Positions 1 through 64,000 of a stretch of 64,000 nucleotides of DNA are shown here, piece by piece. This DNA comes from Methanocaldococcus villosus KIN24-T80. Its GTDB lineage: Archaea; AGJL01; Methanococci; Methanococcales; Methanocaldococcaceae. The DNA is taken from the NCBI RefSeq assembly GCF_000371805.1, contig NZ_AQUK01000001.1, positions 558,001 through 622,000 of the forward strand. The letters run 5' to 3'. Position 1 is the stretch's first letter. The number at the start of each line of letters is the position of its first letter. Made by a program: the position numbers and the translations under genes. The notes below the pieces were generated by a model. It had not been told where the DNA came from and did not search any database. It saw only the letters and a list, made by a program, of their open reading frames with translations.

Positions 1-1479
1 TATAATTATAATTTTAAACTATTTTTCTATGAAAATCTTAGAATTGGAGAACATCCTTCAGAAAATACAGTTAAGTTTTTAGATGATTGTATAGTTAAAT
101 TTAATGGTAAATATACTTTTTGTATAAGCAGTGATAAAAAAATAAATTCATATCAGTGTGGAAATAGATATAGTGAAAAATCTGCTTATAAAGATATTGA
201 AAATGGTTTATTATCTGAAAATCCTGAAAGTGTTGGAGTTCTAACTGACAGTGCTATTGAATGGGATATAGATTTAAAACCACATGGAAAAGTAGCATTT
301 AACATCTACATCTTTCCTCATATTGGAAGTAATATAGAGATTATAAAAAATCAGTTAAATATTATTAAAAATCTCTCTTCTGAAATAAAAAATATATCTC
401 TAAATTATTGGAAGAGTTCTTTTGATATAAAAGGTTATCTATTTAATGAAAAATATTTAAAACTAGCAAAAAGGGCTTTAATGATACTAACAATGCTTTC
501 TGACAAAAATGGAGGAATTATAGCCTCTCCATCTATTCATCCTGATTATAGATATGTTTGGGGTAGAGATGGAAGTTATATGGCTGTGGCATTATCCATT
601 TATGGAATAAAAAACATTCCATGGAGGTTCTTCCATTTCATGTCTAAAGTCCAGAATCTTGATGGTTCATGGTTACAAAACTATTATACAGATGGTAAAC
701 CAAGATTAACTGCTTTACAAATAGATCAAATAGGTTCAGTTCTTTGGGCTATGGAAGTTTATTATAGAACTACAGGTGATAGAGAGTTTGTTAAAAAATT
801 CTGGGAAACTATTGAGAAAGCTGGAAATTTCTTATATAATGCTTCATTATCTTTAATGCCATGTTTTGATCTTTGGGAAGAAAAATATGGGGTATTCTCA
901 TATACTTTAGGAGCAATGTATGGAGGATTAAGGGCAGGATGTAGTTTAGCTAAAGCTATAGAAGAGAAAAAAGAAGATTGGAAAAAGGCTTTAGATAAAT
1001 TAAAGAAGGATGTTGATTTATTATATTTAAGTGATGAAGAAAGATTTGTTAAATCTATTAACCCATTGAACAAAGAGATTGATACAAGTATATTAGGGCT
1101 TAGCTATCCATTTGGACTAGTTAAGGTTAATGATGAAAGAATGATAAAAACTGCTGAAGCCATAGAAAAAGCTTTTAAATACAAAGTTGGAGGTATTGGG
1201 AGATATCCATCTGATGTTTATTTTGGAGGAAATCCTTGGATTATAACAACACTTTGGTTAGCTTTATATTATAGAAGATTATTTATTACTACAAATGATA
1301 GAAAATATTTAGAAAAATCAAAAAAGCTATTTAATTGGGTTATTAACCATATCTATCTATTCCCTGAACAGATACATAAAGAATTAGCTATTCCCGTATC
1401 AGCTATGCCTTTAGGTTGGAGTTGTGCTATGCTGTTATTCTATTTATATAAAAATGATGACATAATAGTGATAAAATGA
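1..1479 (+). CDS. Glucoamylase-like glycoside hydrolase, GH15 (5' truncated)
   Basis: The frame is open from base 1, so the gene starts upstream of the window; the ATG at 481 is internal. The visible 492 residues hold the end of an N-terminal beta domain and the (alpha/alpha)6 barrel of family GH15. The motif PDYRYVWGRDGSYM lines the active-site pocket, and FDLWEEKYG follows with the acidic residues expected near the general acid. The predicted role is release of glucose from the non-reducing ends of alpha-1,4 glucans such as stored glycogen. No signal peptide can be judged because the N-terminus is missing. The stop overlaps the next start by 4 bp (ATGA), which implies translational coupling with the GH57 amylase. 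Methanogens of this group carry the same pair next to apgM. Confidence 0.88.
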   Translation, partial: YNYNFKLFFYENLRIGEHPSENTVKFLDDCIVKFNGKYTFCISSDKKINSYQCGNRYSEKSAYKDIENGLLSENPESVGVLTDSAIEWDIDLKPHGKVAFNIYIFPHIGSNIEIIKNQLNIIKNLSSEIKNISLNYWKSSFDIKGYLFNEKYLKLAKRALMILTMLSDKNGGIIASPSIHPDYRYVWGRDGSYMAVALSIYGIKNIPWRFFHFMSKVQNLDGSWLQNYYTDGKPRLTALQIDQIGSVLWAMEVYYRTTGDREFVKKFWETIEKAGNFLYNASLSLMPCFDLWEEKYGVFSYTLGAMYGGLRAGCSLAKAIEEKKEDWKKALDKLKKDVDLLYLSDEERFVKSINPLNKEIDTSILGLSYPFGLVKVNDERMIKTAEAIEKAFKYKVGGIGRYPSDVYFGGNPWIITTLWLALYYRRLFITTNDRKYLEKSKKLFNWVINHIYLFPEQIHKELAIPVSAMPLGWSCAMLLFYLYKNDDIIVIK

Positions 1480-2696
1480 TGATAACATTTAATTTTGAAG
1501 TTCATCAACCACATAGATTAAATAAAGAAATAAAAGCTTCTGAAAATCTGTTTGATAGATATGTTGATAAAAAATTAAATAAAGAAATATTTAATAGAGT
1601 AGCTGAAAAGTGTTATATTCCTACAAATGAATTAATATTGGAGCTAATAGATGATTATGACTTCAAAGTTAATTATTCAATCTCAGGAGTGTTTATAGAG
1701 CAAGCTATAGAGTTTAATGAGTATGTGTTAGATCTATTTAAAGATCTAGTAGATACAGGTAATGTTGAGTTGATAGCTGAAACTTACCACCACTCATTAA
1801 CAAGTTTGTATGAAGATGAAGAAGAGTTTATAAATGATATAGAAATGCATAGGGAGTTGTATAAGGATATTTTCAATTATAGAGCAAAAGTGTTTAGAAA
1901 CACTGAATTAATTTATAACAATAGAATAGCTAAAATTGCTAAAGATTTGGGATTTGAGGCTATATTTACTGAAGGTATTGAAAGAATATTAGGTTGGAGA
2001 TCACCAAACTATCTTTATGTATCACCAGATAATATGAAAGTATTACTAAGAAATTATAGGTTAAGTGATGACATTGGCTTTAGATTTTCTGCAAGAGACT
2101 GGGATCAATATCCCCTAACTGCTGATAAATATGCCATATGGTTAGCAGCAACTCCTGGAGAGGTTATAAATATTTATATTGATTATGAAACTTTTGGAGA
2201 ACACCATTGGAAAGAGAGTGGTATATTCGAATTCTTAAGATATCTACCATATGAAATTAGCAAATATGAGCATTTAGAGGTTGCTAATGTCTCTGAAGTT
2301 TTAGAAAAATTAGAACCTAAAGGAGAGATATTTGTACATGAATTTTCAACTATATCATGGGCAGATACAGAAAGAGATGTAAGTGCATGGTTAGGTAATA
2401 GGATGCAAATCATATCATTTGAAAAATTAAAAGAAATTGGAAAAATGATAAAAGAAAATAAGGATAAACTAGGAAATAAGTATTATGAAATATATAAGAT
2501 GTATAAGATCTTGGAAACTAGTGATAACTTCTATTATCAATGCACAAAAGGATTATCTGACATGGATGTTCATAACTATTTTAGCCATTTCAATACCCCA
2601 TTTGATGCATATGCATGTTATTTGAATATCTTATATGACTTCGAATATTACATAAAACAGCTTTTAAATAAAGAAAATAATCTATTAATAGCATAA
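1476..2696 (+). CDS. GH57 family alpha-amylase / glucanotransferase
   Basis: The protein has 406 residues and opens with ITFNFEVHQPHRL, the first conserved GH57 block, whose histidine lies in the active site. Later blocks are visible: EFINDIEMHRELY, then FRNTELIYNN with the region expected to hold the catalytic glutamate, and YIDYETFGEHHW, typical of the acid/base region. Family GH57 acts with retention on alpha-1,4 glucans as amylase, branching enzyme or 4-alpha-glucanotransferase, and I cannot separate these by eye. There is no signal peptide, so the enzyme is cytoplasmic and probably works with the preceding GH15 enzyme on glycogen. The start overlaps the glucoamylase stop. The apgM gene follows after 14 bp and links glucan breakdown to lower glycolysis. 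Confidence 0.88.
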   Translation: MMITFNFEVHQPHRLNKEIKASENLFDRYVDKKLNKEIFNRVAEKCYIPTNELILELIDDYDFKVNYSISGVFIEQAIEFNEYVLDLFKDLVDTGNVELIAETYHHSLTSLYEDEEEFINDIEMHRELYKDIFNYRAKVFRNTELIYNNRIAKIAKDLGFEAIFTEGIERILGWRSPNYLYVSPDNMKVLLRNYRLSDDIGFRFSARDWDQYPLTADKYAIWLAATPGEVINIYIDYETFGEHHWKESGIFEFLRYLPYEISKYEHLEVANVSEVLEKLEPKGEIFVHEFSTISWADTERDVSAWLGNRMQIISFEKLKEIGKMIKENKDKLGNKYYEIYKMYKILETSDNFYYQCTKGLSDMDVHNYFSHFNTPFDAYACYLNILYDFEYYIKQLLNKENNLLIA

Positions 2697-2710
2697 GAAG
2701 GAGGAAGACG

Positions 2711-3928
2711 ATGAAAATAATTATATTTATTATAGATGGTTTAGGAGATAGACCAAATGAGAAAGGAGAAACTCCATTAAAAATAGCTAAGAAACCTACA
2801 ATGAATAGAATTGCTGAAGAAGGGATATGTGGGCTTATGAATGCTATTGATATTGGCATAAGGCCAGGAAGTGACACTGCTCATTTAGCTATATTAGGTT
2901 ATGATCCATACAAAGTATATACAGGTAGAGGTCCATTAGAAGCTTTTGGCTTAGGGTTAGATTTAAAAGAGGGAGATATAGCATTCAGATGTAATTTTGC
3001 CACTGTTGATGATAATTTTATTGTTAAAGATAGAAGAGCTGGAAGGTTAGATTTTGAAACAGCTAAGATATTGGAAAAAGAGATTGATGGGTTAGAAATA
3101 GATGGAGTTAAAGTAATATTCAGATCTAAAGGTTATAGAGGGGCTTTAGTATTAAGAGGAGAGGGATTAGATTATATGGTAACCGACGCAGACCCTCACA
3201 AAGATAATGTTAAAGTTGAAGAAGTTAAGCCATTAAGAAAAGAAGCTGAAAAGACTGCAGAAATTTTAAATAAATTATTAAAAATTATTTATAACAAACT
3301 TAAAGATCATCCAGTTAATATAGAAAGAGAGAAAAAAGGATTACCTCCAGCAAATATTATTCTACCAAGGGGGGCAGGAATAGTACCTAAAGTAGAGAAG
3401 TTTTATGAAAAGTATAAAATGAAAGGAGCAGTTATTTGTGGAACTGCTCTAATTAAAGGAATTGGAAAAATGTTAGGGTTGGATGTTATTGAAGTTGAAG
3501 GTGCTAATGGTACACCAAACTCCAATATAATGGGAAAAGCTAAAGCACTTTTAAATAATTTAGATAAATATGATTTCTTCTTAATAAATGTTAAAGCTGC
3601 TGATGAGGCAGGACATGATGGAAAATTTGAGTTGAAAAAAGAGATAATAGAAAAAATTGATAACATGTTATCTTACATATTTGAGAATATAAATAAAGAC
3701 AGTGTTTATTTTGTATTAACTGGTGATCATTCAACACCTATAGAAGTTAAAGATCACTCTGCAGATCCAGTACCAATAGTTATTTGGGGAAAATCTGTTA
3801 GAAAAGATGATGTTAAAGAATTTGATGAATTTGCCTGTGCTAAAGGAGGCTTACATTGGATTAAAGGAGAGCATGTTATGAGAATACTTTTAGATCTAAC
3901 AAACAGAAATGAAAAATTTGGTGCTTAA
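2711..3928 (+). CDS. apgM: 2,3-bisphosphoglycerate-independent phosphoglycerate mutase, archaeal type
   Basis: This 405-residue protein interconverts 3- and 2-phosphoglycerate. It belongs to the alkaline phosphatase metalloenzyme superfamily. The N-terminus IIDGLGDRP carries the first metal aspartate. The nucleophile is the serine in [14 protein letters not shown]. Metal ligands recur in [10 protein letters not shown] and in LTGDHSTP (residues about 340). The length matches archaeal apgM (about 410 aa). A strong Shine-Dalgarno (AAGGAGG) precedes the ATG. It follows the two glucan hydrolase genes in one operon and stops 2 bp before the next gene. Confidence 0.95.
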
Positions 3929-3930
3929 TT

Positions 3931-4215
3931 ATGCCAAAGATGATTCTCTATCCAAAAAAAGTTATGGCATTAGGAGGGTATATAAGAGAAACAGCATTTC
4001 CATATAAAGATGTTGAACCATTTCCTTATAGAAATGTTATTGTAGCTAATCCACTAGATGAGCCCATAAAAATAGATGTTCCAGCATATGATAAAGATTG
4101 GGTCGAAAGACATAGAAAATTAGGATTAATAGTAGTTCCTGTTACAGAAAAAGATGATTTTATTAGTTTATTTTTAATGGTAAAAGAAAAGATTAAAAAA
4201 AGTGAAAAATCATGA
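3931..4215 (+). CDS. Conserved small protein of unknown function
   Basis: The protein has 94 residues and I do not recognise a named family. It begins MPKMILYPKK, has a glycine/arginine segment GGYIRETAFP and a proline-rich stretch (EPFPYRNV). It has no signal peptide, membrane segment or cysteine cluster. The start lies 2 bp after apgM and the stop overlaps the HAD phosphatase start by 4 bp, so it is translated as part of this operon. Its position between a glycolytic enzyme and a phosphatase suggests a link to central carbon metabolism, which is inference only. It has normal codon use and looks like a real gene. Confidence 0.75.
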   Translation: MPKMILYPKKVMALGGYIRETAFPYKDVEPFPYRNVIVANPLDEPIKIDVPAYDKDWVERHRKLGLIVVPVTEKDDFISLFLMVKEKIKKSEKS

Positions 4216-4895
4216 TAAAAGGTATTTTATTCGATTTAGATGACACTTTATATAACTCTTCTGAATTTGTTAATATAGCCAGAAGAGAAGCTGTAAAATC
4301 AATGATTGATGCTGGACTTGATATAGAGTTTGAAGAAGCTATGAAAATTCTTGATAAGATTATAAAAGATAAAGGATCAAACTATGGAAAGCATTTTGAT
4401 GATCTTGTTAAAGCTGTTCTTGGTAAATATGATCCAAAGATTATAGCTACAGGAATAATAACATATCATAATGTTAAAGTAGCTCTATTAAGACCATATC
4501 CTCATACAATAAAAACTCTAATGGAGTTAAAAGCTATGGGATTAAAGCTAGGAGTTTTAACAGATGGTTTAACTATAAAACAGTGGGAAAAGTTAATAAG
4601 ATTAGGAATTCATCCATTTTTTGATGAAGTTATAACTTCAGAAGAGTTTGGGTTAGGCAAACCACACTTAGAATTTTTTAAATATGGATTAAAAAGAATG
4701 AACTTAAAACCTGAAGAGGTTATATATGTTGGAGATAGAGTTGATAAAGATATAATACCTGCTAAGAAACTTGGAATAATATCTGTTAGGATTATACAAG
4801 GAAAATATAAAGATATGGAAGATAATATTAGTGACTATAAAATAAAAAATTTAACAGAATTAATAGATATAATTAAAGAATTAAATAAAAAATAA
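4212..4895 (+). CDS. HAD-superfamily hydrolase (phosphatase)
   Basis: All four HAD motifs are visible in 227 residues. Motif I is LFDLDDTLY near the start, with the nucleophile and acid aspartates. Motif II is GVLTDG. Motif III is the lysine in LGKPHLEFF. Motif IV is YVGDRVDKDI. A helical cap lies between motifs I and II (residues about 15-95), as in subfamily I phosphatases. The substrate is unknown; related archaeal enzymes act on small sugar phosphates, so one in this glycolytic operon is plausible. The 3' end overlaps the convergent DUF92 gene by 23 bp. Confidence 0.88.
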   Translation: MIKGILFDLDDTLYNSSEFVNIARREAVKSMIDAGLDIEFEEAMKILDKIIKDKGSNYGKHFDDLVKAVLGKYDPKIIATGIITYHNVKVALLRPYPHTIKTLMELKAMGLKLGVLTDGLTIKQWEKLIRLGIHPFFDEVITSEEFGLGKPHLEFFKYGLKRMNLKPEEVIYVGDRVDKDIIPAKKLGIISVRIIQGKYKDMEDNISDYKIKNLTELIDIIKELNKK

Positions 4896-5559
4896 TCCCA
4901 AATACACCACCTACTAATGTAGCTACAAGATTTGTATGTTCATTACTAGCTAATCCTTTCCTCTCAAATAATGCTCCAAATAGACTATCAGCCAAATTTC
5001 CTATCAATCCTGCTAAAGTTACAGGTAATAAAAGCTTTATATTGTTAAATAAAATAGTTCCAATTAATGCTATTAAAAAGGCCCCAAAAAGTCCTGCAAA
5101 GGTTCCTAATAATGTAATAGCCCCATCAGTTCCTTTTTCAACAACTTCAAATGTTGTTACTAATCTTGGTTTTTCTTTAGATAATACTCCAATTTCAGAT
5201 GAGAAAGTGTCCGAAGTAGCAGCAGCTATAGATGATATATAAGCTATTAAAAAAATAGGAATTTTTATAGATAGAATTGCAAAAAACATGGGGATTAATC
5301 CATTAGCTATAACATTGTTTAGTCCTCTACAAGTTTCAGCTATTTTCTTTTTTTTCTTCTCTTTTAGTCCCACCCTACTAACTAAGCTTCCAAGAATAAA
5401 GAATGATAATAAAACAATTAGATATTCTAATCCACAAAAATAAATTAAAATAAAAGCCATTATTGAAGCTAACAAAATTCCTTTATTGTCCAAGCATTTA
5501 CTTTTTTTTACAAGTAATGCTAAAATAATCACAATTATAGTAGATAATAAAAGATTCAT
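4873..5559 (-). CDS. DUF92 family integral membrane protein
   Basis: This 228-residue polytopic membrane protein has about six hydrophobic segments. It carries the hallmark DUF92 features: the SIAAATSDTFSSEIG motif and a late GNLADSLFGALFERKG motif with conserved acidic residues in membrane. Distant relatives include phytol and polyprenol kinases, but the function in archaea is not established. I chose the ATG at 5559, not the GTG at 5568, because GGTGAT lies 4 nt upstream of it. That Shine-Dalgarno begins immediately after the CCA end of the tRNA-Arg gene, so this gene is probably read on the same transcript. It overlaps the convergent HAD gene at its 3' end. Confidence 0.85.
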   Translation of the reverse strand: MNLLLSTIIVIILALLVKKSKCLDNKGILLASIMAFILIYFCGLEYLIVLLSFFILGSLVSRVGLKEKKKKKIAETCRGLNNVIANGLIPMFFAILSIKIPIFLIAYISSIAAATSDTFSSEIGVLSKEKPRLVTTFEVVEKGTDGAITLLGTFAGLFGAFLIALIGTILFNNIKLLLPVTLAGLIGNLADSLFGALFERKGLASNEHTNLVATLVGGVFGIIFYLIL

Positions 5560-5570
5560 AAAAATCACCT

Positions 5571-5645
5571 TGGCGCCCTGGCCGGGATTTGAACCCGGGT
5601 CACAGGATCCGAAGTCCTGTAGGATTTCCCCTACCCCACCAGGGC
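5571..5645 (-). tRNA. tRNA-Arg (anticodon UCG), CCA encoded
   Basis: The minus strand folds into a complete cloverleaf. The acceptor stem is GCCCTGG with CCAGGGC. U8 and G9 follow, then a D arm with a mismatch at its last pair. The anticodon stem is CAGGA with TCCTG and its loop CTTCGGA gives anticodon UCG, which reads CGA (Arg). The T arm is CCGGG-TTCAAAT-CCCGG, the discriminator is G, and CCA is encoded. The total is 75 nt. The 5' end lies 6 bp from the thiI stop and the 3' end lies 11 bp before the DUF92 start, so the tRNA sits inside a protein operon. U8, the target of ThiI, is present. Confidence 0.96.
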
Positions 5646-5650
5646 TTTTA

Positions 5651-6772
5651 TTAAGATATGTTGGCCTTTTTCATAATCTTTTCTACCTCTTCTATTTTGG
5701 ATAAGGTTTTTGGGAATTTTGGTAGATATGGACATTTGATCTCTTTCTCTATAGCAATATCATATGTCCCTATCTTTTTAGCTAATTCAGTAGTTTCATT
5801 TTTGTCAAAGGCTATTAATGGTCTTAATATAAGATAATTAATTCCTTGACTAATCACTCTCAAGTTTTTTAAAGTCTGAGAAGCTACTTGTCCTAAGCAG
5901 TCCCCAGTAACTATGGCATCACACTCCATATATTTAGCATATTTTTCAGCAATTTTCAACATTTTTTTCTTACAGAATATACAAGTATAGCTTTCTTTTT
6001 TAATTTCCTTTAGTTTTTTATAAATCTCTTCTAAATCCTTTTTATAGTCATAAACCACAAACTCTAGCTCTGTATCATAATCTGATAACACTTCAACAAT
6101 TTTTCTAACTTTATTTAAAGCTTCTTCAGTAATTTTTAGATGTAATAAAACTAATCTACAACCTCTTTTTGCCATTAAGAAAGCTGCTACAGGGCTGTCT
6201 ATACCATCAGATATAAGACATAAAACTCTTCCTTGAGAGCCAACAGGTAAGCCCCCTATACCTTCAAATTTATCAGTAAAAATAAATGCCCTATCTCTCA
6301 ATATCTCTATCCCTAAGGTTATATCAGGATTATCTAAATCTACATCTAAATTAAACTTTTCTACTATAGCTTCTCCTACTTTCTTATTAACTTCTACAGA
6401 ATTAAATGGAAATTGCTTATTACTTCTTTTAGTTTTTACTGCAAACTTTATTTTTTCTTTTCCTAAATCTTTCATTTTCTTTTTCATGACTTGTATTGCT
6501 GTATTAATAATTTCATCTATATCTAATGGACATGAATATCCAGGACTATAAGAGACTATACCTGCTACTTTTCTTAATAAATCTATTGCTTCATCCTCCT
6601 TATCTTTTGTATTTACATTAACTAATAATCTCCTATGTAGAATATATACATCTGCATCAATATCATATTTTTTTAATAGTTTTATAATATTTTTCCTTAA
6701 AATTTCTTCTAAGTTTCTTCTAATAATATCTGATTTTAGTCCTATTTCTCCATATCTAACCAATATTTCCAT
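5651..6772 (-). CDS. thiI: tRNA 4-thiouridine synthase ThiI
   Basis: The 373-residue protein has an N-terminal ferredoxin-like domain plus THUMP RNA-binding domain (residues about 1-165) and a PP-loop ATP pyrophosphatase domain. The PP-loop reads SDGIDSPVA, with Asp where the bacterial consensus has Gly (SGGxDS). It thiolates U8 of tRNA after adenylation. There is no C-terminal rhodanese domain. A CxxC pair (CIFCKKK, about residue 270) is visible and matches the cysteine pair that archaeal ThiI uses for sulfur delivery. It lies directly upstream of tRNA-Arg and 2 bp after cbiC. Start ATG at 6772 follows GGGTG. Confidence 0.93.
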   Translation of the reverse strand: MEILVRYGEIGLKSDIIRRNLEEILRKNIIKLLKKYDIDADVYILHRRLLVNVNTKDKEDEAIDLLRKVAGIVSYSPGYSCPLDIDEIINTAIQVMKKKMKDLGKEKIKFAVKTKRSNKQFPFNSVEVNKKVGEAIVEKFNLDVDLDNPDITLGIEILRDRAFIFTDKFEGIGGLPVGSQGRVLCLISDGIDSPVAAFLMAKRGCRLVLLHLKITEEALNKVRKIVEVLSDYDTELEFVVYDYKKDLEEIYKKLKEIKKESYTCIFCKKKMLKIAEKYAKYMECDAIVTGDCLGQVASQTLKNLRVISQGINYLILRPLIAFDKNETTELAKKIGTYDIAIEKEIKCPYLPKFPKTLSKIEEVEKIMKKANIS

Positions 6773-6774
6773 AA

Positions 6775-7407
6775 TTACACCCTCTCATTTTTGCTCAATG
6801 CAATTATACCATTAGCTATAGCTACTGCTACTGAAGATCCTCCTTTAGGGCCTATTGTTGATATAGATGGAACATCTGTATTTCTGATCATCTCCTTTGC
6901 TTCACTTGCTTTAACAAAACCCACAGGAACTGCTATAACCAGCTTAGGTTTTATCCCACTATTAATTAAATTAATTAATTCTAATAAAGCTGTAGGAGCA
7001 TTGCCTATAACAACTATTCCTCCATCAATCACCTCTTTAGCTAATCTCATACTTGCCACTGCCCTTGTTATTCCCTGCTTAGCTAGTTCATAAGCTCTTT
7101 CATCATCAATAAAACAGTAAGTTTTATCATACCTTATACCTGCCTTAACCATATTAACATCAGTTATAATAGGCTTCCCTTCTTTTATTGCTTTAACTCC
7201 ATGATATATAGGATTATTTTTAAAAACCAAAAGTTTAGCATATTCTGGATCAGCTGTAGCATGGACAACTCTCTCAATAATTAAAAGCTCCTCTTTAGAA
7301 AAATTTTTTATTTTTTCTCCTAAAACATCTTTTATTTTTTCTCTAACTATCTCTCTAGCTCTTTTTGCAATTTCTAATCCATCTTTAGAAATGGCCCCCA
7401 TAAACAT
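6775..7407 (-). CDS. cbiC: Precorrin-8X / cobalt-precorrin-8 methylmutase
   Basis: This 210-residue protein catalyses the 1,5 methyl shift that forms (cob)hydrogenobyrinate in corrin synthesis. Family marks include the early ATADPEYAK segment with the conserved histidine (VVHATADPE), GIRYDKTYCFIDDE and the glycine-rich VIGNAPTALLEL and IGPKGGSSVAVAI. The length is normal for CbiC/CobH. The first ATG (7407) is preceded by GGTAGATT; an internal ATG at 7401 is possible. It heads the cbiC-thiI-tRNA-DUF92 unit, and the stop is 2 bp from thiI. Confidence 0.94.
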   Translation of the reverse strand: MFMGAISKDGLEIAKRAREIVREKIKDVLGEKIKNFSKEELLIIERVVHATADPEYAKLLVFKNNPIYHGVKAIKEGKPIITDVNMVKAGIRYDKTYCFIDDERAYELAKQGITRAVASMRLAKEVIDGGIVVIGNAPTALLELINLINSGIKPKLVIAVPVGFVKASEAKEMIRNTDVPSISTIGPKGGSSVAVAIANGIIALSKNERV

Positions 7408-7413
7408 AATAAT

Positions 7414-9694
<2,281 letters not shown>

Positions 9695-9791
9695 TCAAAA
9701 AAATATTTTTTATTAAACTTTAAAAATAGGAAAAAATTAGCATTAAAAAGTTGTAGAAAAGAGAGAGCATATTAAAAGTTATTATGTAAGA

Positions 9792-11018
<1,227 letters not shown>

Positions 11019-11022
<4 letters not shown>

Positions 11023-11843
11023 AATCTTCTCCTAATTCTCTCTTTTATACTCTTTCCAATCTCTATCAGCTCTTTATTACTCAAAGGTTCAGGAATTACT
11101 CCACTATTATTTTTATATATTTTCTCTGCTAAGTTTTTGATGATTGTAGCTATTTCACTATCTGGTGCATATTCAATAACAGTCTTCCCTTCTATCTCTG
11201 CCTCTGAAATTAATAAAGAGTTTGGAATTTTCTCTAAAATTTTTGTTCCTAATCTTTTTGCAAACTCATTAACTATATCTTCAGCATCTAAGGATCCCCT
11301 GACATTATATATTAACCCAGCCAATCTACAGCCTTTTTTTGCAAATTCTTTTATACCTTTACATATATTATTTGCTGCATACATTGCCATGTAATCAGAG
11401 GATGTAACAATATATATTTGCTTAACTAAGCCTAATCTTAATGGCATAGCAAAACCTCCACAAACCACATCACCCAAAATATCATATAAAACAATATCCA
11501 CACCTAGTCTTTTAAAAACATCTAATTTTTTTAGCAATTCTATAGCTACTATAACCCCTCTTCCAGCACAGCCATAACCTGGCTTAGGTCCTCCAGCTTC
11601 TACACAATAAACTCCTTTATACCCTTTATAAACTATATCATTAATATCAACATCCTTTTTTTCTCTAAGTACATCCAATACTGTAGGAATCTCTTCACCA
11701 TGTCTCAAACTTATTGTACAGTCATGCTTAGGATCACAACCTACAACCATAACCTTAAAATTATCAGCTAATGCTGCTGCTACATTACAAACAACTGTTG
11801 ATTTCCCAATCCCTCCTTTTCCATAGAATGCTATTTGTTTCAT
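11019..11843 (-). CDS. cfbC: Ni-sirohydrochlorin a,c-diamide reductive cyclase, NifH-like subunit
   Basis: This 274-residue NifH homologue is the ATP-dependent reductase of coenzyme F430 synthesis. With CfbD it drives the six-electron reduction and lactam ring formation on Ni-sirohydrochlorin a,c-diamide. The P-loop is GKGGIGKST. The two cysteines that bridge the [4Fe-4S] cluster between monomers are in GCAGRG and VVCGGFAMP. No nifD/K or nif operon genes are nearby, which favours CfbC over nitrogenase reductase. It is unusual in sitting between the permease and ATPase genes of a metal-chelate ABC importer. GTGA lies 4 nt before the ATG. Confidence 0.9.
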
Positions 11844-11847
11844 TTTT

Positions 11848-12843
11848 TCACTTCATTTTTATTAATAAGTATATTAACAGTGGAGCTCCTAAGATGGAAG
11901 TTATTATCCCAACAGGTAAAATAATTGGAGAGAGTATCTGCCTAGAAAGATCATCAGCTAATAGAAGAAATATAGAACCAAATATTGATGAATAAGGGAT
12001 TAAAAATCTGTAATCCTCACCTATTATTAATCTAATTATATGTGGACATATTAATCCAACAAATCCAATAATTCCTGTAAATGCAACAGTAACTGATGTT
12101 ATAAAAGATGCTATTAACATAGATATTAATCTTACCCTATCTGGCTCTACCCCTAAAGATTTTGCAGTATCATCATCAAATTGTAGAGCATTAAAATCCC
12201 ATCTTTTATACATTAGATAGAGAAAAGCTAATATTGATGAGAGAAATAGCATATAAACTTCATTCCAACTAGTTCTTCCAACATCTCCAAATGTCCAATA
12301 AACTATAAATGCCAACTTGGTTTCATCAACGAAATATTGTATAAATGTTGAACCTGCATGAAATAAAGCACCTATAGCAATTCCAGATAATACAATAGCT
12401 TCAGGAGATAGATTCTTCAATTTAGCCAATGATAAGATTATTACTGTTGAGATAAAAGCTCCTAAAAAAGCAAATATTGGTAGTAAATAAATAAAACTAA
12501 AGAGGTTTAATAATACAGCTAAAGCTACACCAAACATTGCTCCTTGTGAAATGCCAAGAGTGAAAGGAGAAGCTAAAGGGTTTCTTAATACACATTGCAT
12601 TACTAGGCCAGAAAGAGATAAAGAAAATCCTACAAAAATGGCTGTAAAAACTCTAGGTAATCTGACATTCCATATAACAGTTTTTGTTATATCACTGTTA
12701 TTGGATAAAAATGTTGAAATTATTTTATTTATTGGGAGGTAGTATTCCCCAATACATAGGGATAATATGAATGAAACAAACAGAAGTAGTATAAGAAATA
12801 TCCCAAAATATATTTTCTTTAAAACATATTTTCTATAATTCAT
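11848..12843 (-). CDS. FecCD/BtuC-type ABC transporter permease
   Basis: The 331-residue protein has about nine to ten transmembrane segments. FecCD family marks are [30 protein letters not shown] and the late [13 protein letters not shown], which forms the ATPase coupling region. It pairs with the ATPase at 10270 and the lipoprotein at 13850. Its stop is 4 bp from cfbC and its start overlaps the methyltransferase stop by 1 bp, so all five genes form one operon. Confidence 0.92.
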
Positions 12844-13841
12844 TATCTCACTTTTTTAGCTACAATAAGCTTAGTAGGATAGAAAGAATAGCCAATAATA
12901 TCCTTTAAGTCAGTAACTTCTAAAATTTCAAATCCTAGATTTTTTAAATACTCAATATATTCATTTAAACTTAAATCTCCTTCAAATGTAAATTTATACT
13001 TCCCTTTCTTAAAACTACCAAAGAAATGCCATTCCATACCATCTAAAAGGTTGTTTAGGTTTTCATCATCCTCAGGAAAACACTGTTTATTTATATAAAG
13101 CCCATTATAATTTAAAGAGTTGTATATCTTCTTAGCTATCTCCTTATTCTTCCCTCCTGGGTTATATGAGGAGAATATTATATCATAATTACCTAAACTA
13201 TCTTTAAAAAAGTCTCCTTTTATTGTAAAAACATTTTTTGCTCCTTTTAAAAATAATTTTTCTGCTTCTTCTATAACTTCAGGTAGGTCAAATACATAAC
13301 ATTTCAAATTTTTAAATCTTCTACTAAAAGCTACTGCATATAACCCATGCCCACCTCCTAAATCTAGAAGGGTTTTTGCAGTCTCAAATTCCTTATATTT
13401 TGAAAGATAATCCACTACCTTAGGCACTTCCCAACACTTGCATCCACTAGCTAATCTCTTTATTATCAATTTAAATGAAATTTCTTCTCTTTTTCCTTTT
13501 AATATTTCTTTTAGATTTTGCCATTTCCTTAAATATGTAAAATAGTATAATAAATAATCAATTAAACAAAGATCAGAATTTTCATTTAAAAATATGTTAG
13601 CTTCTTCACTATTTTTATATTTTCCATCCTTATATTCTAATAATCCAAGTTTATAAAGGATTTTTAATAAGTAATCTACCAAAACACTGTCTAAACCTAA
13701 CTCTTTAGAAATTTGTTCAGGTGTTTTATACTCTTCTAAATAATTAAATATTCTAAGCTCTAATGAAGCTTTTAAAATATAAATTATTCTTGCATCAGAA
13801 TAAGAATAGTGAAAAAGCTCCAAAATATTTCTAGGACTCAT
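12843..13841 (-). CDS. SAM-dependent methyltransferase, O-methyltransferase (dimerisation-domain) family
   Basis: The 332-residue protein has a helical winged-helix-like N-terminal dimerisation domain (residues 1-100: IFNYLEEYKTPEQISKELGL) and a C-terminal Rossmann methyltransferase domain. The SAM motif is LLDLGGGHGLYAVAF (about residue 160), followed by the acidic end of strand 2 in CYVFDLPEVIE. This layout is shared with plant-type small-molecule O-methyltransferases and bacterial tetrapyrrole or antibiotic methyltransferases. The substrate is unknown. Its place in an operon with a chelate importer and cfbC suggests modification of a metal-binding small molecule or tetrapyrrole, which is inference. 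Confidence 0.82.
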   Translation of the reverse strand: MSPRNILELFHYSYSDARIIYILKASLELRIFNYLEEYKTPEQISKELGLDSVLVDYLLKILYKLGLLEYKDGKYKNSEEANIFLNENSDLCLIDYLLYYFTYLRKWQNLKEILKGKREEISFKLIIKRLASGCKCWEVPKVVDYLSKYKEFETAKTLLDLGGGHGLYAVAFSRRFKNLKCYVFDLPEVIEEAEKLFLKGAKNVFTIKGDFFKDSLGNYDIIFSSYNPGGKNKEIAKKIYNSLNYNGLYINKQCFPEDDENLNNLLDGMEWHFFGSFKKGKYKFTFEGDLSLNEYIEYLKNLGFEILEVTDLKDIIGYSFYPTKLIVAKKVR

Positions 13842-13849
13842 AATATCAC

Positions 13850-14950
13850 TTAACTTAAATCTTCTAAGGTTATCTTTTTAAATCCACCATAGTGTTCAGC
13901 CATTATTTTATAAACTGGCTTTCCTACCAAGAAGATATAAATATTATCAGCTTTTTCTTCAGGATTTATATCTTTAAATCTCTCTGGATAAAGCACTTTA
14001 CCCATAAAGTATGCATCAGCTAAAGCTGTTCCTATATTTGTAGCATAGTAATTGTAAGGTAATATTCCATAAACATGCCCTTCATTAAAAGCTTTTAAAG
14101 ATTTATAGAAATTTGGATTTTCTTTATAATCTTTTTTTATTAATAAAAACCCACCTTCATCAATAAAAATATAATCTGGATTCCATTCTAACAGCTTTTC
14201 CTTTGATATGGAAACCCATTTATAACCACTAACTTCATTATCTACAACACTTTTTGTATTTATAGCCATTAACGGTGGGAAATTTGAAAATGTACTTTCT
14301 ATCCCCCTCATTCCTTTATATCCAACACCACCAACATAAACACTAGGCTTATTATTAATATCCATAGTTCTCTTGTTTAAATCTTCTAATGTTTTATCAA
14401 TGAAATTAATAACTTCTTCAGCTCTATCTTCTTTATTTAACACCTTTCCAGCAATTCTTATTGATTGATAAAGCTTATCATTTTTAAATGTTCCTAAAAC
14501 TCCATAATCTAAAACTACAACAGGGATTCCTGTCTTTTTTTGTAATTCATCTGCAGCATCTTTTGTAGCAAAAGTGTAGAAAATGACATTAGGATGAACC
14601 TCTATTATTTTCTCTATATTTGGCTTTGGTGATGGACCTCCTTGCCCTATAATTGGTAGATTTGCTAGTTCAGGATGTGCTAACCTATATGGCCTACCAT
14701 ATGGTGTCCAAAGTTTTTCAGAACTTTCAACTCCAACAACCTTATCTGTAGCATTTAAATATACTATGAGCCTTAAACATCCTGGACCTATGCATACTAT
14801 TCTATTAACTTCTTTTGGAATCTCTACCTCTCTACCCAAAATATCCTTTATAACCCTCTTCTCTCCAACTTTATTCTCATTCATACAACCTGCTAAAGCT
14901 AAAGAAGAAATCAGTAATATTGAAATAATTAGTATAGCCTTGTTATTCAT
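13850..14950 (-). CDS. Metal-chelate/corrinoid ABC transporter substrate-binding lipoprotein
   Basis: The 366-residue protein starts with a lipoprotein signal peptide (ISSLALAGC, lipobox cysteine at about residue 21). The fold is that of class III binding proteins: [16 protein letters not shown] is the N-lobe marker, and [16 protein letters not shown] leads into the interlobe region. It would hold its ligand outside the membrane for the permease at 11848. It is the first gene of the transporter-cfbC operon. The start follows GGTG. The ligand class is iron-siderophore, nickel chelate or cobamide. Confidence 0.9.
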
Positions 14951-15027
14951 ACTAACACCTAAATTTTAATGATTAAATAAGAATATAAGATAACAATATA
15001 TTATTTAAATCTTACCTTATTAGAAAA

Positions 15028-15036
15028 TTATATATA
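15028..15036 (+). promoter_or_regulatory. TATA box of the SRP RNA gene
   Basis: TTATATATA lies 23-31 bp upstream of the expected 5' end of the SRP RNA, with an A-rich BRE position before it. Spacing fits a standard archaeal TBP/TFB promoter. Confidence 0.65.
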
Positions 15037-15058
15037 CAAAATTTGGATAATTATTAGA

Positions 15059-15388
15059 TTGGCGTGCATGGCTAGGCCGGGGGGTTGGGCGTCCCCTGTA
15101 ACCCGAAACCGCCCTTATGCGGGGGCCGAAAACCTGGGGGCGGCATGCCCACGGACTCCCTTCTCCAACCTTCTCCCTATGACTCCTCGTCCCGTGGGGC
15201 TCGGCGGTGGGGGAGCTCCTTCTGTAGGGAAGGAGTAACCCCCTTTACCCGCCGAACCCCGCCAGGCCCGGAAGGGAGCAACGGTAGGCGGGACGTCGGC
15301 GCTCACGGGGTAGCGGGGATGAGGGAGAAGGTTGGGTAAAGAAGGGAGTCCGTGGGCATGTCCACCCCAGGGAAGCCATGCACGCCAC
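15059..15388 (+). ncRNA. Signal recognition particle 7S RNA
   Basis: A block of about 330 bp is strongly GC-rich in an AT-rich genome. The first bases GGCGTGCATGGCT (15061-15073) pair perfectly with AGCCATGCACGCC (15374-15386), closing the Alu-domain terminal helix. The S-domain helix 8 consensus is present: AGGCCCGGAAGGGAGCA with its GGAA tetraloop, followed by the asymmetric-loop segment AACGGTAGGC. Long complementary arms (ACTCCCTTCTCCAACCTT with its complement about 180 bases later) form helix 5. This is the scaffold for SRP19 and SRP54. The ends are estimated to within a few bases. Confidence 0.95.
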
Positions 15389-15410
15389 CAATTATTTTAA
15401 GGGATAAATT

Positions 15411-15890
15411 ATGATAATAGGAGTTATATCTGATACCCACATATATGATAGAGCTTTAGAATTACCAAAAACTGTTTTTGATGAGTTTTCTAATGTGGAT
15501 CTCATTATACACTGTGGAGATATAACTGATCCTGAAGTTTTAAAATGCCTTAATGATATAGCAAAGGTTATAGCTGTCAAAGGAAATATGGATTATCTTG
15601 ATCTTCCAAGAAAAGAAATTTTAACTATTGATAAATATAAAATTGGTGTTATTCATGGAGATATAATATATCCAAGAGGGGATAAGCTAAAACTTAGATT
15701 ATTAGCAAAAGAGATGGGTGTTAATATCCTTATTTCAGGTCATACACATTGGCCATTTATTGATCATTATAATGATACTCTCCTTTTAAATCCAGGATCT
15801 CCAACAGTTCCAAGATGTTCTTTTAAATCTATTATGAAGTTATCATTAGAGGATAAAGTAGAAGCTAAAATTATCCCTGTGAGAGAATGA
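15411..15890 (+). CDS. YfcE/MJ0936-type metallophosphodiesterase
   Basis: This 159-residue calcineurin-like phosphoesterase has the full metal motif series: GVISDTHIYD, HCGDITD, VKGNMDY, IHGD and SGHTHWP, ending with LNPGSPTVPR. Archaeal homologues hydrolyse model phosphodiesters with Ni or Mn. The natural substrate is unknown. The ATG is 22 bp after the SRP RNA, and the 3' end overlaps the ferredoxin start by 4 bp. Confidence 0.92.
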   Translation: MIIGVISDTHIYDRALELPKTVFDEFSNVDLIIHCGDITDPEVLKCLNDIAKVIAVKGNMDYLDLPRKEILTIDKYKIGVIHGDIIYPRGDKLKLRLLAKEMGVNILISGHTHWPFIDHYNDTLLLNPGSPTVPRCSFKSIMKLSLEDKVEAKIIPVRE

Positions 15891-16051
15891 AAGTGTTAGA
15901 TAAATGTGTTGGTTGCGGGATATGTGTTGTTTTTTGTAAGAGAAGAGCAATTAGAACTTATGGGAGGGCAATTATAGATAAAGATAAATGTAATAACTGT
16001 GGAATTTGTGTAAAATATTGTCCAATAAATGCAATAGTTTTAGGTGAGTAG
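15887..16051 (+). CDS. Small 2x[4Fe-4S] ferredoxin
   Basis: The 54-residue protein (MKVLDKCVGCGICVVFCKRR at its start) is a minimal bacterial-type ferredoxin. Its two cluster motifs are CVGCGICVVFC and CNNCGICVKYCP. The first lacks the usual proline after its last cysteine and has KRR instead. The start overlaps the phosphodiesterase stop (ATGA), and its TAG stop is followed directly by the purO ATG, so it is embedded in the operon. It would carry low-potential electrons; the partner is unknown. Confidence 0.9.
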   Translation: MKVLDKCVGCGICVVFCKRRAIRTYGRAIIDKDKCNNCGICVKYCPINAIVLGE

Positions 16052-16654
16052 ATGTATATAGGTAGATTCTTAGTTGCTGGTAAAACAAAAAATGGAGCTC
16101 CATTCATAGCCTATAGGGTTTCAAGTACAAGTTTTCCTAATAGGATAGCAAAAATAAATGGAAATACAGTAGCAATAATTCCAAAAGATTTAAATGATAT
16201 ATTTAAAAATCCATATATATGCTATAATTGTATAAAAGTTGTTAATAACACTGTTGTTGCATCAAATGGATCACACACTGACTTTATTGCTGAAAAATTA
16301 AGTTATGGTAAAAGAGATGCTTTAGCTACAGTTTTGTTAGCTATGGATTATGAAAAAGATAATTATAAAACCCCAAGAATAGCAGGAATTTTAGATAGAG
16401 AAGAGTGTTATCTAGCATATATAAAAGATGATGAGCTTAGAGTAAAAAAGGTTTATTTAAAAGACGGTAAAGGATATTATTTAGGAGTTTATAATAGCTG
16501 CGAGATTAACGAAAAGCAAGTTATAGAAATAGAAGGAGAAAGTGCTGAGGAAATAGCTAAATATTTATTGGAATATGAGGAATTTGAATATCCTGTAGCT
16601 TCAGCTGTAGCTCTGATTAAGGAAAAAATAGAGTTGGCTGTAGCTAACAAATAA
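16052..16654 (+). CDS. purO: IMP cyclohydrolase, archaeal type
   Basis: The 200-residue protein catalyses the last step of inosinate synthesis, closing the ring of FAICAR. It is the archaeal PurO, not the bacterial PurH. Characteristic segments are YIGRFLVAGKTKNGAPFIAYRVSS, PNRIAKI and SNGSHTDFIAEKL. The length matches the family. The ATG directly follows the ferredoxin stop. Transcription probably continues from the SRP/phosphodiesterase side. Confidence 0.93.
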   Translation: MYIGRFLVAGKTKNGAPFIAYRVSSTSFPNRIAKINGNTVAIIPKDLNDIFKNPYICYNCIKVVNNTVVASNGSHTDFIAEKLSYGKRDALATVLLAMDYEKDNYKTPRIAGILDREECYLAYIKDDELRVKKVYLKDGKGYYLGVYNSCEINEKQVIEIEGESAEEIAKYLLEYEEFEYPVASAVALIKEKIELAVANK

Positions 16655-16760
16655 AATTTTTGAAATAGTTAATCCATAAATTTAAATTATGTAATTATAG
16701 AAAAGTATTTATAGAACTTCAAACACATTTTTATTGTCAAAATTCAAAAGAGGTGAAATC

Positions 16761-17456
16761 TTGGTTTTAGAACCAAAAGAGTTAGAAGTGGTTAACACCT
16801 TAGTTTTTGAAACATTAGGTAATCCAGAAAGAGAAAGAGAATTTAAATTAAAAACATTGAAAAAATGGGGATTTGATTTAATCTTTGGTAAAATAAATGG
16901 AAAAGAAACCTACTTTACTGCTGAGATAGATACAAAAAAAGCTGGAGATAAATATACTATTGATGAAAAAGAGTATGAAGTTATAGAAGTTTTAGATGAG
17001 TTACCAAAAAACACTGAACTTTATGCCCATATTGAAATGGAAATGGGAATGGCTTATATTGTTTGTCAATTAAGGGATGAAGACAGCAAGAACACTGAGA
17101 TCTTAAGGGTTCCGGCAGGGTCTCTATTAATGGCTTTCTTTAAAAAGAATAAATTAGGTAATTTAATAAAAGCTATTAAAAATATTGGAATAAGTTCAGA
17201 GTTTTTCATGCAAAATGGTGCTGGAGGAGAGCCATATAGCTATGAAAATCTACCAAATATAGCAAGAAGATTTATAAGAAGTGTTAGAAAAGTTGAAAAA
17301 GAAACAGGATTTGGTAGATTGGCATTTGCATACTATGGAGAAACAAAAGATGGAGAGCCCAGATATTGGTTATCTTGGTTATTACCTACAATAGCCCTAT
17401 TTGACTTAGATATAGCAAAAAAAGCAAATGACACATTGGGAATATTAAAAGAATAA
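16761..17456 (+). CDS. Conserved protein of unknown function
   Basis: I do not recognise this 231-residue protein. It starts at a TTG (16761), chosen because AGAGGTGA ends 4 nt before it; an in-frame TTG at 16734 lacks a Shine-Dalgarno and would add nine residues. It is soluble, with an alpha/beta pattern, a glutamate/methionine segment (HIEMEMGMAYIVCQL) and a basic helical segment ARRFIRSVRKVEKE near residue 170. A tryptophan-rich segment (PRYWLSWLLPT) lies near the C-terminus. A candidate TATA element (TATTTATA, about 16707) lies upstream. The next gene follows after 24 bp. Confidence 0.72.
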   Translation: MVLEPKELEVVNTLVFETLGNPEREREFKLKTLKKWGFDLIFGKINGKETYFTAEIDTKKAGDKYTIDEKEYEVIEVLDELPKNTELYAHIEMEMGMAYIVCQLRDEDSKNTEILRVPAGSLLMAFFKKNKLGNLIKAIKNIGISSEFFMQNGAGGEPYSYENLPNIARRFIRSVRKVEKETGFGRLAFAYYGETKDGEPRYWLSWLLPTIALFDLDIAKKANDTLGILKE

Positions 17457-17480
17457 AAAAATTAAAAAAGAGGTGAAAAA

Positions 17481-17732
17481 ATGATTTATGGAGTCTTACT
17501 AAATATCCCTGAAAAATATGCACCAAAATATGAGGATATTATAAGAAAGATAATTGGTGAAGGTATAGCAAGAGGAGATATAATTTCTTTCTGTGAAGCA
17601 AGGTATAAAGGGGATGTAGCATTTGTCATGCTTGCAAGATCAAGAAGAGCTGCACAAAAAGTTTATGAAGAATTGAAAGAGCATCCAATACATGTAAAAG
17701 TTATAGAAATTGAAGGTAAAGAGATAGAATAA
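17481..17732 (+). CDS. Conserved small protein of unknown function
   Basis: The protein has 83 residues in an alternating alpha/beta pattern with a basic segment LARSRRAAQKVYEEL. No family is recognised. An exact AGAGGTGA lies 5 nt before the ATG. It is 24 bp downstream of the 16761 gene and probably co-transcribed. It ends one base before the convergent prs gene. A ferredoxin-like fold with a nucleic-acid or regulatory role would fit the pattern, but this is a guess. Confidence 0.7.
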   Translation: MIYGVLLNIPEKYAPKYEDIIRKIIGEGIARGDIISFCEARYKGDVAFVMLARSRRAAQKVYEELKEHPIHVKVIEIEGKEIE

Positions 17733-20231
<2,499 letters not shown>

Positions 20232-20235
<4 letters not shown>

Positions 20236-20711
20236 GTTCTCACTTTTTTCTTTTTATAATAATTTATCAACCCTCCAGCTTCTAATATTTCCTTTTCAAT
20301 TCCCTTTGGAATTTTACAGCTAATTGTTTTTTTATTATTAATTATTATTTTTTCATTTTTTAAATCTATAAATAACTCATCACCATCATTAATTTCATCA
20401 GTGTTTGCTGTAATGACATAAAGTCCATTGTTTATAGCATTTCTATAAAATATCCTTGCAAAACTTTTAGCTACAACAGCTTTAACCCCAGCATACTTTA
20501 TAGCCAAAACAGCTTGTTCTCTTGATGAACCACACCCAAAATTTTCTCCAGCAACAATTATTTTACCTTTAGCTTTCTTATAAAAATCCTTATCAATTCC
20601 ATAAAGGCAGTATCTTGCCAACTCATTTGGATCTGTTGTTCTTAAATAAGGCCCAGGAATTATAGCATCAGTATCAACATCATCCCCCAACTTATAAGCT
20701 ATTCCCCTCAT
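20232..20711 (-). CDS. hacB: Homoaconitase small subunit (coenzyme B pathway)
   Basis: The 159-residue swivel-domain subunit belongs to the LeuD/HacB family: [17 protein letters not shown], the [14 protein letters not shown] loop and [15 protein letters not shown]. Methanogens carry two such subunits. As I recall the published work, the substrate loop reads YLRT in the homoaconitase subunit (MJ1271) and YLVY in the isopropylmalate isomerase subunit (MJ1277). Here it reads YLRT, so I call homoaconitase, which makes homo2-4-aconitates for coenzyme B. The ATG at 20711 is preceded by GGTGA with 5 nt spacing; the GTG at 20720 is less likely. It overlaps the previous and next genes. Confidence 0.85.
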
Positions 20712-21003
20712 CTTCTTCACCTAATATCTCACATGTTAATGTATAAATAATCTCTCCTTTAAACAATTCCTCTATTTTCCTTTTTATTTCTTTAATTTCT
20801 TCTTCAGAGATTTTTTCTTCTAAAGGTTTATCTAACATAAATCCGCATCTATAGTAATATCCATCAGGAGCTATTAAAGCTAGTTCTGGATATTCAACAG
20901 AAAGAATTCTTACATCTTTTAACATAGTTAATATCTCTTTAAAAACCTTCTCAAAATCAAAACCTTCTCTAACATAAAACACTCCATCTATAGCTAGCTT
21001 CAT
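20692..21003 (-). CDS. Conserved protein of unknown function
   Basis: The 103-residue protein is soluble and acidic. It opens with KLAIDGVFYVREGFDF and has two conserved-looking aromatic/cysteine segments (APDGYYYRCGF and YTLTCEI). A charged helix of Glu/Lys lies between them. No family is recognised. It is translationally coupled on both sides: it overlaps aconitase X by 4 bp and hacB by 20 bp. That position suggests a role with a hydro-lyase, but nothing in the sequence shows it. Confidence 0.72.
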   Translation of the reverse strand: MKLAIDGVFYVREGFDFEKVFKEILTMLKDVRILSVEYPELALIAPDGYYYRCGFMLDKPLEEKISEEEIKEIKRKIEELFKGEIIYTLTCEILGEEDEGNSL

Positions 21004-22187
21004 TTTATCAACTCCCTAATACTTTTAAATATGACCTCACTTTTACAGAAACTTGGTAAATATACAGCAGCCTTTCCAGAGTTTGTAGCCACAATTTTAT
21101 AATTATCTTCTATTGGAGAAACAACCATACATGTATCCTTAACAACCTTTCCATTAGCTTTCTCAATGATTTTTGTAAATCCCATTCTATCTGATATGGA
21201 TTTAACATGCAATGAACAGCAAACCCATAAATCTGCTTTTAATTTTTTATCTTTTAAAATTTCTGCAATTTCTTTTATTTCTCTTATTGAACAGTGTGGA
21301 CATCCAATACATATTAGCTCAGGTTCTTCATCTGTAGTATTCAGTCTATCATATGCATCTTTAATCTCTTTTTTATCTATCTCTATCTTCTCAACTTTAT
21401 CATCAACTACATTCTTTACCTTGCACTCAGGTGTTATGTTTTCAGCATGATATAAAGCAACACCTCCAGAAGCAGCCATTACAGCACATAAACTTTTTAG
21501 ATCATCCTTACTTGGGTTGTATTTATACAAATCTTTAAAATAAGGAACTCTATTTTTAGCTATCTCTCCTACTATATATCCAACAGCAGAAAAAAATGTT
21601 TCATCATTATTATTTTTTTCAGCATCAATTTTTACAATAAAATCAGCCATCCTATTTTCATCTAAATGGTAGCCATAGTAAGGAGTCTTTCCCAATATAG
21701 CAGAAGCTAAAGCAGATTGAGCCCCCTCTCTATTTGTTCTAGCCCCAAGAACAGAGTTTGCAAAACTTACAGCAGAGCTTTCTGCCCAGGCAATATGCTC
21801 AGAAAATGATGGAATATTACCTGTTAAATAAGGAGTGCAAGTGCAACTAATCTCAACTCCCATTCTTTTAAATGCTTCTATTATTCTTAACTGCTTTTCA
21901 GCAAAATCTTCTTTTATTTTTAACTCTTTCCAATTATCTAAATCCATACCTGCAGGATTTAATGTTGAATATACAGCCACTTTCTCCTTAGAGAAATCCT
22001 CTAAAAATTCTAAACCAATATCACCTATTGTTTTATATGAAACCCCAGAAATCTGAGCTGAGCTAATATTTATTAATCTTTCAGCTCCATAAATTTCTCC
22101 AAGTTTAACTAATAATTCTAAACATTTTTGCTTGATTTCCCCATATTCTCCATCTAATATTCTTTCTTCTTCTTTTGTCAAATACAT
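21000..22187 (-). CDS. Aconitase X catalytic subunit (AcnX / phosphomevalonate dehydratase large subunit type)
   Basis: The 395-residue protein is the large-subunit-type AcnX (formerly DUF521). Visible marks are the INISSAQISGVSYKTIG segment, CTCTPYLTGNIPSFSEHIAWAESS with cysteine ligands, and the later CIGCPHCSIREI and WVCCSLHVK cysteine motifs. In archaea this family, with a DUF126 small subunit, dehydrates phosphomevalonate in the modified mevalonate pathway to isoprenoid lipids. No DUF126 gene is in this window. The start follows GGTGAG; divergent transcription of the radical SAM gene begins 61 bp away. Confidence 0.85.
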   Translation of the reverse strand: MYLTKEEERILDGEYGEIKQKCLELLVKLGEIYGAERLINISSAQISGVSYKTIGDIGLEFLEDFSKEKVAVYSTLNPAGMDLDNWKELKIKEDFAEKQLRIIEAFKRMGVEISCTCTPYLTGNIPSFSEHIAWAESSAVSFANSVLGARTNREGAQSALASAILGKTPYYGYHLDENRMADFIVKIDAEKNNNDETFFSAVGYIVGEIAKNRVPYFKDLYKYNPSKDDLKSLCAVMAASGGVALYHAENITPECKVKNVVDDKVEKIEIDKKEIKDAYDRLNTTDEEPELICIGCPHCSIREIKEIAEILKDKKLKADLWVCCSLHVKSISDRMGFTKIIEKANGKVVKDTCMVVSPIEDNYKIVATNSGKAAVYLPSFCKSEVIFKSIRELIK

Positions 22188-22248
22188 AATCTCACCAAAT
22201 TTATATTATATGTGTAGTTTATTATTAATAATACTGGAGGGTGTTGAA

Positions 22249-23172
22249 ATGATAGTCTATGGTCCAGTACCTTCAAGAAGATTAGGCTTATCATTAGGGA
22301 TAGATCCTGTTTATTACACTTGCACTTTTGATTGTATCTACTGCCAACTTGGAAGAACAAGATATCTAGTTAGCTCTCCAAAAGATATACCAAAAGATGT
22401 GTTAGAAAAATTTCCTACTGATGAGGAGATATATAATGAAGTTAAAAAGGTAATTGATAAAGATATAGATTATATCACCTTTGCTGGAAGTGGGGAACCA
22501 ACACTCTCACCATATTTAAAAGAAGCTATTGAGAGATTGAAAGAGTTTAATATACCAATATGTGTTATAACTAACTCCTCACTAATGAAATATAAAAAAG
22601 TGAGAGATGCTCTAAAAGAAGCTAATCTTGTTTCTGCAACACTAACTTCAATAAATCAAGAGATGTTTAAAAAAATACATAGAACAGAAATAAAGTTTAA
22701 AGATGTAATAAATGGGTTAATAAAATTTAGAAAATCTGCTGAAGACACTGTTTTAAATATAGAACTTATGGTTATAGAGGGGATTAATGATGATGACAAA
22801 ACCATATATAAGTTAAAAGAGATTTTTGAAAAGATAAACCCAAATAATATTGAAATAAACACTCCAATAAGACCTCCATGTGAAAAATATGTTAAAAAAG
22901 TAGAATATAGTAGATTGGTAGAAATTAAAAATATTATTGGAGATAAAGCATATATTATAGGAACTTGCAATAAAACATATAAAAAGCTAGAAAATAATCT
23001 TGAAAGAATTTCCTCAATGTTAAAAATACGACCATGTACTGTTGAAGATCTTGCCAATGCTTTAGGGATTCATGTATCAGAAGTTGGAAAATATTTATAT
23101 ATATTAAAAGATCATGGGAAGTTAGAGTGTAAAGAGGTAAATGGGAAGAAATATTATTTTTTAAATCCCTAA
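22249..23172 (+). CDS. Radical SAM protein with C-terminal winged helix
   Basis: The 307-residue protein opens with [18 protein letters not shown], then the cluster motif [13 protein letters not shown] (CxxxCxxC). GSGEPTLSP is the SAM-binding GGE-like motif. This layout matches the COG0731 group of archaeal and bacterial radical SAM proteins. The C-terminal 65 residues form a winged helix ([22 protein letters not shown]) and may bind nucleic acid. Start ATG 22249 follows GGAGGGTG; longer reading into 22132 would enter the divergent aconitase X gene. The substrate is unknown. The 3' end overlaps aroD by 12 bp. Confidence 0.88.
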
Positions 23173-23814
23173 AAGTTCCCAAATCTTTCTCAATTTTTCA
23201 ACATCTATCTGTCCTGGAGCTGATGCTTTTCCTTTATATGATGCAAAAGTTAAAATAGAACCATAGTAGATATTCAATACTCTTGTAATCTTTCCTTTCT
23301 CTCCCATACCTATACCTATAACCTTATTTTTATATTTATTAATAATTTCAAATATTTTTAAAGTGTCTTCCTTTTCATTAACCATTACAGCAAACTTTGC
23401 AATGTCCCCAATCTTCAGAGCTTCTTTCACTTTTTCATCTAAATCATTAGGAGTTTCACTAAAATTATGGTAAGATATAATAACTTTTGTATCACTCTTA
23501 ACCTTATTCCTGTATTCTACAACTTCCTTATTTCTCTTTTCTTTTAGCTCAATATCTATAAATTTGGCATTACAATCAATAGCTTTCTTAAAAAGCTTAA
23601 TTCTAAAATCATTATTACCTTCCCAATAACCCCCTTCCCATTTAGGGCGTATTGTTATTATAGCAGGATATTTACTCATCTCTTCTATATCTTTTTCAGA
23701 AATATTATTTAGGTAATCTATTCTGAACTCCACTAAATCAGCTAACTTTAAATACTCTTCTGCTACTTTAATAGCTTTATTAACATCTCTTTCTATTATG
23801 GGTAAGCAAATCAT
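23161..23814 (-). CDS. aroD: 3-dehydroquinate dehydratase, type I
   Basis: The 217-residue TIM-barrel enzyme dehydrates 3-dehydroquinate via a Schiff base in the shikimate pathway. Motifs include [17 protein letters not shown], the catalytic histidine in ISYHNF and the lysine expected in AKFAVMV. The C-terminal [14 protein letters not shown] is a family hallmark. The ATG at 23814 is used because GGTGAT precedes it by 4 nt; a TTG at 23826 has no site. The next gene diverges from it after only 23 bp. Confidence 0.94.
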
Positions 23815-23818
23815 AACA

Positions 23819-23833
23819 ATCACCAAAGGTGAT
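23819..23833. promoter_or_regulatory. Palindrome holding both Shine-Dalgarno sites of a divergent gene pair
   Basis: ATCACC-AAA-GGTGAT is a perfect inverted repeat. Read on the minus strand, GGTGAT sits 4 nt before the aroD ATG. Read on the plus strand, the same hexamer sits 4 nt before the TTG at 23838. No promoter can fit between the two starts, so both must lie inside the opposite gene. Confidence 0.7.
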
Positions 23834-23837
23834 GGTT

Positions 23838-24761
23838 TTGATAACTGTTGGAATTTTTGGGCATATAAAGGATGTAGGGAGAGAGCTAGGGAAGAAAGGA
23901 ACTAGTTCTGATATAACATTTTATAATTATAAGCAAGGGGATAAAATAGTAACTTATGTGGAACCTACAAGATATCCTGAAAGAATTAACCCTCTTATAT
24001 ATACAATAAATTTAATGGACTATGCAATAGTTTTTATTGATGAGATTACTGGAGAGTTAGGAGAGATGTTGTTAGCATTAGATATGTTTAATATATGCAA
24101 TGGAGCTTTTGTATTAGGGGAGTATGTTGATGTAGATATGCTAAAAAATATTATAAAAGGAACTTCTATGGAGAATTTTGATATCTTAGATAAAGATTTT
24201 ATAAAGATAAGGGAACATGTTTTAGAATTAGAAATTGAAAGAGACTTCAGCTATAAAAAGATACCTATTGATCATTATTTTAAGGTTAAAAGTGTAGGAA
24301 CCGTTGTTTTAGGAAAAGTAGAGAAAGGGAAAATAGAAGTTCATGACAATCTAAAATTGTATCCAATATATAAAGAAGTCATGATTAAGAGTATACAAAT
24401 ACATGATAAAGACTGTAAAGAAGCTAAGGCTGGAGATAGAGTGGGATTAGCTTTAAAAGGTGTAGATGTGGAAGAGTTGAGTAGGGGATATGTGTTATCT
24501 GATAAGGAGTTAGAAGTAAAGAAAGAAGTTAAATTTAAAATAGAAATGAACCCATTTATTAATAAAGAGATAAAAGAAGGTGAAAACTACACTTTAATAA
24601 CTGGCCTCCAAGCTGTAGCATGTGAAGTTTTAGATGTTAGTAATAATAAAATATCATTATTGTTAAATAAAGAAATAGCTTATGATGATGAGAAACTCTG
24701 TTTAATTGATGGTAGTGCTAAGATAAGAATATTAGGAGTGGGTGAAAAACTATGCCAATAA
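23838..24761 (+). CDS. EF-Tu/SelB-like translation-factor paralogue without a GTPase P-loop
   Basis: The 307-residue protein has the layout of an elongation-factor G domain followed by a beta-barrel domain II ([23 protein letters not shown], with [13 protein letters not shown]) and a domain III-like end. The G1 region reads [18 protein letters not shown], which lacks the GHxDxGKT P-loop, and no NKxD motif is visible. It should not hydrolyse GTP. Such pseudo-factors recur in methanogens; the role is unknown. The TTG at 23838 has GGTGAT at the standard spacing; the ATG at 23832 and GTG at 23829 overlap that site. Confidence 0.78.
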
Positions 24762-25021
24762 GAGTTAAAGATATTTTAGACAAGCATGTATATACAACAA
24801 AAGCTATGTATGTAGGAAAAGTTTATGATGTTATGGTAGATGTAGAAAATGGTGTGATAAAAGGGTTAATACTATCTGATATTTCTAAAGGATGTCTTAA
24901 AGATTTTGTTTCAGATCCTACAAAAAAAGTGGTTATACCCTATGGATTAATAACTGCTATAGGGAATATTATACTAGTTAAACCTCCTGCAGAAAATGGT
25001 TATAGCTTTCTAAAGAGATAA
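24752..25021 (+). CDS. PRC-barrel domain protein
   Basis: The 89-residue protein is a single PRC-barrel: an N-terminal hairpin with [23 protein letters not shown], then [15 protein letters not shown]. Archaeal stand-alone PRC-barrel proteins occur as small RNA- or ribosome-associated or regulatory factors. It overlaps the preceding gene by 10 bp, so the pair is co-translated. GGTGA precedes the ATG. Confidence 0.85.
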
Positions 25022-25031
25022 TAGGGAGAGG

Positions 25032-25661
25032 ATGATAATAAAAAAACCATCAGTTGCAGCAGCGTATGAGGAGCTTGTTCATGCAATTTTAAAGCATGGG
25101 AGGGAAGTTATAACAGAGGATGGGCAAAAGTGTAAGGAGCTTATGAATGTGCTTGTTGAGATAACAAACCCAGCTATTAAAAGAGTCTCTCCAAAATACC
25201 CTTTTGGAAAAGAAGCTATTGATAAATACATTAATAATTTATTATATGGCTCAAATAATGATTTTGTCTATGATTACCATGAGAGGATTTTTAAATACCC
25301 ATCCTATGACAGGAAAGTTGTAAATAACCAAATAGATTATGTTATCAATAAGCTTAAAAATGCTGGAACTTCAAGGAGGGCTGTTATTAGCTTATGGCAA
25401 CCATTTATTGACCAAGAGAATAAAGATGTGCCTTGTCTAAATTATATTAACTTCCAAAAAAGGGAAGATAGCTTATATATGACAGTTGTTTTCAGAAGTA
25501 ATGATATTCTCTTAGCCTTCCATGCTAATGCCTTAGCTTTGATAAGGTTAGGTGAGCTTGTAGCTGAAAAAATAGGGGGGAGATTAAAAAGCTACAACCA
25601 TTTTATTTGCAATGCTCATATATATGTTGAGAGGGATAGGGATTATTTAGAAAGGTGGTAG
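25032..25661 (+). CDS. thyA: Thymidylate synthase-like protein, archaeal type
   Basis: The 209-residue protein matches the short archaeal ThyA-like family. Diagnostic blocks are AGTSRRAVISLWQP (phosphate-binding arginines), the nucleophile cysteine in DVPCLNYINF and the nucleotide/folate block FRSNDILLAFHANALAL. Archaeal members may use tetrahydromethanopterin instead of folate. It is shorter than bacterial ThyA (264 aa) and lacks the usual N-terminal part. It lies 10 bp after the PRC-barrel gene and 3 bp before DUF211. Confidence 0.88.
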   Translation: MIIKKPSVAAAYEELVHAILKHGREVITEDGQKCKELMNVLVEITNPAIKRVSPKYPFGKEAIDKYINNLLYGSNNDFVYDYHERIFKYPSYDRKVVNNQIDYVINKLKNAGTSRRAVISLWQPFIDQENKDVPCLNYINFQKREDSLYMTVVFRSNDILLAFHANALALIRLGELVAEKIGGRLKSYNHFICNAHIYVERDRDYLERW

Positions 25662-25664
25662 TAA

Positions 25665-25958
25665 ATGAGTGGTATCAGGAGATTAGTTTTAGATATATTA
25701 AAACCTCATGAACCAAAAATAACAGATCTTGCTTTAAAATTAACAGCTATACCAAATGTAGATGGGGTTAATATAACTGTATATGAGATTGATAAAGAAA
25801 CTGAAAATGTAAAAATAACTATAGAAGGAAAAGATTTGGATTTTGAGAGAATAAGGGATGTTATAGAAATGATGGGGGGAACAATTCATAGTATTGATGA
25901 AGTTGTTGCAGGAAAGAAGATAATAGAAGAAGTAAAAACCCCCCAAGATAGAAAGTGA
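25665..25958 (+). CDS. DUF211 family protein
   Basis: The 97-residue protein begins [15 protein letters not shown], the DUF211 hallmark, followed by a betaalphabeta ferredoxin-like domain ([20 protein letters not shown], then [19 protein letters not shown]). The family is archaeal; ring-shaped oligomers are known from structures but the role is not. Its stop overlaps the engB reading frame region and the genes are clearly co-transcribed. Confidence 0.88.
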
Positions 25959-25963
25959 GTATT

Positions 25964-26596
25964 ATGGATTTCTTTGAAAAATATAAAATTTTAAAACAGG
26001 AAAAAATTAAAGAAAAGCCAAAAGTTATTGTTGTTGGTAGAAGCAATGTTGGAAAATCAACATTAATAAGGTTATTAACTGGAAATAAGAAAGTTAGAGT
26101 AGGAAAAAGGCCCGGTGTAACTTTAAAGATTAGTGAGTATGATATGGGAGGATATATATTAGTAGATATGCCTGGTTTTGGTTATATGGCAGGAATACCA
26201 AAAAAGGTTCAAGAAAAAATAAAAGATGAAATTGTTCATTATATTGAAAATAACTACAAAAATATAGCTGCTGCTGTTCATATAATAGATGCAAAATCAT
26301 TCTGTGAAATTGTTGAGAGATGGAAAGATAAGGAAATACCTATAGATATAGAGATGTTTGACTTTATCACAGAACTAAAAATTAGCCCTATTTTAGTAGT
26401 TAATAAAATGGATAAAATTAAAAAAAATAAATGGAATGAAACTTTGGACAAGATCTGTAGTTATTTTAAATGCTCTCCTCCATGGAGACAGTGGAAATTT
26501 ATAATTCCAGCAATATTAAAAAGGAGATATGGTTTAGAAGAGATAAAAAAGATGATATATGAGAGAGTGGAATTATTTAATAAATTGAGAGGATAG
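25964..26596 (+). CDS. engB: EngB/YihA family GTP-binding protein
   Basis: The 210-residue small GTPase has G1 [13 protein letters not shown]2 in RPGVTLK, G3 DMPGFGYM and G4 NKMDK. The bacterial relatives assist large-subunit ribosome assembly. The ATG at 25964 is preferred because GTGAG lies 4 nt upstream; the GTG at 25955 is an alternative that would overlap DUF211 by 4 bp. It is followed 2 bp later by smc. Confidence 0.92.
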
Positions 26597-26598
26597 TT

Positions 26599-29500
26599 AT
26601 GATAAAGAGAATAGAGTTAAAAAATTTTAAATCATTTAAAAATTTATCTTTAGAGTTACCTAATGGCTTTATTGCCATAGTAGGGCCTAATGGTAGTGGA
26701 AAATCAAATATTGTTGATGCAATACTGTTTGTTTTAGGAAAAAGTTCAGCTAAAAAGTTAAGAGCTGATAAATATAAAGGATTGATAACATATCATAAAG
26801 GTAGAAGAGAAAATTTTGCTGAAGTTTGTCTATATTTTGATGATTTTGGAATTATGAGGAGAATTAAAAAGAATGGTGAAACAGACTATTTTATTATTAA
26901 AGATGATAATAAGAAAAAAATAAGCAAACAAGAGGCTATAGATATTTTAAGAAAGAAAGGTTTAATGGCAAACTGTGTAATTTCTCAAGGAGATCTTTTG
27001 AAGATCATAAATATGTCTCCAATTGAAAGGAGAAAAATTATTGATGAGCTTTCTGGGATAGCTGAATATGATGAAAAAAAGAAAAAAGCTGAAGAGGAGC
27101 TAAATAAAGCTAAAAAACTTATAGAAAAAATAGATATTAGAATTAGTGAAGTTAAAAAAAATTTAGAGAAGTTGAAAAAAGAGAAAGAGGATGCAGAAAA
27201 GTATATTCAACTTAACAAAAAATTAAAATCAGGAAGATATTATCTTTTAAAAAAGAAGATAGAACATCTGAAAAATATAATAAGTAACTTAGAAGATAGA
27301 ATAAACAAATTGTCAAATTTAAAAAAAGAGTTTTTAATAAAAAGCAATGAGATTGAGAGTAAGATAAATTTGTTAAAGTATGAGATAATAAATTTGGATA
27401 AGGAAATTCAAAAGATAAATAATGGGGAGATATTAGAATTACATAAAGAAATTAAAGAGCTTAGTTTAGAAGTGGAAAATGATAAAAGGATATTAAATAG
27501 ATTGGAAAATGATTTATTAAAGGTGGAAAATGAAATTAAAAATAAAAGTAAAGAGTTAGAAAAAAATAAAGAAGATATTGATCATTTTAAAGTTGAGATA
27601 GAAAAAAACAGTAAGGAGTTAGAAAATATAGAAGAACAGCTAAACAAACTTTTATTAGAAAGAGAAGAAATATTATCAAAAATTGATGAGAAAAAAGAAA
27701 TAATAAACAATTTAAAGAAAAAAGAAAGGTTAATTAATGAAAAAATTAGTGAATTACAAAATAAAATTTTCCAATTAAAAGAAAAATTAAATAAAATTGA
27801 AAAAGAAATATATAAAAAAACATTATTAATTGAAAAAAATAAACAAAAAATTGAACAACTAAAAAATGAAATGAATTCTATAGAAGAGATTGATACAAAG
27901 CCTATCTATTTGGAACTAGAAAATTTAAATGTTGAATTAAATTTTTTAAAGAAGAGGATTAATGAGCTAGAAAAAGAAGAAAGAAATTTAAGAGAAAGAT
28001 TGGACAAGTTATATGCTGATTATATAAAAGAAGAAGCTAAAATAAAAGCATATAAAGAAATAGAAATAAATGATAATATAAAAGAGATTTTAAAGCTAGA
28101 TGGGGTTATTGACATTGTAGGGAATTTAGGAAGAACTAAAGAAGAATATAAAAAGGCTATTGAAGTTGCAGGAGGACAGAGATTAAATTATATTGTTGTT
28201 AATACAGCAGAAAATGCCGTTAGAGCCATTAAATACCTAAAGGAGAATAACTTAGGTAGGGCTACTTTTTTACCATTAGATAGGATAGAAGGTAGAAGAT
28301 CAGAAAAGATATTAGAAAAGGGGGTTATAGGGAGAGCTATTGACTTAGTTGATTTTGATGAAAGATATAGGAAGGTTTTTGAATATGTTTTTGGAAACAC
28401 TGTTATTGTTGATAATATAGACACTGCTAAAGAGCTATCTAAGAAATATAAGGTAAGGTTTGTCACATTAGATGGGGATGTTGTAGAACCATCAGGGGTT
28501 ATGATAGGTGGAGTTTATAAAGCTAAAGCTAAGATAAAGGTTGATGTTGATAATAATAAACTAGAGAATATTGCTAATGAAATAAAGAGATGTAAGAATA
28601 AATTAAACAATATTAGAGAAGAAAAAAAAGAAATAGAAGAAAAAATAAAGTCTATTCTGAGAAGAAAGATAGAGCTTGAGCATAAATTAGATGTTGCTAA
28701 AGATATTGAAAGAAAAAACAGAGAAATATTAGAAAAAAACACTATAATAATAAAAGAGCTTAGTTTAGAAGTGGAAAAATACAGTAAAGAATTAGAAAGA
28801 TTAAAAGCTGAAAGAGATGAGGTTATTAATAATGTAAAACAGTATGAAGAAAAGTTGGATGAGTATAAAAAATTAAAGGATGAGGTTGTTAATGAGATAG
28901 AAGAGTTAGAAAATATAGAGGACATTAAAAGGCTTAATAAATTAGAAAAAGAAATTAAAGAAATTGAAAACAAAAGGAATGAAATTTATAATAAATTAAA
29001 TAATGACAAAGTTATGATTGGTGTGTTAAAGGAAAAAGTGGATGAGATAGAGAAAAGATTATCTGATTTAAAAGAGAAAAAGAGATTATTAGAAGAAAAT
29101 CTTAAGATTTATAAAAATAGTATAAAAAAGAATATGGAAATATTAGAAAAGAAAAAATTTACTTATAATAATCTTTATAAACATGTTAAAGAACTCATGG
29201 AGAAAAAGAAGGCATTTGAAGAAGAATTATTGATATTTAAAAAAGAAAAGGAAAAAATAGAAAATAAAATAAAAGATATTGAAAAGGAAATAAATAATTT
29301 CTTAATAGAAAAAGCAAAATATGAAAGTAAATTAGAAGAAGAAGAGGAAAATTTATATTTATGTGAAAAAATAGAAGATGATGAGTTAAAAGATAAAAGT
29401 ATGGATGAATTAGAGTCTTATGTAATCCAGTTAGAAGAAGAGATTAAGAGGTTAGAACCTGTTAATATGAAGGCTATAGAAGATTATGAATTTATTTATA

Positions 29501-30033
29501 ATAGATATAAAGAACTATTAGAAAAAAGAAAAGAGTATGAAAAGGATGAGAAAAAATACTTAAAACTTATGGATGAAATTGAAAAAAAGAAAAAAGAGGT
29601 ATTTTTAGAGGTATTTAATAAAGTAGCAAAAAATTTTGAAGAGATATATAAACAGATTGGTGGATTAGGAAAACTAAGGTTAGAGAATAAAGAAAATCCA
29701 TTTGAGGGTGGGCTTTTAATTGATGCCTCTCCAAAGGGGAAAAAGTTACTAAGTTTGGATGCAATGAGTGGAGGGGAAAAAAGTTTAACAGCTTTAGCTT
29801 TTTTATTTGCTATCCAAAAATTAAACTATTCTTCTATATATGTTTTAGATGAAGTTGATGCAGCTTTAGATGTTAAAAATGTCTCTCTAATAGCAGAAAT
29901 AATAAAAAATGCTTGTAAAGAGAGCCAATTTATAGTTATAAGTCATAGGGAGCAGATGATTAGTAAAGCAGATGTAGTTTATGGGGTTTATATGGAAGAT
30001 GGGTTAAGTAAAGTTGTAGGTATAAAATTATAA
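26599..30033 (+). CDS. smc: Chromosome segregation protein SMC
   Basis: The 1144-residue condensin ATPase has Walker [15 protein letters not shown] (about residue 33) in the N-terminal head. A long Lys/Glu/Leu-rich coiled coil runs from about 165 to 490. The globular hinge is at about 495-655 (GVIDIVGNLGRTKEEYKKAIEVAGGQ through PSGVMIGG). The coil returns to about 1010, and the C-terminal head carries the signature MSGGEKSLTAL (about 1056) and Walker B IYVLDEVDAALD. It compacts and segregates the chromosome with ScpA/B. It ends the operon and is followed by a convergent gene after 6 bp. Confidence 0.97.
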   Translation: MIKRIELKNFKSFKNLSLELPNGFIAIVGPNGSGKSNIVDAILFVLGKSSAKKLRADKYKGLITYHKGRRENFAEVCLYFDDFGIMRRIKKNGETDYFIIKDDNKKKISKQEAIDILRKKGLMANCVISQGDLLKIINMSPIERRKIIDELSGIAEYDEKKKKAEEELNKAKKLIEKIDIRISEVKKNLEKLKKEKEDAEKYIQLNKKLKSGRYYLLKKKIEHLKNIISNLEDRINKLSNLKKEFLIKSNEIESKINLLKYEIINLDKEIQKINNGEILELHKEIKELSLEVENDKRILNRLENDLLKVENEIKNKSKELEKNKEDIDHFKVEIEKNSKELENIEEQLNKLLLEREEILSKIDEKKEIINNLKKKERLINEKISELQNKIFQLKEKLNKIEKEIYKKTLLIEKNKQKIEQLKNEMNSIEEIDTKPIYLELENLNVELNFLKKRINELEKEERNLRERLDKLYADYIKEEAKIKAYKEIEINDNIKEILKLDGVIDIVGNLGRTKEEYKKAIEVAGGQRLNYIVVNTAENAVRAIKYLKENNLGRATFLPLDRIEGRRSEKILEKGVIGRAIDLVDFDERYRKVFEYVFGNTVIVDNIDTAKELSKKYKVRFVTLDGDVVEPSGVMIGGVYKAKAKIKVDVDNNKLENIANEIKRCKNKLNNIREEKKEIEEKIKSILRRKIELEHKLDVAKDIERKNREILEKNTIIIKELSLEVEKYSKELERLKAERDEVINNVKQYEEKLDEYKKLKDEVVNEIEELENIEDIKRLNKLEKEIKEIENKRNEIYNKLNNDKVMIGVLKEKVDEIEKRLSDLKEKKRLLEENLKIYKNSIKKNMEILEKKKFTYNNLYKHVKELMEKKKAFEEELLIFKKEKEKIENKIKDIEKEINNFLIEKAKYESKLEEEEENLYLCEKIEDDELKDKSMDELESYVIQLEEEIKRLEPVNMKAIEDYEFIYNRYKELLEKRKEYEKDEKKYLKLMDEIEKKKKEVFLEVFNKVAKNFEEIYKQIGGLGKLRLENKENPFEGGLLIDASPKGKKLLSLDAMSGGEKSLTALAFLFAIQKLNYSSIYVLDEVDAALDVKNVSLIAEIIKNACKESQFIVISHREQMISKADVVYGVYMEDGLSKVVGIKL

Positions 30034-30039
30034 ACATAA

Positions 30040-30441
30040 TTATTTTGCTAGTCTTTTTAATATAAAAATAATAATATCTAATTCTTCATCAGAAATTTCA
30101 TCAGATTTCATAATTTTTAGAATTTTATGAATTTTTGAGTAATATTTTTTATAAACTTCAAAAATCTTAGTAGAATTTTCTGTCAATTTATAAATCTTTT
30201 TTTCCTTACCTATTTTTGTTTTTTCAATAATACTAATTTCTAAACAATTCAATTTTTTCAATTCATTTATTGCATTACATATAGTTTGTTCTTTAACATA
30301 ATGGTATTCATCACATTTTAACTTTTTAATATTTTGATTGAGTTTTTTTGTAATGTTATATATTGTTAACTCCTCCCCTTTCTTACCAAGAGCTAATATT
30401 TCTTCCATTATTTTCAATTTATCATGTACTTTTTTTGGCAT
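30040..30441 (-). CDS. Winged-helix-like small protein, possible regulator
   Basis: The 133-residue protein is lysine-rich and helical. It has a helix-turn-helix-like start (ALGKKGEELTIYNITKKL) and QTICNAINELKKLNCLEISI followed by a wing-like KTKIGKEKKIYKLTE. This is the PadR/ArsR-style pattern, but no named family is certain. The ATG at 30441 fits GGGTG upstream; the reading frame extends further to 30480 without a site. It borders the CRISPR region and its promoter faces the 12-codon ORF. Whether it regulates either is unknown. Confidence 0.65.
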   Translation of the reverse strand: MPKKVHDKLKIMEEILALGKKGEELTIYNITKKLNQNIKKLKCDEYHYVKEQTICNAINELKKLNCLEISIIEKTKIGKEKKIYKLTENSTKIFEVYKKYYSKIHKILKIMKSDEISDEELDIIIFILKRLAK

Positions 30442-30510
30442 TTCATCTACACCCTTTATAAAATATAAAATAAACTTCAAAAAAAGGATATGAGTTTTTT
30501 AGAATATCTC

Positions 30511-30518
30511 TTTATATA
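30511..30518 (+). promoter_or_regulatory. TATA box before the 12-codon ORF
   Basis: TTTATATA stands 54 bp before the ATG at 30565, which puts transcription start at about 30540 and leaves a short leader holding the Shine-Dalgarno AGGAGGTGA (30552-30560). Confidence 0.5.
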
Positions 30519-30564
30519 TTCATGAACCTAATTATTATATCATAACCCAATAGGAGGTGAAATC

Positions 30565-30603
30565 ATGGTAGGTCCAAGAAAACCAAAAAATCCAAAAAAT
30601 TAA
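30565..30603 (+). CDS. 12-codon ORF with full promoter and Shine-Dalgarno
   Basis: The predicted peptide is MVGPRKPKNPKN, basic and proline-rich. The ATG is 4 nt after AGGAGGTGA, one of the strongest ribosome-binding sites in the window, and a TATA box lies at the right distance upstream. It resembles no protein I know. It could be a true microprotein, a leader peptide, or the surviving start of a lost gene. The following 90 bp hold T-rich tracts (30655-30695) that would end transcription. Confidence 0.4.
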   Translation: MVGPRKPKNPKN

Positions 30604-30660
30604 TGGTAATTACATAAGGTCATGAAATTCTTTCAGGGTTATTCCTTATTAAATTTCCTT

Positions 30661-30939
30661 CTATTTCTTTTTAATAATATTTATCCCTTTTTTAAATTTA
30701 TGTTGTTTCCATAAACCATAAGGATTTTTTAAGCTAGATATACAACTTTGTTTCCATCCTTGTTATAATCGCCCCATTGATTGGTTTTGACATTAAAAAC
30801 ACCATCAATCTTTTTTCTTCTCGCCTGTTATTATACCACCAATCGCTCCAACTATTGCAGATAACACAAGTATCCAATCCTTCCAACCATCTGGATAATA
30901 CACCAAAACAAATATTGTGATTATTACCGCAGTTTCCAT
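30661..30939 (-). pseudogene. Decayed small membrane-protein gene at the CRISPR trailer end
   Basis: Three protein-like segments on the minus strand follow each other in different frames. The first (30939-30805) starts at an ATG inside CRISPR repeat 1 and reads METAVIITIFVLVYYPDGWK then a second hydrophobic segment and GEKKKD. The second continues KKIDGVFNVKTNQWGDYNKD and ends VVYLA at 30729. The third reads LKNPYGLWKQHKFKKG and ends at 30661. Both shifts fall at runs of six A (coding strand). Joined, they give about 92 residues with two membrane segments and a basic tail. The degenerate repeat at 30750-30769 falls within the second segment. No family is recognised. Confidence 0.6.
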
Positions 30940-31477
30940 CCTTGTTTTAATGGATGAGCGATTCAAACTAATACAGATTAAAGACGGATATTTTATAGTG
31001 AATGGGTTTCCATCCTTGTTTTAATGGATGAGCGATTCAAACGATAACTTAATTAGAAAAATGAAGGAATTATTTGGTTTCCATCCTTGTTTTAATGGAT
31101 AAGCGATTCAAACATGATTTAAAGGACTGGGGATTATTCGGAGAATTGTTTCCATCCTTGTTTTAATGGATAAGCGATTCAAACTTGTTAGACATATATA
31201 ATAAATTAATGAGCAAAATGTTTCCATCCTTGTTTTAATGGATAAGCGATTCAAACACCTTTCTTCCTAAATTGCTAAGGTTTAACTCATTGTGTTTCCA
31301 TCCTTGTTTTAATGGATAAGCGATTCAAACTGGAAAGTGTGGATACTATATAAATAGAGAAGGCTAGTTTCCATCCTTGTTTTAATGGATAAGCGATTCA
31401 AACTTGGGATTTAAATGTCAAATCAAAAATGTTTTTAGAAGTTTCCATCCTTGTTTTAATGGATAAGCGATTCAAAC
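30932..31477 (-). CRISPR. CRISPR array, 8 repeats of 37 bp and 7 spacers, no adjacent cas genes
   Basis: On the plus strand the repeat starts GTTTCCATCCTTG and ends GCGATTCAAAC. Repeats start at 30932, 31006, 31077, 31148, 31220, 31294, 31367 and 31441. Spacers are 37, 34, 34, 35, 37, 36 and 37 bp. I assign transcription to the minus strand: the repeat then ends in ATGGAAAC, like the 8-nt crRNA handle of type I/III archaeal systems. The two leftmost repeats share one substitution (GATGAGCG for GATAAGCG), and a 20-bp degenerate repeat lies further left at 30750-30769, marking the trailer end. The AT-rich leader is to the right. Cas proteins must be encoded elsewhere. Confidence 0.97.
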
Positions 31478-31512
31478 CCTATGCAACTACTAATTATATT
31501 CGCCAAAACTCC

Positions 31513-31521
31513 TATATAAAT
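31513..31521 (-). promoter_or_regulatory. TATA box of the CRISPR leader promoter
   Basis: On the minus strand ATTTATATA lies about 36-44 bp before the first repeat, so the pre-crRNA would start at roughly 31490, just ahead of the leader-proximal repeat. Confidence 0.5.
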
Positions 31522-31804
31522 CTTTCTTTTTCAACAAGATTTTTCTTACTACCTAATTATTAAAACCTTTATAAAATTAAGAAAGATTATGCAAATTATT
31601 TATAAATATAACGCACAACTGTATTATAAAATTCAAATAATTATAACTTATCTAATTAAAATAAAAACAAACTAAACATAAAACTATAAAAATAAAAATA
31701 AATATCTAAAATAATTAAAAAATCTCAATTTTAATTAGAAAAAATTATTATTACTTTTTCCCGATTTTCTCATACAATTTTTAACAAGAGGGTATATAAA
31801 GGCA

Positions 31805-31850
31805 AGAAAAGTTAATTAGAGAAGTTAATATAAGTTATTAGAAAAGTTAA
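31805..31850 (-). terminator. Pyrimidine-rich direct repeats after livM, probable terminator
   Basis: Three copies of TTAACTT[T/C]TCT on the minus strand (complements at 31805-31815, 31818-31828, 31840-31850) follow the livM stop directly. T-rich tracts of this kind end archaeal transcripts. It may separate the liv operon from the CRISPR leader. Confidence 0.4.
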
Positions 31851-31851
31851 T

Positions 31852-32877
31852 TTATTTAAATCTCTTCTTAATTGGAGGGGTTAAAATAGGTTTCTCAGGA
31901 ATTAAGCCAGAGGGTTTATAATAAAGTATTAGTAACATTAACATTCCAAATAGAATATAGGATATCCAAACAGGTTCAAATGGAATATTGAGTAAATATT
32001 TTATTTGATATTTATATACATCCAAAAATATTTTTATGACCACATAACAAAACACCCCTAAAGCTACACCTTTATTATTCCCTTTTCCACCTAATAAAAC
32101 CATAAGAAATGGAAAGAAAGTCCATTCTGCCCTAGTAAATGCTTGAGCCACTATATTAGCTGAATATAAAACATACAACACACCAGCTATAGCTCCTATA
32201 GCTGTACCTATAGCCATAGCTTTTATTCTTAAAAGCATTATATTTCTACCAAAAGCTTTAACAGTAACTTCATTTTCTCTCATAGCTCTTAAAATCCTAC
32301 CAAATGGAGTATTTAATAACCTTTCAACAAATAAAAATATTAAGAAAGCTATAAATAATGTTAGTAATGTAAAGGCTAACCCTCTATATTCTCCAGATAT
32401 AAAGGCTAATATGTCTGGTGTAGCTATTCCATAATAACCCCCAACTATATCAAGATTAAACATTGAAATTAAAAAAACTGTTTCAGATATAGCTAAAAGA
32501 GTTACTCCTAAATAATCTTCTTTTAACTTAGCACTTGGTAATATGAATACAGCCCCAGCCAATAATCCAATTATTACAGCTAAAACTATTGAAATAATAA
32601 GGATTAAAAAACCCACTATTGGGTCATGTGCTATAATATAATTTATTTTTGAAACTGCTATAGATGAACCATTTATAAGATCTCCATTTACATTAAAATA
32701 TAGCATTAATAACCTATCTAAAACTCCTCCAACAGCTATTGCTCCAATTAAAACAGAAAGAGCTTTTCCAAAATTTGGAATTCCAGCATAACCAAACTCA
32801 ATATTTAAAGAGAGTGAAACTATATAATAAATTCCAAACCAAAATAGTATTAGTGAAATTATTGAAATAACATCCAT
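31852..32877 (-). CDS. livM: Branched-chain-amino-acid-type ABC transporter permease (LivM type)
   Basis: The 341-residue membrane protein has about nine transmembrane segments. LivM-family marks are the EDYLGVTLLAISE loop, the conserved RILRAMRENEVTVKAFGRN coupling helix and the C-terminal PSGLIPEKP. It forms the channel with LivH at 32879. The Liv family also imports amides, urea and aromatic acids, so the substrate is not fixed. It is the last gene of the six-gene operon. Confidence 0.88.
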   Translation of the reverse strand: MDVISIISLILFWFGIYYIVSLSLNIEFGYAGIPNFGKALSVLIGAIAVGGVLDRLLMLYFNVNGDLINGSSIAVSKINYIIAHDPIVGFLILIISIVLAVIIGLLAGAVFILPSAKLKEDYLGVTLLAISETVFLISMFNLDIVGGYYGIATPDILAFISGEYRGLAFTLLTLFIAFLIFLFVERLLNTPFGRILRAMRENEVTVKAFGRNIMLLRIKAMAIGTAIGAIAGVLYVLYSANIVAQAFTRAEWTFFPFLMVLLGGKGNNKGVALGVFCYVVIKIFLDVYKYQIKYLLNIPFEPVWISYILFGMLMLLILYYKPSGLIPEKPILTPPIKKRFK

Positions 32878-32878
32878 T

Positions 32879-33787
32879 TTATCCCTCTAATCTCTTTCTA
32901 ACCTTTTTCCAGTCTATTCCTGTAATACCTTCAGGAGCTAATAGTAAAGTGGCAATCATTATTATTAGAGATATAACTTTCCCATAAACTAAAAATCCTG
33001 CTCCTAAAATTAAAGATAAGCCATAAGTAACTAGTGTTTCTGAAAGCCCTATAATATATCCACCTAATATAGCCCCACTTATGTGCCTAAGACCCCCAAC
33101 TATACTCGCTGCAAAGATAGAGATTATTATAAACCCTCCAGTTCCTGGCACGATCTCTTCAACAAATGGTAATAAACCTCCAGCAATTCCTGCTAAACCA
33201 CCAGATATTAACCATGAAAATAATCTTGTTTTCTCTACATCAATCCCCATAGCCTGGGCTAATGAAGGATTTTCCATAGAGGCTCTTAAAGCTACTCCAA
33301 ATTTGGTTTTATATAACATAATATATAATAATGTTAATAATAAGACCACAACAATTGTAGAAACTAGAAAAACTCCTTTAAATCCAAAAAAACTAAAATC
33401 TATATTTGAGAAAATAAATTTAGCTGCTGTTGAATTAATAATTGGTGACAGTATCTCTGAATAAGCTCCTAAAGTACCAAATATAATAACATCTATAGCT
33501 AATGTAGCTATCATCAACATCTCTATAGAAGCTCCTCTTTTTATCAGTGGTTTTAGTAGTAAATAGGTTATTAACCCTACAAAAGCCCCAACAATAAATA
33601 AAATTGGTAAAGAGATATAAGGGTGAATTTTAAAAAGTTCTTTCAATGTCAGTGCTACATAACTACAAACCACAGCAAAACTACCCTGAGCAAAGTTTGG
33701 CACATTTGTTGTTATATATGTCAAAGTTAGTCCTAAAGCTAATAAGGCTAAGATATTGGCATATATTATAGCTCCTTCTATTATCAT
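32879..33787 (-). CDS. livH: Branched-chain-amino-acid-type ABC transporter permease (LivH type)
   Basis: The 302-residue protein has about eight membrane segments. Family marks are the early LGLTLTYITTNVPNFAQGSF, which is the LivH N-terminal signature, the coupling segment GVALRASMENPSLAQAMGI and the late GAILGGYIIGLSETL. One base separates its stop from the livM start. GGTGG precedes the ATG. Confidence 0.9.
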   Translation of the reverse strand: MIIEGAIIYANILALLALGLTLTYITTNVPNFAQGSFAVVCSYVALTLKELFKIHPYISLPILFIVGAFVGLITYLLLKPLIKRGASIEMLMIATLAIDVIIFGTLGAYSEILSPIINSTAAKFIFSNIDFSFFGFKGVFLVSTIVVVLLLTLLYIMLYKTKFGVALRASMENPSLAQAMGIDVEKTRLFSWLISGGLAGIAGGLLPFVEEIVPGTGGFIIISIFAASIVGGLRHISGAILGGYIIGLSETLVTYGLSLILGAGFLVYGKVISLIIMIATLLLAPEGITGIDWKKVRKRLEG

Positions 33788-33796
33788 TTATTCCAC

Positions 33797-34507
33797 CTAA
33801 ATGGCTGTAACTCCTAAAGAATATTCTTTAAACTTCTCATGATTTAATAGATCTTCAGCTTTTCCTTTAAATGCTACCTTACCACTTACAAACATATATC
33901 CATAATCACTTATTTCCAAGGCCTTTTTTGCATTTTGTTCAACAAGTAATATTGTCAATTTTAATTCATCTCTCATCTCGGTTATCTTATTAAATATAAG
34001 ATCAGCCAACTTAGGAGACAATTGAGCTGTAGGTTCATCTAACATTAAAACTTCAGCATCTCTTACAAGAGCCATAGCCATAGCTAAAAACTGCCTCTGA
34101 CCCCCACTGAGAGATCCAGCTTTCCTCTTAAGTATCCCCTTTATCTCTGGGAATATTTCTAATGCTAAATCAATTCTCTCCTTAAGTTTCTCCTTATCAA
34201 GTACATATCCCGCTATTTTTAAATTTTCTTCAACTGTTAGGTTTTGAAAAACATTATTTGTCTGTGGTAAATAAGCAATTCCCATTCTAGCTTTTTTATA
34301 TGGTGGAAGGTGTGTTATATTTACATCATTATAAATAATTTCTCCAGAATAAATTGTTGTAAGGCCAAAAAGTGTTTTTAAAAATGTTGATTTTCCACTA
34401 CCATTGGGTCCAACAACTGTTGTAATTTTTCCTTTTTCTATTTCAGCATTTACATCAAACAATATCTGTAATTTTCCATAACCAGCATTTAGATTTTTAA
34501 CTATCAT
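33797..34507 (-). CDS. livF: Liv-type ABC transporter ATPase (LivF type)
   Basis: The 236-residue ATPase has Walker [10 protein letters not shown], signature [12 protein letters not shown], Walker [14 protein letters not shown] and the LivF-type [20 protein letters not shown] segment. It overlaps nothing but starts one base after the livG stop. With LivG it forms the heterodimeric motor of the importer. Confidence 0.92.
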
Positions 34508-35266
34508 CTAATCACCTATGTATATTTCAACAACTTTAGGATCATTAATGACATTTTCAATCTCTTTACCTCTACCTTCAGCTATTATTTCCCCATTAAA
34601 CATAACATATAAATGATCAATATACTGCAACACTATATCTAACCTATGCTCAACAATTAAAAAAGTTATTCCCTTCTTTTTCAACTCAATTACATGGTTA
34701 AAAATATCATGAGCTAATCCTGGAGCTACTCCTGCTATTGGTTCATCCATAACTATCAACTTAGGTTCAGTCATTAAAGCTCTACCAATTTCAAGAAGCT
34801 TCATTTGTCCTCCACTTAAAGATCCTGCTTTTCTATCATAAAGGTGTGAAAGCTTTAAAAACTCTAATATCTTAAATGCCCTTTCTACCATCTCTTCTTC
34901 AAACTTTAACCACTTACTATAAAAAATAGCATTTATTGGTTCTTCTCCTGGGTTAATATTTCCTATTAAAATATTTTCTAAAACTGTCATCTCTTTTAAA
35001 GGTTGAGGAGTCTGAAAAGTTCTAACAATTCCATAATAATATAACTCTTCTGGCTCTTTATTAGTTATATCATTCTCCTCAAAATACACCTTACCACTAT
35101 CAGCTTTTAAAAATCCAGTTATAACATTTATTAATGTTGATTTTCCACTACCATTGGGTCCAATAATAAGAGTTAAATCTCCTTTATTAACAGATATAGA
35201 AACATTATTTAATGCTTTAAAATCTCCAAAATACTTTGTTACATTTTCAGTCTTTAAGATTTCCAT
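34508..35266 (-). CDS. livG: Liv-type ABC transporter ATPase (LivG type)
   Basis: The 252-residue ATPase has Walker [10 protein letters not shown], the LivG-type YYYGIVRTFQTPQPLKEMTV segment, signature LSGGQMKLLEIG and Walker B LIVMDEPIAGVAP. The ATG at 35266 follows GGGTG; an upstream ATG at 35278 lacks a site. The 5' end overlaps the MFS gene by 13 bp, so the two are translated together. Confidence 0.91.
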   Translation of the reverse strand: MEILKTENVTKYFGDFKALNNVSISVNKGDLTLIIGPNGSGKSTLINVITGFLKADSGKVYFEENDITNKEPEELYYYGIVRTFQTPQPLKEMTVLENILIGNINPGEEPINAIFYSKWLKFEEEMVERAFKILEFLKLSHLYDRKAGSLSGGQMKLLEIGRALMTEPKLIVMDEPIAGVAPGLAHDIFNHVIELKKKGITFLIVEHRLDIVLQYIDHLYVMFNGEIIAEGRGKEIENVINDPKVVEIYIGD

Positions 35267-36435
35267 TTTAACACCCATTCTAATATCATTAAAAACATTG
35301 CTAAAGAGTTCATAACAGTAGCATATAAAAAGCTATATTCTAAAGAATAGCTTTGCCACAACCATCCTGCTATAACAGATGCTGGAAAAACAAAAACTCC
35401 AAATACTGTATGATATGCACCAATAACTGTTCCTTTCTCAAAACCTTCTGCTATCTCTGCTAAATATGCTCTTGGAATAGTTTCTTCAATAGCTAAATAG
35501 ACACTATAAAAAATAAATCCTAACAATAGCATCCATAGAGAATCTGCAAAAGCAAATATTAATGATGCTAATGCAGCTATTCCAAAACCAAGTGTTATAA
35601 ACATCCTTTTATCAAATTTATCAGAAAAAGTTCCAATAGGATATGATGTAATTGCATAAAATATATTGAATATAATATAAAAATATAATCCCTGTATAAC
35701 AGTGTATCCTACATCATAAACTTTCCATATAGTGAATGCATAACTGTATCTACCAAGTGAGGCTACAGCTACAACAAATAAAAAAAGTTTTAAACTCTCA
35801 CTATTTAATGAAGATTTTCCCATAATTATCTTTTTTAAATTTTTATCTGTATCTTTTATGAAAAAGATTATCAATAATACACTTAAAATTCCAGGTATAA
35901 AAGATAGGAGAAAAATCATTCTATAGCTAAAGTTAGCTGAATAATTTGAGAGGAGCTCTAATATAATGATAGATAATATTGGCCCTACAACAGCTCCTAA
36001 TGTATCCATCATTCTATGAAATCCAAAAGATTTTCCTGTTTTCTTAGTAGATTCTGCTATTAATGCATCTCTTGGAGCAGTTCTAATTCCCTTTCCCAAC
36101 CTATCTAAAACTCTCAAAAATAAAAAATCTAACCATGAATGAGTAAATGCCAAAGCTCCTTTTGAAATTGTTGATAAAAAATAACCAAAAGAAACAAAAA
36201 CTTTTCTATTTCTTATTTTATCACTTATATATCCAAAAATAACTTTAAAAAGAGAACTTAAGCTTTCTATAGCTCCCATTATTGTTCCACTTAATAGTTT
36301 ATCAACATTTAACACCTCTATTAAGTAAGATGGAGTTATTGATGTAATCATTTCACTACTCATATCATTAAGAAAGCTAACAATCCCTAATAAAAAAACA
36401 TTTTTTGGTATTCCAAAAATCTTTTTCTTTTTCAA
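35254..36435 (-). CDS. Major facilitator superfamily transporter inside the liv operon
   Basis: The 393-residue protein has about twelve membrane segments. MFS marks are FGYISDKIRNRKVFVSFGY (loop 2-3 motif), LRVLDRLGKGIRTAPRDALI after helix 4, and the later YPIGTFSDKFDKR, the second loop motif. The GKGIRTAPRDALIAES sequence is typical of an uncharacterised archaeal/bacterial MFS group. The TTG start has GGTGAT 5 nt before it. It sits between livK and livG and overlaps livG, which is unusual for an ABC operon; it may export or import the same substrate. Confidence 0.88.
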   Translation of the reverse strand: MKKKKIFGIPKNVFLLGIVSFLNDMSSEMITSITPSYLIEVLNVDKLLSGTIMGAIESLSSLFKVIFGYISDKIRNRKVFVSFGYFLSTISKGALAFTHSWLDFLFLRVLDRLGKGIRTAPRDALIAESTKKTGKSFGFHRMMDTLGAVVGPILSIIILELLSNYSANFSYRMIFLLSFIPGILSVLLIIFFIKDTDKNLKKIIMGKSSLNSESLKLFLFVVAVASLGRYSYAFTIWKVYDVGYTVIQGLYFYIIFNIFYAITSYPIGTFSDKFDKRMFITLGFGIAALASLIFAFADSLWMLLLGFIFYSVYLAIEETIPRAYLAEIAEGFEKGTVIGAYHTVFGVFVFPASVIAGWLWQSYSLEYSFLYATVMNSLAMFLMILEWVLKWKS

Positions 36436-36461
36436 GATATATCACCAAAAAATAAAAAAAG

Positions 36462-37703
36462 TTAGAGCCATTCAATCTTTCCATCTTTAGAATGCCAAAT
36501 TCCTGCTAACTTCCAACCTTTTTCTGTAACCATAAATATACCATAATCTCCTGAAGCTCTATCATTCCATTCATTCAACTCTATATACCCAGAAACAGGT
36601 TCAACTCCATAAACACCTTCAGAGTATTTTTTAGTGACTTCTTTAATCATATTACTTAAAACATCAGCATCATATTTTCCAGTTTTATTTAACATATCCA
36701 CATAAGCTAAAGAAACTACCCAAAATGCATCATAAGCATTTAAAGCATATTGATCAATATTTCCATAATTCTTCTCTTTAAATATCTTCTCTAATTCTTT
36801 AGCAGCTTCACTTTCTGACTTAAACATTGTTGAATAGAGTTTAACCTTAACAGCTTTATCTTTTACCTCTTTTATAATCTTTTCACTGTTTGCAACTCCA
36901 TCAGTACCAATCCATATATGATTTAATATTGGAGAGTTGTCATTTATCTGTGATAGTAATGTAGCTCCTTCCTCATAACCAACAAACACTACCCCTGTAT
37001 CTTCTCCCTTATCTTTTATGTTATCAGAAAGTGTTTGAATTATTGGGCTCCAATCATTTATCTGTGGATCATATGGTATGATATTAATAATATTAATTCC
37101 ATTATCTTTCATTTTTTTAACTATAGCATCTTTTAATCCTTCTCCCCAAGCATCTTTTCTATATAAAATAATAACATTTTTTAGATTTAACTCTTTAGCA
37201 AGATCTCCAATAGCCTTACCTTGGAAGCTATCTGTAGGGACAAATCTGAAGATGTATTTCTTCTCTTCTGGAGACATGAAACCTAATATCTTTGGATCTG
37301 CTGTTGAAGATTGAGATACAAATATTACTTTATTTGAGAGTGAATAACTCTTAACATTCTTAACTTCTGAACTTGACATTGGTCCAATAAATGCATTTAC
37401 TCCAATAGCATGCAATGCTTGAACTTTATCTAAACAGATTTTTGGATCAGCTTTTGTATCTTCAACATAGAGTTTAACTTTATATGGAATATTATGCTCT
37501 TTAAAATACTCATTAACCTTTTCTTCAGCTATTTCACATGCATGTTTTTCATTCTGTCCATATGTAGCTAAACTTCCTGATAAATCAACTAATAATCCAA
37601 GTTTTACTTCTTTTATATTTCCTCCAGCCTTCTCTCCTGTCTGAGTACATCCTGCTAAAAAGGTTATTAATATTAAACCCAAAAATATTAATAATCTTTT
37701 AAT
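36462..37703 (-). CDS. livK: Liv-type ABC transporter substrate-binding lipoprotein
   Basis: The mature part is a type I periplasmic binding protein (KLGLLVDLSGSLATYGQNE, IGPMSSSEV, SSTADPKIL, RKDAWGEGLKDA). The lipobox is TFLAGC. A TTG at 37682 would give the signal peptide MGLILITFLAGC with no positive charge and no Shine-Dalgarno. In-frame upstream there is KRLLIFLGL preceded by ATT at 37703, with GGGGGTGA 4 nt before it, which makes a normal lipoprotein signal. I therefore extend to the ATT, a non-canonical start. It heads the liv operon and captures an amino-acid-like ligand outside the cell. Confidence 0.82.
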   Translation of the reverse strand: MKRLLIFLGLILITFLAGCTQTGEKAGGNIKEVKLGLLVDLSGSLATYGQNEKHACEIAEEKVNEYFKEHNIPYKVKLYVEDTKADPKICLDKVQALHAIGVNAFIGPMSSSEVKNVKSYSLSNKVIFVSQSSTADPKILGFMSPEEKKYIFRFVPTDSFQGKAIGDLAKELNLKNVIILYRKDAWGEGLKDAIVKKMKDNGINIINIIPYDPQINDWSPIIQTLSDNIKDKGEDTGVVFVGYEEGATLLSQINDNSPILNHIWIGTDGVANSEKIIKEVKDKAVKVKLYSTMFKSESEAAKELEKIFKEKNYGNIDQYALNAYDAFWVVSLAYVDMLNKTGKYDADVLSNMIKEVTKKYSEGVYGVEPVSGYIELNEWNDRASGDYGIFMVTEKGWKLAGIWHSKDGKIEWL

Positions 37704-37800
37704 ATTTTCACCCCCTTTAGGGTTATATTTTTAAACTTTCTGAAAAAGCTTATTTATAATTTATTTGAACATAAATTCCTAAATTTTGAATGGTGAACTC

Positions 37801-39120
37801 ATGAAGAGAGTTGTAATAGCTGGAACTTCAAGTGAAGTGGGAAAAACTACAATTGCTACAGGAATAATGAAGGCATTATCTAAAAAATATAATGTTCAAG
37901 GTTATAAAGTAGGACCAGACTATATTGACCCCACATATCATACAATAGCCACAGGTAACTATTCAAGAAATCTAGATTCTTTTTTTATGAATAAAAAGCA
38001 AATAAAATATCTTTTTCAAAAGCATTCCAAAAATAAAGATATAAGTATTATTGAAGGGGTAAGGGGGTTATATGAGGGTTTATCTATAAAAGATGATACT
38101 GGCTCTACAGCATCAATTGCAAAGATATTGGATGCTCCAGTAATTTTAATTGTTAATGCTAAAAGTTTAACAAAGAGTGCTATAGCCATAATAAGAGGAT
38201 TTATGGAGCTTGATAAAGATGTAAAAATTAAGGGAGTTATTTTCAATTTTGTTAGGGGAGAAGGGCATATAAATAAGCTGAAGGAGGCTATGCAATACTA
38301 CTTACCAAATATAGAAATTATTGGATTTATTCCTAGGAAGGAAGGATTAAAACTAGAAAGTAGGCATCTTGGCTTAATCCCTACTCCAGAAAATATGGAG
38401 TTTAAAAACAAAATAGAAAAAATTGGAGAAATTATTGAAGAATATTTGGATATAGATAAGATAATTGATATAGCTGATGAAGATTTTGATGAAGTAGATG
38501 AAGTCTATTTATGGGAGATTGAGGAGAATTATAAAAAAGTTGCAATAGCTTATGATGAAGCTTTTAACTTCTATTATTATGATAACTTTGATGCCCTTAA
38601 AGAGAATAAGGCTGAGCTTATATTCTTTAGCCCTTTGAGAGATGAGATGCCCGATGCCGATGTTTTATATATTGGAGGAGGATATCCAGAGATATTTAAA
38701 GAAAAGCTAAGTAAAAATAAAGAATTGATTGAACAGATAAGGGAGTTTGATGGGTATATATATGCTGAATGTGGAGGTTTAATGTATCTTACAAAAGCTA
38801 TTGATGACTGTAAAATGGTTGGGCTAATTGATGCTAAAGCTATTATGACAGACAAAGTTCAAGGATTGAGTTATGTTAAGGCTAAAATTTTGGAAGATTG
38901 TATAGTGGGAAAGAAAGATAGAACTATTAAAGGGCATGAATTCCATTATTCCAAGTTAATTGGATTAAAAGATAAAAGATTTGCTTTTAAAATTTTAAGA
39001 GGGAGAGGAATAGGTGGATATGATGGAATAATAAAGAAAAATGTATTAGCTGGATATTTACACAATCATGCTGTAGCTAACCCATACTTTGCTTCATCAA
39101 TGGTAAATTTTGAGGGATGA
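37801..39120 (+). CDS. cfbB: Ni-sirohydrochlorin a,c-diamide synthase
   Basis: The 439-residue CobB/CbiA-type amidotransferase converts the a and c acetate chains of Ni-sirohydrochlorin to amides in F430 synthesis. The ATP site [14 protein letters not shown] is N-terminal, followed by [12 protein letters not shown] and EGVRGLYEG. The C-terminal glutaminase domain has the cysteine in [10 protein letters not shown] and the histidine in [11 protein letters not shown]. Corrin CobB paralogues look alike; the methanogen context favours CfbB. The ATG at 37801 has GGTGA 4 nt upstream. It heads a plus-strand operon with pcm. Confidence 0.85.
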
Positions 39121-39122
39121 AT

Positions 39123-39758
39123 ATGGATAAAAAAGAGGTAATTAAAAGGTTAATAGAAGAGGGTTATATAAAATCAGAGAAAGTTATTAAAGCCCTTCTA
39201 AAGGTTCCCAGAGAAGAGTTTGTACCTGAGCATTTAAGAGATTATGCATATGTTGATGAACCTCTTCCTATAGGTTATAATCAAACTATCTCTGCCATAC
39301 ATATGGTAGGACTAATGTGTGAATTGTTAGATTTAGATAGAGGTATGAAGGTATTGGAAATTGGCACAGGTTCTGGCTATCATGCTGCTGTTGTTGCTGA
39401 AATTGTTGGAAAAGAGGGGAAAGTAATATCAATAGAGAGAATTCCTGAATTAGCTAAGAGAGCTGAAGAAATTTTAAAAAGACTTGGGTATGATAATGTT
39501 AAAGTTATTGTAGGGGATGGTAGTTTAGGATATGAGAAAGAAGCTCCATATGATAGAATATATGTAACTGCAGCAGGCCCAAAGATTCCTGAAGCTTTAA
39601 TAAGACAACTAAAAGATGGTGGAAAATTACTAATGCCTGTGGGTAAATACTTCCAAAAACTTATTTTAGTAGAAAAAAGAGGAGATAAAATTATTAAAAA
39701 GGATTGTGGAGCTGTAGCATTTGTACCATTAATTGGAAAAGAAGGATTTAATATCTAA
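39123..39758 (+). CDS. pcm: Protein-L-isoaspartate O-methyltransferase
   Basis: The 211-residue repair enzyme methylates isoaspartyl residues in heat-damaged proteins. Motifs are [34 protein letters not shown], the SAM site [18 protein letters not shown] and [17 protein letters not shown]. The start at 39123 is preferred because GAGGG is too close to the ATG at 39117. It begins 2 bp after cfbB. Confidence 0.94.
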
Positions 39759-39768
39759 AGTGGATATT

Positions 39769-40512
39769 ATGCTGGTTAAAGAACTTAAGAAAAAAGTATT
39801 GAAAAGGATAGATGAAGATTTTGAGATAGTTGATTTTTCTTTTGCTTTACCTTATACTTATGTATTAATAAAAGGAAAGAAAGGCAATTCTATTGGGCTA
39901 GCAATGACACTTATTGAAGATATTCAATTTTGTGAATCAGAATTTGATGAAATTGATGTAAGAACCTTTATAGAAAAGGTAGATAGTGTTAATATTATAG
40001 AAAGAACTATAGGTTTAGCTACTATAAATGCTGTTTCTCAATATTATCTCAACCTTGAAGGAGCTAAGTTTGATGATGCTACAGGGATAATAAAAGATGT
40101 TAAAAAGGTGGCTATCATAGGAAATATGAAGCCAATAGTTAACAAGTTAAAAAATAGAGGTTATGAAGTTTATGTATTTGAAAGAAATCCAAGACTAAAA
40201 AGTATTGATACTTTAAGTGATTGCTTTGAATATAACCTATTACCCAATATGGATGCAGTGTTAATCAGCGGAACATCCTTAATAAATGACTCTATAGACA
40301 TGATCCTTGAAAGATCTAAAAAAGCAAAAATTAAAGTGTTAGTAGGAGCTACTGCCCAAGCTTTACCAGAGTTTTTTAAAGGTTATTTAACCCATATAGC
40401 TTCAGTTAAAATTATTAATATTAAAAAGGTTTTATTAAACTTAAAACTTGGTTCATCTTCAAAACTTTTCAGTAACGAATACTCAAGAAAGTACTACTAT
40501 AATATTTTATGA
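39769..40512 (+). CDS. DUF4213/DUF364 protein (putative heavy-metal chelation family)
   Basis: The 247-residue protein has the N-terminal DUF4213 part (ALPYTYVLIKGKKGNSIGLAMT) and a C-terminal Rossmann-like DUF364 domain (VAIIGNMKPIVNKLKNRGYE, VFERNP, AVLISGTSLINDSI, VLVGATAQALPEFF). The family is often linked to metal or corrinoid proteins, and it was proposed to bind metal. Here it follows cfbB, so a role in nickel or tetrapyrrole handling is possible. The ATG at 39769 follows GTGGAT; longer reading overlaps pcm. Confidence 0.75.
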   Translation: MLVKELKKKVLKRIDEDFEIVDFSFALPYTYVLIKGKKGNSIGLAMTLIEDIQFCESEFDEIDVRTFIEKVDSVNIIERTIGLATINAVSQYYLNLEGAKFDDATGIIKDVKKVAIIGNMKPIVNKLKNRGYEVYVFERNPRLKSIDTLSDCFEYNLLPNMDAVLISGTSLINDSIDMILERSKKAKIKVLVGATAQALPEFFKGYLTHIASVKIINIKKVLLNLKLGSSSKLFSNEYSRKYYYNIL

Positions 40513-40573
40513 TAAAAAAAGTTTATATACTCATAAAACAATTTTTCTTAAAAAAATTTAAATGGTGATGTGC

Positions 40574-41242
40574 TTGGTTGAGAAAGGGGCTTTAATTAAA
40601 ATAAGTTATGATGGGTATGTTGATGGGAAGTTATTTGACACTACAAATGAAGAACTTGCTAAAAAAGAAGGTATATACAACCCTAACATAGTCTATGGGC
40701 CAGTACCAATTTTTGCTGGAGAGGGAATGGTTGTTAAAGGTTTAGATGAAATATTATTAGAAATGGATGTAGGAGAAGAAAAAGAGGTAGTTTTGCCACC
40801 AGAAAAAGCTTTTGGTAAAAGAGATCCTGCAAAAATTAAATTAGTTCCAATGAGAGAGTTTATAAAAAGAGGAATAAAACCAATAGTAGGATTAAGGGTT
40901 AATATAGATGGAGAAATTGGAAGAATTGTTAAAGCTGAAGGGGGAAGAGTTTTAGTAGATTTTAATCATGAATTAGCTGGAAAAGAAGTTAAATATAGGA
41001 TAAAAATTGAAGAGAAAGTAGAGGGAGATGAGAATATAATTAGGGAAATATTTAATATGTTTGCTCCTAAAATAAAACCAAATGTAACTATTGAAGGAGA
41101 AAAAGCTATTATTGAGTTGCCTGAAGAGGCTTTTTTAATAAACTTACAACAAATAAAGTTAGCTGTTGCTAATGAAGTATTTAAAAGATTAAAAAACATA
41201 AAAGAAATCAAATTTATAGAAACAGTAAAAAGAAAAGATTAA
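40574..41242 (+). CDS. FKBP-type peptidyl-prolyl isomerase/chaperone, long archaeal type
   Basis: The 222-residue protein has an FKBP domain ([49 protein letters not shown]) split by an insert-in-flap chaperone domain (residues about 80-130), then a long C-terminal domain found in methanogen FKBPs. It speeds prolyl isomerisation and suppresses aggregation. I start at the TTG (40574), 4 nt after GGTGAT; the ATG at 40562 would place that site inside the gene. The stop overlaps convergent hisD by 4 bp. Confidence 0.9.
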
Positions 41243-42513
41243 AATCTTCTCCTTATGGCTTCAGCATGGTTATATAACCCCTCAGCTTCTGCTAAAGTTA
41301 TTATTGTGTCTTTTAACTCCTCTAATCCTTCTCTACTAAGTTTTTGATATGTTATTTTTTTTAAAAAAGTTTCAACACTTAATCCACTAGCTGCCCTTGC
41401 AAAACCTGATGTAGGTAAAACATGGTTAGTTCCAGAAGCGTAATCTCCCACAGGGACTGGAGAATATTCCCCTAAAAATATAGATCCTGCATTATTTATT
41501 TTCTCTAAAACACTTTCAGGATCTTTAGTAATTATTTCTAAATGTTCTGGAGCATATTCATTAGCAAAATTTATTAACTCATTTAATTCACCATAAAGTA
41601 TAGCTGCATTTTTTAAAGATTTTTCAACTATTTCTTTTCTTTTAATATTTTTTAATTCCTTTTCAATAGTATTTTTTATCTCATAAGCCTTTTCTTTTGA
41701 TGTAGTTAAAACTACACAGTGGGCATTTGGATCATGTTCAGCTTGAGCTATAACATCTATAGCTATATAATTAACATTAGCACTATCATCAGCTATTATC
41801 AACACTTCTGAAGGTCCTGCTAAGAGATCTATATTAACATCTCCATAAACCAGTTTTTTTGCTAATGTAACATAAATATTTCCAGGTCCTACAATAAGAT
41901 CTACCTTTTCAACACTCTCTGTCCCATATGCTAATGCCCCTATAGCCTGAACTCCTCCAATTTTATATATCCTATCAACTCCAACAATATCTCCTGCTAC
42001 AAGTGTTGCACAATTCCCCTTACCTTCTGGAGTTGGAGGAGAGGTTATGAAGATCTTTTTACATCCTGCAACCTTAGCAGGAATTGTTGTCATCAATACT
42101 GTTGATGGATAAAAAGCTTTACCTCCTGGAACATAACACCCTACTTTCTCAACAGCTCTAATTACTTGTCCTAAAACCATCCCTTCTTTCTCAATTCTTA
42201 GCTCCTTTATTTGCTTTAACTGTTTTTTATGGAAATAATATATATTCTCTTTAGCTCTCTCTAATGCATCAATAATTTTATAATCAACTCTATTATATGC
42301 CTCTTCAATCTCTTCATTAGAAACAATAAAATTATCAATATCTACATTATCAAATTTTTTAGTATAATATTTTATAGCCTCATCTCCTCTCTCTCTAACA
42401 TCCTTCAAAATTTTTAAAACATCCAATAAAATATTTTCAAAGTTTATCTTATTCCTTTCCAATATCTTTTTTCTTTCATCTAATGATAGAGTTTTTATAT
42501 CTTTAACTATCAT
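41239..42513 (-). CDS. hisD: Histidinol dehydrogenase
   Basis: The 424-residue enzyme oxidises histidinol to histidine in two NAD-dependent steps. Family blocks are [38 protein letters not shown], the zinc-ligand block [16 protein letters not shown] and [20 protein letters not shown]. The length is normal. No other his genes are adjacent, as is usual for this lineage. GGTGA is 4 nt before the ATG. A divergent gene starts 18 bp away. Confidence 0.96.
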
Positions 42514-42531
42514 CCTTTCACCAGTGAGAGT

Positions 42532-43179
42532 ATGTATGATGAGAGAATAAAAGAGAGAGGTAAAAATTATTATATAAATGGATTGGTTAAGTACTGTATC
42601 AAATTAGGAAATAAGCTTTATGGGAAGGTTGTAGGGTCGGATATATATAATGTTGAAGTTGATTTAAAAACATTAGAGGGTGTCTGTTCATGTCCATACA
42701 GATATAACTGTAAGCATGCATATGCTTTAATCTTAGCATATAAAAATAATGATTATGTAGATGGAGATAGCCTCTTTAATGAATTAAAAAAGAGAGATAA
42801 AGAGGAGATTATTAATATATTAAAGAATATTGTTGTAAATAACTACTTATGGGAAACCTTTTTAGAGAAAGAAAGTTTAGGAGATAAAGCTTTAAAGTTA
42901 ATAAAACTAATAAACTATGATAAAAAAGCTATATACACTTTTTTATCTTTTTTAAGAAATAATGTTAAAAATCTATCTAATAAAGAACTATTAAAAATAA
43001 TAAAAGCAATGTTAGATTATGACATCTACTATTATGAAGAACATTACTTAGAAGCTTTAGAACTTATAATAAATGAGATATTAAAGAGAGATGATGAAGA
43101 TACAATAGAGGAGTTATTAAAGTTATATAACAAACATAAAAATGAGTTGTGGCTAATTGAAGAACTTCTATTTTACTAA
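42532..43179 (+). CDS. SWIM zinc-finger protein
   Basis: The 215-residue protein opens with YDERIKERGKNYYINGLVKYC and a SWIM zinc motif, CSCPYRYNCKHAYALILAY (CxCxnCxH, residues about 54-68). The rest is helical and charged with no second domain recognised. SWIM domains bind nucleic acid or partner proteins and are often fused to SWI2/SNF2 helicases; here it stands alone. The start follows GTGAG. It is divergent from hisD with an 18-bp gap. Confidence 0.82.
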   Translation: MYDERIKERGKNYYINGLVKYCIKLGNKLYGKVVGSDIYNVEVDLKTLEGVCSCPYRYNCKHAYALILAYKNNDYVDGDSLFNELKKRDKEEIINILKNIVVNNYLWETFLEKESLGDKALKLIKLINYDKKAIYTFLSFLRNNVKNLSNKELLKIIKAMLDYDIYYYEEHYLEALELIINEILKRDDEDTIEELLKLYNKHKNELWLIEELLFY

Positions 43180-43202
43180 TAAATTATATATACTAAAACC
43201 TT

Positions 43203-43232
43203 AAATCTATCATTATAAATAATGATAGATTT
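43203..43232. promoter_or_regulatory. Perfect 13-bp inverted repeat before ehbE, candidate operator
   Basis: AAATCTATCATTA at 43203-43215 is repeated in inverted orientation at 43220-43232 with a 4-bp loop. A TATA box (ATTATATATA, about 43184-43193) lies upstream, so the palindrome covers the expected transcription start. The 12-mer ATCATTATAAAT (43209-43220) recurs at 45574-45585. Confidence 0.55.
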
Positions 43233-43241
43233 GTGATAGGT

Positions 43242-43595
43242 ATGGATCTACAAATAGCATCATTTATAGTTTCTGGATTGTTGGTAATTATTGGCCTTTA
43301 TGGGGTTTTTTTCATTGATAATGTTTTAAAAAAAATCATAGCTTTAGAATTTTTAGGCAATGGTGTTAATCTATTTTTAATAGCTATTGGATATAATAAA
43401 ATTATTCCAATAAAACTTCCAGGCATCTCTAATGAATTTTTTATAAAAAATTCTGCCTATCCTCTAACTCATGCACTGGTTTTAACAAACATTGTTATTG
43501 AAGCTTCAATGTTGGCTGTTATGTTAGGAATTGCCATAATTCTTTATAAGAAATATAAAACACTAAAAGGTTCAGTTATATTAAAAGAGGATTGA
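43242..43595 (+). CDS. ehbE: Ehb hydrogenase membrane subunit, MnhC/NuoK-like
   Basis: The 117-residue protein has three membrane segments and the MnhC/NuoK-type pattern: LLVIIGLYGVFFIDNVLKKIIALEFLGNGVNLFLIAIG with the in-membrane glutamate, then the YPLTHALVLTNIVIEASMLAVML segment. It is a channel-side subunit of the Ehb energy-converting hydrogenase, which uses ion flow to reduce low-potential ferredoxin for anabolism. The letter E follows my memory of the Methanothermobacter nomenclature. ATG 43242 has GTGAT 4 nt before it. Confidence 0.75.
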   Translation: MDLQIASFIVSGLLVIIGLYGVFFIDNVLKKIIALEFLGNGVNLFLIAIGYNKIIPIKLPGISNEFFIKNSAYPLTHALVLTNIVIEASMLAVMLGIAIILYKKYKTLKGSVILKED

Positions 43596-43599
43596 TAAG

Positions 43600-45015
43600 A
43601 TGGAGCTACTACCTCTAATTGTGGTATTTCCATTAATAATGGCTATTATAATGAACATATTACATGGGAAAGATAAAGTTATTGAATATCTAACTTACAT
43701 TATAGCCATTTCTTTAATAATCTTGCCCTTCTTAGCTAACTATGGCTACTACTACTTTGGAGGACATGGGGTTATTGATGGACTTGTGTCTGGGATAGCC
43801 TATCTCTACAATCCAGCTAAGAAAATCATTATTATTACACTTGCAATAGTAGCCTCTCTAATTTTAATAGCAGGAATGAGTGAAAAGCAAAAAAATAGCA
43901 TGTTTGTTACATTAACATTAATGGGGTTTGCCTCTGTATCAGCCATTATACTATCTGATGATCTCTTTAACCTTTATGTCTTTTTTGAGATAATTTCAAT
44001 TGTTCAATCAGGTTTAACTATTCTCTCTGGAACTGAAAATGCATATAAGGCTGCATTAAGATATTTGATAATAGGAAATGCTGCAGGAGCATTGATGTTA
44101 TTAGGTATTGGGATACTTTTAGCTAATACAGGAACATTAAATATAACAGATATGAAATCCCTACTACCAGAAAATATAACAATTTATATGGCTATGCTCT
44201 TATTAACTGTTGGATTAGCATATGGTGCAGGACTTCCTCCATTCCATAATATAAAAGCAGATCTTTATGGAAGAGCAAAAGGATTTATATCAGCTATATT
44301 ACAAACATATTCAAAGTTTATACTTGTAGGAATTCTATTAGTTATGCTAAAACTATTTAATGGCTTATCAATATTTGAAAACACTCATGCAATTCTCATA
44401 GCTTTAGGAGTTTTTGCTATGGTATTTGGTGTAGTTATGGCATTATTGCAGAAAGATTATAAGAGATTACTAGCTTATCATGCTATTAGCCAAGGTGGTT
44501 ATGTAGCAACAGGTATTGCCATTGGAACCCCTTTGGGTATAGTAGCAGGGGTGTTTCATGCTATAAATCATGTTATCTATAAATCAGCTCTATTCTTAGG
44601 AGCTTATATTGTTAGTCATAAAAAAGGTAGTAATTTGTATAAATTAGGAGGTTTAATATCAGTAATGCCATTTATTGCCTTCTTAATACTTTGTGCTAAA
44701 TTAGCAATATCAGGAGTTCCTCCATTTAATGGTTATCAAAGTAAGCTTCTCTTAGCCCAAGCTGCTATGCAAGCTAACTATCCAGAAATAGCTATAATAA
44801 TGATTATTGTAAGTATAGGAACTTTTGTTTCAATGATGAAAGCCTTTTATCTAATCTTTTTAAAACCAAACAATGTTGAAGAGTTAAAAGATTTTAAATG
44901 TCCAAAATTAGCCGTATTTAGCTTAACTGTTTTAGTAGCTCTATGTATCATAATTGGGATATATCCTGACATTGTTTTAAACTATTTATGGAAGGTGTTT
45001 GGAAAGGTGCTTTAA
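43600..45015 (+). CDS. ehbF: Ehb hydrogenase proton-channel subunit, MnhD/NuoN-like
   Basis: The 471-residue protein has about 13-14 membrane segments and is an antiporter-type subunit: FNLYVFFEIISIVQSGLTIL with the conserved glutamate, LPPFHNIKADLYGRAKGFISAIL, LLAYHAISQGGYVATGIAIGTPLG with lysine and histidine positions, and AISGVPPFNGYQSKLLL. It moves ions to drive ferredoxin reduction. It follows ehbE by 4 bp. Its last 30 bp overlap the convergent tmk gene. Confidence 0.85.
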   Translation: MELLPLIVVFPLIMAIIMNILHGKDKVIEYLTYIIAISLIILPFLANYGYYYFGGHGVIDGLVSGIAYLYNPAKKIIIITLAIVASLILIAGMSEKQKNSMFVTLTLMGFASVSAIILSDDLFNLYVFFEIISIVQSGLTILSGTENAYKAALRYLIIGNAAGALMLLGIGILLANTGTLNITDMKSLLPENITIYMAMLLLTVGLAYGAGLPPFHNIKADLYGRAKGFISAILQTYSKFILVGILLVMLKLFNGLSIFENTHAILIALGVFAMVFGVVMALLQKDYKRLLAYHAISQGGYVATGIAIGTPLGIVAGVFHAINHVIYKSALFLGAYIVSHKKGSNLYKLGGLISVMPFIAFLILCAKLAISGVPPFNGYQSKLLLAQAAMQANYPEIAIIMIIVSIGTFVSMMKAFYLIFLKPNNVEELKDFKCPKLAVFSLTVLVALCIIIGIYPDIVLNYLWKVFGKVL

Positions 45016-45534
45016 AATATCTCTATGTATCTCCTCCACATCTCTATTAGCATCAATCACTATAAAATTATACTCTTTAGCAAGTTCCAAATACTTGTTT
45101 TGGACTTTCTCTAAAAAATCTTTATTTTCAAACATATCTTTATTTTTTCTCTCTAAAGCTTTCTCAATGTCAATAATCAAAAGAAAAGTAATATCTGGCT
45201 CTATTATATATCTATTTATATTCTTTATAAAATCTTCATCAACACCTGAAACAGATTGGTAAGCTAATGAGCTATAAAAATATCTATCACACACAACATC
45301 TCTCTTCTTCAACTCTTTTTTAATAATCTTATTATGCTCTATCCTATCAGCAGCAAATAATAATGCTAAAGTTCTATTATCCACATCTCTTTTCTCTCTT
45401 AAAATAGCTCTTATTAATTTTCCTACATCTCCATCAGTAGGTTCATATGTAAAGAAAGCTTTTAACTTTTCAGCTAACAACTTAGCTTGTGTAGTCTTTC
45501 CTGAACCATCTATACCTTCAAAAACTATAAACAT
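44986..45534 (-). CDS. tmk: Thymidylate kinase
   Basis: The 182-residue kinase converts dTMP to dTDP. The P-loop is FEGIDGSGKTTQAK, followed by YEPTDGDVGKLIR, the DRxY-type motif CDRYFYSSLAYQ and the LID-like region. The gene lies antisense between two ehb genes and overlaps ehbF by 30 bp at its 3' end. Its promoter region is shared with the MnhG-like gene. Confidence 0.94.
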   Translation of the reverse strand: MFIVFEGIDGSGKTTQAKLLAEKLKAFFTYEPTDGDVGKLIRAILREKRDVDNRTLALLFAADRIEHNKIIKKELKKRDVVCDRYFYSSLAYQSVSGVDEDFIKNINRYIIEPDITFLLIIDIEKALERKNKDMFENKDFLEKVQNKYLELAKEYNFIVIDANRDVEEIHRDILKHLSKHLP

Positions 45535-45563
45535 GTCATCACCAAAACATATAAATAAAATTT

Positions 45564-45585
45564 ATCATTATCAATCATTATAAAT
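45564..45585. promoter_or_regulatory. ATCATTAT direct repeat before the MnhG-like ehb gene, candidate operator
   Basis: ATCATTAT occurs at 45564-45571 and 45574-45581, exactly 10 bp apart. The second copy extends to ATCATTATAAAT, identical to the element at 43209-43220. A TATA-like ATATAAATAA lies just upstream (about 45550-45559). It may also affect divergent tmk. Confidence 0.5.
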
Positions 45586-45596
45586 TTGGTGAGATT

Positions 45597-45863
45597 ATGA
45601 TTGAGTTAATTAAAGATATCCTCATTTTTATATCTTCTTTAGGGATTCTAATAGCATCATATAGGTTATGGATAGAGAGGGATAGAAAGAATATTATATA
45701 TGCAAGGATACATATACTTGGAGTTATAGATTGTGCCTGTTTCATAATATTTATAGCTCTTGGAAAGATACTTTTAGCAATAGTTTATCTAATACTTGCA
45801 CCTTTCTTAGCTCATGCTATAGCAAATGCCTACTATAAGGATAAATATAAGGATAGTGATTAA
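45597..45863 (+). CDS. Ehb hydrogenase membrane subunit, MnhG-like
   Basis: The 88-residue protein has three membrane segments. YARIHILGVIDCACFIIF and KILLAIVYLILAPFLAHAIA match the MnhG/PhaG pattern (ARLHAxxKADTLG, SPxxAHALARAAY). It is probably the MnhG-like Ehb subunit (EhbC in my recollection). GGTGAG is 3 nt before the ATG. The next gene starts immediately after its stop (TAAATG). Confidence 0.7.
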   Translation: MIELIKDILIFISSLGILIASYRLWIERDRKNIIYARIHILGVIDCACFIIFIALGKILLAIVYLILAPFLAHAIANAYYKDKYKDSD

Positions 45864-48706
<2,843 letters not shown>

Positions 48707-48726
<20 letters not shown>

Positions 48727-49855
48727 TTGTGATCACATTTATGATCTCTGCTAATTTTTCAGCAACTTCTCTTTTTTTTCCAGATATTAACTCTATTTTA
48801 TCTTTTGTTATCGCATAAACTTCTGTTTCATCAGAGCCAAAATAATATTTTGATAGGTCATTAGCTATAATCATATCCAATCCATACTCTTCCATCCTTC
48901 TCTTAGCCCTTCTTATAAGCTCATCTTTATCTACATTGTATTCAGCTTTAAAACCTATTATAATTTTATCTTTAAATCTTTTTCTTAGTTCTTTTAATAT
49001 CTTTTTATTTGGCTTTAACTTTATTATTAACTCATTATCAGAGCTAACCTTACCTTCCAACTTTTCAGTGATAAAGTCAGAGATTGCTGCAGAAGAAATA
49101 ATTATATCAAAATCTTTTCCTAGATCTAAAGCTTTATTTAACATCTCTTCAGATGTTAATGCTCTATAACATTTTACCCATCTTGGCTTTTCACCAATAC
49201 CTAAAATCATTTCAACATTAAAATACTTTAATAAAGCTTCAGCTAAAGCATTTCCCATTTTTCCAGATGATAAGTTTGTTATCACCCTTACATCATCAAT
49301 AAATTCAGCAGTAGCCCCATTTAAAATTAATACTCTTTTTTTATCTTTATTAAATATTTCAAAGATCTTTTTTATAACATCATCTACTTTAGCTATCTTA
49401 GCCTTACCATTTTCAAATCTAGGTTGTAAGATATAGACATGGTTGTAATTGCTTAACTTCTCTAAATGTTCTCTTATATTTTCATACATGTTTATATGCA
49501 TAGCAGGAGCTATAATTATTGGCTTATGGTTTAAAAATACTAAAGCTGTAGTATTAACAATATTGTCAGCTATTTTTGAGCTAATTTTACTAATTATATT
49601 AGCTGTAGCAGGATATATAATGAGAAGATCACAATTATTATAGAGAGACACATGTTCCACATCTCCAGATATCTCATCCATTACCTTATCAGCTGTAAAT
49701 TCCAAAGCTTTTCTACCAATAATATCAAAAGTTTCTTTTGTGGCTATGCAATAAACTTCAGCTCCTAATTTTTTTAACTCTCTTATCAGCCTAAAAGCTT
49801 CAACAGCAGCTATTGAAGCTGTAAGAGCAACAACTATTTTTTTATTTCTTAACAT
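48707..49855 (-). CDS. coaBC: Bifunctional phosphopantothenoylcysteine decarboxylase/synthetase
   Basis: The 382-residue fusion makes 4'-phosphopantetheine for coenzyme A. The N-terminal CoaC flavoprotein has VALTASIAAVEAFR, the catalytic histidine in DVEHVSLYN, and IIAPAMHINMYEN. The C-terminal CoaB has VLILNGATAEFIDDVRVITNLSSGKMG and FKAEYN with the DxIIANDLSK end. The start lies within the end of the zinc-ribbon gene (14 bp overlap). Confidence 0.94.
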
Positions 49856-49979
49856 TTTCCCACAGTGTTTTACATTTTGGACATATTATGGAAGAGCCTA
49901 CATATCTAAAAGTATACCCACATTTACATTTAAACTCTTTAACATACTTATCTAACTCTTTCAAATCTATCCTAACCAA
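49842..49979 (-). CDS. 45-residue zinc-ribbon microprotein
   Basis: The peptide starts at TTG (VRIDLKELDKYVKEF after the initiator) and has two knuckles, CKCGYTF and CPKCKTLW, giving a CxC-x12-CxxC zinc ribbon. It overlaps the nadX end by 8 bp and the coaBC start by 14 bp, so it is in the same transcript and translationally coupled. Function is unknown. Similar zinc ribbons bind RNA polymerase, nucleic acid or enzymes. Confidence 0.75.
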   Translation of the reverse strand: MVRIDLKELDKYVKEFKCKCGYTFRYVGSSIICPKCKTLWENVKK

Positions 49980-50736
49980 TTTTCACTACCTCCTTAATTT
50001 CATTTATTAACCTAACAGCAGAATATGCTGCTAAAGCAGAAGTTTTTGGATTTTCTTCCAATGGAACATTATTTATCTTTATATAACATTCTCCAATAGA
50101 GCTTTTTATAAAAATTTCATGTATATTCTCTTTAACATTAGGATCTGCTATAATAATAACCTTAGCTACCTTCTTAGAAGCTAATGAGAGTGTAACAGAA
50201 ATATTAATATTCTGTGGAAATCTTTTAATAGCTTCAAATACATCTCCTTCAAATACTTTCTTTTTTTCATTAATATCTAAACCTAAAGCTTTTGGGTGTT
50301 TTGTAGTCTTTAATATAAGCTCTTCAATTTCACCATACTTCAATGATTTTACTATATCAAGCCCTCCAATGGCTCCTGAAGGGATGTATATATTTCTATT
50401 ATTTTCTTTAGCTAATCTTTTTAGTTTTAAGAATACATTTTTATCTGCAAAGGCTCCAACACTCATTATTAATACATCTTTTCTGCTCTTCAATGCCTTT
50501 TCTGCAACCTCTTCAACTGCCTCAACTGAAGCTGCTTCAACTATTAAATCTAAATCCTCACTAACTAATTCATCTAAACTATTACAAACTTTAGCTCCAA
50601 CCAATTCTGCAAGTTTTTCTGCTTTTTCTATGTTTCTATCATATAATGCTACTATATCTGCTTTTAAAACTTTTTCTTTAGCTTTTCTAACTAAAAAACA
50701 TCCTATAGCCCCACAACCAACTATACCCACTCTCAT
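49972..50736 (-). CDS. nadX: L-aspartate dehydrogenase
   Basis: The 254-residue protein starts RVGIVGCGAIGCFLV, an NAD(P) Rossmann site, then VALYDRN at the end of strand 2. YIPSGAIGGLDIVKSL and KTTKHP are the family's catalytic blocks, and the C-terminal NPKTSALAAYSAVRLI is typical. It oxidises aspartate to iminoaspartate for NAD synthesis. The ATG at 50736 is chosen because GGAGATGA lies in front of it and because the previous gene ends 4 bp away; a longer frame would overlap that gene. Confidence 0.92.
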   Translation of the reverse strand: MRVGIVGCGAIGCFLVRKAKEKVLKADIVALYDRNIEKAEKLAELVGAKVCNSLDELVSEDLDLIVEAASVEAVEEVAEKALKSRKDVLIMSVGAFADKNVFLKLKRLAKENNRNIYIPSGAIGGLDIVKSLKYGEIEELILKTTKHPKALGLDINEKKKVFEGDVFEAIKRFPQNINISVTLSLASKKVAKVIIIADPNVKENIHEIFIKSSIGECYIKINNVPLEENPKTSALAAYSAVRLINEIKEVVKIG

Positions 50737-50740
50737 CTTT

Positions 50741-52300
50741 TCATCTCCAGAAATCATTATAGAATAGTTCAAAATCTTGATTATATTTTTTTCCAATTTT
50801 TAAAGCTATTTCAGCTTTACTTAACTCCCTCCCTAAATAACATGCATGATCTAATCTCTTTATTAATTTAAGATTTATAATAGTATCATAAATTTCTTTG
50901 GCTTTTTCCCCTCTTATAATTAAAGTTGGCTTATTATTTTTAAAATATATTGCAATAATTTTTTTATTTTCTCTATCAATTTCTATTTTAAAGCTTCCCT
51001 CATCAAGTATAGTTTTTTCATTCTCTTTAGCATCAATTATTGGAATATTGTAATTTTTAAATGTTATCTCTTCTTCAAATCTCTTATCTTTATAGTTTAT
51101 CAAATCTATTCCTAAATCCTTTGGTAAAGAATTCCTTCTTTTAGCTAAAAACATCATTTTTGAAGCAGTTTTTAATTCTTTAATTGAAAATTTACATTTT
51201 GCAGAAGCTTCAGGAGAGAAAATAATGTTTGCTCTAACTTCATATGCTATAGCAGTTAAAAGAGCATGAACTCCATTACTATCAGCATCTAAAAGCTCTG
51301 AAACATTTCCAGCACCAAAAAATGTCGGAAAATCATAAAACTCTTTAAATTTTTTATAAGCTATCAAGCTATCAATAAACCCTTCATTTATAGGCTCTAA
51401 AATAGGATCAGCAATGATCTTTCCAATATTGTTATATAAAAGTTTTTCAATATTTTCTTTAAGAATTTTTATCTTATCATCTGGAGATTTTGGGATTATA
51501 TTATTTTTGTAGTCAGTGGGTAGAACTACAGAAGCTACATCAGAATCTTTTAAATATGGAATTAGTGTATCAATATTCCCTCTATCTAAACTTAAAATTA
51601 AATCAGCATAATTAATAGCCTCTTTCAACTCCTCTATATTCATGGTGTCTATAGACACAGGAATATCTTCAATATCCTTAACAATACTAACCATCTCCTT
51701 TATCTTATCTTTATTATTTTCATTACTAACCATTCCTAAATCTATCATATCAGCTCCACATTCTACATAATACATAACTTTTTTCTCAAGCTCTTCTTTT
51801 TTAAGCCATGGAGCATGAACAATTTCTCCTAAAACCCTTATAGGATAATCATCACCAACTTTCAAATTTCCAATCTTTATATGATTAAACTCTTCTTTTT
51901 CTACTGCTTCTATCTCTTTTTCAGCTCTCTCTTTTATAATATCTATTAATTGGAGATCAGCATAATCTTTTGTTGAGAGTTTTATTTTATCTAAATTTTC
52001 AATTAAGAGAGGAATATCCGCAGCTTCCCTTGTAGATTTATAGCATGCAATTCCTGTTTCTTCCTCTACTTTTTTTAAATCATGTCTAATAAGACCTGTA
52101 ACTAAAACAAAATCATAAATCTGATTTAACTTTTTATTATACTTCTTCTCTAAATTCTTTATTTCTTTAATAATTAAGTTAGGGGTTAAGAAGGCAGCTA
52201 CTGAAATGTTGGCTACATGAATATCAATAAAATCATATTTTTTTACAGCCTCCTTTACCCTTTTTTCTGCCAATTTTCCAGTTATTATTAATATCTTCAT
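50741..52300 (-). CDS. Dihydropteroate synthase-related protein
   Basis: The 519-residue protein has an N-terminal domain (KILIITGKLAEKRVKEAVKK) seen in methanogens and a pterin-binding TIM barrel (about residues 145-400) of the dihydropteroate synthase family: YVECGADMIDLGMVS, VSIDTMNIEELKEAI, LILSLDRGN, and FFGAGNVSELLDADS in place of the bacterial C-terminal motif. A C-terminal extension of about 120 residues follows. It is a candidate for condensing the pterin with the arylamine in methanopterin synthesis. It is first in the chain nadX, zinc ribbon, coaBC, atwA. Confidence 0.85.
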   Translation of the reverse strand: MKILIITGKLAEKRVKEAVKKYDFIDIHVANISVAAFLTPNLIIKEIKNLEKKYNKKLNQIYDFVLVTGLIRHDLKKVEEETGIACYKSTREAADIPLLIENLDKIKLSTKDYADLQLIDIIKERAEKEIEAVEKEEFNHIKIGNLKVGDDYPIRVLGEIVHAPWLKKEELEKKVMYYVECGADMIDLGMVSNENNKDKIKEMVSIVKDIEDIPVSIDTMNIEELKEAINYADLILSLDRGNIDTLIPYLKDSDVASVVLPTDYKNNIIPKSPDDKIKILKENIEKLLYNNIGKIIADPILEPINEGFIDSLIAYKKFKEFYDFPTFFGAGNVSELLDADSNGVHALLTAIAYEVRANIIFSPEASAKCKFSIKELKTASKMMFLAKRRNSLPKDLGIDLINYKDKRFEEEITFKNYNIPIIDAKENEKTILDEGSFKIEIDRENKKIIAIYFKNNKPTLIIRGEKAKEIYDTIINLKLIKRLDHACYLGRELSKAEIALKIGKKYNQDFELFYNDFWR

Positions 52301-52475
52301 AAGTTGGAGTTTATTTTATTAAGTATTTAATAATTTCTTACCATTCATTTAGATGTGTTAATCTCTTACCCACAAACTTTTTAAATCTTTTTATATTATC
52401 TTATTTTAGCATAGGCCCAAATATAAAAAATTTTGGATATTAATAATCAAATATTTAAATAAATTGGTGAAATTG

Positions 52476-53906
52476 ATGAAAGTTATGGTATTTGGTTCAG
52501 GACCTATTGTTATAGGACAAGCTGCAGAGTTTGACTATTCTGGATCTCAAGCTTGTAAGGCTTTAAGGGAAGAGGGGGTTTATACAATATTAATAAATTC
52601 TAACCCTGCTACAATACAAACAGATATAGACATGGCTGATAAAGTATATTTAGAACCTTTACATCCAGATATTGTAGAGAAAATTATAGAAAAAGAGAGA
52701 CCTGATGCCATACTACCAACAATGGGAGGACAAACTGGTTTAAATTTAGCTTTGGAGTTACATAGAAGAGGAGTGTTAGACAAATATGGAATAAAACTGA
52801 TAGGGTCTGATATAAAAACTATAGAGATGGCTGAAGATAGAGAGTTATTTGCAAAAGCTATGGAAGAAATTAATGAGCCAATACCAAAACATAAAGCTGT
52901 TAGCTCTGTAGATGAAGCATTAGAATTTGCAGAGAAGATAGGTTATCCTATCATAGTAAGACCTGCATTCACTCTAGGGGGGACAGGAGGGGGAATAGCT
53001 AATAATAGGGAAGAGTTAATAGAGATAGTTGAGAAGGGATTAAAATACTCTCCAATTCATCAAGTTCTATTAGATGAAAGTGTTATAGGTTGGAAAGAAA
53101 TTGAATTAGAGGTTATGAGAGATAAAAATGATACTTGTATTATTGTCTGTGGAATGGAAAATTTAGACCCAATGGGAATACATACAGGAGAAAGTATAGT
53201 TGTAGCCCCAGTTCAAACACTACCAGATGAAACTTATCAAACACTTAGGGATGCTGCTATTAAAATAATAAGAAAGTTAAAGGTTGAAGGTGGATGTAAT
53301 ATACAGTTTGCTGTTAGTAAAGATAACAGTGAATATAAAGTTATAGAGGTCAACCCAAGAGTATCAAGAAGTTCAGCTCTTGCAAGTAAAGCTACAGGAT
53401 ATCCTATAGCAAAAATAGCTGCTAAGATAGCTATTGGTAAGACATTAGATGAGATATTAAATGATATTACAAAAGAAACTCCTGCAAGTTTTGAGCCTAC
53501 TATTGACTATGTTGTTGTTAAAATCCCAAGATGGCCATTTGATAAATTTAAAGATGTAGATAAAAAGTTAGGAACTAGTATGAAATCTACTGGAGAAGTT
53601 ATGGCAATAGGTAGAAGTTTTGAAGAAGCTTTGCAAAAGGCTATAAGAAGTTTAGATATAGGAAGATTTGGATTAATAGGAGATGGCAAAGAAAAGAATT
53701 ATACTAATGAGGAGATAGAAGAAATATTAAAAAATCCTACTGATGAGAGAATTTTTGTTATAGCTGAAGCTTTAGATAGAGGATGGAGTGTTGAAAAAAT
53801 AGCTGAACTGACAAACATTGATCCTTTCTTTATAAAGAAAATTAAAAATATTGTAGATATGAAAAAGTTTTTGGAAAGTATAAAGGTGAAAGATTATGGA
53901 AATTAA
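52476..53906 (+). CDS. carB: Carbamoyl-phosphate synthase large subunit, N-terminal half
   Basis: The 476-residue protein is the carboxyphosphate half: [48 protein letters not shown] and the [20 protein letters not shown] block. The oligomerisation domain continues to the end. ATG 52476 has GGTGA 5 nt upstream. Its 3' end overlaps the second half by 11 bp in another frame, so the two subunits are made separately but together. It supplies carbamoyl phosphate for arginine and pyrimidines. Confidence 0.95.
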
Positions 53907-55725
53907 AGAAATTTTATTAAAAGCTAAAAAATTAGGATTTTCTGATAAACAACTAGCACATTTGTTAAATCTTTCTGAAGAAGATGTTAGAAAATTGAGA
54001 AAAAAATATAATATCATCCCAGTTTATAAAATGGTTGATACCTGTGCTGCTGAGTTTGAAGCAAAAACTCCATATTACTACTCTACCTATGAAACAATCT
54101 TTTATGATGAACAGAATGAGAGTATTCCATCAGATAGGGAGAAGGTTATTATCCTTGGATCAGGCCCTATAAGGATTGGACAAGGGATAGAGTTTGATTA
54201 TTCAACTGTCCATGCAGTTCAGGCATTGAAAGAGATGGGGATAGAGGCTATAATAATAAATAACAATCCTGAAACTGTATCTACAGACTATGATACATCT
54301 GATAAGCTATATTTTGAACCTATAACCTTAGAAGATGTTTTAAATATTGTTGAGTTAGAAAGTAAGAGAGGAAAACTTTTAGGAGTTATAGTCCAATTTG
54401 GAGGACAAACAGCAATAAATTTAGCTATGAAACTGAAGAAAGCTAATGTAAATGTTCTTGGAACTGACCCAGAAAATATTAATAAAGCTGAAGATAGGGA
54501 AGAGTTTTCAAAACTTCTAAAAGACTTAGGAATTCCACAGGCTGAAGGAGGAACGGCATTTACAGAAGAAGAGGCATTAGAAATAGCTAGAAGAATAGGG
54601 TATCCTGTCCTTGTAAGGCCATCTTATGTACTTGGTGGAAGAGCTATGGAAATAGTTTATAATGAAGAAGATTTGAAAAGATATATAAAAGAAGCTGTTA
54701 AGGTTTCAGAAGAACATCCTGTTTTGATAGATAAATTTTTAGAAAATGCTATTGAATTAGATGTTGATGCAGTATCTGATGGAAAATCTGTTTTAATTGG
54801 GGCTATAATGGAACATATTGAAGAAGCTGGGGTTCATAGTGGAGATTCAGCCTGTGTAATTCCTCCACAAACTCTACCAAATGAGATAATAGATAAAATT
54901 ATTGATTATACAGCTAAATTAGCAAGAGCTCTTGAAATAAAAGGATTGTTAAATGTACAGTATGCTGTTAAAAATGGGAAAGTTTATGTGTTAGAAGCTA
55001 ATCCAAGAGCTTCAAGGACAGTGCCATATGTTAGTAAATCCGTTGGAATTCCATTAGCTAAATTAGCTACAAAAGTTATAATGGGAAAAAAGTTAGATGA
55101 GTTATTAAAAGATTATAATAATGTTGAAGAAGTTAAAGAAAATGTTTGGATAGCTAAACCAAAATATGTGTCAGTAAAAGAATCTGTATTTCCTTTCCAA
55201 AAACTACCAGGTGTTGATCCAGTTTTAGGACCTGAAATGAAATCTACAGGGGAAGCTATTGGTATAGATAAAGATTTTGGTTTAGCATATTACAAAGCTC
55301 AGCTTTCAGCTAATATGGAGTTACCAAAAATAGGAAATGTATTTATAAGTGTTAGAGATGAGGACAAGAAAGAGATTATAGATATAGCAAAAAAGTTGCA
55401 TGAATTAGGATTTAAGATTTATGCTACTAGAGGAACCACTAAGGTTTTAAGAGAGCATGGAATTGATACTATAGAAGTTAAGAAGATATCTGAAAGTAGA
55501 GATGATAATATATTAAAATTAATGAAAGAAGGAAAAATAGATTTAATTATAAACACTTCATCTGGTAGAAAAGCTAGATCTGATGGGTATTATATTAGAA
55601 GAATGGCAGTTGATTTAAATATTCCATATATAACAACAATCCCAGGAGCTAAAGCTGCTGTTAAAGCTATAGAAGCTATAAGAAAAGGTAAGTTGAATGT
55701 TTATTCATTAGATGAACTTATTTAA
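53896..55725 (+). CDS. carB: Carbamoyl-phosphate synthase large subunit, C-terminal half
   Basis: The 609-residue protein starts with the rest of the oligomerisation domain ([22 protein letters not shown]), then the carbamate-phosphorylating ATP-grasp half ([52 protein letters not shown]). A C-terminal MGS-like allosteric domain follows ([35 protein letters not shown]). Its ATG follows GGTGAAAGATT inside the first gene. The split of carB is typical of this family. Confidence 0.96.
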
Positions 55726-56017
55726 CTTTTTTTAATTCTTTTAAATGTTTAAAAGCATTTTCTTCCAATTTTTTTGCAAGATTTTTATGAACCCCTTCTA
55801 AATTTTTTGAAAGATGATAAGCTATACATGATGCTAATAGTAAAATAGCTATTTTCTGTTCATCTTTCAGTCTATGTATATGATGAGGCTTAATATCTAA
55901 ACTTTCATAAATACTTAAAAGTTCTTTACATTTTTCATCCAAATGACTGTTTAATGTTAGCTCCTTAGTAACATATACAAAAAATTGATGTAATTTCATC
56001 AAATCTTCTTTATGCAT
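55718..56017 (-). CDS. UPF0058 family protein
   Basis: The 99-residue all-helical protein matches the archaeal UPF0058 pattern: MHKEDLMKLHQFFVYVTKEL at the start and the HHIHRLKDEQKIAILLLASCIA histidine-containing segment. Function is unknown. ATG 56017 has GTGAT 4 nt upstream; longer reading to 56044 would overlap cobT. The 3' end overlaps carB by 8 bp. Confidence 0.8.
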   Translation of the reverse strand: MHKEDLMKLHQFFVYVTKELTLNSHLDEKCKELLSIYESLDIKPHHIHRLKDEQKIAILLLASCIAYHLSKNLEGVHKNLAKKLEENAFKHLKELKKVK

Positions 56018-56033
56018 AACAATCACTAAAAAT

Positions 56034-57059
56034 CTATTGTCCATACCATTTTTTAAAATTATTCTCTATAAACTCCCTAATTCTTTTAGGGTTTAAATTG
56101 TTAGCAATACTATATACACTAACTCCTCCAGCTCCAACACCTTCTTTTACAGCCCCTTCACAATATTTTCTTAGCCCCAATAACCTTGAATTTTCAAAAT
56201 CAAATTTAGCTGCATAAATGGGAATATCTGCTATCTGCTCCACCAAACCTATTAAATCTGAATTTTTATCATTAATAACAAATTCTGTTGTTGCTATAGC
56301 TATTTTATCCAAATCATTATAAATTTCTTTTATAACTGCTAAAACAGCAGCCATTTGTGTTCCTCCAGCCAATATAACAGGTTTTCTTCTTTTTAAAAAA
56401 TTAACTGCTAAGGCTGCAGCAACAGGCATCATCTTATCTCCAACAGCATTTAAGATGTCAAAGACATTATTTGATTTAGCCCTTTTTAAACCTTTTCTAA
56501 CTATCTCTAACTTTAACTCATGAGGGTTATTTATAGATCCTGAGCTAACCTTCCCCTCTGCATCATAACCTAAACCTAAAAGAACCCCTAAAGCTGTTGT
56601 TGTCCCACCTGGGACAGATTCTCCTATAATTAATAATTCAGCATCTAAATTATTAGCTAAATTATATGCTTTATTATACAAAAGCTTAGAATTTTCCATT
56701 GCTTTGCCTTCTTCAATTCTTCCTGTTGGTTTTTTATCTATCTCTATATATGGAATTTTTGGCTTAATAAAGGCTCCTGCATCTATATGAAGATTCTTTA
56801 TATTTTTTAATTCAACACAAGCCCTTGTTATTACTGCTGGAGAGGGGGAGAAAGAGGAGTCAACAGGAGGAGTTTTTAAAGTTAATGTTTTACCAAAAAA
56901 CACTAGCTCAACATCCAAAGCAGGAGTGTATTTTATAAAATCTTTATGTACTCCTGAAATTGGATAATGAAGTGTAGTTTCTATTGAAGAGATAACACAG
57001 ATAAAAAGTGCATCTTTCTTTATCTCCTCTATAAACCCATTATCATTAATTCTTATCAT
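56034..57059 (-). CDS. cobT: CobT-like nicotinate-nucleotide:base phosphoribosyltransferase
   Basis: The 341-residue protein matches the archaeal CobT-like group (UPF0284): GESVPGGTTTALGVLLGLGYDAEGKVSSG, LNAVGDKMMPVAAALA and ILAGGTQMAAVLAVI. The expected role is activation of the lower ligand base of cobamides. This group is shorter than and divergent from bacterial CobT, so the exact base is unproven. Stop is 16 bp from UPF0058 and start is 4 bp from fae-hps. Confidence 0.82.
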   Translation of the reverse strand: MIRINDNGFIEEIKKDALFICVISSIETTLHYPISGVHKDFIKYTPALDVELVFFGKTLTLKTPPVDSSFSPSPAVITRACVELKNIKNLHIDAGAFIKPKIPYIEIDKKPTGRIEEGKAMENSKLLYNKAYNLANNLDAELLIIGESVPGGTTTALGVLLGLGYDAEGKVSSGSINNPHELKLEIVRKGLKRAKSNNVFDILNAVGDKMMPVAAALAVNFLKRRKPVILAGGTQMAAVLAVIKEIYNDLDKIAIATTEFVINDKNSDLIGLVEQIADIPIYAAKFDFENSRLLGLRKYCEGAVKEGVGAGGVSVYSIANNLNPKRIREFIENNFKKWYGQ

Positions 57060-57063
57060 AATT

Positions 57064-58182
57064 TCACTTAAAACTATAATTTAAGTCTTCATCTTCATCA
57101 TAGTAAAGCCTGTAAGTATCAATATCATACCCCATTTTATTCAAAAAAGCTCTTATCATTCTTGAAGGGTCTTTAGACTTTGTTATTGCTCTACCTACAA
57201 TGAGAATATGGTAATTCTTAATTAACTCATCTATATTTTCCAAACCTACTCCACCAGCTATAGCTAATTTACCCTCTTTAAAACTCCAACTCTTTTTTAT
57301 TCCAAAACTTTCCTCATCAATTCCCCTATGTAGGACAATAACATCAGGTTTTATTTCTAAGCTATTATATAACATTTCTATATTATCAACATTTAAAGTG
57401 TCTAAATAACTCATCAATCCACATTTTTGGCATTCATGGAGGGCTTTTAATATTGTAGCCTTTGGGGCTAAGGCAGAGATGACTACAGCATTTGCAGTAT
57501 ATTCAAAAGCTAATCTAACCTCAACTCTACCAGTATCTAATGTCTTTAAATCAGCAACAATAAATCCATCAAAATATTCTCTTATATGTTCTATAACCTC
57601 TAATCCAAATCTCTTTATTAATGGAGTTCCTGCCTCTAAGATAAGGTGATCACTCTTTGGTAGTGTTTCCAATATCATATCTAAATTTTCTAAAGATGGA
57701 ACATCCAATGCTACCTGTAGATATGGTGGATTTTCCAATCTATCATCTCTAAAACCTACTAATGGGTGTATAGCCCTAAACTTCTCATTTTTAACTTTCT
57801 CCATAGGTGGATATTCATTTATTGCCCTATTTATAGCCAATCTTGTAGCAGCATAGTATTGATGAAATAGCTTTCTTTTACTAATCATTGTTAATGGCTC
57901 TTCAGGGACATTGACAGTCACCAATATTTTTAAATTTTCATCTAAATCCATATCAGCAACAGCTTTTGCTACAGCAAATTGGATAACCCCATTAAATAAC
58001 TCTTCTTGTATGTTATTCAAATTACCTCTTGGAATTACTAAAGTTAGAGGTTTAACAATTAAATTAGGCCTTAAATTAGCTAAAATACCATTACCTCTTG
58101 AAAGAGCATTAGAAAAAACTATATCATCAACTAATGAGGCTATTACACTTGCATTATTAAATGTAGCTTCACCAAATTTCAT
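57064..58182 (-). CDS. Fae-Hps fusion: formaldehyde-activating-enzyme-like and 3-hexulose-6-phosphate synthase
   Basis: Residues 1-160 are the Fae part and 161-372 the Hps TIM barrel. Hps is intact: YLQVALDVPSLE, LEAGTPLIKRFG, VADLKTLDTGRVEVRLAF and the phosphate-binding GGVGLENI. It interconverts hexulose 6-phosphate and ribulose 5-phosphate plus formaldehyde, the archaeal route to pentoses. The Fae part starts KFGEATFNNASVIASLVDD, where the family has GEALxGxGNEVAHIDLIIG. The catalytic histidine seems absent and the segment around RPNLIVKPLTLVIPRG is shortened. ATG 58182 has GTGAT 4 nt before it. Confidence 0.88.
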   Translation of the reverse strand: MKFGEATFNNASVIASLVDDIVFSNALSRGNGILANLRPNLIVKPLTLVIPRGNLNNIQEELFNGVIQFAVAKAVADMDLDENLKILVTVNVPEEPLTMISKRKLFHQYYAATRLAINRAINEYPPMEKVKNEKFRAIHPLVGFRDDRLENPPYLQVALDVPSLENLDMILETLPKSDHLILEAGTPLIKRFGLEVIEHIREYFDGFIVADLKTLDTGRVEVRLAFEYTANAVVISALAPKATILKALHECQKCGLMSYLDTLNVDNIEMLYNSLEIKPDVIVLHRGIDEESFGIKKSWSFKEGKLAIAGGVGLENIDELIKNYHILIVGRAITKSKDPSRMIRAFLNKMGYDIDTYRLYYDEDEDLNYSFK

Positions 58183-58200
58183 TTCCATCACAAAAAATTT

Positions 58201-58929
58201 TTATTTGAGTTTGAGAACCTTATCATGGTAAACTATAATTCCATTATCAGTTATTTCAAATGGATGTCTTCTTAATGAATGGCTTGTTCCTCTCATTTTC
58301 CAAACAATCAAACTTCTCTTTAGCTCCCCATCAACTTCATCTAAATCTAATCTAATAATCCCATCAACAGCATGTTCTACTCCAGGTCCTCCAAAACCTC
58401 TTTCTCCAACAGATATTTGGGATGTAAAGATAGCTGTGCAGCCTAGTCCTGCAATCACTCTCTTTAATAGAAAAACTGTTCTTCTTGCCATCATTGGTTT
58501 ATTTATATACAATGTTGTAACAGAATCTATCCCTATTCTCTTAGCTGAAATATCATTAATAGCCTGTTTTAAAACATCTATCAATTCTCTTTCATCAGTA
58601 GGATCATTAACAACATATCTCTCCCTCTTAGCTGCAGCACCTATACCATAGGTAAAGGCATCAATTATAGCAAATTTTCCTTCTTCCTCTAACTTTTTCA
58701 CATCCCATCCAAACTGTTTCATATTCTCTCTAACTTGTACTGGATGTTCTTCTAAGGCTATTAGCACAGCAGGTTCATTAAATTCAGTGACACCTTTATA
58801 TAAAAACTGCTGGCAGAATATAGACTTCCCAGTCCCCGGACCTCCAGAAAGGAGAACTACATTTCTTTCAGGAATACCTCCATGTAATATCTCATCCATT
58901 CCAGGAATTCCAGTTTTTACTCTTTTCAT
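58201..58929 (-). CDS. KaiC-like RecA-superfamily ATPase, single domain
   Basis: The 242-residue ATPase has [21 protein letters not shown], Walker [16 protein letters not shown], the paired glutamates in ALEEHP, and a Walker B-like [13 protein letters not shown]-terminal block [17 protein letters not shown] is typical of archaeal KaiC-like proteins. Roles proposed are signalling or recombination-linked; none is shown here. It follows a small unknown gene after 10 bp and is in one operon with fae-hps. Confidence 0.88.
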
Positions 58930-58939
58930 AATATCACCT

Positions 58940-59236
58940 TTATTTTTCTTCTACAAACTCTTTAAACTTGCTCACATCTATTTTCTTATCAGGGATATCA
59001 TCCACAAACATCAGTGATCCAATAACTTCAATACCACAAATCTTCTCTGGATTTAATACAAGAAACTTTTTTTCATCAATATTCCAAACTAAGATAGCAT
59101 CCTTTTTTCCAGTCCAAATATATTTGTATAAACTATTCTTTAAATAAATGACTGCATCAATATCAAACTCACCCTCTATATAACTACCATCAAAGAAAAT
59201 TCTAACATGCAATTTTCCTGTCTTTTTCTTGACCAT
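58940..59236 (-). CDS. Conserved small protein of unknown function
   Basis: The 98-residue protein is mostly beta with a basic start ([22 protein letters not shown]) and an aspartate-rich end ([16 protein letters not shown]). It may be a small barrel. No family is recognised. I chose ATG 59236, 4 nt after GGTGA; an adjacent ATG at 59239 is too close. It is 10 bp upstream of the KaiC-like gene and may be its partner. Confidence 0.65.
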
Positions 59237-59308
59237 CATTTCACCACAAATATTAAAATTTTAAAATTAAAAAGTATAAATAGTTTATTAAAAATTATGT
59301 GTGAGAAT

Positions 59309-59848
59309 ATGATAAAGTTACTTTATAAAGGAGAATTGATTAGAGAAGGAGGAATTATAAAGAAAGCTTCTTCATCATCTACCTTTATCTCTACAGAGAA
59401 ACATAACATATTAGTTGACACTTCCACTAAGGATAAGCTAAAAATAATATTAAAAAATCTCCCTGTCAAACCTGATGAGATTGATGTTATTATCAACACA
59501 CATTCTCACTATGATCATGTAGAGAATAATGATTTCTTTAAAGAGGCTACTGTTTATGGCTCTCCAAAAGAAGGAAGTTATTTTGAGGACTATAAAAAAT
59601 TAAAAGATAAAGAAATAGAAATCATTGAAACTCCTGGGCATACATATGGATCAATATCAGTTATATACAAGGATTATATAATTGTTGGTGATGCATCACC
59701 ACTTAAAGATAATATATTAAAACTCATTCCTCCAAGGGTAAATGTAGATGAAAATTTAGCCTTAAAGAGCTTGATTAAAATAAGAAAATTGAAGAAAAAT
59801 GTCATTACAGGACATGATGGGTGTGTGAAATATTCTAATTTTTGGTGA
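59309..59848 (+). CDS. Small metallo-beta-lactamase-fold hydrolase
   Basis: The 179-residue protein has the metal motif INTHSHYDHVEN (HxHxDH), then ETPGHTYGSISVIY and VGDASP, and the last histidine in ITGHDGCVKY. The substrate is unknown. ATG 59309 follows GTGAG; reading further up to 59207 would overlap the divergent gene and lacks a site. It is followed by serB after 5 bp. Confidence 0.87.
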   Translation: MIKLLYKGELIREGGIIKKASSSSTFISTEKHNILVDTSTKDKLKIILKNLPVKPDEIDVIINTHSHYDHVENNDFFKEATVYGSPKEGSYFEDYKKLKDKEIEIIETPGHTYGSISVIYKDYIIVGDASPLKDNILKLIPPRVNVDENLALKSLIKIRKLKKNVITGHDGCVKYSNFW

Positions 59849-59853
59849 GTATG

Positions 59854-60477
59854 ATGAAAAAGCTTGTTGTGTTTGATTTTGATAGCACACTTATAGAAAA
59901 TGAAACTATTGATGAACTGGCTAAAGAAGCTAATAAAGAGGAGGAAATTAAAGAAATCACAAAAAAAGCTATGAATGGAGAGATAGATTTTAAAGAAGCT
60001 TTAAAAAAGAGAGTTTCTCTTTTAAAGGGATTACCAATAGAAAAAGTAGAAAATGCTATAAATAGGCTTAAGCTAACAAATGGGGCTGAAGAAACAATAA
60101 AAGAGCTGAAAAATAGAGGCTATAAAGTGGCTGTTGTAAGTGGTGGTTTTGATATAGCAATAAATAAATTTAAATATCTTGACTTTGATTATATCTTTGC
60201 TAATAAGTTAATATTTAAAGATAATAAATTAACTGGAGAGGTTATTGGAAAGGTTTTAGATAACACATCAAAAGGTAAAATTATAGAAGAGGTTGCTAAG
60301 AAAGAAAATATTCCTTTAAAAAATATTATAGTTGTTGCTGATGGAGCTAATGATGTCAGTATGTTTGAAAAAGCTGGACTTAAGATAGCTTTTTGTGCAA
60401 AACCTATTTTAAAAAAGAAAGCAGATGTGATTATTGAAAAAAGAGATCTTAGAGAAGTTTTAAAATTTATAAAGTGA
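59854..60477 (+). CDS. serB: Phosphoserine phosphatase
   Basis: The 207-residue HAD enzyme releases serine from phosphoserine. Motif I is [18 protein letters not shown], motif [11 protein letters not shown], motif III has the lysine in TSKGKII, and motif IV is [16 protein letters not shown]. The cap is small and helical as in SerB. The ATG at 59854 is 5 nt after GGTGA; the ATG at 59851 is almost equally possible. polC starts 5 bp after the stop. Confidence 0.92.
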
Positions 60478-60482
60478 TGACT

Positions 60483-63400
60483 ATGGTAGAATGTTCAGAG
60501 AGAATGAAGAAATATTTTGATAATATTGTCAAAGAAGTTGAAAAAATTTACAGAATAGCTGAAGAGTGTAGAAAACTTGGTTTAGATCCTTGTGACTATG
60601 TAGAAATTCCATTAGCAACAGACATGGCTGGAAGGGTAGAAGGGTTAGTAGGACCAAAGGGTGTAGCTGAGAGAATTAGAGAGCTTGTTAAAGAGTTTGG
60701 AAAAGAAGAAGCTGCATTAAAAATAGCTGAGGAAATAATAGAAGGAAAATTTGGTAAATTTGATAGAGAAAAAGCTGCTGAACAGGCTGTTAGAACTGCT
60801 TTAGCTGTATTAACTGAGGGGATTGTAGCTGCACCATTAGAAGGTATTGCAGATGTTAAAATAAAGAAGAATCATGATGGTTCTGAATATTTAGCTATAT
60901 ATTATGCAGGACCAATAAGAAGTTCTGGAGGTACTGCACAAGCTCTATCTGTTTTAGTAGGAGATTTTGTTAGAAAAGCCCTAAAATTAGATAGATATAA
61001 ACCTACTGAAGATGAAATAGAAAGATATGTAGAGGAAGTTGAATTATATTTATCAGAGGTTGGGTCTTTTCAATATACACCAACAGCAGATGAAATTAGA
61101 AAAGCTGTTAGAAACATACCTATAGAAATTACTGGAGAAGCTACTGATGATGTTGAAGTTTCTGGGCATAGGGATTTAGAGAGAGTAGAAACAAATCAAC
61201 TAAGAGGAGGGGCTTTATTAGTTTTGGTAGAAGGAGTTTTATTAAAAGCTCCAAAACTGCTAAAATATATTGATAAGCTAAATGTTGAAGGATGGGATTG
61301 GTTAAAAGAGTTTGTTAATAAAGAAGAAGAAAAAGAGGAAGAAGATGAAGAGGAAATTGAAGATGAAGATATAAATTTAAAATATTGGAGAGATGTCAAT
61401 ATAGAAGCTAATAAAAAGTATATAAGTGAAGTTATAGCAGGTAGACCTGTCTTTTCTCACCCTTCAAGAATTGGAGGATTTAGATTAAGATATGGAAGAG
61501 CAAGAAACACAGGTTTTGCAGCTCAGGGGTTTCATCCAGCCCTTATGTATTTAGTTGATGAATTTATAGCCATTGGTACCCAGCTAAAAACTGAAAGGCC
61601 GGGAAAGGGAACATGTGCAATGCCTGTTGATAGTATAGAAGGACCAATTGTTAGGTTGAAAAATGGTGATGTTATTAGAGTAGAAACTGTGGAACAAGCT
61701 TTGAATGTTAGAGATAAGGTAGATAAGATATTATTTTTAGGAGATGTTTTAGTTAATTATGGTGACTTCTTAGAGAACAACCATCCACTAATTCCAAGCT
61801 GTTGGTGTGAAGAGTGGTTTGAAGAGATTTTAAAAAGTAAGGGAATAAAGTATGATAGAGAGTTTATAAAAAATCCAAAGCCTGAAGATGCTGTAAAATT
61901 TGCTTTAGAAACTAAAACTCCTTTACATCCAAGATTTACATATAGATGGCATGATGTTAGTAAAGAAGACATAATAAAGCTAAGAAAATGGTTATTAAAA
62001 GGAGAAGAGGGCTATTATAAAAATGAGAAAGTTTGGATTGTAGAAAAATCTAAGGAAAAAGAAATATTGGAGAATATAGGATGTCCTCATTTGGTAAGAG
62101 ATAATAAGATTATTATAAGAGAATATTACCCACTACTCTACAGCTTAGGTTATGATGTTGAAAATAAAAGAGATCTTTTTAATGAAGATGATGTAAAAAA
62201 TGCTAAAAATTCTATGCATTTAATTAATATAATGGCCCCTTTTGAAGTTAGAAGAAACACTTATGTCTATGTAGGAGCAAGAATGGGTAGGCCAGAAAAA
62301 GCTGCTCCTAGAAAAATGAAACCTCCAGTAAATGGTCTATTTCCAATAGGTAATGCTGGGGGGTTAGTAAGGTTAATAAATAAAGCTGTTGAGGAGAATA
62401 ACACTGACAGTATAGAGGTGTCATATGGTATTTGTAAGTGTGGTAAGATATCATTATATAGAGTCTGCCCATACTGTGGTAGAAGAGTAGAGCTCAATAG
62501 ATATGGAAAAATTGTAGCTCCTTTAAAAGATTATTGGTTCATGGCATTAAAAAGATTAAAAATAAATAAACCTGGAGATGTTAAATGTATTAAAGGAATG
62601 ACATCTAAAAAGAAGATTGTTGAGCCATTAGAAAAAGCTATATTAAGAGCTATGCATGAAGTTTATGTATTTAAAGATGGAACAGCAAGATTTGATACTA
62701 CAGATGTTCCAATAACACACTTTAAACCTAAAGAAATTAATGTAAGTGTAGAAAAATTGAAAGAATTGGGGTATGATAGAGATATTTATGGAAATCCTTT
62801 AACAAGTGAAGACCAAATATTAGAGTTGAAACCTCAAGATATTATTATCCCAGAAGCATGTGCTGAATATTTTGTAAGAGTGGCCAATTTTATAGATGAT
62901 CTATTAGAAAAGTTTTATAATAAAGAGAGGTTCTACAATATTAAGAAAAAAGAAGATTTAATAGGCCATTTAGTTATTGGATTAGCTCCACACACATCAG
63001 CAGGGATGGTTGGAAGGATTATTGGATATGTTAAAGCTAATGTTTGTTATGCTCATCCATATTTCCATGCTGCTAAAAGAAGAAATTGCTTTACAAAAGA
63101 TACAAGGGTGTTAGTTAATATAGATGGGGATGTAAAGAGAGTTACATTTGAGGAATTGTATAATTTATTTGAAGATGAGAGTTATGAAAATTTTGCATAT
63201 ATAAGGAAAAAACCTAAAAAAGATATAAAAGTTTATTCATTTGATATAAAAAATAAAAAGGTAGTTTTAACTGAAATAGAGGAAGTTATAAAAGCAAAAT
63301 CCCCAAATCACTTATTAAAATTTATACTAGAAACTGGAAGAGAGTTTGTAACTACACATGATCATCCAGTTTTAGTTTATAAAGATAATAAATTTGTTGA

Positions 63401-64000
63401 AAAAAAGGCTATAGAGGTAGAAGAAGGAGATCTTATATTAATACCTAAAATAGAATTTCAAGAAGATGATATTAAGGAAATTGATTTATTAGAAAAATTA
63501 TTAAAAGAGGAGTTTAAAGATTTATGGGAAATGGTAGAGATTGAAGGATTAGAGAAGTGGTTGAATATAAATAAAAAGAAAATCTCTTTAAGTGAGCTTT
63601 TAAAGATATTGTCAGACTATAATTTATCAATCGCAGATGTTCCAAAAGATTGTTATCTAATAATTAAAGATGAGAAGATTAAGAGAGTTGTAGATATAGA
63701 ATCATTACTAAAAATAATAGGCCATATAGTTAAAGGAGATAAATCAAATCTTATATTAAGAAGATTGTTTAAAATTGAAGAAGGTAGGATTCCATCATTT
63801 ATATTTAAATTACCAAAAGAAAGAATAAAATTGTTTATATCTACACTATTTTCTAATGGAAGAATTAAATGTAAAAATAAGATGTTATTAGAAGATATTG
63901 ATTTATTATTAAATAGATTAGGTATAATAAGCTCTTGGGAGGATGGAGAGCTTATATTAACAGATAAAGTAAAAAAGCTGAATTTTGGATGGGTTTTGGC
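60483..64000 (+). CDS. polC: DNA polymerase D large subunit DP2, with intein (3' truncated)
   Basis: The ATG at 60483 has GTGAT 4 nt before it. The visible 1172 codons hold DP2 blocks: [13 protein letters not shown]-like [58 protein letters not shown], a zinc-binding [18 protein letters not shown] (about residue 650) and [10 protein letters not shown] leading to the metal-binding catalytic motif. At that point an intein begins (63087). An acidic low-complexity stretch ([16 protein letters not shown], about residue 280) is present. With DP1 this is the archaeal replicative polymerase. The 3' part and C-extein lie outside the window. Confidence 0.96.
63087..64000 (+). mobile_element. Intein in DP2 at the NCDGDED site, homing endonuclease decayed (3' truncated)
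   Basis: The extein breaks after AAKRRN, where DP2 should read CDGDED. Instead [20 protein letters not shown] follows, a block A intein start with Cys1 (residue 869 of the precursor). Block B is [12 protein letters not shown] about 88 residues later. About 304 intein residues are visible and the C-terminal splice junction is beyond the edge. A region like the second half of LAGLIDADG endonucleases ([16 protein letters not shown] then STLFSNGRI) is recognisable, but the acidic residues are lost. Pyrococcus DP2 inteins sit at the same point, as I recall. Confidence 0.88.

Follow-up and report, generated by a model that had tools for sequence, protein, structure and literature searches.

A 162-bp insert and a half repeat beyond the oldest end of a CRISPR array in Methanocaldococcus villosus

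The window analyzed here, a stretch of 64,000 nucleotides from the genome of Methanocaldococcus villosus KIN24-T80, contains a CRISPR array on the minus strand (30932-31477) with 8 repeats of 37 nt, assigned to the Rfam family CRISPR-DR7, and 7 spacers of 34 to 37 nt, which gives a repeat-spacer unit of 71 to 74 bases. A leader of about 378 nt (31478-31855, minus strand) adjoins the stop of a long open ABC-permease-like gene, which ends at 31852. From the position of the leader it follows that the array is transcribed leftwards and that 30932 is its oldest end. The terminal full repeat, repeat 1 (30932-30968, minus strand), has a C variant at position 13 that is carried by both repeats at the oldest end. 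Beyond it follow an insert of 162 bp (30770-30931, minus strand), present as a single copy and with no relative found, then the 3' half of a repeat (30750-30769, minus strand), and finally an A+T-rich trailer flank (30605-30749). The G+C content of the insert was 37%, against 29.4% for the window and 23% for the trailer (30600-30749). Regular repeats, unique spacers, and an A+T-rich leader characterize the array at 30932-31477, but not the 162-bp unit.

To the left of the trailer lies a micro-gene of 12 residues, MVGPRKPKNPKN, with a strong ribosome-binding site (30565-30603, plus strand). Some 120 bp separate it from a divergently oriented gene for a wHTH regulator, PadR-like by a weak match (30040-30441, minus strand), with an operator-like inverted repeat at about 30475-30519. 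The pattern with the consensus MV(A/G)PRKPKNPK(N/K) was identified in 7 of the 36 genomes of the order, in 8 copies, and within the genus the 6 genomes that contained the micro-gene were exactly those that contained the wHTH gene. In an ungapped comparison, the mean identity was 93% within the micro-gene ORF, as compared with 41% upstream and 38% downstream, and third codon positions accounted by eye for 5 of the 6 variable ORF sites outside a lost stop. An inverted repeat of the type TTCAAAAA...TTTTTGTTGAATATT and a TATA-like stretch were located upstream of all copies with small changes, and the stop followed codon 12 in 7 of the 8. The exception was the second of 2 copies at locus L085 (genome G023), where loss of the stop extends the frame to 22 residues; the 2 copies are 280 bp apart and represent a tandem duplication that includes the operator-like repeat and an apparent remnant of the regulator start. 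The micro-gene was not found in viral contigs, and the string MVAPRKPKNPK did not occur in the literature searched by letters. The micro-gene is conserved and apparently unreported, and it may encode a regulated micro-peptide.

The 1.25-Mb genome contains at least 11 arrays built on the repeat GTTTGAATCGCTYATCCATTAAAACAAGGATGGAAAC. It consists of 2 contigs and therefore represents a different assembly from the 2013 M. villosus draft, an Ion Torrent assembly of 93 contigs, of which 81 were submitted, with 29.40% G+C (PMC3709152). The approximately 380 nt before the first repeat of the window array were 92% to 96% identical to those of 10 other arrays in the same genome. The trailers of the 11 arrays compared were unrelated to one another, with the exception of those of L014 and L016. 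Dispersed units of this kind are familiar from M. jannaschii, where a leader of about 400 nt is copied at many loci with few repeats at each ("long repeat/short repeat"). The M. villosus arrays resemble these in the dispersal of one leader that is followed at every locus by a small set of repeats, but a long non-spacer unit and a half repeat beyond the terminal full repeat were found in only one of the 11, the window array. In the other 10 arrays, degenerate terminal repeats were found in 6, with changes at the 3' end in L011, L013, L014, L016, and L017 and an inner substitution in L018. Cas1 (PF01867) was not detected in this genome, which is 96.83% complete, and was present in 12 of the 14 genomes of the genus. 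Given at least 11 arrays and no detectable Cas1, it may be that the arrays have become frozen or that Cas1 is encoded in the few percent missing from the assembly.

The half repeat, ATTATAACAAGGATGGAAAC, corresponds to 20 bp of the repeat with a single mismatch. The 5' arm of the hairpin is missing from it, and it does not fold alone. A whole-genome scan allowing up to 3 mismatches yielded 64 matches, 63 of which were inside arrays, the half repeat being the only match outside; by chance, 0 matches with no more than 1 mismatch would be expected in the window. Like the degenerate terminal repeats at the trailer ends of other arrays, it is imperfect and located beyond the oldest repeat, outside the regular unit. 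It differs from them in that the 3' half is retained with its exact end, the 5' 17 bases are lost, and 162 bases separate it from the array. The start-to-start distance from repeat 1 to the half repeat is 182 bases, which is no multiple of 71 to 74; an initial annotation of this DNA had pointed this out for a unit of 72 bp, correctly in substance. It had also described a 20-bp degenerate repeat at this site inside codons for DYNKDGN. The position and the occurrence of DYNKDGN in one frame agree with our data, but the coding status of that frame does not, and the best reading is that DYNKDGN is the half repeat translated in a chance frame.

Because the spacers of the 11 arrays ranged from 33 to 46 nt, the 162 nt do not represent an ordinary spacer, and the right-hand repeat of the unit has only 20 of 37 nt. 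No remnant of a repeat (score equalled by 169 of 300 shuffles) or of a leader (120 of 300) was detectable in the insert. The half repeat could be the rest of an older terminal repeat in a formerly longer array, with the 162 bases put together from old spacer or flank DNA through deletions or rearrangements. Such a history would fit with the degenerate terminal repeats in 6 of the 10 other arrays, with the trailer end being the oldest part of an array, and with the arrangement in the related genome G011, where a spacer-like stretch and then another degenerate repeat come after a half repeat. However, the other arrays have mostly lost the 3' end of the repeat, whereas the 5' half is lost here, the 162 bases are without trace of a repeat, and the coding-like frame described below, of about 41 codons, exceeds every spacer of the 11 arrays in length. 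We consider this explanation unlikely.

The initial annotation had interpreted the DNA to the left of repeat 1 as one coherent, decayed membrane protein of about 92 residues. It was correct that 3 segments occur in 3 minus-strand frames, with runs of 6 A at the joins, and that an ATG at 30937-30939 is located inside repeat 1. A codon model trained on the 53 long ORFs of the window gave 0.54 to 0.58 bits per codon for segment 1 (about 41 codons), which may be compared with a median of 0.576 for genes and a 99th percentile of 0.40 for wrong frames. This coding-like segment, AVIITIFVLVYYPDGWKDWILVLSAIVGAIGGIITGEKKKD (30808-30931, minus strand), contains 2 hydrophobic stretches followed by a stop at 30805-30807. 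The score was only 0.106 bits per codon for the part of segment 2 before the half repeat, KKIDGVFNVKTNQWG, and 0.299 for segment 3, which is contained in the trailer flank. The 13 codons DYNKDGNKVVYLA scored 0.64, with 7 of the 13 being the half repeat itself.

For the insert as a whole (30770-30931), the score of 23.6 bits was equalled by 2 of 1,000 dinucleotide shuffles, by 6 of 293 antisense pieces, and by 67 of 228 pieces outside long genes, the last being an unclean null set in which real short genes remain. The score for 30661-30749 was at the level of shuffled sequences (equalled by 579 of 1,000), and segment 3 within the trailer flank did not score as coding. The coding test on the insert is of modest strength, and essentially all of the coding signal comes from segment 1. 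Furthermore, when frameshifts were permitted the score of the insert increased from 23.6 to 24.1 bits, that is, by 0.5 bit, so that the single 92-residue protein could not be upheld. Whether the frameshifts stem from sequencing error is a moot question if segments 2 and 3 are non-coding.

As proposed in the initial annotation, homologues were searched for in related genomes, their absence having been named there as evidence against a decayed gene, and none was found. The DNA search of the 14 genus genomes identified no relative, and no homologue was identified with segment 1 in the 14 genus and 36 order genomes (a "class"-level search took in the same 36 genomes as the order) or with segments 1 and 2 together in the 36 order genomes. 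There was no true homologue in contigs from one genome per species, no homologue in viral contigs, and no match to the 162 bp as DNA in phages and plasmids. As a protein, segment 1 had no phage match and 2 weak plasmid matches (E 3). No segment matched Pfam; segment 3 alone was covered by the DNA search of the 14 genus genomes, Pfam, PHROGs, and the loci in hand, and genome-wide only by DNA. Neither a source for the insert nor an empty-site allele was found in the comparison of one genome per species.

A few candidates were rejected. PHROG matches to a holin family and 2 uncharacterized families were too weak (E 0.086 to 0.79), and weak matches in G014, G015, G016, G027, and G035 (E 0.017 to 0.3 per genome, 36 searched) were in the range expected by chance. 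A match of 56% over 18 residues in a Bacteroidales contig (L037), selected by one search pattern, overlapped a long ATPase-like ORF but in a different frame. An apparent second copy at 292925-292996 of the same genome (72 bases, 74%) reflected an A+T-rich likeness to the flank at 30650-30717 and was taken as low complexity.

These results bear on the suggestion that a local membrane-protein gene was hit by the array, lost its start, and later decayed by frameshifts. The coding-like hydrophobic segment directly adjoins repeat 1, and landing in a gene is conceivable since near-identical leaders are dispersed genome-wide next to mostly unrelated trailers. But no intact homologue spanning the breaks was found in the 36 order genomes or in wider collections, and segments 2 and 3 contributed no coding signal or gained little by joining. 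Moreover, the front of the gene is absent from the other side of the element, where the ABC-permease-like gene ends next to the leader. The suggestion also leaves a half repeat within the reading frame unexplained. That the array itself grew into a gene, as the initial annotation had it, runs against its polarity: new CRISPR repeats are added at the leader end and the leader is at the opposite end, which makes growth into DNA at 30931 unlikely. What stands is a coding-like hydrophobic fragment with the array on one side and a genuine half repeat on the other; its origin as a decayed local gene is clearly unlikely.

It is very improbable that the 44-residue ORF METAV...KKKD represents a real, possibly new, 2-helix membrane protein that starts at the ATG in the repeat. 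The frame is open from this ATG to the TGA at 30805-30807 with gene-like codon use, and hydropathy peaks of about 2.4 over 13 residues were observed in each half. On the other hand, the ATG is not preceded by a ribosome-binding site at a usable distance, no homologue was found, and the first hydrophobic stretch is short. It was also noted that the ATG sits exactly at the start of ATGGAAAC, which we take to be the 8-nt handle of Cas6-type cleavage, as in related type I and III systems. Given this position and the inability of the half repeat to fold into a hairpin, putative Cas6-type processing would release a leaderless 5'-AUG message for the 44-residue membrane protein. If true, this would amount to a CRISPR array making an mRNA, but we regard a terminal repeat that doubles as a start site as extremely improbable.

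As the best explanation we propose, with a probability of roughly 0.45, that a dispersed leader-array CRISPR element ends here in an aberrant outermost unit, in which a 162-bp foreign fragment was inserted at the terminal repeat and the last 20 bp of the repeat were duplicated. The fragment would probably be the 3' end of a membrane-protein gene from a virus, a plasmid, or an unsampled host, its coding stretch being carried along as a passenger. On entering the terminal repeat it would have caused the last 20 bp to be copied, which would yield the order full repeat, insert, 20-bp half repeat, and native trailer. We infer a single insertion event. The longest direct match between the 2 ends of the insert is 20 nt with 1 mismatch, as for a target-site duplication. 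Also in favor of an insertion are the uniqueness of the half repeat outside arrays, the higher G+C content of the insert, the restriction of the coding signal to it, its lack of repeat or leader remnants, its length beyond that of any spacer, and the palindromic elements of relatives described below. The 5' half would be missing because only the last 20 bp were duplicated, and an insertion of this kind would also account for the exact 3' end of the half repeat, the spacing that is no multiple of the unit, and the end of the coding signal at the half repeat.

The left junction is the exact repeat end, which is the normal position at which Cas1-Cas2 joins spacers, and the right junction is at repeat position 17/18. 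The agent may have been an aberrant Cas1-Cas2 event or DNA capture during the repair of a break. Since Cas1 was not detected in the genome, any action of Cas1-Cas2 must have been in the past or from elsewhere, and the insertion is probably old. Normal spacer integration does not yield a duplication of 20 bp rather than 37 bp. It also counts against the insertion that there is one case among 11 arrays and no replication within the genome. Ectopic integration within arrays, with normal spacers, is known from Streptococcus thermophilus Uy02 (PMC5338259). The 2 cases are alike in that new DNA is attached to a repeat distant from the leader, but here the insert is 162 bp rather than of spacer length, 20 bp instead of the whole repeat is duplicated, and Cas1 is undetected. 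A literature search yielded general CRISPR papers and no account of such a structure, which is no proof of absence.

Half repeats without the 5' part were also identified in 3 other genomes of the genus (G005, G006, and G011). Here, palindromic elements of the type TAAAAATAAATGGGGTATACCAATAGG...CCTATGGGTTT and variants thereof are flanked by a degenerate terminal repeat on one side and, on the other, by a half repeat that begins at position 18. Among 38 distinct palindromes, from 30 loci of a palindrome search and 11 others, a set partly chosen for holding half repeats, 10 continue directly into a half repeat, and L070 shows a further such case. These elements share with the M. villosus locus the placement of DNA after a terminal repeat and before a 3'-half repeat that starts at position 18, but they are hairpins with 12 to 14 bp of repeat common at the left junction, as compared with 20 here. 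Loci L072 and L074 have a spacer in common, so that the copies may descend from one event that spread with the array, and the common break is suggestive only. The shared break at 17/18 may also be a coincidence.

Palindromes that run into a 3'-half repeat were seen at L070, L072 to L076, L080, L101, and L111, mostly beside a degenerate terminal repeat and with the right junction always at 17/18; sometimes, as in L073, 2 palindromic elements occur in succession. The palindrome GGTATACCAATAGG...CCTATGG is distributed genus-wide (11 of 14 genomes), and its inner arms vary and mostly stay complementary. In the search of the 14 genus genomes it was absent from the genome of the window, G003, and G009.

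The M. villosus locus is best regarded as a curiosity and hardly as a new system. If the insertion of a foreign fragment at the terminal repeat holds, the old ends of archaeal arrays would be a landing site for non-spacer DNA, possibly with one preferred break in the repeat, and open frames at the ends of arrays would be no evidence for decayed neighboring genes. The palindromes that end at the same base in related species suggest that such landing could be counted across genomes.
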